Positions 1-64,000 of a stretch of 64,000 nucleotides of DNA are shown piece after piece. The notes under the pieces were generated by a model that was not told where the DNA came from, did not search any database, and saw only the letters and a list, made by a program, of their open reading frames with translations. The DNA is taken from positions 145,164 through 209,163 of the forward strand of contig SJOL01008415.1 in assembly GCA_004794785.1 (NCBI GenBank). Direction: 5' to 3'. How positions within the stretch are numbered: the stretch's first letter is position 1; every line of letters starts with the position of its first letter. Source of the DNA: Opisthorchis felineus. Its lineage: Eukaryota > Platyhelminthes > Trematoda > Opisthorchiida > Opisthorchiidae. The translations under genes were made by a program, and so were the position numbers.

Positions 1-253
1 TTAAGGCCTGCTATTATCGCCCTGGCAGTAGGCTGCAGACTCTCACACAGCCTCATTGTTTGTGCCTAGCGTTTGCATTATAGTTCACCGGTACATCTAA
101 GACTTGGCAGTAAAATTAAAGCTCACATTCATTTAATCGTTGTTCACTGTTCTGAAGTTTTGGTCTGTTTCCCCAACCCGGCCCGTTGGTCCCAATGACA
201 TATGCTATGTGCAACTTTCCTTACCGTGTTTCTGTTGCACATGTGATCGAAGC

Positions 254-374
254 CATTTAAGCGGTTACGCCAATGTGGGCGTCCGGAGACCTTTGGGCGT
301 ATAAGTTGGGTAAGCAAGGTTACAATCACAGGCATTTCCGATACATTTAAGTGGCTACGCTGGTGGCGTACGGA
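254..374. repeat. Pair of diverged direct repeats, about 90-base spacing
   Basis: Two related blocks, 254-287 and 344-374, share the skeleton CATTTAAG-GG-TACGC followed by GGCGT-CGGA. They differ by scattered substitutions and a short indel. The surrounding 1-450 segment is richer in G+C than most of the window. This may be a fragment of a tandem or dispersed repeat. I do not recognise the family and see no coding potential. Confidence 0.5.
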
Positions 375-479
375 AATCAGGCGGCGCAGACAGACGTGGC
401 TATTGTAGCTGTCGTTGCCTGATACAGGAGTTTGGAGTGGGGTGGGGGCGCAATTGAGTTAAAGAGAGAGAGGTTATGA

Positions 480-1523
480 AATGTGGAGATTCCTAGAGAA
501 AAGCCCGAAAAGCTGATGGAGGTCTCTTTAAAATCTTCATGAGATGATGCATACCGATAGTGTAACTGGATGTTAAGTAAAATCTTGGACTAAAGGAGGT
601 TTCCTAATCGTCCCGTAGGTTTTCACGCTCTGAACGGCCCCTTCGTCTAAATATGTCCCATTTAAAATATCACAAGTCACGACAGCGCTCTAAACACATA
701 TTCAACCTTTCGATCTGGGACCTGGAACCAAATTTCACCAGCTTTCAGCCGTTTCTTCATTCCCTTCATTTTCCACCGTAGGTATACGAGTCGATTAAAT
801 AGGGGTTTTCTCTCCTCTCTAGTCGTCCAACGCCAGATAATTCGTGCCACATCCAGCCCTGCCGTTTCGGCCCTCTGGAGTTAACCCTGACAGCAAACCA
901 TACCCCACTATACACGCCCCCGAACATCGCCCTCCTTTACAACACTCACTTTCGAACTATTTACCCTATAAGCAAGCCATGCTTCTACAATTTAGGGTTA
1001 ACCACGGTCCGATTGTTTTCAGTTCTATCTTGCCTGTCTCACCAATTTGAGACAAGCTAAGCTTGACCCCGTAGGACGAATAATTTGGTCTCATGGGTTT
1101 AGGCACTACTACCTCAGTTGAGGGCCACCATTACCAGTGGTAAATCCCACTTTCCTCAACCTTTTTTCGGTCACGAACCCCGAGCGCGAGACAAGACCTG
1201 ACCTAATGAACCCAGTCTATGAACTTTTGGTATCCTACTCAACATATCTATTGACCAACTGCAGCTATTACGGAATGCCCGAGTTTTCAAAGGGAACCAC
1301 TGAATCTGACTTCTAAATCCTGGATCGTTTAAAGAGAGAAGACTACCTACTACTAGCTATAAAGACCATGCGTCTCGCCATTTCCGTAACAGTGTCCAAT
1401 CATCAAGTGAACTGAAAGCTCCAACATCCTTTAAACGCTTCGAAAAACCTGTACTTTAGTTCGGAACGAATCTAAATAATGAGATGAATCTCAGAGCCTC
1501 CAAATTTTAGTCCATGTTTGCTT
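480..1523. other. Non-coding segment upstream of the first visible kinase exon
   Basis: No gene is recognisable here. The stretch from about 840 to 1330 is pyrimidine-rich on the plus strand and richer in G+C than its flanks. It contains only one short open frame (844-1050), which resembles nothing I can name. If ATG 1524 is the true start, this segment would hold the 5' untranslated region and promoter. If earlier exons exist, it is simply intron. I found no convincing TATA box or initiator. Confidence 0.35.
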
Positions 1524-1576
1524 ATGACGACTGGTCGCACAGTAGCTCATTATGAGTTTAAAGAAGTATTAGGAAC
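1524..1576 (+). CDS. CaMK1: CaMK1 kinase, first visible exon (start of the kinase domain)
   Basis: This exon encodes a short lead and then YEFKEVLGT, the beginning of the calmodulin-kinase catalytic domain just before the glycine-rich loop. It ends after GGA AC in phase 2 at a good donor (GTAAGT, 1577-1582), and the next exon supplies the last base of the Thr codon. The 5' edge is uncertain. ATG 1524 gives an unusually short lead of 9 residues before YEF. The frame is open back to 1488, so the exon could instead begin after an acceptor-like TTTTAG (ending 1510) or CACAG (ending 1542) and be joined to an exon outside the window. The reading from TAT 1551 onward is firm; the start codon is a guess. 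Confidence 0.7.
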
Positions 1577-1613
1577 GTAAGTTTTCAACAGTATTTAAAT
1601 ACATACATCTAAG

Positions 1614-1787
1614 TGGTGCGTTTTCTGAAGTAAGATTGGCGGAAAATCAGAGAAATCCAGGCGTATTTGTTGCCATCAAATGCATCCGGAAAAAGTTTCT
1701 TTCGAATAGCCAGTCTACAGGAGATGCAACAAGAGAGGCTTTATCGCGAAAGGAGGCCTTGGAAAATGAAATAGAAGTTCTCAGGAG
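1614..1787 (+). CDS. CaMK1: CaMK1 kinase exon: glycine loop, catalytic lysine, helix C
   Basis: A 174-base exon encodes the rest of the glycine-rich loop (GAFSEVRLAEN), strand beta-3 with the ATP-anchoring lysine in VAIK (Lys codon 1678-1680), and helix C with ENEIEVL, whose Glu pairs with that lysine. The exon joins the previous one in phase 2 across a 37-base intron and ends at GTGAGC in phase 2. Between the lysine strand and helix C lies a stretch of about 22 residues (FLSNSQSTGDATREALSRKE) that is roughly 12 longer than in vertebrate CaMKI and rich in Ser, Thr and charged residues. CaMKI is a cytoplasmic Ser/Thr kinase activated by Ca2+/calmodulin and by upstream CaMKK phosphorylation. 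Confidence 0.9.
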
Positions 1788-1824
1788 GTGAGCGTATTAG
1801 ACAAATGCACATTTCTCGTTGTAG

Positions 1825-1899
1825 GCTCCAGCATCCTAATATTGTGCAACTCATTGAAGTACTGGAGGACGACGAATGCTATTACCTTGTAATGGAGCT
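1825..1899 (+). CDS. CaMK1: CaMK1 kinase exon: strands beta-4 and beta-5 and hinge
   Basis: A 75-base exon encodes the beta-4/beta-5 region and gatekeeper/hinge of the kinase (HPNIVQLIEVLED then YYLVMEL). It follows a 37-base intron ending TTGTAG and ends in phase 2 at GTAACG. The reading LVMEL followed by GGELFDR in the next exon matches the CaMK hinge (ELVSGGELFDR in relatives). Both splice junctions preserve the reading frame exactly, which supports the very short introns on either side. Confidence 0.9.
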
Positions 1900-1903
1900 G
1901 TAA

Positions 1904-2086
<183 letters not shown>

Positions 2087-5000
2087 TGAAACAAAACTTA
2101 TTAAGATTCCCGCATGTTTTTCCGGTGTGTTAAACATTTATGCCCCGTATATATTTAATTATTACTGGTTAAATTACTTGGAAAGCAGTAGGTAAATGAA
2201 TAAAATAAATAAGTCTGTAGTCACATTTTAGTATCTGGGGGTAGCATTGGGATCGAGAAAAATGAATATATGCTTTGAAAGTTAGGCTTTAATCGGAGAG
2301 ATCAGTTGCGGATGAAGACCGTGGAAAAACAATGTCTAATAAGGAAACGTTCGGACGAAAGCACAATCGACCACTTAATGGCTACGGAGGAACGCAGATT
2401 ACGATATCTATTCAGAAAGGGAAGCAGCTCTTATACACGATCGAAAACGTCGCCTCGAACAAGAATAATTTTCCGAGGGCGCTCTTCCAGCTCGGGCTTG
2501 ACTAAATTTTAGTGCCTTCATGGGTACAAAGAGCAGGTATATACAGTTTTCTTGAGGCAATACATAAAGACTTGGTATCATTTCTGAGCGCACACCAGGT
2601 ATAGATTGTGTCCGTATGGTCAAAGTGGTTTCTGTCACTAAGTGAATTCAGCCTCAGAAGACAACTGGTAAAAGAACTTAAGTACAGTGTCAAGGATAAC
2701 AAAACAAATAAGAATGAGGACAGACTTCGAATGTGACTTACTTTGCAAACAGTCGTCAAGTAAGCTGGGAGTAACTGCCGAGTCAAGTAATGACAGCGAA
2801 AACTTGTGACGCTGAAGGTAATTTTTCGAATATATGAGCTTAAGTGAGAGATTTTGCGATGACGAATTGAAACCTGAGCTAGACAAACGAAGCAGCACCC
2901 CTTTTGAGAGCGCAATGACAAGCACACAAGGCAAATGTACTCAATTCAAAACACACGTTTTACGCCAGGATTCAGAAGGAGTGAAGTAAGGAAAGTCTGT
3001 TTGAAAGTGGTGGCTATCCCAATTGCCCTAATTAACCATCACACCACCTACACATAGAAGAGCCTTTCAAAGTAAGGTTTTGATTGACAGATTCCCGTCA
3101 CATATTCACGTGCTTCAAAAAACCGTATGGAGATGTTAGCGTAAAATGCAAAATATATGCGTGTGCATAGATAACCATGGTTTTAATGGGAAATAAAGAA
3201 AACGTAGTGCGAGTAGGCTGCAACAGACACGAGCTTTGGGTATTTGTAGACCTTTTGCCCCCTTTCTGGTCAAAAAATGTCAAAAGTTCGTGATGAAAAC
3301 CGGCATTAGAGTAAGGATCTAGCAGAAAGAAATAGAAATTCATGGGGGTAACAAAAGATTCTACGTGAGTTACTCGTACAGAGTTCAGGGCAGGCCCCAC
3401 AGAGCTCAAGATCAGTGTCAGACACAAGAGCATTTGTGACTGAGACGTAGTTATCACATATAACTAACAACAATCACTAAAAAAATTATCCAAAAACTAC
3501 AATTTCGTTTCTTGACTGTTATTTTACACACAGCAGACTTTTCAACTCATGTCGTTTGCAGCTATATGCATCAGGCGTTTGCTTCTGATGTCATTCTGGC
3601 GGTTTGTAATTAGCAACAATTCTGACGTGGAGTTGATATATAACTTAGGTATAAATGTTCGCCAGTCAGTATGCACAAAAACTGTCATTTGGATCCCTTA
3701 CCTGTTGGGTTTCCATTTTTATGCCAACTATCAACACTTGAAAGATTTTCAACGGTTGAAACATTTGTTTTGGCTTGAGATATTTCCAAAAGTGACATCA
3801 GATTTGCTTCCCCGTCCTTTCGAGTCTGAAAATTTATTGGTTTGATATCTATGCTTGTAGTTATCTCAAATATTCAATTAGAGGGATATATAAGGTGATC
3901 AGAGGTGATTGTAGGTCCCGTTATTGCTTCCCTCTAAGTTTATCAGAAGCCGACAACTTGTCCGTGAACACTGACTGACCATGCAGACTCCAAAAGAAGC
4001 ATCATTTTTTGTTAAGTAGATTGGTTTTAACATCCAACAAATGGCTGTATCTTTTGCACGCATTTCTACTGCGTTCTTGTGTATTCATACATTCCATCTC
4101 ACAACGGTTGGAATAAACTGCAGTAAAGTTCGGTGGCAACTGGTTGCACGAGGAATAAATCTTTGCCAAGTGCGCTCAGTGCCACGGGCTTTATCCGGCT
4201 GCCTGCCTGTTTTATATCACTGTGATCTTTTGCGACGGCCAACCTTCTCGACTCGTTTTTCTTTTAGTTTGTTGCTTTATCTTCACAGTATGCAGATTAG
4301 GTGTACGATTCAAACTGATTCAAACTGGTTAAATAAACTAACAATTGTGTGTTAAGAAATGCAATTCAGGGTACACTTCTTACTACTCGTTGTCTTCTGG
4401 AAAATAGCATCGCTTATCGTGATCCGACTAGAAATCTTTTAGACAAATTTCTCTCCGGTTCTACACCAATTGATTCATTTTACTCTGTGGCATCCAAGCA
4501 GTAAAATGTGTATTCTACAAATTTTGCGCCCTACGGAAATCAGCTGAAACTGGATAATCCTTCAGCGTTCTCTGAGTTTGCCCCTGTCACGTTTCTTTTG
4601 CACTAAAGTCGTATTTGACAAAGTGTATTGTATCCGTTGCATATTGATAAAGCCAAGTTTATGACATGATTTGACGTCAAGGTTGTGCTGCTTTTCGGTT
4701 TTAAAAATATGTTGGCGCAAACTTTACCAAATTGTCAAATGGGAAATAATTCCTTTTTTACAATGTTGGTGGTTGATGCCACATTGTGCACGTTGTTATC
4801 GGAACAGTTTTTAACGTTTTTGTTTAATGCATACTTTTTTCTATATTCAGACTTTTTATCTCTTGATTCTGTGAAAAAATTGCACCTCCAGCCAAGTCTT
4901 CTTCGTGACAGAGTTTTTCACCCTTTTTCACCGTAACTTGAGATGATAAGCTCTGGTTATCTTGAAGTTCTTCACGGTGCACCCTGATGTTCACCGATTT

Positions 5001-7273
5001 ACGACAAACACAATGTATACAAGTTTGTACAATTAGCTCTGTGTAATGGATTGTATGACTACGGATACTTCCAAGGCAAGCTAACAACCGTTCAACTGTG
5101 AGGCAGTCTAGTTGTTATGTACATCCCATATTTAAAACGGATTAGTACAGCAGAATGAAAAAGGTGATTCAAAGGCCTTGCAACTCACTTGTTTCAGGAA
5201 AACGTACAACTAACCCAACAAAGGACTATAATACGACAGAAAAAAACAAGCAGAGGAGCAAAATACTGAGAGCTGTAAGTGACATTGGACGACGACACGA
5301 GTGAACAGGTGGCAAAAATCATGATATTATAAGAAAAACACCAGCATACAGTTAGCATCAGTCTGGCGCCTATTGCACAGGCATCTATTACACACGTTTT
5401 GAAACCTCTAATATACATAGCTGCCAACAAAATAACAAACACAAATAGTGAAAAAGGGATTGAAAGAAGCGCAAATAGTAAACAAATTCAAATGTGAGAA
5501 ACTGTTACTGCGACCAGGCAGCGTTTTCTTCTTTTGGCAATGATAAAATGATGGTGTATTATTCTTTCACACACTCCTGTTCGAGCTTTCTTATATCTTT
5601 TAGATGATGTTAGTATAAACGTTTCAAATTACGCAGCATGAAAACTCCCAGAAGTTTCCTTAAGAATCCAAACACAGGTGACTCTGGACCTGAAATAAGA
5701 GTTCTGCTTAATGTCACTTTTGCGACGTCTTTTGTCAAGTCGCCACTTAGTCAAACTGAGTTCTCTGTCTGTTGAAATGTTTTGAGGTTTTTATGCAGAC
5801 ATTTACCAAAAAGACTTGAACATATCAGCAAAAAAATTCGCACGTCTCCATACAATAAGAGATATCCACAAAGGAAAGCAACTAGAGAAACTGGACATGT
5901 GTCAATAAGCAGTAAAGGTGTCAAAGTTTGGTTTTTGCTTTGAACGCCAATAGACCACATATAGCTAATTTTTCAAACAAGGAAAAGTAAAAGACGGCGT
6001 GGTTATTTTTCTCAATAGTTTTTTGACACTAGGTTCTTTGTCACGACGGTATAAACGGAAACTTCAGACCTGGTAAGCTGACATGTACTGTGTGAGCAAT
6101 ATTTACAACCTTCAGACTTATCTCGGGTTGGGTTTTTTAGCACATAGTTTACCTTACTGTCGTTTTGCGTTTATATTAGTTAGTGTGGAATACAGCAAGT
6201 GCATTTTGTTTGCGGACCAAATGATCAGCGTACCAACGACTGCACACAGCTCCGAATGCTGGACAAGAGGACAAATGTGAAAATAAGAAAAGTGTAAAAA
6301 GGTGAGCTGTAAGGTGAGATATGAAATAACGCTGTTACACACTGTTAACCGAATTGATTGGACGGCATTGCCCGAATGTGCAAACCAATAATAAAAGTGA
6401 ACAACTTTTCTGGCTGTAGTGGTAGTGCAATCGTATACAAGCATAAGTGTTGGGATACCAGGTGTTGTACCGAAGGGTTAATGGTAGATGCATGCGTTCA
6501 TATATATTGTGACTGGCCGACCGACGCTCCATGATGAGTTACGACGCAATAAGGCACTGTTATTCACAACTGTAAAGTTAACACAAATTCTTGTATGATA
6601 CCACGACCAACGTAAAGGACGAGCTCAAATGCTAGTTTGAGCATAAAAGAATCATATTTTTGTCTATTCCTTAGTTATATACTATAACAGGTTTATCGTT
6701 AAAATGGGATAAGTGCATGATGGAAAAGTATTAACATGTCCTCGATGCAACATCGATGGTGACTGCCAGCAATCAGGCATATCCTAAGCACACCGCACTA
6801 AAAGTGGTAAACAACGTTTATCAATATGTACGAGTGATGTGTACCCACTGCGTTTCTAAAAGCTTCCGAATTGCGCATTTAATTTTGATGACTGTTCTGT
6901 ATTGCCAGTGGTTGTTCGCAAGATCAGCTTGAGTAGCATCCCCGTAATTAGACCGATCTTTTCGGTCACCTCTGAAGGAGAACTGTTGTTGCTTGTTCTA
7001 TACGCGAACGTATTGTGGTTTTTGCCACAACTTGCCTCGTCCTTAGAAAGGCTGTAAAGCATCGCGTGCGTACTCGTATCACATTAGCAATAGTCGTTGA
7101 TCTCATTGTTTGCAAGATCACCCGGTTTACTTGCTCATGTTTCTTTTAATGTGAAGGATTTAGGACGGCGTGCGGTACGGCAGTCCTCCTATAAAGTGAA
7201 TTACGAGACTAGTCTCTACCGGCCATATAACAAGGCTAAAAATCGATAAGGCTTTTTGTGTGCTCTCCAGTTC

Positions 7274-7294
7274 TATATATATATATATATATAT
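7274..7294. repeat. (TA)n microsatellite
   Basis: About ten uninterrupted TA dinucleotides, inside the giant kinase intron. Confidence 0.95.
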
Positions 7295-9449
7295 GTTTGC
7301 TCAGAGGACTACGAAGAACATAATGTGGTGCCTAGTCAGATGTTTTCATATGCGTAAGACATTGGATTTCTTATTGGAATCCTTAATCAGATACTGCCAT
7401 CAAAAACAGAAGAAACTGCAAAAGACGTGGTGTGCCGACCGATGGAGGGTCCGGCTGGTGTAAAAGAAATACGAATACTCCACATCACTCTTGCAAATTG
7501 TGCTCTAGCTGGGAAAACAATTCAAACCGGAATAGTCGAGCGCCGATCGAGGCAAAAAGTTGTTTTGGAAAATACTGTCTCATGATGAGAGTTCGAACTT
7601 TTTTGGTTACGCTATGCATAGTATCAGATACACTGTTAGCTTTATGTCCGGCTGTTTCTGCCTAAACTCCGCTCTTATTCCTTCTGGTTTACACGGGTTA
7701 CGAAATGTTTATGCAGGAGCACATACAGTTCAACGCAAAACGCACATATTAGTACCCACTGTGCGTGGGGACTCATTGGCCTAATTCCCTGTTTCGGGTC
7801 AGTCCGAAAACAGACGGCAACCTACTTACCTCACCGTGGTGTGCTCGCGTCTTTTTGAAACATTCATAAGCCAGTTGCCCGACCTCTGCTTATATCTGGT
7901 CAGTATGAGGTAGGTCCTTACAACTACATTTAATCCTTCCTGTACGACATACATTGTTTGAACCATCTATTCCCACAAGATGGTTTCTAGTGAAAAGCTC
8001 TGTCTTGTGACTGAACTTTTTGTTTTGTCCCCATCCCGAAGGCAGACAAAGCTTCATTTTTCAGGGTATGGACAAGGGGCGTTTGAATATCTTTCTGAAA
8101 ACCTCAAAAATATCTGAGGTATATACGCGGCAATTCCGTTGGGTGGGTGCACCGATCAGTGGGCAATGGTAAAACCATTGACGACGCTCAGTATGCATCG
8201 CTCTAAAGAGCTCGCTGTTTTGAATGGTAAATCACTGATCATAGAGCTTCGGATTGATTACAGTCCAGTGTTCGTTAACCTGAGATCAGAAGGAGATTGT
8301 CATCTACGACTTGCACGCCCTGCATATAGGATACTGAAGGTTTTCAGCTTTCAGTGCTGTTTTCTTGTAGAACTGCGGACCAAACCAACTCAAGGTGAAC
8401 GACCGCAAAAAAGTCAAGTCCACGAGATTGCTACGGCTAACGGAATGTCACAAGAATTTGAAATAACCCAGTGTAAAATTTAACACCTTTGCCACATGTA
8501 TGTGTGTCACCTTTAAGTGAGATTTTCATCCACCGAAAAAAACAAATCTACTAACATTAGCGACGCAATTAAATGCATAAAATTACTTTCGTTTAGCTTC
8601 ACAAAATTATTTGTTCCTTGGCAAGCACCCAATAGGGATTTGGTTAATCTCATTCCACTCCTTCAATATCTTAGTTTTCACCAGATGGTCCAACGTTCTG
8701 TTAAACCGAGCACGACAGTGCCATATCAAAATAAAATATCGTTCGTTATTTGGGTTTATTTCAGACTTCACTCGTTCCATCCACTCATGCTCAGTTCCAA
8801 ACAGGTGAAAAACTCACGTTGGTTGTGAAAGGGCTCAACATCACTCCAGGGTACGCAGGATATGATTGTATGGATTGCGCTCTTGATTTTTAATTGAATA
8901 TATATGATTTATCCAATGAATTCCAGTGGGACTTTACTAGTTACTACATTAGCGATAGCAAAGGTTAAATGAGCTGGTGTACATTAAATTTAATGATGGT
9001 AGCAGTCATATCTGCATTCGCATTCATTAAAAGTGGTCATTTCTCACATATTTTTGCTGCTCTTCTGGTGACGTGAACCGAAAAATTGAGAGCTAAATGA
9101 ATCTGATTTCACTTCCATTAACGAGACTGGCAACAAATGGAGGTGCAGAATAGCGCAAAAATCTTCATCGCAAATTCATTACGTTTAATCCCCAGAACGG
9201 ACAAATGGATTTCACAGAATATAGGCAAATAAGCTTCAAAATCATGCAATCATTGTATTTGATGCTTATGGCACTTGACGCTGAAGGAGTTATTAGCTTC
9301 ATGTTAGCCCTAACTTTGAGATGCATGCATTCATTTTGGATTGGCATTGTTTCACATCATGGATCTGTATCTTTTATTGACCCTTTGATTTGGTCGGGTG
9401 ATATTTTCTAGTCAGGACCTTATTGCTCCTGCATTCTGTTGTAACGCAG

Positions 9450-10170
9450 ATGCAATAGAAGATAGGCGCTGATTACCCGAGCATATGAAAAATCTGGTTG
9501 CCATATGTCCTCTTGGTCCTCGTGGAATCATACGCGCCCCCCAAGTGTTAGAAATTCATCAATCAATCTCTGTTACTTATCCTCCTGTTTTGACCAAGTG
9601 ACACCAGCTGTGTTTCCTATTTGATGCACTTCTGGCTCTTCAACCGGCCCCTATACCCTAAGACGTAAAACGGGGTTCCAGTCTTAACTAACGGTCTAGT
9701 AGCCTGGTTCATTTAGGAGGTAGGAAAATGCTAATCGTGCCTACTACTCATAAGGTTGATGAAAACTCCTCTACAGCCCATGACTGGTTTTGTCCTTCAT
9801 GGGGCAAATCAGATAGGCGCAGTCCCCGAGTTACCGTCAACCTTACTGCTTACCTATCACTGTATGACCGTCATATGTTACTCTGGAAACGTCTAACCTA
9901 TCGATGGGTACTGCACACTTGGTCGTACGTCCAGTCACCCCTAAGACGGAAGATTTCCGGTTCAACCACACTGATAGATCAGCCTCGTGAAGTTGCTCCC
10001 ATATCAAGATACAGATTGTATTCACTGTCACCTACCATGATTGCCTCGGTTAGCTGGTAACACACGCATGACCGGTTAGCTGACGTTTAACCCGTTACAC
10101 AAAAACTTCGGGAGTGGGGCGCACACCACAGTCGTGGGTGCGCGGAGCGTGTATGGGTTAGCGTGCAGGC
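9450..10170. other. G+C-richer block, probable old repeat, unidentified
   Basis: By eye this stretch has clearly more G+C than the flanks and few stops; the longest plus-strand frame (9728-10060) is 110 codons. It contains GC-rich phrases such as GGGTGCGCGGAGCG near 10140. The composition contrast with the surrounding intron suggests inserted DNA. I find no transposase, reverse transcriptase or terminal repeats, so no family is assigned. Confidence 0.3.
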
Positions 10171-13100
10171 CCATAAAACTTACATTCACGGATAAGAATT
10201 CCACGTCTTGTTTCTTTTATTGCTAGAAGGCTGAAAGGTGATTTTGGGAGCAAAACTATAGCATCTGTCGAAGTGTGCCAAACAACATGACCGACTCAGT
10301 ATTAGGAAGTTGTGAAAACAAGTATGATAACAAGTGATAATCCCCGACGCGCAGAACGCATTGTGGAGTACTTGGGCTGATGAGGATTACTGAAGATTAT
10401 AGTCTGGGAACAGTAGTAGCCAAGCTTCACTGTTCTTACCGGGCAAATGTAGCAGTACGGATCACTTGAAAATCCGGTTACACGGGTACCACAATACTGA
10501 CTGTTTCTAGCATCAAAATACTATCTACAGATTATTGATATGATCAATCTTTTGTCAGATTCTAAGCCTTTTAGCAAAAAAAGATGAATAAAAGAAACAC
10601 CCGCCGCACAAAACATTTTAGTAAAAGTTTTGTTAATATACAGCCTTTTATAGTATCAGACTTAGCTATTTTGTGAACACGACTTGAGAGCTGAGGGTAC
10701 GTGATAACTTAGTCTAGGTTTGACTTCGGTCTCTGTTAAACTTGCTATAACTTGAACGGCTGGCATCCGTAACTCATTTGCCGGCCAAAAGTGGTTAAAC
10801 TACTGGACCCATGTGCAAGGTAGGAAATCAGCAGACCATTTATCTTGCGTGGGACTTGATACTCCATTCAGACCATTATCGAAGGGAGAAAGTAGAGGCC
10901 TGTTGCAAACCCCTAAGTACATATTTTCTTTCTGGAAGACCCTGGAGAACCTAGACGAAGTGATATTTTATGGAATGGTTACAAAAAGACAAAATAAATT
11001 CCAAGGAACCAACTGAAAGTTGTTTTTCCTGGAGTTCACCCCGTTCTGCATATGATTTCTCTATAAGGGTTTTGCCATGAATGATATGGGCACTCCTGGT
11101 CCCAGTTCAGATCGGTGCTTGTACAACGGCTTCTACTTTGAAGATTATGCAAGTCATGATGTTGTAGCCACCGGATTTCATAGGAGTGGTTTACAGTTTA
11201 TTACGTGATGATTCAAGTAGCCCATTTTGGATAATTTTTCACATTGGAAGACGGAAAAATAGACGTCGCAGGATAGCGAACCCAGATACTCCTCTGATTA
11301 GTCAAGAATGAAAGTGGCTACTTTAGATTGACGTAAAGACTCTGTAAGTCTACTAGATAATTCTTTGCATGAATTTTATCAAGATATCTTTTGAAAACAT
11401 CAGGACGTCTCGACATGTTCCTCTGATTCCGATTTACTCTCAAGATATTTGCGATAAAAATGTCCCCATTTGACGCGTACATCACCCGTCAGTTGATCGT
11501 AGGCACTTTGCACACAGCATGCTTAAGAAAATTCTCCTTCATGGGATCCACAAACAGTTCTTTAATTTGTGTTGTCGTTGGCTGCATATGATGGTCTACT
11601 ACATATGTTGACAATGACTGCTGGCTCCATTATGGAAGCAGTTAGTAGACAATGCACGGTATATACGCCAGATAAGTAAAATAGACTTGTATTTTCCCGA
11701 TTTCATCTGTGTTATCTGCCTTCTTCTTAGTTATGTCCTTCGTGTGATGCTTTACTGGGTCACATATAAATGCCTTGAGCAAACGGGTTGTGTATGAAGT
11801 TTATTGTTCCTGCTTAGGTTAATGGAGGCAAACGTACTCAGTCTCGTTAGTTTTGTTAGTCAAACTGAGGTTTCGGAATACTAACTATAGAATAATGAAT
11901 ACACAATAAATCGTATATGTTGGATCTCTTCTTTGGTACCATCACTATTAGAACTAGTTACAGCAGTGTCTTGAACTAACCACATTTTTTTCTGTGGCCA
12001 CGTAAGGTAAATAACTGGAACAAGCTAAAACAAACCCCACTATTTCGATTATTCAGACGAATTTTGCCCCATTCCGTCATCCTAGAGAGGTGTGTGAAAC
12101 CCTCTAACTTTCGACAAACCCAAAGCACTGACATGCGGTTGTTGTTCTAAAGGACATCAGTTCAGTAAAGCTGACATTCTTTTTGGTGTGGCGCCACCTG
12201 TTGGGAGACAAGCGACTCAGCAAACAACCTACCATCGCATCAAGTTTGTTCTGCGTCCTGATTCTGCCTAAGAGGCTTACGCCGTACCAAAACGGAGAAC
12301 CGCATTTTATCTTACACCGTATGTGATATCATCCCTCACTGAAGTTCGGTTCTTTTTGACATGTTAGATGGTTGCACAATTCTAGCGGCTGTTTGGCACT
12401 TGCGTCTGTCCTAAATATTTGTAGCTTACCAGTCTCCTGGTTGGATAAAACGATAAACACATGGCAAACGAACGAAGTTAAGTAAAGTAAACAGAGTTCT
12501 TTTGTTAGCTGACTGACAGGCACCGCTTGAGAGTGGTATCCGTTAGCATTTCACTCGTTATTGTACACCGGTAACTCGCCCACTATGAATGATATTTCAT
12601 GATGAGCCAGATGTCGTGAAATTCACATTTCCCGTGATGTTGTAACCAGTCAGTTGCATATCGACCGTTGACAGTTCAAAATAGTTCGCTCAGGGAAATT
12701 TATACGCTGGTGTTGAACGAAATCAACCTTCATATTTGCCTCTTTTCCAGTTGCATACTTCTGCCACATTAGCAGCAATATCAGTCAGTCGGTTCGCTTC
12801 AAGCGCATGCTATTCATACGGTGGTTCAGAAAGACAGATGAATTATTCACGCTAATTTCGGTTTTGTTGCCTGAAAGAAAGGAACCCGTGTCACTTTACC
12901 ACAGTTACTCAACCCAGGACGGCTTTGAGTGACTGAATTTTTGACACCAAGGTGGAAATAGAGCTTGCTGGGACACTAGAATATTGAACTCATTCTCTTC
13001 TAATAACCGAATTTGCAGGCAATTCATACACTTTCCTTCATAGTCTCATAAAGGCAGGGAAATGAGAATTTTCAAACACTTCTGAATTACACCGACTTAG

Positions 13101-15879
13101 CCACAAAATGACATGACCATTATCTCCACCAAGGTGCAGTAACTTGTTCAATGATAATAGTATTTACACCAGTTGAAGCGAAGTTTGTTTATTTTCAATG
13201 TTGACCCGCAGACGTCCGACAGAAAACTAAGGCGGTGGCTGGCAGACTGACGAAGTACTAGGGTAGCCTTTGCTTCAGTGTAAAAATACAAGTACAGTGG
13301 GTACCTGTCAGTTATTGTGAGCCACAGCGTTACTAGAAAGCACAACAGAATTGCTACGCATTAGGTTCCGTTTTCTTTCGTAAAATTGTGTTAGTCCAAA
13401 AGTTGTGCAGTTAAAAGACATATTCACTTCTCATCAATAAAAAATGTGTACAGCTAGCTGCCCTTTATAGAAATGCTTCGGTTTGCATTAGGATACTTCG
13501 TCGTGTTCATTCGCTCAACTTTTGGTTGGCTTATTTTCACCCCGAAGCGGGACATTACAGTTTTAATTTCATGGTCAACTTGATGCCATTTCAGAGAGCT
13601 TACGTCCTAAGCACATTTAATACGCTGGACGACCACGCTGAACTCTATTGGACGACTTGACTTGACACGATCGAAAATTTAGCTACGACTGTGCAAACAA
13701 AACCAATCATGGGAACATCTCGCAATCTAACTACCGACTGAAAGTTGCGTAGGTGAAGAACGGGGTAGAGCGAAACAAGATAATTCAATAAATTTCGCGC
13801 TTCTAGCTTCCATCTTATTTCCTCTGTTAGTTACGAATACTTGTTCAGCGATACATACTAAGGCTTAGATATGTGCAACAACCGCTGTACCCTAGCTAGC
13901 TTGATGATGGGGGCTGACGACTATTATGGAGATTTACCAAATTGGACCAGTGACTTGTGTCATGCGCAGATATTCAATATCCAGAGCGCTTACATTAAAA
14001 CTTATATCCCACTCTGAAGAAAGCTGCTGAAAAACATCCAAGCAAAAAGTAATTTCCTTAGCCCAATGCAAGAAGCAGTTTTAACTGATCACTTTCCCTT
14101 TTGGAGCCTCTGGAGTGGTTGCGCAGAGGGAGAAGTATCGTATTAGAATGTCCCAGGTGCGCTGTAAACCGTCATCAAAAGGTTTTGTTTCGTGTTGCCA
14201 ATTATTAGTATTTTGGACCTATTTGTCACTCAACTTTATTATTTATATCGTTCAAACGAAATCGTCTTTGGCAACTGGAAAATTATTCAACTAAACCCTT
14301 GAGGTTATTGGATTGCTTCTTGAAACCTGTGGTTTATTAATCCTCAAATGTCTAACGACGCAGTACGTTCATGGTCCCATATCAGGCTGACTGCTAACAT
14401 CGGGCATTGTTTTACTTCTAGTTGGCTCACCGAAATATCAATCGTCTGTGCACAAGATGGCAAAATATTCATTCCTATGGTTGTGGAGACCAAAAACACT
14501 TGGCAGGTTGAAATAATTCTGAACCAAATAGTGGGAAGTTGGTGATGAATATTAATATGAATACAATAATATAATGATATTAAAAGTTCGTACTTTGGAA
14601 ATAACTTGTTGGTAGACAGTATACCTTACTTAAGGAAGAGTGGCCTCTATTGAAATGACCAACAGACATCATCTAGCGATTTAAAGACACCTAGAAACCT
14701 GATATTGAAAACAAATTTGGGGTGAGAACAAAATAGACCACAATTCATTCAACTGATAAGATTGCTCATACCATCTGTGTCCAACTACTCAAAAGCCCGA
14801 AACACAGGGATTCAAAATAAATGTAAACAATGATTCATGACTAAATAGGGCCATTTCTCCTAGTTTAGATTGAAATTTTTCAAAATGAGGCAAGGTTCTC
14901 TTCAATGGTTTGGATCCCCCGGCCCCGCAATATTGAGATGATCTCACATCAAACGGTTTACAATCGCTGTGAATATTTCACTGGCGCCTTTTTATGCAAA
15001 ATACTTTGGTCCAAAATACACCCACCCCGTAGTAGAGACCTCCATCCTTACAATAAGAAGCACAGTCATTACATGCTCTTTGGAATACTAGGGCAGAGAA
15101 TGAATTAATTTGATTCCAAAAATTTAGGGGAACTCAAATACTTGATTTATTGACTGTTGTGTTCCAAGGCGCAACTGATTGGAGAAGAACAAGTAGATAT
15201 ACTTTGGTTTTTCACCACGGTTAATCAGAGGCATTAACCAGGACTGGCAGCAAAATTCTTTCCCCCACTTCCCTGTTTGCTTATGCGTTCAATGTTGATG
15301 TCCGGTAATTCGGCAAAACGAAATGGGATAAACACTTGATCTAGGCTACAAAATTTGAAAAGATGGATATCTTAAAAACAATTTGCTCATTTCTGGCACC
15401 TTGCTGTAGTACTGTGGGTCTATCCTAATTGAGCTAAACACAGTGGATTGGTTAAATCAAAAGGTTTCTGATTCCTCAGCTGTGTCTCAAGAAGGAAAGG
15501 ACACACTTCCAGAAAGTAGTTAAGTGCCAAAAATAATTTTATTTCGTCAGCCGTAAGTAACCAACGGGCTTAGGCAAACACCTCAAATAAACTACTAGAA
15601 AGCGTGTGAAATGCTGCACTCCACGTTTTTGGTGAAGATGATTAGTACTTCTAGCTCAGTCTCCGTTAGCAGTTAATCTTAAAAGATTGCGATGCATGAA
15701 GTCCTTATGAAAAACTCTCGTTTTCTCCAACTCATCAGATCCCCAATAACTGGGATAGTGGAATTCAGAATGCTGATGAGTAAACTTATGAATACCTGAA
15801 AAACACATTTTTTGTTTCAACTTGGACTAAGCTGGAACAATTTGTTGTGTTTGGTGTGACTGAACATCGAAACAACCAT

Positions 15880-16350
15880 AATGCCAACAAATGTAACAAA
15901 CTTCGTTGTTTTTGAGTAAGCAGACGTTTTCATCAAAGCTTGTATAATTTCATCCGCACAATCGGCCAACTGCTGAGGATAGTAGATCCCAATTCATTTG
16001 GTGTATAAAGGATAAAACCACCTGCGTAAGCCCACTTCTGTAGTTGACCCCATAAGTTTTTGGTTGGATCTAACTCTGGACTTTAAGCTGGTTCATTCAC
16101 GACCTTGGTGTTATTAATTAACTATCGAATTTTTATTAGGTAAACCGTGAGTATTACTGAGGTAACTTGCCGTAAGATAGCGGATCTAGGCCAGTCTCCT
16201 AGAATGGAGGGAAGCGAAATGTCCGATAATCTGATGGTTGTATGGTTCAGAATTCCACTAGCCAATATCGTTCTATAAACCACCACCAAACCATCATCGA
16301 CCTCAACGCTGATCTCTGACTTTTCGTGCATCACAACAGTAGTACACTGG
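15880..16350 (-). pseudogene. Tc1/mariner transposase relic (C-terminal half)
   Basis: Read on the minus strand, 16082 down to about 16047 gives SPELDPTKNLWG, matching the Tc1-family motif SPDLNPIENLW at the third catalytic residue. It continues QLQKWAYAGG and then TPNELGSTILSSW, the usual helical tail after that motif. Farther upstream (about 16295-16275) MMVWWWF corresponds to the MVWG-F strand that carries the second acidic residue region. The acidic third catalytic residue (Glu before NLW) is Lys here, and several stops and frameshifts interrupt the reading, so the element is dead. Terminal inverted repeats were not found. Tc1/mariner elements transpose by cut-and-paste into TA sites. Confidence 0.75.
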
Positions 16351-17349
16351 TTAACGAAGGCCACCCAAGCTAAAACATATTCGTCAATAACTATCACAAT
16401 ACTTCAAGTGAAGCGATTCACCGCTCAGCTCATTTACTCTGAAACACGACCGAAATCCAATCAGGGGGCCTTTTTTACCTTCGTGTGTTAATCGTAGCTC
16501 AAGGTTGAGAAATGGTGTATTGCACAATAGCGCCCAAACAGAGGGTTGTCTAAAGCGATGAAAGGCTCACTTGCTGATCTAAATTTCCATGTAGGAATCG
16601 TCTCTCCACTAGGACAGTTATCCAGTTTGTTTCCTCTAATATGTTCTCAAATATATCTGGACAGGTCAGTGGAGAAGCTATAAGCAACTTTTGCGAACCT
16701 TAGTATCTATCCTGAATTCATTCGGATTCTGGGTTCTGGGTCTTTGTGTATCACGCCTAGACAGCATCAATTTGCCTGCCAGACCTTGATTTCGTCTAAT
16801 AAATGGCCAAAAACAAGTTTCTGTCGAATGAATCGAGTATTTACTGCCCGCTTTCGACCATGGTCCTGATCGGTGACGTACAACTGAAAACACTCAAAGC
16901 GAGGGTCTTACGCCTAAATTATGTTCTTACGTTACTGGTAATGGAGGTCGTTGAGTTCTGATCATCTGCAGAAGTTTCTGTTATTAATAATTCACACTCC
17001 GCAATCAGTTTCTTCACTGAGCCAAATTTTCAACCCAAAGGTGGGCTGAGACATTTGCATATCAAATCTAGAGTGCCGAGAACTTCAAGAAAAAATGGTT
17101 ATTTTAAATAGCATTTTCTGCACCATAAGCCCTCAAACTATTACGTTATTTACTTTCATTTGGTGACAGAATAGAAGAGAACAATTTCCGTTGATTGCTC
17201 AAACCATGAGGTTTAGATTGGATTAACAGATAGGCGAAGTGTATCTCAGCTTTCTGGTTGAGCTGGCGCTAAACTGAATGGACTCTGATAAAACTGTAGT
17301 ACTGTACATGCCTTGGTACAGTGTCATTACGGACATTTATTTCCGTAAG

Positions 17350-17386
<37 letters not shown>
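17350..17386. repeat. (TA)n microsatellite, interrupted
   Basis: About 18 TA units with a single G interruption at 17370. Confidence 0.95.
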
Positions 17387-17743
17387 GTTCAGAATACCAA
17401 CAAAGACTTCACCCGAAAATTTGAAATAACTTACTGACAAACTCCTGGTGATGACCCTCTAGGTTGAATGTACAGACCTCGCTGCTTGGTAAAATTTCAC
17501 CAGACATACTTTGGCAAAGCGCTACCTCTTGGGCGGAAAGGTATTGCATGCCTGTTTCTAATTTCTGAATCATTTAGAAAAAATTCCAGTCAGACTTTGT
17601 TCCGCAGTAAAAACGACACGAGATTAAGTGATGTTTGCTCTGTAAATTTTTTTAACAGTACTATCCCACACAATTATTCATGTGCCAAGAAAAGAACACA
17701 AAATCACATATCTTTTCAGCGTTGTAGAGGACTTTCGGGACTT

Positions 17744-17759
17744 TGTGTGTGTGTGTGTG
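17744..17759. repeat. (TG)n microsatellite
   Basis: Eight TG units in the giant kinase intron. Confidence 0.9.
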
Positions 17760-19127
17760 CTTGAACTGCCGTTTTCGAACCCAAGGGGTAGTTGTGCACA
17801 AAGCATGTAGACATCACTTTTAATTAAGGAACAGTTCGGGTTCCTTCATCTTCAAAAAAGGTCCGATCTTTGCCATCCAGCGAAATCCAACTGTACATGC
17901 CTCTAAAACCAAAAAGCAAGTGCTCTTGTCTGCCCTCTTCCTTGTCGTAATTGACGTTGAACGCGTGGTAGGAGGAAAAAGTAGTAAAGTGCTGGGTGAG
18001 TTTTTGTTCAAGATTACACTGAATGAACGGTAAATGCAGTTCGTTATTCTATCCATTGTAAGGTACTTTAGGCAACAACCTAGTTTTTGATCAGTGAGAA
18101 GGACGACGAATAGTTGTGTACCCATAAGTAACCATATACACAGTCATTTGCGCAGTTTGTTTTTAAAAAATAGTCTTCTGCAGAAACTCGGCCAGTGGAG
18201 AGACTACATTTATGCTGAGGGTTAGTGGTCGCTCCTGAAGTGGATCTACATACACCTAAATTAGTTTGATGCCGCTCGCGGGGGTTGTTTATGAATGTAA
18301 TGTAAGAACTACAGGTCACTCTACAGCAAGGATTGTATGGGATGCAAGCCGTGATTTTGCGGGATACACAATCTACAGCGAGGTCCCGAATGCTGCTACC
18401 GCTATTAGGAATGGTCACCAGCGACGTCGTGGCAACTCCGTTTGTCTGTATAACTACTGTAACAAACTGTCGTAAGTAAAATAAAATCCACTACGGTCAG
18501 TATAGCAATAATCACTCTACTTTGGACGGCTATTGACTCTTATCTACTTCAATTTCACCCACTTCTTCACCATGATCGTTCAGGTGCCAAGACCATTGAA
18601 AATAGCTCGTGCACTGCTGAGGATAACTTGGAGCTAATTTCCTCTCCAAAAGTGCGATTCTTCAGCCTATCTAAAAGCCACTGATTTTAACGGCCACGTA
18701 GAATAATTATACTTCTTTATTAATCTCACGTCAGGTTCTCACACTCTTCCCTGGTTATTGTAATTTTTGAACCACTGATCACTAGGGTACGCTTCTGTCA
18801 CTAAGTAAACGATGTCAGAAGCGTGAAACATCAGGGTTATCATCAGACTTTAAGGACATACGGCTTCTTGAAACACGGTAGTGATCCTTTGAGTTTCCCC
18901 TTTGAATAACAACGTGTTTACTGGGTATAGTATTTCTCAAAACACGAAAATCCTACGGCGCTCAATTTTCTTTATGGAAGTACTCATCGCTGGTAATAAA
19001 TTTGCTGTGTTCAGCGTAAGAGGCTTTCAGAACTCCTAAACGAAGCTGTGCAGATTTTATTGATCCCTTCAGTATCCAGTTGATTTGATGTTCATTTTGT
19101 CCTAAAAATTACAAAAAATAAACAATA

Positions 19128-19165
19128 AATACAATACAATGCAATACAATACGATACAGTACAAT
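19128..19165. repeat. Degenerate pentanucleotide (AATAC)n repeat
   Basis: About seven copies of a 5-base unit (ATACA in another phase), with single-base variants ATGCA, ATACG and AGTACA toward the 3' side. Confidence 0.85.
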
Positions 19166-21758
19166 ATATAAACAAAAATAAACAGTGAATTCAACACTGC
19201 GAGAACTTGCCTGTGTTCAACCGTCAAAAGACCTGCTCCAGATTTCACATGGTTAAATGTGTAACAACAGCTATTTGACCAACGTCCAACGAAAAACATG
19301 AACATATAAAAGTGGAATACCCTGGCCCAAAAAGCAACAATGTTGTGGTGATTTGTTTTGGCGTTTGCTTATTTTTTTAGACTTTACCCATGAGTTTACA
19401 CTTTATGCAGAAATCAACCACATTTATTTAAACAAGCAGACACATGGGATATTCGGTGGAACGTGTTTCTATGGTGAGACTGTGTAACCGTGTTTTTGCC
19501 GATCTTTTTAATCAGTGCGTTTTCCTAGTAGAAAAAAACCTGATCCAGTTCGAGTGAGAATTTTTTGACTATCACTAAAAGCATCTTAACTTTCTTCTTC
19601 TTCTCACCACGGTTTACTCTTGCAGGAAGATAAGTTGGACCACCATGGTGTATCTTAAGGACTTTATATAAGTTATGCACCAACAGCAATTCGGTTTTGT
19701 CTGCAGCACGTAATTAAAAGATGTTTCATGAGTAGTGGGAGCTTCATAGACTGATGCGACAGCTGTCAGAATTCCACATTCACACGCATCAGCGTTTTGG
19801 TGCCCTGTATTCGGGCTAATGGCTTGCCTATGTTATTATGTGGTTCATTTCGGCTGCTGTCGTACATCATTTTGTGGTGTTCTAGCACTTCAAATGGTTC
19901 AACTTGCATTTCGTAACCGGTTGTTTGAGTTCACTCCTTACTTTAAGCACTCAGCTACCGGGGGGACACAGACACCAACGCAGTTCCCGGAGGGGATCAG
20001 CTGTTTTGCATGGGAAGGATAAGCCGACCAAGTAGAGCTGATGTGTACATCAACCAGGCTGTGAAAATTCCACTGTTTCTGTATAAAAAGCCAGGGGTTT
20101 AGTCTCATATGAACCCCTTGTTTTACTCTTATGTAAGTATTAACTCCCATAGGCCCAAAAAAAGTTATTTTCACTTTCTTCATCTCCACGAGACGTACGT
20201 TTGATTGACAAAGTACCCAATTTAAAAGTTTTTTTTATTAGGAGACTGACACCAAGGATGACTGTAAACTAACGAAACCTAGTATATCTGTTTAGTGGAA
20301 CTGGTAATGCTCCAAAGCATGACCTATCTGTTTGCTCTTAAACCGAGTGTTCAAAGATCTGGACGCTTATAAAGACTCAAAAATGGGTTACTCTAGGTCA
20401 TCAGAGTTCCCGGTGGCAAGCAGTAAACTGAACAACAGCAACCTGCATTTAAAGTTTACCTGAAAGCGTAATAGGGTCATTTTTCCACAGGGTTATGCGT
20501 GTCGTCATTGGTGTCAGTTTTGCCAACTCTTTATCTTTTGACATGCCTTACGTGAGAATCGCAAGGTTTTATCCACTTTACTGCACAAATTGAAGCTAAG
20601 GAACACTGATTTTGATTTCCCATTTGTTGTCAAGACGCACAAATTTACGCACACAATTATCTTGGTGTTAGACAACCTTATATCTTACCTGCCCCATGCA
20701 CATGTAGGGTTTTAGACCACAGCAGACACGTGTAGTCGTATAAACACATGAAAGTTCTGCGTTACCTGTCAACTCCTTAGGATTATCTCCGCAGTATGTG
20801 AGTATGCCAGTATCGCTGCAGCAAAAAGCTGTAAGATTTTGCCTCTGTTGTGGTTATAGAGAAGTTACTTGCGAAACATAGATTCACTCAGGTGAGAAGC
20901 ACTTAGGAACGATTAGTAATCCATTTTTTCATAACAGCTGGGGAACGAGTTACTCTGACTTTTCCTAGAATGAGTGATTGCGCCATTATTTGTGGCTTAG
21001 TAACACCACAGATTTTGAGGTGATGAGTTTTGAATCCACTGATGTCAAACGCTGAGGACAAGTGTACTGGAGATTAAAGGAGCTCTCAAAAGTAGGGTAC
21101 TTACTTGTTTAGGAGTAGAATCAGATTCATTGTCGGGACACATAAATGAACATCACAACTTAATTAGATCCACACATTTTACCCAATTAACGTACAACAA
21201 GTATTCAATTTAGTCAGAAGCTCAGTTAGCGAGGAAGGGTTTCTATTTGGGACGAAAATTCACACCTTTTTATGATTGCTACTTATTAGCAGGGGATCAC
21301 GAACAGCAAATAAAGTCGTGAGCTCTTGTCAGCAACAAAGTGCTCTCCATGAGTGACCATCAAGCGATTTACAGAACAAGCACATTTACTGGAGCAATCT
21401 CATAGGAAAAGAAGTTTGTGTGGACGTGGTGCTCATCCTCTTTGCTTTTGGACCAACACCAATCAGCCGCTTGTGGAATGCCTATTTTTGAAAGGTAATT
21501 AGCGAGTTAGAACTACATGCAAAGGCTAACTTTCAAACACTATATTTGGGGCGAGATAACTGTTCCGTTACACGTATGATGGCTAAAATCGGTCCAATAA
21601 TGAAGGATTAAACATGGGGGTCGAAAAAAGCACCGATTACTTGTTTGAGTGATGTTCCAATTTATTTCCCTTTAAATGGTTTTATGAACTTTGCTCCCAA
21701 AATTTGGCCGTAGCTACCTGTTGCTGGGTGCAAAATGATCTAACCAACCTCCGTGAGG

Positions 21759-21897
21759 ATTCTTTGTGAGGCGATTTTGTCTGCGGTTGTTTCTATCGTA
21801 CTTTCCCCTATGAATTTCACATAAGGTTTTGACCTGTGTTTTGTAGCCAAAAGGTCGTTCCACTCCACGATACTGGATCCCATATTCACTTCCCACA
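21759..21897 (-). other. Possible exon, unrecognised product
   Basis: On the minus strand an acceptor-like TTTAATTTCAG is followed by an open block reading GSEYGIQYRGVERPFGYKTQ, then CEIHRGKYDR and a basic stretch, ending near a weak donor (GTTGGT) after HGG. The residue mix looks more protein-like than most random frames here. A second frame (21740-21988) is also open. I do not recognise the product, and no partner exon was found nearby. It could be part of a nested antisense gene, a decayed element or chance. Confidence 0.18.
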
Positions 21898-23642
21898 AGC
21901 TGAAATTAAATTGCTTGTCAATTAATGAAAATTTCACCCTCTGGTTTTCCGTTGTAACGCGAATGGATAGCAAAAAGCATTTATTCACATAAATAGAGAA
22001 CCTCTCTTTCCTAGTCCGCTTATTTGGGATTGTCAGACTATAATCACTCGCCTCCGAACTCAGGAGTCGAGTATCTTGGACAGTTGTTTAGCCCTTTCTT
22101 TGAGCTCAACAGCAGTAGATTTTCTGGACTTACAACCACTAAACATTAAGGGTAGGTTTAACTATGATCCCGATTAGTTAACCCTTTGGAAAGCCAATGC
22201 AGCTGGTCTGCTTGTTCATCACTATTAGTCGGCCAAGCTGAAAAAAACTAAAATAAACTGACTGCATTATTACCCCGCGTTTCATTCCTTCCCCGGTTCA
22301 TGCAATGCTGGTAATTTGGAATGTGCAAACTGAACAAAAGTTCAGTTGTCCGTAGATTCCTACCCCACAAACCTTTCTGGGTGCTTTTGGAATCAATGAT
22401 CGTGTGGTCAACTTGATTTATGTGACCGGATGTTTGTTGCGTATTGGCAGATTAATGACCGCTTGGTGAGAACAAATTTAGTACGAGTTTACTGTCCTTC
22501 TTTGTTTGCTTCCTAAATAGTTGACGATAAACGCAAAACTTGCTAAATCGAGCGACGAATATTACCAGCTCTGACTGAGAAATATCCAGCTTCTGCAATA
22601 GGCATAAAAGTGAGTTCTCGCTCCTGATAATGACATTTCGCAACAAATGATAAAAAGTGTTACGGCGAACTCGTAAAAAATGACTGGCGCTTTAAATCCA
22701 CATCTATCCCTCCGTGGGTCCGGGTGTATTGAGGGAGTCTGACAGTGAACCACTAATATCCCTATCTATAATCATCTTAGGATTAACCGGCGTGCTCTTA
22801 CTCTTCAGCCTCAGTTTTCTGTAGACGAAAGTGTGAGTTCTGAGGGCACTGTGCATCAGTAAGCAGATTCGGTATTTGGTTCGGGGGTACAAAATTGAAG
22901 GTGCTAGCTCACAGCCGTGCTACATATATAAATGTTTGGCCTTCCCCGTAAGGGCAAGGGTTAAGCTATTGTTTGAGTGACAGAACTATCTACTGCAATA
23001 CAAAGGTACCTGGGGTGTGTTGCCTGTTTTTTTGTGTTTTTTTTCGCAAGACACTCCAAATACCGAGCTCAACAAACATGCAGTCTAAACGCCAGGTACA
23101 TAAAAACCAACAACCATAATTAAGTACACTCTGGTGCCTTTAGTTTGGCATTCTCATGGGCAAGTGATCCTATAGGGAGCTACAAGATTTGAGTTCTCTT
23201 TGGCAAGTGAGTTCCCTTCAGAGAGGTCCGTCTTGGTAGAAACAAGAAACGGAATCAAGGGCCAACTCGACCCAATTTTCAGTGGAGAGTATCCAAGATG
23301 CTAAGGAAAAATAAGTGGCTTGCATGTGAACAGCGTCAAGAGAAAAAGCCGTGAGTCAGCCATCACGTCCATAGGCTTCACGAAACCGTCAAAAATTATG
23401 TACCCGGTGAATGCTACAGTGCCCCAAAACAACGGAGAGTGGGACTTTAGTTCTAAGCGCATACGGCGGTTTGTCAACATGGTGCGCACACATTCCTGGC
23501 GAAAGCTGCAGGCTCAACGCCAACGGCAGCAGACCACACTTTTTCCGTATAAAAAAACAGAACTTTGAGTCACTGAAATACACTACTTTAACAGATGTAA
23601 CGAGACATACTCCAACTTACTCAGAATCCTTTCATTGAAAGA

Positions 23643-23673
23643 TTTTCCTGTCGTATATTTATCGACAGGAAAA
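23643..23673. other. Perfect 11-bp stem-loop
   Basis: TTTTCCTGTCG at 23643-23653 is exactly complementary to CGACAGGAAAA at 23663-23673, with a 9-base AT loop. It is too short for a typical microRNA precursor. The function, if any, is unknown. Confidence 0.6.
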
Positions 23674-25173
23674 ATTGGCAGAGTGGAAATCACATCCTGC
23701 CGTGGTCAGCTGTGTCTATGTCACACTAGCACGTTTTGGTTTTCCTTAAATGATTTATCAATGTAACGCCTGAGACGGTGTGACGGGAGCCCTGAATTTT
23801 TTCGATAAAAGTCCTAAGGTGACTCAGTGCCAAATAAGGATATCCAGAGAGCTGTGCTATTCTTGGAGTTCTACGCCGGGACAAAACACCAAGCCAGGCA
23901 TTGGTTTTTATCAGGATCATTTAGAATTACGATCGATTATTCTCGGGATCTGTGTTTGAAAGCCTTGCGAAAAATGTGTATCACGGAAACTTTGTAGAGA
24001 ATCTCTCACAAACCAACCAGGAGGGGCTGCGGACGATACATTATTTACCATCTGAGGAAACTTTCTCTTGCTCCTTTCGAAACCTCCAGAAATATTCTGT
24101 TCACCTAACACATTGAGTTCATCTTGACAGATGGCAGGCCGAAACAAAGCGAACTGGACTGCGTAATAATGGATCAAGGAGAAATGGCCGGAATAGACAT
24201 AAAATGTGGTTTGAACAAATCCTCCATGCAATAAGTAATAAGTGAATTGCCAGAAGTCTTGTTATACACACAATAGGGTCTTGCGTCCATTTAAACGTGT
24301 CGTATTTCAGAGGATTTTGGTAATTAAATATTGGCCCGCAATTTTTGCAGCTGTACTGCCCTGCATTGATAAACATCTGAAAAAAGGAACTTCCCTTGTT
24401 TTTGCTGTATCAGCTTGAATGTGTTCTTTAGAAGTCTTAGCCTATTGTTGGTGTTGCTGAAACAAAGTTAATTTTACTGGCGTTATTGGCATTTTATTTC
24501 AATTGTTCACCCCAGAATTAAACGGTGCTGTTTACTCCTAGTGGCAAGGTGAATGGGCGTGGTCGCAGAGACGGAAACTGATAAGCCTTGAGTGATAAGT
24601 CCACTAAACGTTCCTACTCCGTAAGCTTTGTACCCATGGAACTGAAACCGGCCGGCTTCAAACGAACCATTGTTTGGTGCACTGGAAATGGTAAACAACA
24701 CTGAAACTGCCCTCAATTTAGCATCCTATTCCCCTTCGGTTACGTATTTTCATTTCATCAGACGATTTTGCTTACCATGACCCTCTTTGAAACCATATGA
24801 TTTAGCTATGAGGCTTACCAGATACCCGATATACCCCTCTGCCCGATTTCGGGGTAATGTATTACACACTTTATAGTAGTCATTCAAGTGATGAACAAAT
24901 CTTGTTCATTTTCCGACATATAAGGCGCCGTTTAGGATAAAGGTTGGGATTCCAACATTTCCAGAGTCTGTAGTTTAACTACTTGGTCCTGTTAACTGCA
25001 ACCTCTCTATGAAATGTGACTTATTGAGATATAACATTTTTGGCCAGTTACGTAGCTGGCTAGCCATTCCATTTTACCGAGACCTTTTAAATCGTTGAAA
25101 GCTTGGGTTAGGTTAGGTGAGAAGGTCAGGCTTTACTTTTTGGGCAGTGGTTTCAGATAAGCCATTGAGGTAG

Positions 25174-25746
25174 TCACAGAAAACACCCTAAGTGTTGGTA
25201 TACAAAAGTTCTGAAAATATGTTCTGCGGTTTTTTTTCGATTCAAACAAACGGAACGCACAACAGAGACGAGTTGTTTGCCTTTCATTTGACTCTGCCTC
25301 GCTATAACTTTATGTTCAAATAAAAGCTGCAAAATGGCCGCGATTCTTTGATATTTTTTAGGTACACATGGTATAAGACTAATGATACAAACCTGATCGC
25401 CCGCCATATAAAGCCAGGAGATATAAGCAGTCTTCATCCACACCTTGCATCGCAGGACTAGACTACTTAGGCTACTCAAAAACTTACTATGGAAAAGATG
25501 GCTGCGCGATTCGGGTACTCTAAACAGAAATGAAAGTGTAACAACCAATAAGGTCAAGAAGGACTCGTTATCTTTGATATCCTTCGTATTCTTCACAATG
25601 CGGTAAGCTCCGCAACAGTGGACTTCATACCTCGGCATGAACAGCCCAGCATTCCAGGTTGTACGATATAAGTAACTTTGATGTTCATCAAAATGGCAGG
25701 GATACTTTAACCTACAAGCCGTTGCAGCCACCAAATCGCCTATCAT
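25174..25746 (-). other. Long open reading frame, unrecognised (190 codons)
   Basis: This is the longest stop-free ATG frame in the window. The predicted protein is Cys- and Leu-rich, with a possible hydrophobic segment (FLTLLVVTLSFLF, about residues 63-75) and a lysine/arginine-rich C-terminal part. I see no known domain, no Kozak-like context I would trust and no polyadenylation signal tied to it. It sits just downstream of a second long minus-strand frame in a different phase. It may be a chance frame, an exon of a nested antisense gene or the relic of an element. Confidence 0.2.
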
Positions 25747-25975
25747 GCGACTTTCATCACTAAAAACATCAAAAAAACTTTGAAAGTGGGGAAAATTTTC
25801 CGAAATTTTAACTGAGCAGCATTTTGCAAATAAGATCTATCATTAGCAAAAAGCCGAGAACCACTGGGCAGCTGTTTCATCCTTGTTGCCAATCATCAGC
25901 AAAGGAAAGCTTTGAAGTTACGACTTCCTTGTTACTGGTAGACAGTGCACACTTCGTCCAAGGACAATCGACCAT

Positions 25976-26533
25976 TTACAAATTATAAGTGGTGTAATCA
26001 CCGAGACGAAAACCCCTTAAGTCCTGTGAATCCTTTATCTGAGGTATTTCCACTCGAGGACCCGTAATAACACCGGGTAACTCGACCTGAATGATGTGAT
26101 CACAGGGTGTGACGCTGTAACTTTTCCAGATGCAATTTAATCGCATCGATGTCCAGCTACGAGTCAAGGTTGCAAGTTTGAATTTCCGTTGAGATTCAGA
26201 AGCTACGCAGTGCTGGTAATCTTCACTGAGAATAAAAAGATTGCAAGTCCTCTCAGCTCCTACGTGTAGGATAACTTCAATTGCGAGAAGAAATTCAGCT
26301 TGAAAACGATGTCCTTGGAAACTTAAACGGTCAGTTTTGACATTGAGAATATTACAACACCAAAAACAGAGGTAGAATGTAAGGTTTTGTTCACATAACT
26401 TCACGTAGTCGAGTGCTGAAAAACGTTTTGTTAACTTCTGGCTGGACGTTGCTGGAGTGAGATTTTTCCACGGGGTTCGGGCAACAAGGTCCAATATGTC
26501 AAGTTTTAGTTGCAAAATAATCGTATTTTTCAA
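25976..26533 (-). other. Long open reading frame, unrecognised (185 codons)
   Basis: A second long minus-strand frame lies 229 bases upstream of the previous one in transcription order. The product would be mixed-charge, with no signal peptide and a C-terminal stretch reading VELPGVITGPRVEIPQ. No family is recognised. Two frames of more than 180 codons on one strand within 1.4 kb stand out in DNA this rich in stops, but the phases differ and no splice pair joining them is obvious. Confidence 0.2.
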
Positions 26534-26789
26534 CCGGCTTAGGGACTAGGAAAGAACATAAATAACCTAACGGGGTTTTATTTAATCTAATCTGGTTTCC
26601 TACCGGTAGTCACTGTGTCACATAAGTCAGTGAAACGCACTCATGAGCAGAAGCTATGATTGTGTGGTCTGCCGACCGTGCCGGTGTTGTCCTGAGAAAA
26701 TTTGAGAGGGCTCCCGACATTGGTGAGCCAATGAGGTTGAGTAGATCGTTCACTTCATTTCAGACAGATGGATGATACAAACACTATGG

Positions 26790-27095
26790 AACAGTGACCT
26801 AGGAATACTTGAGGTCTTCGTCATCAATCAAAGGTGTGAATTATTATCTTAAAAGCGTTTCGAATAACTATGTAAGACCTCTGCTTGAGTGGGGACTAAA
26901 CATTTGCTAAAACACCGAAGGGTGCGCTTGGCTAATAGAGCAGACAGGGCAGCAGAGGGCTCTCAAACGGTTTTTTTTATCAACATTACATACCTCGAGT
27001 CCGTAAACTCCTTTGTCTTAACGACTTAAAAAAACTGAATTAATCAGACAAAAATGAGTAATACAACGCTAAAGTTCTGAGTTTATTCAGTAACA
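26790..27095 (+). pseudogene. LINE reverse transcriptase C-terminal relic (jockey/CR1-like)
   Basis: In one plus-strand frame starting at 26863 the reading is NNYVRPLLEWG, then AWLIEQTGQQRALKRFF. This is the end of a non-LTR polymerase, where relatives read YVRPHLEY...LERVQRRATK. A run matching LxxLxLxxLxxRR-type text follows in decayed form to about 27095. Three in-frame stops fall within this span, so it is long dead. Upstream of 26790 the similarity fades; downstream there is no clear poly-A or simple-repeat tail. Non-LTR elements copy themselves through target-primed reverse transcription. Confidence 0.72.
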
Positions 27096-29962
27096 AGAGT
27101 GAAACTGTTCGTGATAAGCTTCCATATTTAGAAGCGTTTGATAGCAAAAACCATATGTTAGAAAACAACCCCAATTACACCTACGAGTGAAGGAAAATTT
27201 GCTACTTTATTCATACCAAAGTACTTTACTTGACGTAAGTCAAACATTATGGAATTAACTAATGTAAGTTATCATAAGTGGGTTCGTTCGAAAAAAAGTA
27301 CTTCAGTGTGGCAACCTCTACGGACCACTTATCAAATCCGACGGTTTTGCGGTGACTGGACTTGAACTAACCCATAACTAAAGGAAACTTCGGTTATTAT
27401 TGCGCATTTTTGACCACCTAAACAAACATTTTCTTTGAAAATAAACCAAAAAACCAAATAAGCTTGTCTATACAAATTTCAATGACTTATAAGTTGGTTT
27501 AGAAAAACTGGCTTCTTTTCAGTAGAGATTTTTTCCTGTCATTGAAGTCAATCTACGCTGAAAAGCCGAAAAAGCACTGTAAAGCTGTTTAGTCCTTGGT
27601 GGGGATCTTTAACAGTCCGTATATCACGAAACTCAGAGGGTTCTGAAACCCGCAACCTTCCGAACAGTGGTTGGACATCCAACTGATTTTACCTATTCTT
27701 GACTGATTTAATTTAAGGCCAGCTTGCCCGCATAAAGGGGACAATCCTCTTAAGGTAGAAGTGTTTAAACGTACCAAGAATGCGTACGGTATTGACGAAA
27801 TTAACAAAACCCTCACAGTGCCCGGAGGCACGAAACTTGAAATAACTTCTTCAGACCAGGTCACGTTAGTTCTATTGTAGAAGTAAACTGTCACATATAG
27901 AGAGTACTGTGATGTGAAATTACCCCAAAGATAGTTTTACAGTGCTCTGATTGTCTTAACTACGATTGTCAGCCGGAGCTTTAACGTCAGTGGAATCAGT
28001 TGATCACCAGCTTTCAAAGTACAGTTTGATGGAATAAAATCTTTTGCAGTTTTTTGCACTGTTTTCAGGCAGTGCCATAAAACTAAAGAATAAATTCACT
28101 TACCTTTTGAATGGCGGTTTTTCTTGTCAGAGGAGGCGTGCTTTTTCGGTCTTCGGAAGCGCCCTATAGGTACTGTTCCCTATACCATCCCAGGTTTTCA
28201 TCCGAAACATTTTTTGTCATCAAACGTATTTGAATTGTTCTACAGCATTGACGTACACAATTCAGTTATATCATGGTCTATTAACCACTTATGCACATCA
28301 TCATCAGGCACGGATGAAGTGAGCTGCATGTATGCAGTCTTGTCGCACAGTTGATTCTGAATCCGGCCAGGATGGCAATAAATCCCTTCCAGCTGAAAAG
28401 CAATCAGCTATTTTAAAGTAGAGGCAATTTAATTTTCACGCCATGACGTAATTGTATTTGGACCTGATTAAGTTACCGTTTATTGTGCAACCGGTTGTTC
28501 GTAGTTCCATTCAGTCGTCGTTTTGTTGAGTGAACAAGGCAAGCAGTTCCTTGCTTTTGCATGCCTCTGTACTATTAGTGCAGTCAAAAGCAGCAAGAGT
28601 ATCGGGCTTGTACCGAAATTCACCTTTGAATTACGTTAAAACAACCTACGACAAAAACGATTTGCATTGTGTCGTCTTGCACTTTCTACCTCAGAGATGG
28701 ACAAAACCAACGATGCAGCCTGAAATTGCGTGCGGTGCTAACCGGAGCTAAGTACGCTGAATGAGATATACCATGCAAATTACTTGGCTGTTTCAAAAGT
28801 TATCGTAAAACGGAGACTGAAAATTGTAGGAGAAAACCGGTTGATCAAACTAGCCTTTATCTGTCCGTTAATGAGACTTAATGATTCGAAGGTTTAAAAG
28901 TTGCGAAAAATGGGGGCAAGGTTCTTGGTGGAAGAGATACAAGCCATAAAATATTTTTACGTTTTTGCTGTGTGAAAATATGCAAGCGAGTGGCTTTTAC
29001 ATCTTAAGCAGAAGTAAAAAGTGAAAGTCAGGAAATATCTCTGGACGCAATTTATGAGGATGTACTTTTATGCTGGGGAAAAGCTTCATATGGGTCTGTG
29101 TTGACCACTTTGGCATCTTGGTACTAGTTTACTGTTTAGATCACTCGGCTTTTGATTTTGACATGGTATACGGTTTAAAGTTTTCCAATTTGTTCATTAC
29201 ATGTGACAGAGAGCGTGTAATCAAGCCACTCACAGATGGTCGCCAAGACCTTATTGATTGGCTTTAGGTAAAAGATTTATCAAATCAGTAGTTCCATTTT
29301 TGTATATGTTTTTGCCCTCATTGGTGCGGTTTTGAATTTACAGAACGCTGTCCACATTTTCCAAGTAAACAACACGTTTCAAGTTCAATCCTTCGTCGAT
29401 CTCATCCATGTTATTTACAGAATGCAACGATACTTTCCCACCAGTTGCCATAGTTACCAAAACACGAATGTTTAGGCGCCAGTTTGTGGACATTGTTCAA
29501 TCTTCGTGCCAATGGGCAGTGAGCGAACCGTTTGGATCTTAGGTGTGACTTGAATCGTAGATGGAAACAATGCATTGGAGATTTCTGGCGTTTGATGCCA
29601 GGATCATATAAAGCAAATTAGTAGTTTTCACCGAGATTGACGGCTTTGTGCTGCGATAAATGGAATTTGACTTTAAGTTGTACTCTAATTTTTCTGTTAT
29701 CATGGCCAAATAGATGATGGTTTTTGACACATTTCTAAACAAGTAAAGGTTTTCAACAGTTACGGCAACTCCACTCCGTGTATGTGGATGTGAATTTGCT
29801 TGACGATGCAGGTTGTAGGCAACCTCTGAGGACCGATGTGGCTTAGACGTATGTGCACACGACAGCTCTCAACACTATCTATACTGTGTACATTCCATGG
29901 TCAGAATTGTGGATTAAGCCCACTTTCGGCAATCTAGAAATCTAGTAGGTAGCCCACTGGAT

Positions 29963-30412
29963 TTGCTTACGGTAAAAAGTTTTGTATTGTCCGACTGCTT
30001 GCATTGTTCCACTATCGAGCCAATGCGGTATCAGCTTTGCTCTGCAAACAAATCGAAACCTTCTAAAATTTGGGCATGCTTGTTTGACTGTGGACTGCTT
30101 TCATTCAAGCCCACTACGAATTGTGCAATGGTTCAGAGGTTTCTCCCATGTGTTTCAAAAGGGCTTGGCGTTGATAGTTCGTCGGCAATGTCGTCTACCG
30201 TTTTTGTCTGTCGGTTATTCTGTCGAAAGCCGTCTATCAACGACTTCCGTGCATGGGAAAGGCGCAGAATGAATCCCTTTGTACGCAAAAGCGCCCAACT
30301 CTATCATTCAGCCTCCCTCCAACCAGTTGCGATTACACGACGGCCGCCTTTTTCACGTGACAGTGTCGCTCTGGTCAAATGCAAATTTCTGACTTTCTTC
30401 TACATTGAGTGA
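29963..30412 (+). other. Open reading frame, unrecognised (149 codons)
   Basis: A 149-codon plus-strand frame is rich in Ser, Cys, Phe and Leu, overlapped by a 96-codon frame in another phase. No domain, signal peptide or splice partner is recognised. Two overlapping open phases suggest locally low stop density, not selection for one protein. Confidence 0.12.
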
Positions 30413-31478
30413 ATGTTTTACGGTTTCTGTTCACCTGATAGTACAGCCAGATGATGGTTTTTTGTAACATCTTTATTTATAGGCGGTAAAATTTATTGTG
30501 CAACGCCCTGCGCGTGGTATTGCTCAAAGGACAGGAATATCCAAAAGCGTGATTGCCCACTATCAAATGACAGGAACATTAGTCACCCTGCATCCTGTGA
30601 TTGAAAATCATATATTTTTCACAGCTATACTCTGCAAGTATATTTCATCTATACACTGGCTCATTAATCAAAACACAAAGTTACGCCGTCTCTTAGAATA
30701 GTTAAAACGGATGTCGCTATTGGGAACAATCAACCCCAGATTGGATGCTTCTTATATTTAGCCAAAACTTACGTCAGGTGGAATCATCTACGGAGGCAAA
30801 TCAATCTAGTTGTGAGGAAAAATTAAGCACTCTTTAACGAATGTATACAAGTACTGTGAATAAGTTAGTCCTATTCGGGTAAGTAATAAAAGTTCGGTTG
30901 CGCTGTTTAGACCAACTGGATGAGCAAATAAGAAGCGCTGAATGACATCCTAGACTGTGAGTTATACGAATCCTTTGGTATGCCGCACGTCACTAGGGCT
31001 AGACAGATGATGGTTTATTAACACAACATACTACCCTGGTTTACGGGTATACCGTCTTCATATACACAACTGCAAACACAGTAGACGTACCGGAGCACCA
31101 AGTGAATAGAAAAATAAAAGTCTACACTCGTAGAACGGCCCGTAGTGAACGGAGAAGCCGTAAAACACTTAACCGGCGTGATTTGGGATTTGGGACAAAA
31201 CAGTTGGGTAAATTAATGCAAAATGCCCAATGAAACCAGCTCTTTCAGTAAACCCATAATGTTACTTGTCATTCCAACAGAAATAAAAGGAAGTTCGGAT
31301 TTTTCTGACAGTCACTTTTTCTACCCAGGAAAACCGAACAAATATATTGGCGGAACATTGGTAGTCCTATAATCCTCCCGCGTAATGTAGTTTTGATGTT
31401 ATCAGTAAACCGGTCAAATACCCAACTGTGAAAAGAACACACAATTGGAATTTAAAACAAAAGACAGCTAGCTGCTAA

Positions 31479-31670
<192 letters not shown>

Positions 31671-34574
31671 TGAAGGCTCCTTCTGTGAAATTTCACTGTT
31701 AAATGCGCGTCACCTTGATGCTGAAAATGAAATGAATTTCCTCGACAAAGTGTGAATGCTGATCAAATTGTAGGGGGCCCGTTCCTACACGAGAGCAAAA
31801 GCAAACTAAAACACTCGTACACATTTTTCCTCTGCAACAAGGGTTACTGGATGAAGAAAGTCCCGGAAATAATTGTAAGAGATGTTCTACTATGAGGAAC
31901 CTTAAGACCGTCTGTGCATGAAGATTTTAGTGCGGTCAATAAAAAACTTCTCCACCCATCTGCTAAATTGACTGTGCATGCAACTGTTTTACTACTTAGG
32001 TTACTTTACAAGGGTTTATCTCTTGTCTGAGTATTAGTTCAGATCACAGACCAGTGGTTCACATCAAAATCAAAACAGCGTAGGTCGATTTTGATTTGGA
32101 CGAAATCCACTAAAGATGTATATTGCAAGGTGACCAACGCTGTTTTAACCAGGTTTCAATTTCTCTGATAATTCAGCGGCACCATCCTGCGCATGGTGGA
32201 TAGGTTAGTAAACACTTTGTGCCCTTTGCTTTCAATTTGCATAACACGGACACAAACGACTGTCAACGTCGTAATTAGCAAAACAAGAAGAATAAGGAAT
32301 GTCTTAGATTCATCAAAGATATCTCTGTTCAAACGCCTCGAGTTTCCGAAGGCTGTTTCCTCAAATTAACCAAATTTCACGAGCATGACTACGCACAGGT
32401 TGGGCGGTCGCCCTCTGTATGTGAGGCGTTATGTTGAAGTTGATTTCCAATCATTTTCATGTTACATTGTCTAAATTCAGACATTTGTTCTGGTGCTATC
32501 AATTAAGAACCGAACTCCCTTTTAGTCTCCAAACAGAAAGGACGTCACTTGGGCGGATCTTTCCCCAGTGATACTTCTAGAAGCGTCTTAAATAACTTGT
32601 CCCCCTTGATCGCTTCCAGACCAAACGAGCAATACGCAATAACCGATTAATTTAATAACCCTGTGCAGCTCTGCTTGGTTAATACAAAACACTTCAGCCT
32701 AATTTGTGCAGTAGGAGCCTGTGATCCATTTGGCTGAGGTGAGTTGAGTGCTTGACTAAACGTTTGAGGTATACTGTAAGTCACAAAATAAAATAGCATC
32801 AATGGCTACAAACGACCTTGGGATGCATTAAATCCTATGTCACTTGTGCATCCACAGATGTAAATGTGAGCTTTTTATATCAGGTATTAGGCTTTAGAGA
32901 GCCATTAGGGCCCTAGGTATATCGTTAACTTCCATAATAAACCTCAGAAATATTCCTCTACCTAATCAGCTGCTTTTTGAAAAGTTTGAGCAGTAGGTTA
33001 TATTTGGTTAGTGGAAATTAGTCAGACGTCCGTAAATACCCCACAGCGTAAATGCATAGCCCGGGCTGAAATCCTTTTTTTCCAACCCTCTGAATCTTCT
33101 CTGATAACATAGATATTGAGCAAAAAATGGGTCGCAACGCATCCACTCGTTTGCTTATACCGTCCGGCCACATGTCTTAGTGAAGGCAAACGATACCCAC
33201 AGGTGCGTTCTAGTATACTACATATCAAGGGCAACATTTCGTGTACAGGTCCAGTGATTTCTGGTAATCCTATCGTGTATACCCCGCCAAGAGTAATCCA
33301 AATCAATGGCTAGTTTTGGTCCTGGGCCTTACGATTGTTTCTGTCACAGTTTTCTCTTCTTCAACTCAAGAGCCCACAGTCTACAGTGATTGTCTTTTAA
33401 CTGAGATTGGGTCTCGGAGCATAGATGAAAGGTTGTGCACATCATTAGAAACAACCGCTGGCTTTTCACACGATCCGATATCTGTTCATCCTGGATTCTG
33501 TTTCTGATCTAAGGCCTAATGGACTGGAGAACCCAAGTGTGCTCACTAGAATTTGAAGCCACTTTACGGTTAGCAGCATTTTGTACGACCTTTTCTTGTG
33601 CAGTCAACATCATGACGCCACAAAATGCGGAACTGTAGTGTGATGAAAACATACCCGCGACAGACCTTCTTGAAATATCTGATAGTTTCGATAGATAACC
33701 AATCTTTAGAACGATGCAAGCTGTCATTTGCGTCGTAGTGGTAGCCGCTGCCCTGTTTTTTTAAAGACAGCACCGGAACTATTGACGGATTGTCTTTAGG
33801 ACTAGATGAACGCTGACCTGATAAAAATAGCAGGTGGGAGGATTAGTGGTGTGTGATAGATCAACTGTACAAAGAATCATGTCGCTGATCGCCTTCTAAT
33901 GCACCAGAAACGTACTCTTTTATAATTTTTTGGGTTTCTCGTAAAATTGAAAAATACGAAAACCGCCACTACAGTGACGACTGTTCTGAGCAAATTTAGT
34001 CCGGTTATGGGGTAGACTCGGCACCACAATCACAACACTAACTAAAATTACGGATGGATTAGGCATTTTGTCTGGTTTCGTCATTTACACAGAGCATTCT
34101 CACCACGAACTTCCAGACCGTTACGTGTGGTTGCGATGCGATCTCGTCAGGGATGAATGACAGCCAGTTTACAATGAACCAGACAAAAACTTCATCAGAA
34201 GCTAGAGTCAGCTAAGTTGAAAGATTTATGGTCTTGAGTTTGTAGAGACGGAAGTACCGAAAAACTTGTTAGTCTGAGTGTTAGTCGTTTGAGAATGCAT
34301 TGAAAAATTGATTGTTGTTATCAGCGGACAATGTTGTTTAGAAAATGTTTGTGGATGAAACCTATTTAAACAACCTTGGCTTTGCACTAGAAAGTTTTTG
34401 CTCTGTAACATCGTATCACTGGAGACATGGTAAGAGCTGCATATTGCTCATCCGTTAATTTAAATTTGGCGCGGCACTTTCACTGAAAGCATGATATAAC
34501 ACAGCTGAAGAAAAGCGAGATCACCCATAAATTCAAGTCAGCCGATAACAGAATAAAGTATGGTCGTTCAACAA

Positions 34575-34950
34575 AACTTTGGATGGAGATAGCTCGCTGA
34601 ATTACGTCAGAGTTTGATGTGCCTCAGGGACCATCCTATCAATTGCCCTTTTACAACTAACACAGAGTGTTTGCATGTTGATGATGCAATGACGTAAAAT
34701 ATGCCGATGATACCGTCGTTATCAGAACCTATTCTACAGCCGCCGATTCTAGACAGTTCTAGCAAGATATTCATGCCTCCTTCCATTGATCTCAAAGAAT
34801 TTTCTTCAATGTAAATTCAGGCATGCGCCTAGAGATTGTGCTTACATCTCGGCATGGCAGAAATCCGGATGGGCCGCAACCACCGTTCTCCTCAACACTC
34901 ACCAACAGTTGCCCTGTAGCGTCAGAGAAATGTGTTGATTATCGCAACGT
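34575..34950 (+). pseudogene. LINE reverse transcriptase palm-domain relic
   Basis: The reading VPQG then (after a one-base shift) TILS-ALL at about 34619-34650 matches the conserved GVPQGxxLSPLLF block of non-LTR reverse transcriptases. About 50 bases on, VKYADDTVVI contains the catalytic Tyr-Ala-Asp-Asp box (codons 34700-34711). It is followed by QDIHASFH-SQRIFFNVN, which fits the WxxxxxLxxNxxKT region after the box. At least one frameshift and several stops are present. This could be the same family as the 26.8 kb relic, since both are plus strand, but the two cover different parts of the enzyme so that cannot be tested here. Confidence 0.78.
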
Positions 34951-36730
34951 TTAGTTATCCTGTGGTCTATCATGATAGGAGTAAGTAGGAAGCGCATAAC
35001 TAAAGGTTAGGCGACTATGCCTTTTCATCAGATGGTTGACTGGTCTATGCTTTCTCCTTCTGTATTCAAATATTTCATTCTCCCCACTGCTGTGCTCGTA
35101 ATACGATATGGATCATCTGTGGTTTTATGTAGACTGTTGGAAGTTGATTTCATTTTCACCAGACGCTTTCCTCCCCCGCCAATCTACATTCTCACTTCCT
35201 CAGTTCTGCAGTGATATAGCAGAACGTGTTTAGGTCTTTGAGAGGCGTTCCTTCATGATTCTTTCTATCCTTTACATACTGAACTAGAAAAACGTCCCCC
35301 AAGTGTTCCTTAAGGAATAACAGCACACACTGGATCACAAGAAATTACATAGTCCGGACTCAAAACTTTGCCTTTGGTATTTAGATGTGGAAATTTAGAC
35401 ATTACTATTTGTACGCACCGGCTCGGCTTAAATGTAGACATGTGATCGAGACCCAACTTGGACACTTTTACACATATTTGTTCTACAAGTCCGTTGAGAG
35501 GGTTTGTCTGGAAATTTACCAACAAGGATAGATAAAGGTAATTTCCTATCTTGCATATTAGTTTGCCTTCCATTTTTAAGAAAAAGTAGCATATTTGATC
35601 AAACCCGGATCGTCTAGACATAAGTTCTCTCATAATTTGATGTGTTTTGCTAAGTCATCAGGCACTCACCTTTACATTGACTTAAGGACGGGGCTTTGGC
35701 TTGGATTAAGGTTCAGAAGTGAAAGGATTTGACCGTGACCTGCAGCACTGACCCATAGCACCCTTAAGGCCGGTCAAAACTGCTCTGCTGTACGATGGAT
35801 TCCACTAATTGGGTAGTTCAACGTTTTACTATAGGTTTAAAACTCCTTTAATCCCACATATTTGGTGAATATTTTCAGGTCCGTTTGCTCCGCGGTTTTG
35901 TCACTGCATAATTTCTGAGTATTGTTTAGATTTTCCAGACATCTCCCATGGTGCTGAGTTTTAGAAAAACTGCCTAGTGCCAGTGTTTGGACGCACTGAG
36001 TGACATCTACTGCTGTTTCAATGATGCGGCTTTGTTTCATCTTATTGTTGAGAAATATAGGTCATTTTCGGGGTCTTTTTTAAAATATCCATTATTCGTT
36101 CCAGTAATCGTATTCATCCTCAAAACTTTTATTAGGTCCTATTAATGTGTCATACAATAAATGTCATATTAATCATTGAATTCATCCTTTTCCTTACGCA
36201 CCGTCTGCACACATGTACGTGAAAATTGAAAAAGTGATCCATTTTCGTGTAATTGCAAAGACTATACTAAAACTATTTTGCAAAGAAAAAATATGCACTC
36301 TAATGTGTACTATAAGTAGGTGTAGCCATCGCCCCTCTTATTCAGTCACATTGTTCTCAGGATGTGTTAGTTTGTTAGTAGCGTCTTCAATCGACTTCAC
36401 ATCCTGAAACCAAACAAATACAAATCCATGCCCCAGGTTTGAACAGATAATGGCATCACACGAAAAGCCTTAAATTTATCGTTACAGAAAGCTAATTGCA
36501 GCATATTAGGAGCTGTGCTCAAATGGACTGCCTAGAAGCAAATCACTGGCCAAAAACGACAAGCCTTATTTACGGTCTATACTTTACTTACCGGTTGCTG
36601 CCCACTACAACCTCTAAATTTCTCGCATTGTCTGTCCTGTAAATGGGTCACTTGGTTTGCTCTGTTGTTGTGTTGAAAATACTGGCAAAACGAGAACAAT
36701 TTGTGTAATTTTAGGGTAGATTGAATCTTA

Positions 36731-36814
36731 GCGAAATACACTGGTTTGCAAACAAATTTGGTTTTTCGAGAGACTCACCTGGAACCCAGCTGAATCTCTC
36801 GTTTGTGGTGTTTC
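36731..36814 (+). repeat. 84-base dispersed repeat, copy 1
   Basis: This block matches 40433-40516 base for base except for six substitutions and no indels (78 of 84 identical). Within it, 36769-36799 can fold into a hairpin (AGAGACTCA/TGAATCTCT with one mismatch, then a CTGG/CCAG inner stem). One plus-strand frame is open through both copies and reads NKFGF-RDSPGTQLNLSFV. No flanking duplication is visible at this copy. The family is not identified with certainty. Confidence 0.9.
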
Positions 36815-39800
36815 CACATAGTGCTTGCCAAATCAAAAGGCTTTCACAAAAATGGCTTCCTCTAAAGTGACAGGGAATGCGTGTTATATCCTGACCAGAA
36901 TAAAACGGTACACTTGACATGATCACGAAGATTTCTCATCAAAGTTTAGTGAAAGACAAAGGCAAGGGCCTATATGCTGAGTGAATAAAACAGATTTCGG
37001 TAAAAAGCAGTTGAATAGTAATAGTAAAAAATTCCGAAAATTCGGCTTTTTATTGATGTTTGATGGCATATCGAAGATCAGTGTCTAAGGATTTGCGAAA
37101 CTTGTCGAACCTGCCTCACGTCAACTGTGCACCTTTATCAGGAGAAATTTGGGCCACCAAACAGTGAAAATACGTGTTTCAGAGCTGGACTCATTTAGAC
37201 ATCTGAATTAGTACCTAATGTAGTACTATCCCTCCATTTAAAAACTTCATTCGCAAAGATAAAAGTGCCTTTCATGAGGTAAGTTAGAGAAATCGACATG
37301 ATTTCTGCTGCATGATACGCGCACAGTTAGTCACAAACACAATTTACTGTGACATTTGCAGCACGGCAAAGTTTTCAAAATTTCTAATCGGATTTTCGAT
37401 ATTTTTGTGTGTGGTATGCCTGGAAGTGAACAGTGGTCTTTATACTTGTGGTGCCTGAATGAGCGAAGTGCATTTGCAGTCGGAATAAGCTTGAAAGCAA
37501 CCTGTTTATCAGAAACCTGGCAGCCATCAAAAAGTACGAGAGCGTCACTACAAAATCAAACTGTTTCCTGCCCTCGGGATCCTGCGGCCATCCATTAAAA
37601 GCCTAAAGCATAACTGTTTTGAGACGTAGACGATGGACCGATAAGTTGCAGTCTGTTCAAAAATAAACGTGGTGAACATTTTCATCGGACTCCGTAGATG
37701 AGGATACTGGGTATTCTTTGGAATAGCTATTAGTCCTGTAAATGATTGATCTCAGTTGTGCACCAGTTGAGATGCACAGAGACACGAGCTTGAAGTAGAA
37801 TCAGAATAGCCCAAGGTTGCCGCTTGTTTGCAGTTCACTGAAATACACTTTCTTTAGGCAAAAATGATAGTCTGTACGCAGGAAACGTTTTTCGGCGTAA
37901 TATTTCTTGTTTTTTTCGGCAAAGACTGGGGCTGGTACTTCTTCCCAGGCCTTGCTACAATTTTTATTTTGTACTTAAGGAAGCAAAGGTGGCATGACAA
38001 ACTATTTTGGCCATCCATCTGGCGCCCGCTGCTGGGGTACTGTATCGGGGGGTTTTTCAGAAGAGTCAGCAGTTTGTAACTTATTAGTTCAGTGAAAAGC
38101 CAGCCGTCAAAAAAGCTCTAGGGGCAATGAATGCTGCTTGACAGGACAAGCTTGTTATACGCTGCTTGGTGGAAAAGGGCTAGTACGAAGCCGATACCGG
38201 ATAGTAACTTGTTACAAGTGAAAAATCCTTAGTGTGTATTATTTGCTAGCAGTTCGCGATTGCTTTCTGCACCTGATAATTTCGTCTTCTGAGAAATTCC
38301 AATTCCATTTAACTCAGAAACAAGGTCTCGCTGAACTGGTAATGGGCACTGATGTGTCTGTGACTTTTCGTTTACTCCTGCCCTGAAGTCACCACAAACT
38401 TGTGCTCAGCCACTTAACCTCCAAGCTGCAACTGTTGGTGCTGGCAAAGCTGAACAACTGCTAAGCAATTTAGCTTGGTCATTATGTGTCCGGTCGTAAA
38501 TACCAGGCAGAACACAGGTGACTGGTTTGGTCAACAAAATGTTGTACGTCGTTGTGCGCCACTCTACACTAAAGCCCTCATACATTGCTTCCATCAGTTG
38601 AACATTTCAGCGTTCATTTTCAAGAAAATTATTAGCACATTAGAGTTGGCCGCTTAGTGTTACAGCTGGTAGAGCTGGTACTGTGAGGATGTGTTGGTGT
38701 TCCATCCAATCACTATGGGGAAAATTAAGAAATAAACATACAGAGAGGCAAAAAGCCTCGAAACCAACATTACCAAGAAGTGTAAACTGGCAGTAAAAGA
38801 TATCGGTTCAATGTGTCGTTTTTCATACATATATTAGAAAATTCTTGAACTCTCACAGTATACAGGACATCCCCACTTATAGGCTGTAAATTGTGCAGCT
38901 ATCTATGGAAAGTTTAAGGCCAGCTAACTTGCTGGATCATATACTTTTTTGAGCAATCAAAAAACATCTCCATAACTTAGATGATTACTCTTAAATCTGT
39001 GTTTCGTCGAAGGTTTGTGTCCATGATTATTAGAGATCTTAGGTCTAGTTTATAAAAACAGATGCGTGGTCGGTCAGAATGGTCCGGAGGAGGCATGGTT
39101 TGTCTCCAAATAGGGGTTGCAAACGGGTCGGGGAAAGCAGCTGTCGGATCGTCTTTCGCTAACTTCCGTTTTGCGTCACGTGAGCAGATCAACCGATTGC
39201 TTGCTGTTTATATCATGTATGCCTGACACTTTTGTTTCAGGAAACTACTCGTTTTTCTCTAGCAGTTATCCTTGAATAAATCCGCTTTTAAGGTGCCTCC
39301 GAAAGGAGATGAAAAATTGCACCGACGAGTGCAGTTTTTTGTGGCGAAGGTTCATAGTGGATCTTTTAAATGGGGCATGGCAGCTTCCCAGCAGAACAGA
39401 AAATCGATTTTGATCTTACTTTCCAAGGAAATGCTTTACATCCATTCTAAGTACCAAATTACATTTGCGCAGCGTCTTCTATTTGATCCGTTCTTTCCAT
39501 TTGAACTGTCCACAGTCTCATTTCTGCTCCGTTCATTTTACAGAGCACTTGGTTAGACCTATATCACAGTTTTACTTTGCATATCTCTAAATTTTAGCTT
39601 TTTCCAACCCATTTATTTTTACCTAGGAATTGTTTACTGTTTCTCATTCCCGGAGAATCGAACAGCACAAACAACACATTATTCTATTCTAGTTTACGAT
39701 AACTGAGTCGAATTCTGTTTGCAAAAAACAGCTTGCCCTGTGAACACTAGCCCACCCACATCCACAGCCCTCAGTTTGCAGACCTAACACCGAATTCAGC

Positions 39801-40418
39801 TTGATTGAAACTGAATAGTCTACTCATCACTTGTTTCAAGTAAAGTAAATTTTAGCGGTTTTTAAGCAACTAATTTACAGATACTATTTATGGTCATATC
39901 AGCATTATGCCGCTACTGTACCATAATCGCTGGGTTGTGGTTGCTCTTATTTTTGCATCCTTATGTTAAAAGCTTATTGGCACAATAATTTATCTTGTGT
40001 AGGGTGACTATCGTAGAAAACTTCGAATTTTAAGTATGATTTTGCATCATGTCGCACATGGAACGGGTCCAAATGATTCCGAGTGCGCCTGGTTTTTTAC
40101 TAGGTACAAGTTGCCTTAAGGTTTAACAACGGTATTCAATTAAGCGCATTGATTTTACGTTCTGAGTGTGCACCTATAGGAGGCAAACTTATGTTCACTT
40201 TACCGGTCGTTGCAAAAATTCTCATGTATTTCATTTATTTCTAGCTTATATAATATTCGTCAAATGACTGATGCTTTAGAGCCAATAATCTGGTACAAAT
40301 TTTGGTACAAACTAAAAAACGGTCACATCGGCGGGTGTTTATATTACCCGTTAAAAGTAAACATTTTCTTTCTTAATAATGTATGGTTCTTTTCAGCATG
40401 CTTTCTTACATATGATAA

Positions 40419-40529
40419 CAATAGTTTATTTAGCGAAATACACTCATTCGCAAACAAATTTGGTTTTGCAAGAGACTCACCTGGAACCCAGCTGAATCTC
40501 TCGTTTGTGATGTTTCAATAGTTTATTTA
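40419..40529 (+). repeat. 84-base dispersed repeat, copy 2, with 14-base target-site duplication
   Basis: The core (40433-40515) is flanked by the exact 14-base duplication CAATAGTTTATTTA at 40419-40432 and 40516-40529, the mark of an insertion event. It has no poly-A or simple tail at its 3' edge. The same internal hairpin is present at 40471-40501. The match to copy 1 at 36731 begins within a few bases of the duplication on both sides, so the whole insert is the repeat unit. Confidence 0.85.
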
Positions 40530-40599
40530 ATTACATAATTTTTCGCGAAACCCTTTGAGGGTGACAAAAAAGCTGTATATTTTTACTCTTTGTATTTAC

Positions 40600-41500
40600 G
40601 ATCTAGCCCTGTGGCCCGGACTTACGGATGGGTTACGTAAGCATGTCACTTCTGTCAGTTTCTGTCAGGTTTTCAGCTAAAAACCAGGTACAAAAACACA
40701 GTGGTCCCTGCTGTAGTAGCTTCGGTAACCACGGGTGGGGAGATAAAATAAGAGCCAGGCATTGTAGGTGATGTCTCAGACGGTTGCGTGATGAAAGACT
40801 GTGTTTCTTCGGCATTGTTGGAAGTTAGAGAGCCCCATAATGGAAGCTGTATTTTATGCAGGACCTCCACTGGCTGTGTGATGCAGTCCTAACTGTCAGG
40901 GGCCCTAAGCAATGGTTCCTCTCTTCCCCGGGTCCCCACTCGGGTAGGTGGCAGTTACCAGAACTAGTGAAATAGCTGGTCAGGGCTTCCATTCTTCTTG
41001 CCAAGTTGGGAACTGGCTGCCTCTGGTTCGTCCCCAGTCGACACGACTGGGTGGGGAGAACTTTGCCAGTTAAATAGCTCTCTGGCGTAAAAAGTACTTG
41101 ACCTAAGCAGCGTAACCAAAGGAGTTTCTAATCAGCAGATTTATTGAGGTAGAGCTGCTTTTCCAGAAAACCATCTGGCCTCTTTCATCATTACTAATCC
41201 GACGTTCCAACTGGACCCGCACAGTGTCTCGGAGGCACAAACGGTCAAACACAAAAATTATTCAAAGATGTGCACGTCGTGGCCACATTTCGGATCCAAA
41301 AATTAGGGTAAATCGAATTGCAGCAGTGTAGACTCTACCTCTGTCAGTCAAACCGATTTTACGTCAGCCTGAAAATGCCAGATTTTAGCAAAACGCTGCC
41401 CTAAGCCTTCCGACTCGAGAAGTGATATATCTTTTCGGCCGTCCGCCAGGACCCGTACAGCTGTCCAGATGGACCAATTTATCTAGCACATCGATTGGCT
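40600..41500. other. G+C-richer block, probable old repeat, unidentified
   Basis: This segment contrasts with the AT-rich flanks: it contains CCCCGGGTCCCCACTCGGG near 40930 and several other GC-rich phrases. No open frame longer than 65 codons and no recognisable element protein was found. It probably represents one or more inserted repeats. Confidence 0.3.
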
Positions 41501-42664
41501 CATCTGTAAGCACGAGGTTTGAGTTTGATATCACCCATTCTTGCAGATTTCAGGTCTAACGAGCATGCGGAACCGTGCTATAGAATTAATTGGATTAGTT
41601 GAAATGGCTTGCATTTCTAAAGTGTCTGATCCAAGAACAGCAAATCGCTAACGAACTCAATGTCCTTGAACGTGCAACTGGAGCAGCATCGTTAAAAGCC
41701 GTTTGTGTGTTAACTTTCGGACGATTGAGCTTGGTATGATTTCTTTTGTACACTTTTTGAGGTAGGAAACCACAACACCAAACATTGTTTCAACTAACAT
41801 GCACAAATACAGTTGTGAATAAAGTAGGTCGGAAATATCTAGCCATCAGTCATAGAGGAGGGGGCCAAATAAATCCAACCACCGTCCCACGCAGAAACAT
41901 GGATCGCTGTAGGCCAGGTGTATCCTTCTAGTTGGTAGTTGGCCCCCTGTGGTGGTCTACGGCCCTCTCAAAAAGTATCAGTGATTTGCCGATTACGGTG
42001 TTCCCTTCAGATGAAAGAAAGGACAGCTGAATCCAGCATCAGAAGGTAGGTAATGCAACTAAAATACGCCCTAACTGACCGAATTCAACAAATGTTCAAC
42101 ACCGGATTTACGCGCACATACACGCACATACAGTTTTACATTTGAGCACCCGTGCCAAGCAGTTTGTTCTTCTTGACAGCTAGCACCCAGCAGGCGTCAC
42201 AAAACCGGTTCTTTATTAGCCCGGGTGGTAAAAAAACGAAATGCGTGCATTCAGTGACTTTTACCTTCTCAGTTTTCCTCGGAATTCAACCATCATTCTC
42301 ATGCACACGGAATGCAAGGGTCGAAATTTTCAGAAATCAAAATTGTGATTGATTAATATGCTTGAAAAGCAAATTACCTAGCTTTTTTTAGTTAGGTTCT
42401 AAGATATGCTAGGACAACAAAGTGAAGGTTAAACTTTAGTAGAAAGTGATAGTGGCTAATAATCCTATTCACGTTTTTTATGTTTCTGTCGAATAATTCA
42501 CACTGACAGACTCGTTTAAACTTCCCGTCCAACTTGTAAGGAAAGGAACTTAAACCACTGCTCGTTCGTTACTGAGCAAACTGCGCTGTTTTCATACTAA
42601 CTCGGTCAATGTAAAATAAGTATGCCAGTAGCGAAAAACATCACTCTCATTACCGGTACACATG

Positions 42665-42990
42665 AAGGATCCTCGCCCAGTTGAATAGACTAGAAACTCT
42701 GTTTGTAAAATTAATTGCAACGACTGCACTAAGATCCATATAGGACACACACAGGGAACATGTCACCAGAATTGATGAACACACTAGAAAGACAATTAAA
42801 CCACCAACGGATGTGGACAAATATCAGGCACTGCTGAAAGACTCGCCGGTGGCAGGACATGCGTTAAACACAGAATATAGAGTAGATCTGGAAAACTTAG
42901 AAGTTTCAAGACCGGGAATACGATTCACACCACAGCCACTGATGGCCGGGGCACTCAGACAAACAGGGGCCAGATCTTTCATGTCTGTCC
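42665..42990 (+). pseudogene. Penelope-like element relic (GIY-YIG region)
   Basis: A second, older copy of the endonuclease region seen at 48.3-48.6 kb. It reads NSVCKINCNDCTK then, after frameshifts, YQALLKDSPVAGHALNTEYR, VDLENLE and RFTPQPLMAG, matching the other copy residue by residue. This copy keeps the CxxC pair (CNDC) that begins the domain, whereas the tyrosines of the GIY-YIG core have decayed (IHIG for YIG). Stops and indels make it non-functional. No hammerhead motif was found downstream. Confidence 0.85.
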
Positions 42991-45800
42991 ACACTACAGC
43001 TACTGCGACAATACTCAGTGATTTAGCTGTATTTGCTTGATTCCAATGGCTCCGACCGCCAATATTATCCGTCTACAGCTTTTTAGAATAACGTTTGCAA
43101 ACCGAGTAGAACAGACTGAACCTGCTCGCGTCACACAGTGGTCAGTCTGAACCAGACGTTGAAGAACATAACTATTTGCGTTTTTAGCTATGATCTTGCA
43201 AAGTAAAGCTGGGAAGTGTTCCGAAATACGCTTGAACAAACGCCTTGTTTTTCGACTCTACCACAAGTATTGATACACAGATATAAAAAGTACGAGCATG
43301 ACTGAACAAGGTCTCTATCTTTTAGGAACACATCGATAGTAGACAAACCTTGCAAGCTTGCGCGGTCCGCACTGCAGTTAAAACGTCTTGTTACAAGCGA
43401 ATGAAAGTTTTCGAGTGGGCAACTTGAAAACCATATATTCCTTAAATGAAACGAATGAAACCAAAGCTTAATCTGGAAACATGCTTTCCTATTAGACAAC
43501 ATTCTTTAAGCAGCAATTATTGCTAACAAATGCCTCTGGACACTTGTTTTCTTTGAGTAAATTTCCTTTCCTTAACTTCCCCAGGAATCCGAACTGGCTT
43601 TTACTTGACAACTTAACAGTGCACTGGCTTTCTTTTGTATCGCAGGTGGAGAAAAATTTGGAATTGTGTGCTACTCGTCCAAATGATCTACTATACAGCC
43701 CGATTAATCCTTCTTGGGTCACCACGCAAAAACTTCATTTCCAAGAGTGGTAAATGGCTGCTTTCCTCAACTTCGATTGAAGCATTGCACTAAATGTGCA
43801 CTATTAAAGAAATGGGGAAAATCTGAGCAGTTTGATATCTAACGTGAATTTCTAAAAAGAAATCTTATGCACTGCGAGATTCTTTCTAGGCAGTTTCTGA
43901 TGTAGCCTATAACCATTTTAACTAGTTTAACTCCACTTAATCCTATGCTGCTTGCCTTTGGTGGAGAATATGCTCACTCAGTTGTTGCGTTGTAATTCTC
44001 ACGAGTACTTCAATATAGGGTTTCATTTCAGGTGCTCTCTCGCTGAGTGTACCTTAGTAAGTACAATAGTTGTGGGCTTTGAGCAATCTGGTTACCGTTT
44101 GTTTCCACGTTATGTTTTACCGATATCATACAAATTGACGACCAAATGTGAGAACCCTCGAAGCCATGCGATATCTGCCATGCTACAGTCCTGCAATTGT
44201 GGTCTATTTAAATGCGCCGGTTGAGCTTGGCTCACCTTTTGTCCCACACGGCAGTCAAAAATTTCGAACGCAGGAGTGAACACGGAATATATTACTACAG
44301 ACTCATGTTGAGCCGCAATAGACTCTCTTCGTTTAAGTTAACTCCCTTGCTTACGTTAAACACAAGACGTTATACACGTGTCACGTTCAGTCCTTTGCCT
44401 ATCACAGCGAAAGTGTCTGTTTGCTAGTGAATAGGTCGGTGAAACTAAAGGACTATACGTACTTTCTAATGAGAGCCTGTGGAAATCGAACAAATCTCTA
44501 GTTACTGATGCCACTTTTGTTATGCAGTATTTTGACAGAACACATCCGTTTTGCACGAGACGCTAAAAGGAAAAATATATGTCCCATGGGGCACACTCCG
44601 ATAATAGCCTGTCAACTTTTGACTCCCTACGGACATTGCTGGAGATGACAGCCAATTTGCATTGACAAAAATTGCACAAAGTGTTTGCAGCTTGCAAACA
44701 TAGCTGAATGAATCTTAGCCATAACAAAACCGTTAGACTGAAAACATCCAAAAAATTGCAAAGTAACGGTTTCAGCATCTCAATACATTCAATTTATTGT
44801 CGCAATAGTAACAGCTACAGACTCAGAGGAAGGTCGACATAATAGTTTGTCACAAGGGAATGAGAATATCGGTTTTATAACAGCTAGCAGACTCCTCCAC
44901 ACGGTTGATAGAGTACTGGTAATTTGTTGAGGACTGGGCTTTCCACTGTTCCTGGCGCACATGAGAACAAGATAGACAGCGGTCCATATCCGCCGTAGGT
45001 ATGATGTTCATTCTGCCCAAAAAGAATGACGTATTCTGGTTGCCAGAAAATGTTGATTGGTGTCGATGGTAGTAGCGGCCTAGCACATGAATGTCTCAAA
45101 ATCTGGCTGAACGTTTCTTCAAAGTCACCGCAAAATGGAATAGGAAATTTCATTATTCATTTTAGATTTCTTTAATAATAATAGCAAACACAACTCCATT
45201 TGCGAAAACTGCACCCTAGTACAATCATCTGCCGAAACAGCTGCCTGCAGATTTCATCCGTTGACTCCACTTAATATGCATATTGGAAGACAATAAACAG
45301 GCACTCGTTTTCAAGCGATCAGGGAAAATCGGCTCAGCCCAATCGTATTTATCACCTAATTAGTAGCTGTCAGAAGTAAGCCGCAGGCAGAAAAATCACC
45401 CCGTTTATTTAGTATACAAATAACCACAAGTTATTTGCATCTTTTGTTGGCTACTAGGTGCAACAAGCCGTATCCCTGTTGCACTTCATTTCTTTGAATG
45501 ATTCAACATGTTACGAAGGTTCTGGAGACTTCTGTTGCTAGCAGAATCTTCCTGGTGGTACTGCTGCAATTTTATGTTACTCAACAGTTTATCATTCTAT
45601 GCACCGTTCTAGAGAGCAGTAGGATGTATCCGTTCGTCTGAAAACTCAATCTCACAAGAAGCCTAACATTCGGTGTTGTTGACATTTGAAGTCTGGTTAA
45701 CGTTTAGCTAACATTATCAGCTTCCCATTACGTAAGTGTCGCTTAGAATATTTTGCCATATATTTGTGTGAAATGTTGACGTTTGTATCCAACTTATTAG

Positions 45801-45815
45801 AAAGAGAGAGAGAGT
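45801..45815. repeat. Short (GA)n tract
   Basis: About six GA units. Confidence 0.7.
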
Positions 45816-47942
45816 GGCAGTGCATGTTAAAAAAGTACCGGAATTTCGATACGCTTTTCCGATTTTTCTCTACTACTAATAAAGTTAGTCGCAAATCTTT
45901 TCATGGAAAAAACGCAAAAAATTACGAATGGGTTACTGCCAAAATTGCAAGAAAAATATAGTGATGTTCGTTTTGTCACCTGCTTATGTCAATACGGTGC
46001 TACATAGCTTCATTACACTCATTTCTATTTAACAAGCTTGTTTTGATTAAAACACCTGATTTTCTAATTTCAGAGATATACTGATTACGCGTATGGCCAA
46101 ACCTGACTACGATAGTCTCAGCAGGATTGATGTTAATCTGGTATTAATCTGGACATTACTCCAACACATAATTCACAAGTTAGACGTGTTGCAACAGAAG
46201 CTGCAAATGCTATTAACAGGAAGTTTTAACCATTGTACTCCCAAACTTTTCAAGGAATAGGTTTTATAACTTATTGCTCAACAATTCAGATAAACAAAAC
46301 CGGATGAGTAGTTCAAAGAAGGCGGAAGCAGAAATAGCTATCTTTGAAAAAAATATGGGCATTTGTGACCTGCAAATCCTAGTGTTTGTCGTTGAGCCCG
46401 TGTGTCATGATTAGGAAATAATACCATGTAGGTTGTAATCTAAAAACGCCACATTTTGACGAAATTTACGCGCAAATAGCCCAAAACCCTTCTACACACG
46501 TTCTTTTTATGTATTTTGAAAAATTCTACACCAATGCATAATGAATGTGCTTCAGAAATCATGACCCCTTGAGCGTCAACCCAGCATTCAATCAAACTAT
46601 GTTATCCTAATGGTTAGCTAAGGTGCTGCTCCAACTCTTCTTTGGAGTGTTGGTGCGATAACGGACAGCGAGTCCCAAAAATCAAGATGCTCGATGTTTT
46701 GTAAATGACATTTTCTTGACTGTTTACGATTGAAAACGCTCTACCGAGCAGCTAGGGAGGTTTCCTGCTAACTACCTGCAAAATACTGATCAATAGTTTC
46801 CAGACAGCAAAACGGTTCTTTGCTTTTTCACCGATTCTGTCTTACTTGAAACTCGTGTGACTGATTAATAATTTTTTGGGTGAATTAGATCTGTTGGCGG
46901 ACTATCTAACTGCAATTTTTACGGTGGAGTCCCGATTTATAACCAACATCAATATCTACACTAGGCGGCAGAAACTATGGAAGCAACTGGAGCTATGTTA
47001 TATCTAAAAATGATTACAATCCATCACCTACCTCCTGTCTTTCTCATCAACTGTTCCCAAGCAGAACACGACCATTAGACTTTGAGAATCTTGTAATCAT
47101 TACGTTGCATGTAGCCAAATTTAGAACCAGAGACTGAATTGCACTTACGGAGACCAATAGGAAGGATTGTTGAACGACCACCCTGGTCTTGTGAAAAACC
47201 TTTAGATCGAGCGGTGGGGTGGAAAACGAAACAGTTCTACAAAACAGGGGGTAGTTGCCGTAACCCTCAGTACGCAGCGTCCAGGCAAAGTTGATGCTTG
47301 CATAGTGCGAGTATACAGGTGTTTATAATAGTTTATCTAAATCCCAAGCGTTTACAAAATTTGAAAAGCTGTTACATAGAAAGCTTACATTTTATGCACG
47401 AAGTATCGGAGCACTACCATACTTGCTTGAAGAAAGTTAGTTAGATGACTCAACAGGTTGTAGTTTGTACGTGAAACCGTGGTTCCTTAAGCTAGCAGTC
47501 GCCTGAGAATCACTTCTGCTTTGAAAAAGAGCGTGCTTTTAACAACCGTTTTCATATTACATTAGTACATAAAAATCAAAATACAAATCACGGGGGTCAA
47601 AATCCCTTTGACCTGCTTTCTTGTGCACACGTTAACCCCCCTAATGATCTTTTGGCACTTACAACTTGATCTGGCACCACCCACTAAACCAAGTGGAAAG
47701 AACCGCCTTAAAACCCTGCACAAAAAAATCCGAATCTGATACCTAACGACAAATACCAAGGCTCATTGGTCAATGTTTTTTTCTGATATAGTAGCCAGCG
47801 CACTAATACGCAACAATCGAGGAGCAAGTGAGACGTCCAGTTTGACACGATTGACTAGCGTCTATCTTAAGATCTTTTCAAATAACAGCCGCAACACTCA
47901 CTTCAGGTGGGATTAGTACTGGTAACAGGTTATCTTTAGTTA

Positions 47943-48293
47943 GTTCTCATTACCATATACCGGAAATCAAAGGATAGTGGTGCGGTCTTAAACTACTCCT
48001 CAGCACATCCAAAAGCAGTATATGCTAGCATAGTTTCAACAATGTTTAGGAGAGTAAGTGCACTGTGCACAGAGGAGGTCGACCGAAGAGCAGCACACCT
48101 GGAGGTAAAAAAGCTACTTCAAGATAGCGGATACCCAGTGGGTTTAATTAAGCGGCAACTAAGACGGGTATTGGTGCCAACACTAAGGCCCAACAAGGAG
48201 TGGATCGGAACAGCAGTCATTCCATACAAAAAAGGGACATCTGAAGTCATTAGAAGGGTACTGAATACGGCTAACATTAGAGTAGCATTCCAG
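47943..48293 (+). pseudogene. Penelope polymerase C-terminal part (thumb/linker)
   Basis: The frame runs through YSSAHPKAVYASIVSTMFRR and on through a helical, basic segment (LEVKKLLQDSGYP; IKRQLRRVL) to IRVAFQ before TAG 48294. In relatives this region links the polymerase to the nuclease and reads LNYxSxHPxxVKxxVVxxLxxRA. No start codon is expected here because the copy is truncated; ATG 48042 lies inside the conserved block. The downstream nuclease is in the same phase, so the single TAG is the only coding break between the two parts. Confidence 0.85.
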
Positions 48294-48296
48294 TAG

Positions 48297-48848
48297 GGCA
48301 AGATTTTACGCTCAGTGTTGGTGCAGTTGAAGGATCGCCTTCCGGTTGATAGGACTAGGAACTGTGTATACAAAATAAAATGTAACAACCGTACGAAGGT
48401 TTATATAGGTCAGACAGCCAGGGAGCTGCACACCAGACTCGGTGAGCATAAGCGATCCATTAACAGACCACCGAGAAACGTAGATGAATATCAGGCGATA
48501 GTCAAAGATTGGGCAATGGCAGGGCATGCACTAGACACTGGACACAGGATAGATTTGGAAAATATGGACATTCTAAGACGGGGGTTAAGATTCACACCAC
48601 AGCGACTGGTGGCCGAGGCGGTGGAAATCGCCAAGCATCCTAGCGTGAATAGAATAGAGGGCGTAGAACTGGCAAGCTTGTGGAGAGCGGTTTTAGATCA
48701 GCCGACACGACATAAGGTGGTGCGCAGTTATCAGCAAAATGGTCTGGGTCTAAAAGTACAAAATCCAAGCAGAATAAGATCCAATCAACCAACCCCAAAC
48801 CAATTGTCCCGACACCCCTCGACGAACACAGGCGAACAAATTCTGTGA
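48297..48848 (+). pseudogene. Penelope GIY-YIG endonuclease domain
   Basis: The domain opens with NCVYKIKCNNRTKVYIGQTA, followed by ELHTRLGEHKRSI, then the conserved AGHALDTGHRIDLENMDILR and RFTPQRLVAEAVEI. It keeps the paired tyrosines (VYKI and VYIG), the catalytic-type Arg in the first helix and the downstream Glu. The expected CxxC that starts the domain in relatives is CNNR here, so one zinc-binding Cys is replaced by Arg. The older copy at 42.7 kb keeps CNDC, so this is a change in this copy. ATG 48315 is not a true start. The tail after 48700 is Gln/Asn/Pro-rich and ends at TGA 48846-48848. Confidence 0.9.
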
Positions 48849-49094
48849 ACGACCCCAAGAGGAATATTCCATTAAGGTGTCCTAGACAGAAAAATCAAGG
48901 CCGCAAAATCCGGGGTAAACATGAACACAACTCCCCCCCTAACCAATCGATCGTAGATATTAGTCATCCCCACTAACCAACAAACGGGAACATCAGACTG
49001 ACACCCAGCACTGATCAATTCGGCTAGTCATAAGAAGTCTCACGGATTGGTTCCCTGACTGCCTTAAAACCCGATCAACCTGGTAACTTACTCA

Positions 49095-49139
49095 CTTGGC
49101 CTGACGAAGCTCTTGTGTCAAAAGCGAAACGTTGCCCAG
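49095..49139 (+). ncRNA. Hammerhead ribozyme-like motif of the Penelope element
   Basis: The conserved core CTGACGA (49101-49107) and GAAAC (49126-49130) are separated by a foldable stem (GCTCTT paired with AAAAGC, one mismatch). Flanking arms CTTGGC (49095-49100) and GCCCAG (49134-49139) can pair as helix I with one mismatch. The would-be cleavage triplet GTT (49131-49133) follows GAAAC directly, leaving no loop for helix III. ACGT (49129-49132) is self-complementary, so helix III could form only between two RNA copies. One extra A sits between CTGACGA and helix II. Hammerheads in Penelope-like elements are established knowledge; activity of this copy is inference. Confidence 0.55.
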
Positions 49140-52100
49140 CAATAAATCCACCGATTGTTTACCAAACCTCTCTGAAACGATGACTACCCAATCGGTCCCA
49201 AACATTTTCCAATTGATTGGAAACTTTTTTGTTGTTACTGGTGTTTTTTGAACTGCATCTGCTCTTGAAGAAGTTACTGTAGATGCGTGTACTCAAAAAT
49301 ATTTCATGGATACTCAGGCTTAGACTAAGAACTGTAAGCCATGTGGGCAAATTATCCTCTCTGCAAAAAATTTGTGTGGTTTTGCGCGCTAATTGCAGGC
49401 GATAAGATTTTCTCCGTCGATATTGCAACCAAATGAACAATACACTGGAATATGCCGGACTTTTTAAACACAAAATATGAACACAAAATTGTAAACAGCA
49501 ATCCTACTTGTTTGGGGGTAAACGTACCTAACTGACACACCAGCTAGTTTGAATTCACCGTTTAAATCAATCGAGCGACTATAAATAGTAGTCAGTATTT
49601 GATGCTCCTGTAGGACACAAAAGAACAAAGCGTCTGTAATTTCGCTTTATTGATACCGGCTGTTTACTGATTCGGAAAAATGCGCCTGACGTGGTTCAGT
49701 AAACCAGCAAAACTAATGTAACAAAGCTAGTTAAAAGCTGCAAATTGTTTAAGTGTATTTTGTTACCGATCAATAGAAATTTCTTTGTCCGTGGGATAAA
49801 AATGGAGAATTCTTCATATTTGGTCGCAAACTACTCGTTTGTTGAATTGTTGTTACCTTAAAAACTGACGGAAAATCTGAATGCTTTTCGATCCCACTAC
49901 CAACTAAAACAGCGGATTTGTCTTCTAGTTGGAAGCTGAACATCCGTTACCGTGATCAGACATTCGCGTGAATCTAAACAGTCATTGTCAATCACTTAGG
50001 AAGTTGATGAATGGATTCCACTGTAGAGGGAGGTAAAACGTTGGCTGAGCATATGTACCATTGTCCCTCAGTGGCCTTGGTCACTCTGCACTAGGCAGAC
50101 ACAGACAGTTACTCGTGCAACTAACAAACAAATTGTCGTTCGATCCTTGAAGCAACACTACATAAAATAGTGAACTACCAGTGGAACAGTGGATCGGCTC
50201 GAAAACTGATCGAAACAAGCTTTGTAGATCGTTAAAATCTATCGAAGTTTTGGACTGGGCAGTAAACCTGCAGGTGAATTTAAAAAGTGAAGTACAAATG
50301 TGTGAAGTGTTGAACAGCCGCGTTACTCCTGTTCGTTCTGTCGTCAGCAGTGTAAGTCTCTAGAGAATCTCCAAAAAATGCCAAATCAGAATAAATTTAC
50401 GGTTGCAGCAAAAAACTGAAAAAATCAGGTACTGGTATAATGTATAAATTCTTGTCCACGGGCTTTAGGGATACGTAAAATGTGCTGTTCACAAGTTGTT
50501 TCATAATGAAATTAATTTCACAAACTTAGCTTGCGGTAAACTGTGTACACTTGTTTCCAAATCCCCAGTCTTATTTTGTTTTAATCTGGTACTGCAAAAA
50601 GCCCCCTAACACTGGACTTTTGTAGCATTTTCTGCAAGAGCGAGTATCTGGTGGAGGAAAAAGAAACTCGCGAGACTCACATTCGGCTTTAGCTAAGTCC
50701 TGATCTACCCGTTTTTGTTTTCTCTTATGATTAAAAATTCGTCCAGCTGAAATTTGGTGATTGATTCGTTTAAAATGGTTAAGGTATTTGCAGCGTACAA
50801 AAAATAGCCAAAATGCGTCTTTAGTCAGTTTGTTTCAAAGATTCTAACAACAACAGTTCTGCCACTAATTGTGACCGCCCAGCAAGATGCGTAAGATCAC
50901 TGGATTACAGCGTATGAAATCGATACTGTGTTCCTTTTGGCACTAAGTTGATCTCTTAATGTATGGGCATGGCAAAAAACTTATAAGCTTATTTCTCGCA
51001 GAGGCTAGGAAGCCCAGTCGTTTTCTTGGCACCAGCAACGTAGTTAAAAAACGGAATTGTTTTACTAATAACAATGCAGCAGGATGCTTGCAAGCTTTAT
51101 ATTTTCAACACAAAAACATTGCTAGCTTTCAACGTGTTAGCATACTACCACTTTTGTCGGGAAAACACATTCGGTAGGTGCCACTTTCAGGGAGTGACTC
51201 CCATTCCCACATTGGGTCACTTATGAATACACTTGTACAAATCTACATCGAATTTACGAAAGCCTAATTTTATCCGTGTGCTTGTAGAAGCTTCTACAAA
51301 TGCATGGAACACATTCCACTTTGTTCATATATTCCACGTTCCTGAATATTGGTGTCTGGGACACGCCGGTGTAGTTAAATAAACTTGAAATCTGAATATG
51401 CGGTGGCGAAGCACCAGTGTTAAACGTTGGTGTTATGCAGTCGATGATGATTATGTTGATCACAGTGATTGTATATCTGTCATCTGAGTCTTCCTGAAAC
51501 AGCAGTTTTTGTGCCAAGCGGTTAAACCCAAATGCAGGGCGCAAAACATGAAAACCTGTTACTATATCTTTCTGAAGTAACAACCAAAAAAGTTTCGGTT
51601 ACGGGTGAATCTATGAGTGGCGGGTTTTCATATCCATGAGTTTTATTAACTTGAACCTGTTTTGAAGCTACTTTCGTTTTCAGTTGATGGTGCCATCCGT
51701 CCATCCTAGGCGGCCAAGTCGAAGATTTTCCATTGATGCAGTCCTTTGGTACATCAGCAAACAGCAAATTTATGCTGTTCATGTTCCAGTCACTTCCTTA
51801 CATGCATCGTATGACTGGATTTTTAGAGAGAGAGAAATGGATCGTTCATACTTGAAGTGCATCAAATGCGCACCCGCATGCTAGGACACGATGAAGGAAC
51901 ACAGTGCATCTCTACAATTCCTGCTGTCGTCAGAGATCATACCGTCTTATCTGGTGCAAGGTGGGCCGTATTCAGCCACTAAAACAGTTCCTATTCCCCC
52001 CTGTAGAAATTACACACGCCTGAGACACCTCTGTTACACATTTTGTTAGAATCTTGCCTTTTTAAACTCCACGCCTGCAGTTACGGATGCACTGGCTTCA

Positions 52101-52891
52101 GTCTGAAGAAGCGACAACGACACAGATTTTGGAGCGCGTGGCTGGAAGTGATGTAGGAGTGATGAAGATAAAGACGCTAGTCATGATGTGGCAACCATTT
52201 GGATTGTGGCTGTTTGGCTGTCCATCATAATTGCACATTAACAAACTGAGGGAAGACTCGCTTGTGTGAGATTTTCGCAAACTGCCAAAGGAGGTACAAT
52301 TTAAGGGAGTAACAGCCCTAGCTTCGTATACATAGGCAGGCTTAGTCACGTGGCTACTCAGTTACTTCCAGTAAAACCGGGTTTACTATTCGCCTAAAAA
52401 TAAGGAAATTTTAGCCAAAACGGAGCAGGTATGTTTATCTAAACTCACCTGAGACTCTGCAAAATGTATGTATACGACAGCTGGGTTGCTGATTTAGTTG
52501 AAACACCTAGGGTTCACCGTGGACTACTGATCGTACACCGCTGAACCTGCGGAAACAATTTGGCAAGCTAAGGAAGCACAGAAAACTCCGTAAAAATAGC
52601 CTGACGTCAAGTTCATCTATTTTTTGTTATGCTAAACCCGGTGATTGGGTTGTAAATGTGTACAAAAGACTGCTATTCATATAACCAAATGTTGATGCAC
52701 TCTAAATTGGCTGTATTTCAGGATATTGATGTTTGTTTGTGTAGCACAGTGGGCAACGTTGAGAGTTTACCTCTGAAAGCTCTGAGTTCGACTGCATTGT
52801 TTAGCATAAAACTAGAAGGTGATTCCAGCCTAAACTAGGTTTATCTCTTACTCCATTACTTACGTTGCTGAAGCGCTGATGTGACACTAGT

Positions 52892-53299
52892 GTGAATAAA
52901 ACTCTTCCAAACCAAAGTTGGTCCTTATATCGTGTGATCTACTCTTGCTCTTCTAAAGGCCAAATAATACTGCAGCTGGAAGTTAGTTTAAGCACTGGAA
53001 GTTCGGGTACATTTTTTATGTCGACCGATTGTCGAATTCGCCAAAAGTGCAAACCAGTTGTCAAGCTCAGCAAACAGATCAATATCCAAGCCCCACTGCC
53101 GAAAAACATCCCCTACCCATTTTTGCTCTTCAAAGTGCACGATGCACTTTTCACAGTAGAAGAAAACCTGAAACCGGAACTATATGGAGGAATTCGCCGT
53201 TTGAATTTGCGCTTTAAAACAGCCGAGTACATTTTCACTTTTAGCCCAAATTGTTTCGAACTGGTACAGAACAGAATTTTTACATCCAGAAAACGCTGA
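52892..53299 (+). other. Open reading frame, unrecognised (135 codons)
   Basis: The predicted product is basic and lacks a recognised domain. Its second half (LPKNIPYPFLLFKVHDALF, then PELYGGIRRLNLRF) is evenly mixed and protein-like, but there is no matching exon or splice context I trust. It could be chance or an old element fragment. Confidence 0.12.
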
Positions 53300-55082
53300 A
53301 CTGCATGTTAGATATCTGTTAGGTGTAATCAATGTTGGCTGTTTTTCCCCAATGTTTCCTCGAATGTTTTATTTTTTGAGGCTCTGAATTAACGCGCCAC
53401 CTTGTGGTAGGGATGATAAGGCGAGCATGTAATCAGCAACAGATGTTTTGGTTCAGATTCAATTTATAAGGGATTTGTGTAAATTCGTCCATACACTGGT
53501 TGTTTTGATGTGTTTTATGTCCTAATTTGATGAGTAGAGTTCTTCGTTTTGAATTCCGCAAAAATACACTGAAGAAGTAAGCAGCGGGGTGCAAATAGTC
53601 AAGCTTCGAAGCTATTACAGTATGGTTAATATAAGGATTCCTGCGGCTCACGACTGACTTTTCTAGATAAATCAGCGTAAATCCCACTTCATCACCAAGA
53701 TTTGAATCAAAAAGTGGTGTCCTACTGGTGATACAGATTTACAGAATAATCTTTTGTCCTATTCATCTGAACTAGGAACTAATTTACTGAACAGTGTTCA
53801 ACAAATATGAATGTACGGACTACTTTTGTACATTTTCTTTGAATGCGAGTAGCAAACTTCAACCACTCAATGAGGAACTGGTTTGAATCCCGAAATGCCA
53901 AGAAGCGGACCCATAAAAATTGTTGTATTGTGCATCAACTAGCAATCAGACCCTTAAAGTCATCATACTCACTGGAATCAATTACTGTCAATCTGTTGGC
54001 TCAGCAGGCTTACGAATTAGCAGCTTTGTTGTCTCAGAAAGATGACGAATATTACTGTTGTCATGCATAAGAAAATTGGGTTCTTATTGTTAGAGCAGTA
54101 GGATTCATTGCAGAGTATCTGTTCAATAATTTTCACTCCATAAGTGCTTTATAAGATGAAGCTTAGCCCCAAATCATCAGACGGTCTTCTCTTTTAGCCC
54201 GAGCCTGTTCTGCACCAAAATACGGCTTATTGTTCTGGCTAATAGCTGCACCCTAACCTTCTACAACTCATTTGCAGCAAAGAGCTATTCGACAATACCT
54301 TCTCTGCAAGTTTGATGTCTTTTTATTCTTTTTTTGTACCAATGGATTCAATAATTTGTTTTTACTTTATTTTAGCTTGCGCAATTTGGTAAATTTTTTT
54401 CCACAGATTTTTGTAGATAACCAGCATACATATTCTATTCAAATGATGATCCTGCGGTAAAACAGGCTGCACCATCATAGCCATGCGTTCTAAAATCTTT
54501 GGTAAAAGTAGCTATATATGATATATGGGGCCGGTTTCATAATAGTGATCATGTCTAAACTATTTCTGGTCTGGATCAGGTACCTTATTTTAGTTTAAAA
54601 TCAGTTCAAAAGCATTGTTTCGTATCGCCGACAAAAGCCGGTTGCTTTGATAGCTGCCATTTGTGGTGAACTTGTTCATCTGCATCAATACTATAATGTA
54701 CTTCCTATTAATAATCCGCTTGATCAAATATTTTTGCAAAAGTGGACAGTATTCATTGATGGCCTATATCTTCCTAAACCAACCTATGAAATTTGCTTCA
54801 CCAGAACCATATGTAAAGTTAATTATATTTTCAGTTTCTACCAGTTCTTTATTTATAGTTATTTATGTGGTGAATGTATTATTTCGTTGCTCACAACTGA
54901 AATAAATTCTTATCAGTTTGACTGTTATGAACATTGGCATTGTTATTACACACGATGATAGGCAACAATAAATGATGTAGGAGAAGAGACACACAACCAA
55001 CTTCTGTGACTGGCAAAAGCCGAACTGTCTGGTTTGCAGCAATTTTTTTATTCACTGTTATTAGTTGCGATTTTACATTACA

Positions 55083-55165
55083 AAAGCATATACACATACA
55101 TATATACACATATATATACATACACATATACATAAGTATATATAAGTATATAAGTATGCATGTAT
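55083..55165. repeat. AT-rich microsatellite (TATACA/TACACA/TATAAGTA mixture)
   Basis: Tandem short units change gradually from ACATA/TATATACA to AAGTATATA. It directly abuts the repeat body at 55166-55510 and, read on the minus strand, forms its 3' tail. Confidence 0.9.
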
Positions 55166-55510
55166 AAGTATTAATAATAAACGCGGGGAAGTGCCTAACG
55201 GCAACCAGCTTGATTCTGCGCTCCCATAACTAGACTGTACCTTAAACGTCATAACTGGACGGATTCGGTTCAACCTCCGGTAGTTCGGAGACTCCTGATT
55301 TAGAGTCCCTGGGCATCTGGTGATACTTGTCATTGATCGATTTGAAAGCAATCACATGGTTGCCCAATAAATTTGGACCATTCGTGCGAGGGCTGTGAGT
55401 GTTCGAATATACATTACTGGCACAACAGTAAAAGAGCCTGTGTACTTGGGATAACAACTCCGCAGGCCGATCTAGTTCCGCCATCTGAAATCCTTTACAA
55501 TCATGCGGGA
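55083..55510 (-). repeat. Retroelement-like repeat with microsatellite tail
   Basis: On the minus strand a more G+C-rich body (55510 down to 55166) ends in GGCACTTCCCCGCG and then TTTATTATTAAT, and passes straight into the AT microsatellite. That layout is typical of the 3' ends of SINEs or LINEs with simple-sequence tails. Two minus-strand frames are open through the body (55242-55484 and 55073-55351). The first reads MAELDRPAELLSQVHRLFY and matches no domain I know. The family is not identified, and the 5' boundary is approximate. Confidence 0.45.
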
Positions 55511-56762
55511 TCGTATGAGCATCAAATATAAGACAAGATACACATTAGGAGTGTCAGTTGATTTAACTTCACAAGCTTTTCGCGGGAAAATCCGAGAGTT
55601 ATTTTGACAAAATCTCTGCCACTGGCTATTTAGTCACACAACGTTTTGTTGGTTTTAACGCTAGACTTAACTCGGTTTGTAGAGTTCTTTAAAAAGCCAG
55701 ACAGCGAACTGTCTAGATAACCGCCAAGAACTGGATGGACGTGTTAAATGATTATAAATTCTTATAAAAGTACTTATCGGTACGTCTTCACAGGATAATG
55801 GAATTGCCGCAATCCAGTGCCTGTCTTTTGTGAATCCACTAGTAGCAGCAGTTGTATACGTGCTAGTCAGTAAACTGGTTTTAGTGAGACCTGGAGAATT
55901 TGGGGTGAGAACAACGGAGTACTAAGGGAGTGTTCGTAAGCTTGTCAAAATTTCGTTCTTACAAAGGTCCAAAATCCGGGTTTGTAAACTATGCAGACAT
56001 TAGAATATTAGGCTGATAGGACGGCATCAGACCTTAACTGTAAAAGTATAAATCATCTTTTTCCCAACAATTTTCCTGAACTGACATTTTTTCAATCTCG
56101 ATGTATTCCGACCTCTATGCCAATCTATGGTTAGTTGTCATTTCAGTGGTCAACGAAAAAACGGATCTAGTATGAAATATGAGTTGGGCTTTTTTTAATC
56201 AAATGGAAGGCGATGTCCAAAAGTTGTGCAAAGTCCGATTTTGCACGTTGTTTTGAGAACTGGAATGATTTTAATATTTTTATTCAGAAAAAAACTACAT
56301 TTTAGTGGAATACTGCCAGAAAGGTTCACGGAAATTCCAAGACGATTAACGCTACTTTTTTACCCAAAACACTTATCAAACCACTCTTTAAGGGACTGGG
56401 ATTGATTTTTTATGGGCAGTGTAGTGTAAATGAAACGTTCCTTTGGCTTAGATGCAATATTTATGAGAAAGTACCCATTTGCAAAGTGGTTACGGATCCA
56501 TCAAACATTACCATCAAAGCTCTACTAAAATAACCTTCCAGAGGGACCTCGTGAGTTGTTTTCAGACATAAAATATAACAAATATTGAGCATCAGGTAAG
56601 AGTACAAAACTTGTCTGGAATGTAATCAAGTGGTTTGAAATTTGTGTAGTATATCGGCTAGTGCAATGTGTGAACAACACACGACGTTTTTGAACTCGGC
56701 TCCAGTTTTCGGCGTTTCAGTCATCTCAGGTGCTATCATCAAACCGTTTTTCTTGATGTTAG

Positions 56763-57215
56763 TTGCTTGCCCGACGTAATGACTTACTTGTAAAAGCTTT
56801 CGAGTTTGTTACGCCAGTTGCAATCATTTGCGCAACTCTTCTCCGCGTTGTTGATTGTAATAGTTGTTTTCTTTCTCACTTTGCAATAGAGAATTATGCG
56901 TCATTTTTGTCACCAACGAAAACAATACACCAGTTATACATACTGGAATTTACTGTCATAACACACTTTCGGGTGTGTAAGAACGGTTCGGTGATAGCAT
57001 TTTGCCAAAATCAGCTAGACAAAAGTCGATTATCGTTTCTGTTGTCACACAAAAGGCGGACTCCTTCACATTATTGTACCATGAAGAACGTTTATGTGAG
57101 ACTTCGTGTCTATGACGGGCAGGAATTTCCAGAAATTCCTCGGAACAAAAGAATAAGATTGGTGCTGTTACGACAAAAAATAGCTGATGTTTTACCAAGC
57201 GCAACACACAACTAA
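56763..57215 (+). other. Open reading frame, unrecognised (150 codons)
   Basis: The first third is hydrophobic (VTPVAIICATLLRVV); the C-terminal part is basic and reads NVYVRLRVYDGQEFPEIPRN. No start context, splice sites or family are recognised. Part of the opposite strand (56956-57207) is also open, which argues for chance. Confidence 0.12.
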
Positions 57216-57974
57216 CTTGGTGGCTCAGTACCTAACGAGGTGTACAAAACTGAGTTATTCTTTCGGTCAACCAACCAAGTAGACAAAGCATTCATTTGAT
57301 AAGTTAGTATATCTGACCTTTACTAAAATAGTCTGACTGTCCTGTTTGGGTAATTTCAGAAAATTGGTTTTATGCACATTTAGTTGATCCTTTGATATCG
57401 ACAAACTGACTTGAAATCGAATACCAGGTCTTATAATCTGTCATCTGTGACCTCTGCAAACTTCCGTACATCATGGGTCAAAAACCCTCATAGCATGGAT
57501 ACAAAGAGTGCACATACATACAGATAAAATCCTAGTTTTATCGTTGCAAGCATGTAAATCTGAGGGACTAGATCATCTACGTTTAATACAAATCGAACAC
57601 TAGTTAGGGAATAGACAGTTAATGCAGTCCATTTCCTTTGTTCTTAATTGCAAACATAAAAGCAAACTGATGAAGTCTATGGCGGCTGCCAACTTCGATA
57701 TGCTGTTTGTATGTTCTGTTCGTGGTGTTCACCTGAGTTCCCGTCACTGGATAACTGAGACACGACAATAGTGCACCCGAATTGTCCAATGAGATTCAGG
57801 TCAAGACCTTCCCGGAAGAAGAGAAAAAATCAGTCACTTGAGCTTTCCCTATTTAGTCCAATCAAACAGATGAAAAATTAGTTGTAGGTGTTGCGAGATT
57901 TGATTACCGAGATTAACGCTCACGCCACACTCGTTTGAACAGTCATCTGCCTGTCCTGGCCCAATCATTCTTGT

Positions 57975-58130
57975 GAGTTAATCCACACCAAAAGAGGTAA
58001 GCACTGTACTCGAGTTTCAATTTTATTAAAGCTCATCAGTAGTGCTTATCCCTGGCCATACTAGGGTTTGAACTCCGGACATCTGACATGCCAAGCAGGC
58101 GTGTTGCCACTACTCCACCAGCGCAAGTTG
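57975..58130 (-). mobile_element. tRNA-derived SINE with hammerhead, copy A
   Basis: The minus strand carries an RNA polymerase III A box (TGGTGGAGTAG, plus 58110-58120) and B box (GTTCAAACC, plus 58065-58073) about 36 bases apart, the spacing of a tRNA-type promoter. A hammerhead sequence follows immediately and then a CTTTTGGTGTGGA block shared with copy B. The tRNA-like head, ribozyme and tail align with copy B along roughly 150 bases with many substitutions. Similarity also continues about 25 bases 5' of the A box. This architecture is the one described for the SM-alpha SINE-like family of schistosomes. Ends and target-site duplication were not resolved. Confidence 0.82.
57999..58047 (-). 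ncRNA. Hammerhead ribozyme, type I, conserved core bases present (SINE copy A)
   Basis: On the minus strand: helix I arm AAGCACT (58047-58041), one A, core CTGATGA (58039-58033), helix II, core GAAA, helix III CTCGAG (58014-58009), triplet GTA (58009-58007), then C and the second helix I arm AGTGCTT (58005-57999). The helix I arms pair perfectly over 7 bases. Helix III is ACT/AGT closed by a 2-base CG loop, as short as in schistosome and newt hammerheads. Predicted cleavage falls between 58007 and 58006. All invariant core bases are present. The weak point is helix II, where GCTTT must pair AAATT with a G-U and a C-U mismatch. Self-cleavage is inferred. Confidence 0.82.
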
Positions 58131-58339
58131 GACGCATCCAAATTTTCCCGTCTGAAAAGCCGTCACCGAAAAACTGTCCAGCAGGTTTCAAGCGTCTATG
58201 GCGCTACCTGACTGGAAAGACTTAACATGTGGGACAACCTATCGACACAACGAGGACAATTACCAGGTCGTCGTTCAAGGCCTCGGGCCAACCAATCATA
58301 TTGCTCAATCGTGAACGTGTTCGCCTGTTCAGACGTGAT

Positions 58340-58512
58340 AATTCAGTTGCTTCCAGCTTGATGTGGTGAAGTAGTGGTAACACGCTCACCTCGTATGTCA
58401 GATGTGGGGAGTTCAAATCCCGGTATTGCCAAGGATATGCGCTGCAGCTGAGCTCTAATATGAGCGAAACTCAAGCCTGGTGCTTCCTTCCTTTGGTGTA
58501 GACTCACCAGAT
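58340..58512 (+). mobile_element. tRNA-derived SINE with broken hammerhead, copy B
   Basis: Plus-strand copy with A box TGGTGAAGTAG (58364-58374) and B box GTTCAAATC (58411-58419). It then has hammerhead sequence, and a CCTTTGGTGTAGACTCAC tail that matches copy A. It lies in opposite orientation to copy A, about 230 bases away, A-box ends facing each other. It has diverged from copy A throughout, so the pair arose either by separate insertions or by an old inverted duplication. Confidence 0.8.
58436..58485 (+). ncRNA. Degenerate hammerhead (SINE copy B)
   Basis: GAAAC (58466-58470) and a perfect helix II (GCTC 58452-58455 with GAGC 58462-58465, loop TAATAT) are retained. The other core strand has shrunk from CTGATGA to CTGA (58448-58451), a loss of three essential bases. 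The expected GTH triplet reads AGC. The helix is thus better than in copy A while the catalytic core is lost, so this copy should be inactive. Confidence 0.75.
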
Positions 58513-58979
58513 AGAAAAATGCCTACCTAAAAACAGGCTGAGCAATTTTTAATTCAGTTTTAATCACCTCGCTTCACACCGGAATTCCTCGCAGACTCCT
58601 ACGGTCTGAAAATCTTATTTTTCATTTCCTTAGCCCAAAGTATTTGACGCACTTCATGCACACTCGAAACACAACTAACTTGCTTTTTAGGCTTTCTCTA
58701 AATTCACGATTGCTCACTCGATTTTTCTTTCAGCACCATATTAGAACAGACCATTTGAGGAGGAAACTTGTAAGCCTAGGCTATTATGTTTACGAACCGC
58801 AGAAGTTTGTGGCTCCCAGATGGTCAGCTGTTCGTTACTTACTTATGGTCACTTATTTTCTTCGCCCGCATAACCTTTCATTCTTATATGGAGTCCCGTA
58901 TAACAATCGCCTGTGAGATACGCCTTTCCGTCAAGACTTACCAAGGTAGACGGTAATATAGGGGACCAAATATGCATGA

Positions 58980-59170
58980 CTTTGCAATTGTGGCCGCCTG
59001 CGCACAGCCACCGAGTGGGGCCAGTGACACTTAGCACGTTCAGTGCAACATCAGAGGAAGCCAGGGTCTCCACATATCTGGGTTTACATTGTTGCGCTCC
59101 CGAAAGTATCAAGGACTACGAACGTCAAGATGGACAACGCCATCATTGCCTTTCTGGCTTGAAGTGATAT
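58980..59170. other. G+C-richer block, unidentified
   Basis: About 190 bases stand out by composition (GCCGCCTGCGCACAGCC near 58992), with open frames on both strands. It is probably a repeat fragment; no family is recognised. Confidence 0.25.
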
Positions 59171-62100
59171 GACTTTAGATAGAAAAGTGCAGCTAGACAG
59201 CAGGACAGCAAGTAGCGTAGCAAGATGAGTCAAAACCATTGGCTAAATTATGTGTACACCAAGTATTGCAACTATTGAGGAGGTGCATGAGCTTTCCAAC
59301 CGCCTCCGTAAAACAACGACTGGTGGACTGCTTCTGTTCATCGTGTGATAAGTAATGCTTTGTTGTGGCAGACGATTCTGATTCACCACGAAGAATTTCG
59401 CTCTAGCCTCCCGAACTCAGTAACGTTTGATTATTTGAGATCCCATAACACAGCTATGGAACCTGAGTTGCAGTCAATATTTTATTGATTACCTCTTGTT
59501 TATTATGCTCAACTTCGATCACTTACCACGAGGCATTTCACAAAACACTTGATGCTCAATTTACCAGCTAAATGCTTTTCGCTGGGCTAACACTGTTTAA
59601 AGTCCCGGAACGATTTGTTCATCAAATGCCTCACAGTATGGCTGTTAGTACCAAAACTGGTCGTTGTCTGTTGCCTGTATTCCAAAATAGTATACTTCTA
59701 TACTCTCTCATGGTTACGCCGGTTCACAGTGATTGTAAACACTGATCATGTATACATGTCTGTCTCAAGGCGAAATAAAACTCGTTGTACGCAAGGGAGG
59801 ATACCAGAGTAACAAGTAGTTTTACCAGTCACTCAGTATTCGTAAGGTCACAGCGTAAGCCACAATGATTCGGACGGCCATGAAAATATGCATCAACAAA
59901 CTTTTACTTGCTAGAACCAAATAAATTTTACACGAGCTTCCAAAAAATGATCAGGCAGGGTTGCATAAAGAATCACTTATACCAACTTCACCAGACTGCG
60001 ATTTCGGAGCGTGATGGTGGAAATGGCCTTGGCGACAACAGCATGGCTGCTTGTGCCAAAGTGCTTAGCAGCAAACGATACACGACTCTGATTTCTGTTC
60101 TGTTTGTTTTTTGTGCTGAATCTGGGAGCAATAAGTACACCAATGGGTGGCTACCAAAATCAAAGGTGCATTCTGAAATGACATCCACAATACATAACAG
60201 GACCCAATGGCAACTATTAATAACCAAGTTTGCAGGCTGTGGTGCTACCTCCATCCAATTCATCTCTGTTTGAGAGGGGCTGCCTAGATCACACTTGTCG
60301 TCCCTAGCCCAAGGATTACAAAGGGGCGTTTTTACTGTCTTGGTTTTTTTCTATTATGTAGAGAATTAAACATTATAGAGATTGTAACTTGGAAAGACAT
60401 TCTGGGAAACAACAATGGACTGTATAATACCTCCAACATTTTTATCGCAGAACCACTGTCTCAGAGGTAAATCGTTTAATTTTGAAATTTTTCAGCAAAT
60501 ACTGCTGCTTTCCTTCCGCTTTAACTCAAAAAAAATTTATTCACTTATATTCAGAGCAAATTCAATGCTGCCGCGTTTTGAAGCAAAGTGCGGATAATCG
60601 GAAATTGGTTTATTTGAAAGCAATACTGAAAGAAAGGCTGTTTGGTAAACACACTGGATATAATCCAATCAAATGGAGCAACCTTCATTCCAGTTTAGAG
60701 GACATCACTTAAAAGGCAAAGTTTATATTCAGCTATATAAAAGACACTCTTTTTAGCAGATTACGGACTCGAAAGAACAGTAGGTTTATCTTTGTTTTTT
60801 TGAAGTGACTTCAGATGAGCTTTCTCTATTACTTGAAACGTTGGACTCATCTGCATTTCACCCGACCAACCTGCAAGAATATGCTCAAAAAATCGGTTAA
60901 ACTACAAACCCCCTGAAAACGACTTTCAGTCTTCCAGTCATTTGTTTACCCAAAAAGCTACTCGTTCCTGGCAGTCCCTGAGCCACCAGTAAAAGCTCTT
61001 ATTCCTCAAATATACCCGGGGGTTCTCTTGTTCAATGAAATCTCTCTGAACGAAAGTATTCGAACTAAAGCGAGTACGCCTGAATTACCTTGAGATGCCT
61101 CGGCGGTTGAAACGCGGATGTAATGGCTGGTTCAAACACAGCCTTGGCTTTTCGAAGTTTCATGCCTAAACTTGCGAAACATGGTATTATTTCAGCCCCC
61201 ATTCTTCCTCCGAGTCACCGGAAGGATACCAAACGTCTATTTCATTTCAAGTGAATGAGTAAATCAAGATCTTGTCGTCCTAGTGGTTTCCAGTCGGTCG
61301 ACCAATAGAGTAAAACTATTTTCATACCGTTTTTTGGTTGCAATCAAAGATAATAGTGACAGATCAAAACTCGGGGGCCATTGTTTTATCGTAAGCTGCA
61401 GCAGGCAGCAACTGACAAAGGTTACCGAGCTAGCATGGCCTCAGTGCGCACCGTTCCGTTCGACTATCAAAATTTGCACGTCCTGAAATCCGCTAAGACC
61501 ACTCTAATCAGTCTATTTAGGCCCTTATAGCCTATAGCAAGCGAACGGTTGAACGGCTGGACTCGACTTGCGGGGGTGCTTGGTTATTCAGGCTTAGTTT
61601 TATTTGCTCAGTACACCCATTCGAGATGACACACAGCTGTGTTCGGCAGGCCGAAACCAATACCTTTCGTCCTGTTAACCTTGGATGAGATTAATACGTG
61701 CCTACGTTACTAAGTTATAATCTGTCCACGTTTTTTATCGATGGGTAAACAGACTATATGACTATATGACAACTCATAGTTGCCTTGGCAACTTTTCTGT
61801 GGCTGTACTAATGAGCTGTAGGATGCGTTTTTACTAATTGATTACTTGGATTCGACTGGCTCATGAATCTCATAGTATCTAGAATCATCAATCAATAAGG
61901 CAGTATTTTTCGGTTGCTCCGCCAAGAAGACATGTGGTTGCCATCAATGACCGACACGTACTCACAACTGGTCTGCCGCAAATTGTCTGAAACCGGGTTC
62001 AGTATGACGTGCCACTGTTACCGACCGGAAGACGTGAAAACAATTCTTGAAAATTAAGAGCCAGTCGAGTCATGATAAAAAAAGCACCTACTAAGGCCAA

Positions 62101-62840
62101 CGTAAGCCATAGGTTTCCACACTATACTTTAGGTCCTTCTCAAGATGAACCAATCAAGCTCAGTAGGGAAAAATAACCCCACACGGTTCGGTTACATTGA
62201 ATAGCCTGATGGAGTACAATCAGGCGAATTACCCGTGATAGACAACCCACAGTTACAGCGAGGAACAAACGCGCGCAAGCCACTAATTTACGTGTGGTAG
62301 ATCAACCTGTATGATTTTCTTGATAGACTTTTAATCTCGCCTCTGAAACAGACCTACGGAATCTTTAACATCAGCATGATTGTCTAGGATCCAATTATTT
62401 TGTTTCTGTCCGTTGTTTAAGACTTGTATGTTGGACAAATGCTAACAGAACCAAACTGAAATATTCTGTTAAGTTCAGTTACACCGAAGTTTCAATATCC
62501 GTTTTTTCACAGTCCACAAACAGTGGTCTGGAAATAATTCGCAAAGTCTGACGCCGTCTGCGCACGTCACGCAGCTGGTTGCTGATAATAGCCTCCCCAA
62601 TTCTCTGGTTGTGCGTACTGCAATGAGTGCTGGCTCAGTAAAAGAAAATTTTCAGCTTGACAGACCATGCGTGAATCTTTTTTGTCTCCTACAACCACTT
62701 TTCATTTATTAGTTGTAACTGCCCCCCTGCACATCTTCGATCCCACACAAGCTAAAAAGTTGGCGTGCGGCACTCTGGATAACTTGCATGTAGAAACGTT
62801 GGGCGTGAATATTTGTGAACACTATGGCTATATACAGCAC

Positions 62841-62870
62841 ATATAATATATATAATAGATATAATACATA
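62841..62870. repeat. Degenerate (TATAATA)n tract
   Basis: A short AT tract of ATATAATA-like units. Confidence 0.7.
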
Positions 62871-64000
62871 CTGGCGCCTAACTAGTATGCAACGATGGAG
62901 GGAAAACTCGATAAATAGTAAAAGCCAAGGGAATCCATGGAGAATCACTGCGAAATACCGCGTCCATAGAGAGAACGTTTAAGGAGGTCAAAGCCGTATC
63001 TATTTACAAACAGCAGTGAAATATGCATATCTGAGCACTACTTGGAGCAAAGATTGAAACATCGGAACTGAACCAGTTCCTTTCGGGTCCGAAGTGCGAC
63101 AGACAGGCAGACAGAATTTGGGTAGTCAATATGATCAGTTAGCGACAGTATGCTCACCACTACGATCAACCACGTGCCAGATACTCGAGGATTTCCAACC
63201 ATTTGTGAACAAAATAACATGGAATCTAGCCAGGAAGATAAAAAGACTCCACCAGTTACAGCCCACCAGCAATCGCTTCCACTTCATGTTCCACTTCGCG
63301 TTGTCCATTCCCCGTGAACTTTTCTTAAGCAAGGATTTGAGCAACAAACAGAATTTTCTATTGACAGCAGCTGACTAATCGTAGCCCATGTACCAGGTAC
63401 CTAAATCGGATGAGTTTATCTACTGATCTAATGATCTGACTTCACTAAAAATACCCGCCTGTGGACTACTTCATTGCGGACATACTGAAGCCAACTTGCG
63501 CCTACTATGAAACAGTGAGATCGATGACCAATTACTTGCGGGTAATTAAGGTCTTCGAATAGGATGGGACAAGTCTTGCGTCCATTACTAAAGGATAGTA
63601 TAACAACAATTAAACCTACAGGAAGGTTTACACCAGTATCTTCGGAAACTTCTTTCAGGAAATCATCCACCGTCCGAGAACCTTAAGAGATTATCAGGCA
63701 TTCATGGCAGTACAGTCTAACAGGTCAGCGTCTCAGCGCACAAAAACTATTGTATTTCTTCAGAAGGTCTACAGAATATGCAGTATACTTGCTTGTTACA
63801 CAAAAAATCAACAGACCTGCTTTATTTAACCCCAGAGCCCACAAGTCACAGCTACGGTGTGGAGTTGGAAATGAGCAAAGTGGTTTGCCTTCTTTGATGA
63901 TGAAAGATGCTATCATGCATTTCCACAAGAAGCGAAAATTCAACCCACCTGGCGGTAGATTCGATTATACCATTATGTAACAGCTAACGGTATCAGTGAT

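Follow-up and report, generated by a model that had tools for sequence, protein, structure and literature searches.

A decayed head-to-head pair of hammerhead SINEs in a CaMK1 intron of Opisthorchis felineus: family insertion pattern suggests spread by Penelope-like elements

Introduction

A 64,000-nt stretch of the Opisthorchis felineus genome (contig SJOL01008415.1; hereafter the window) contains a repeat in which tRNA-like promoter boxes are followed by a hammerhead ribozyme motif. This locus raises two questions: what moves short repeats of this kind, and is the ribozyme of this copy able to cleave its own transcript, as a sequence-only reading of the window had claimed? Penelope-like elements (PLEs) are named only as candidate movers of animal hammerhead-bearing short repeats, retrozymes among them, on the basis of shared hammerheads, tandem layout and co-occurrence (available parts of PMC7229834 and PMC7761336).

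A PLE protein cuts and extends both target strands; its start point is internal to the RNA, at an A/C-rich stem loop, and an optional tail of 30-40 bp corresponds to the stretch between two start sites (PMC11167929). According to the available part of PMC3846280, the commonest inverted PLE layout is head-to-head, the duplications measure 8-10 bp, and one of the inverted repeats may carry an optional 31-bp tail.

Results

Two SINE copies joined head-to-head in a CaMK1 intron

The window carries two exon parts of a CaMK1 gene (Table 1), and the next part was found at contig position 231868, equivalent to window position 86705. Clonorchis sinensis CaMKI matched five joined exon parts with 100% identity over 85% of the query. 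The location within a kinase intron, proposed in the sequence-only reading, was borne out, the intron being that of CaMK1. Two SINE copies lie in it; copy 1, which contains the reported motif, is antisense to the gene, and the CaMK1 pre-mRNA therefore carries the complement of the hammerhead motif.

The start of copy 2 directly adjoins the 5' end of copy 1 (58169 and 58168, gap 0). The copies diverge from the family consensus by 17.6% (copy 1) and 17.2% (copy 2), and the pair consists of two decayed tRNA-like hammerhead SINE copies joined head-to-head. It is flanked by a candidate target-site duplication, AGATGAAAAAT/AGATAGAAAAAT; among 3000 random pairs of flanks, 17 matched equally well. The A-box-like and B-box-like segments of copy 1 were judged against what we take to be the box consensuses, and neither the window nor any of 11 loci gave a tRNA call with ARAGORN.

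Two further observations concern the same region. Further along this intron the SINE occurs as one more head-to-head pair (L039, contig C1333, ~216693-217177), and an AT-rich simple repeat at 55086-55171 gave below-cut-off matches to several microRNA models.

Table 1. Features of the window (positions from its first base; a dot marks features without strand)
Feature	Position	Strand	Remarks
CaMK1 exon part	1949-2080	+	kinase motif HRDLK
CaMK1 exon part	31515-31640	+	kinase motif DFG
PLE remnant, GIY-YIG endonuclease part	48297-48845	+	Pfam PF01541, 26.1 bits (cut-off 22.6)
Minimal hammerhead of the window PLE	49095-49140	+	CTGACGA..GAAACGTT at 49101-49133; insertion 3' end near 49219
Candidate left target-site duplication	57868-57878	.	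AGATGAAAAAT
SINE copy 1, ~unit 150-436	57879-58168	-	5' end 58168, 3' end near 57879; nhmmer 173 bits against consensus; end motifs
Decayed type I hammerhead, copy 1	57991-58054	-	core intact, helix II gone; A/C mismatch at 1.1-2.1 (model, fold, Rfam)
B-box-like segment, copy 1	58064-58076	-	GGAGTTCAAACCC
A-box-like segment, copy 1	58107-58119	-	GGTGGAGTAGTGG
SINE copy 2, unit 0 to ~349	58169-58508	+	74% identity to copy 1 over 186 bp; nhmmer 243 bits
Hammerhead of copy 2	58430-58493	+	pairing of helices I and II retained; CAGCTGA replaces the core CTGATGA; family model 62.4 bits, HH9 22.3 bits
Candidate right target-site duplication	58509-58520	.	AGATAGAAAAAT; one extra base

A large family of hammerhead SINEs

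A search of the genome (630 Mb, 1,848 contigs) with the 171 bp around the motif gave at least 41 matches, with 40 of the 2,382 candidates scored. The 33-base hammerhead of the family, with C or T at one position, occurs exactly 135 times, and its consensus form is found at 1,512 places with up to three mismatches; the reversed pattern gave 0 occurrences in each search. Six copies lie in the 124 kb formed by the window and the downstream contig, from which a family of tens of thousands may be extrapolated as a rough guess drawn from this one stretch. The repeat is dispersed, non-coding and present in high copy number, as befits a SINE.

The family unit is 435 nt long and is composed of (i) an upstream part, (ii) tRNA-like boxes, (iii) the hammerhead, with the cut after unit position 310, and (iv) an A/C-rich tail. 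As modelled, the family consensus fits a type I hammerhead, with the core CUGANGA, GAAA, an NUH cleavage base and three pairing helices, and fold prediction assigns its helix I and II pairs probabilities of 0.78-1.0. Of 40 aligned copies, two of them from the window, 33 have an intact core, 29 have the core together with helix III and the cleavage base, and 10 have the core with all counted pairs. Covariation in support of the hammerhead structure did not rise above that of shuffled alignments. Selection on the hammerhead was seen in the first sample of copies; in the sample drawn by the upstream part it was non-significant (p 0.15 and 0.10), and this claim was dropped.

Most loci and copies hold one hammerhead. 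In L035, L036 and other loci the sequence runs through, tail-to-head, into the upstream part of the next unit, and in 13 of 53 segments the start lies 10 nt or more into the preceding unit, across the tail-to-head junction, which suggests that copies are made from an RNA that is longer than the unit, or circular. A rod-like form of such a circle was considered and set aside as weak (predicted circle fold against shuffles, z -1.8). The sequence-only reading had called the repeat a SINE, and this stands in so far as it is SINE-like, with polymerase III-like boxes and then a type I hammerhead; the label is incomplete in view of the run-through and of the many head-to-head joins described below.

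A different class of hammerhead (CACCTGATGAGCCCCAAGAAGGGCGAAACC) was encountered in L004-L007, where it belongs to a short repeat that matches itself in inverted orientation; in L006, positions 1426-1729 match their own reverse complement.

Head-to-head joins and favoured 3' ends

The orientation of neighbouring copies was determined in 71 loci, with 25 head-to-head, 10 direct and 1 tail-to-tail arrangements. The corresponding numbers (head-to-head/direct/tail-to-tail) were (i) 14/4/1 for 36 loci selected by similarity to the window copy, (ii) 6/2/0 for 19 loci selected by an exact hammerhead, and (iii) 5/4/0 for 16 loci selected by the upstream part. A sign test of 20 head-to-head against 1 tail-to-tail gave p = 2e-5. 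It should be noted that near-duplicates inflate the head-to-head count by two: L003, which closely resembles L002, was excluded from the counts of 3' ends and kept among the 36 loci, adding one join, and L093 and L094, apparently one locus present twice as an inverted duplication, add another; without them the ratio is 23 to 1. L076, chosen for its head-to-head appearance, was omitted from the join counts of the 19 loci and from the second of the duplication tests given below, and kept in the end counts. The single tail-to-tail call comes from L035, a complex locus, and some of the head-to-head joins may stem from errors in the assembly or from subsequent rearrangement.

The 3' ends of 73 segments from the first two samples were located at unit positions 396-412 (20 segments), 413-425 (7), 426-442 (34) or elsewhere (12). 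The favoured ends, found in these two of the three samples, thus lie ~94 and ~125 nt past the cut, ~30 nt apart. In the third sample (n = 19), 6 ends fell at 396-412, 4 at 426-442, 5 between them and 4 elsewhere, so that the two-end pattern is unclear there. The ends are A/C-rich, without poly-A or a microsatellite.

Target-site duplications are clear in L020 and a few other loci and overall modestly more frequent than in controls: duplications of at least 7 bp flank 8 of 43 insertions, compared to 5.6% of shuffled pairs, and 2 of 21 insertions in a second set, compared to 3.8%. In L020, two copies are joined head-to-head, one with the long end and the other with the short one, and an 11-bp duplication without mismatches encloses them.

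Penelope-like elements of the same genome and the LINE alternative

A PLE remnant with its own minimal hammerhead is present in the window (Table 1), and an ORF at 42744-43040 (+) resembles the C-terminus of a PLE endonuclease (AGHALNTEYRVDLEN..), with no Pfam match. At least 150 relatives of the remnant were identified in the genome (150 scored of 4,256 candidates), many with reading frames of ~840-916 codons. In the three families sampled (L077-L090), copies are nearly identical within each family over the compared part, which suggests recent activity. A hand count of PLE endonucleases up to 6 kb apart among the 150 scored relatives gave 5 direct, 2 head-to-head and 0 tail-to-tail arrangements.

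In 25 of 27 PLE loci the minimal hammerhead is located near the 3' insertion end, which lies 38-50 nt past the predicted cut in 16 copies and ~86-94 nt past it in 9 (two judged by eye). L051 and L079 in this set have one flank in common; L054, which ends long, and L091, without a hammerhead match, were left outside it. Rfam model HH9 gave 0 matches in 4 PLE loci.

The SINE layout is similar, in that a hammerhead is followed by two favoured 3' ends. The SINE unit showed no homology to 12 PLE loci except for a SINE copy beside L053, and homology of unit and PLE was rejected, this being the sole match. What the two may have in common is a 3' terminus of ~15 terminal bases, ranked first of ~407 in 4 of 12 comparisons; the SINE 3' end is the unit's best match to the short PLE end for two of three PLE families and two of three tail variants. 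The PLE-type insertion layout is thus present in the SINE as head-to-head joins, together with two 3' ends that are clear in samples 1 and 2 only.

The same repeat might instead be a conventional tRNA-derived SINE that relies on a LINE for its movement, in which the hammerhead is a passenger and the head-to-head pairs result from twin priming or nested insertion. Such an origin would suit the existence of the A and B boxes and the absence of PLE homology beyond the terminus, and in a related fluke 72.3% of repeats are reported to be LINEs (available part of PMC6530080). The A/C-rich 3' ends, lacking poly-A or a microsatellite, argue against it, as do the joins: under nested insertion, tail-to-tail arrangements should be as frequent as head-to-head ones and gaps should not be near zero, while twin priming inverts without duplicating, yet both arms of a pair often carry the same part of the unit. 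Judged by these features of the SINE copies, movement by a LINE is considered unlikely, and a PLE-type insertion is favoured.

The hammerhead of the window copies

Every base listed for copy 1 in the sequence-only reading is present on the minus strand: the core CTGATGA..GAAAC at 58039-58014, the 7-base arms AAGCACT (58047-58041) and AGTGCTT (58005-57999), the cleavage triplet GTA, which ends at 58007 and places the predicted cut at 58007|58006, and the A-box-like and B-box-like segments. A type I hammerhead requires a stable helix II and a paired 1.1-2.1, and copy 1 lacks both. An A/C mismatch occupies 1.1-2.1, the pair closing helix I, and helix II is reduced to G-U and A-U pairs with a C/U mismatch, its predicted pair probability being 0, compared to 0.96-1.0 in the consensus. 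The sequence-only reading had listed neither of these defects, nor copy 2 or the minimal hammerhead of the window PLE. When helices I and II are required to form and the core to stay unpaired, the best fold of copy 1 is predicted at -2.3 kcal/mol, against -14.9 kcal/mol for the free fold, a difference of 12.6 kcal/mol for a single RNA without protein; the values for the family consensus are -14.3 and -16.3 kcal/mol.

Copy 1 is thus predicted to be too damaged for self-cleavage, and the proposal that its transcript would cut itself is probably wrong for this copy, which has also diverged considerably from the consensus. An active ribozyme processing RNA from the kinase intron, to which the intact core bases and cleavage triplet might point, is highly improbable given the loss of helix II, the energetic cost of the hammerhead-compatible fold and the orientation antisense to CaMK1. 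Copy 1 has lost helix II and copy 2 its core; neither SINE hammerhead of the window is predicted to function, and their defects are complementary.

Decayed as it is, the motif of copy 1 is real and above chance. A covariance model was built from 28 copies located elsewhere in the genome, with no window copy (28 of 29 listed references; L011:1127-1186 was omitted, 4 further copies were skipped, and L009, which is the window copy again, was removed from the alignments). With this model, 58047-57999 (-) scored 64.4 bits (E 2.7e-18 in 64 kb). A weak match at 25851-25914 (-) (18.3 bits, E 0.003), with many positions unpaired, is probably due to chance. The loose pattern CTGATGA N6-30 GAAA by itself would be little proof, as it occurs 4 times in the window against 1.29 expected, and at least 4 times in 5 of 100 shuffles. 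A chance match to the hammerhead pattern, for which this frequency of the loose pattern might speak, can be dismissed in view of the score from the independent model and of the 1,512 genomic near-matches against 0 in the reversed control.

An Rfam hammerhead search had been named in the sequence-only reading as the test of its claim; read literally, the outcome goes against copy 1, since nothing in the window reached the gathering score. Under lax settings, Hammerhead_HH9 (RF02275) gave 18 bits for copy 1 (E 0.4 in 2 kb), and this match was absent from the list of a whole-window scan at E 10. HH9 is the best Rfam match of 8 SINE loci, at 33-42.5 bits (E 8e-8 in 30 kb for the highest-scoring intact member); all of them remain below its gathering score of 52, as do both window copies. 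The motif matches the family model though the general Rfam model misses it, and is therefore regarded as a member of the family.

Discussion

The best reading of the repeat is a SINE of the SMalpha or retrozyme kind. Its resemblance to SMalpha of schistosomes, claimed from the window alone, holds for the promoter-plus-hammerhead plan, SMalpha being compared here by its description in the available part of PMC2770079. Like SMalpha and Sj-alpha, the present family combines a putative tRNA-like polymerase III promoter with a type I hammerhead downstream of it, and has a high copy number and a trematode host; it differs in its opisthorchiid host and in the head-to-head joins and two favoured 3' ends described here. 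With metazoan non-LTR retrozymes, as described in the available part of PMC7229834, it shares a type I hammerhead in a repeat of 150-450 bp, a helix III that is very short and capped by a palindromic tetraloop, tail-to-head run-through and the presence of PLEs in the same genome. Tandem units with hammerheads, another retrozyme trait, are reflected in the run-through and in the 10 direct neighbours. In contrast to retrozymes, the G+C content of the unit is 52.6%, where that source gives less than 45%, and most copies hold one hammerhead. The family is probably new to description, again with SMalpha compared by description, while its general kind, the hammerhead SINE or retrozyme, is known.

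The insertions themselves are reminiscent of pseudo-LTR hammerhead PLEs, which likewise have a hammerhead just 5' of the 3' insertion end, two favoured ends, and both tandem and head-to-head layouts (available part of PMC3846280; PMC11167929). Unlike these elements, the SINE is non-coding, has tRNA-like boxes and carries a fuller hammerhead with helix III. We conclude, with a probability of roughly 70%, that the window pair is decayed and that the insertion pattern of its family points to spread by PLEs of the same genome. The small number of target-site duplications, the absence of unit-PLE homology beyond the short terminus, the unclear two-end pattern of the third sample and a covariation no greater than in shuffled alignments count against this proposal.

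The route that we infer, which involves transcription, cleavage, circles and the action of PLEs in trans, would be as follows. In a live copy, polymerase III would start at the A and B boxes and transcribe the hammerhead and tail, and in tandem copies the ribozyme would release unit-length RNA. Nicks in both target strands would come from the GIY-YIG endonuclease of a PLE, and its reverse transcriptase would begin copying inside the A/C-rich tail, at one of the two favoured sites. With both strands primed, the copies would meet 5'-to-5' as a head-to-head pair whose 3' ends face outwards, flanked by a short duplication of the target. As for the role of the ribozyme, hammerhead mutants left PLE insertion in vitro unchanged (PMC11167929), which counts against the proposal.

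The new part of this work is structural evidence linking hammerhead SINEs to PLE-type insertion. Among the open-licence papers listed in literature searches, none was seen to describe PLE-type joins for hammerhead SINEs, which does not prove that no such description exists. Taking the proposal further, we lean slightly towards the view that hammerhead SINEs are parasites of PLEs, written into the genome by two-strand PLE priming, which combine a tRNA-type promoter with a portable PLE entry module made up of the hammerhead and an A/C-rich tail with two start sites. Since the SINE is present in high copy number beside PLE families with nearly identical copies, the link between them can be tested in the present genome. 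Head-to-head pairs would serve as a natural record of two-strand target priming. If the SINEs are indeed such parasites, every head-to-head pair, including that in the window, would be a fossil left by a single event of two-strand priming, and the mover of SMalpha-like elements and animal retrozymes would be settled.
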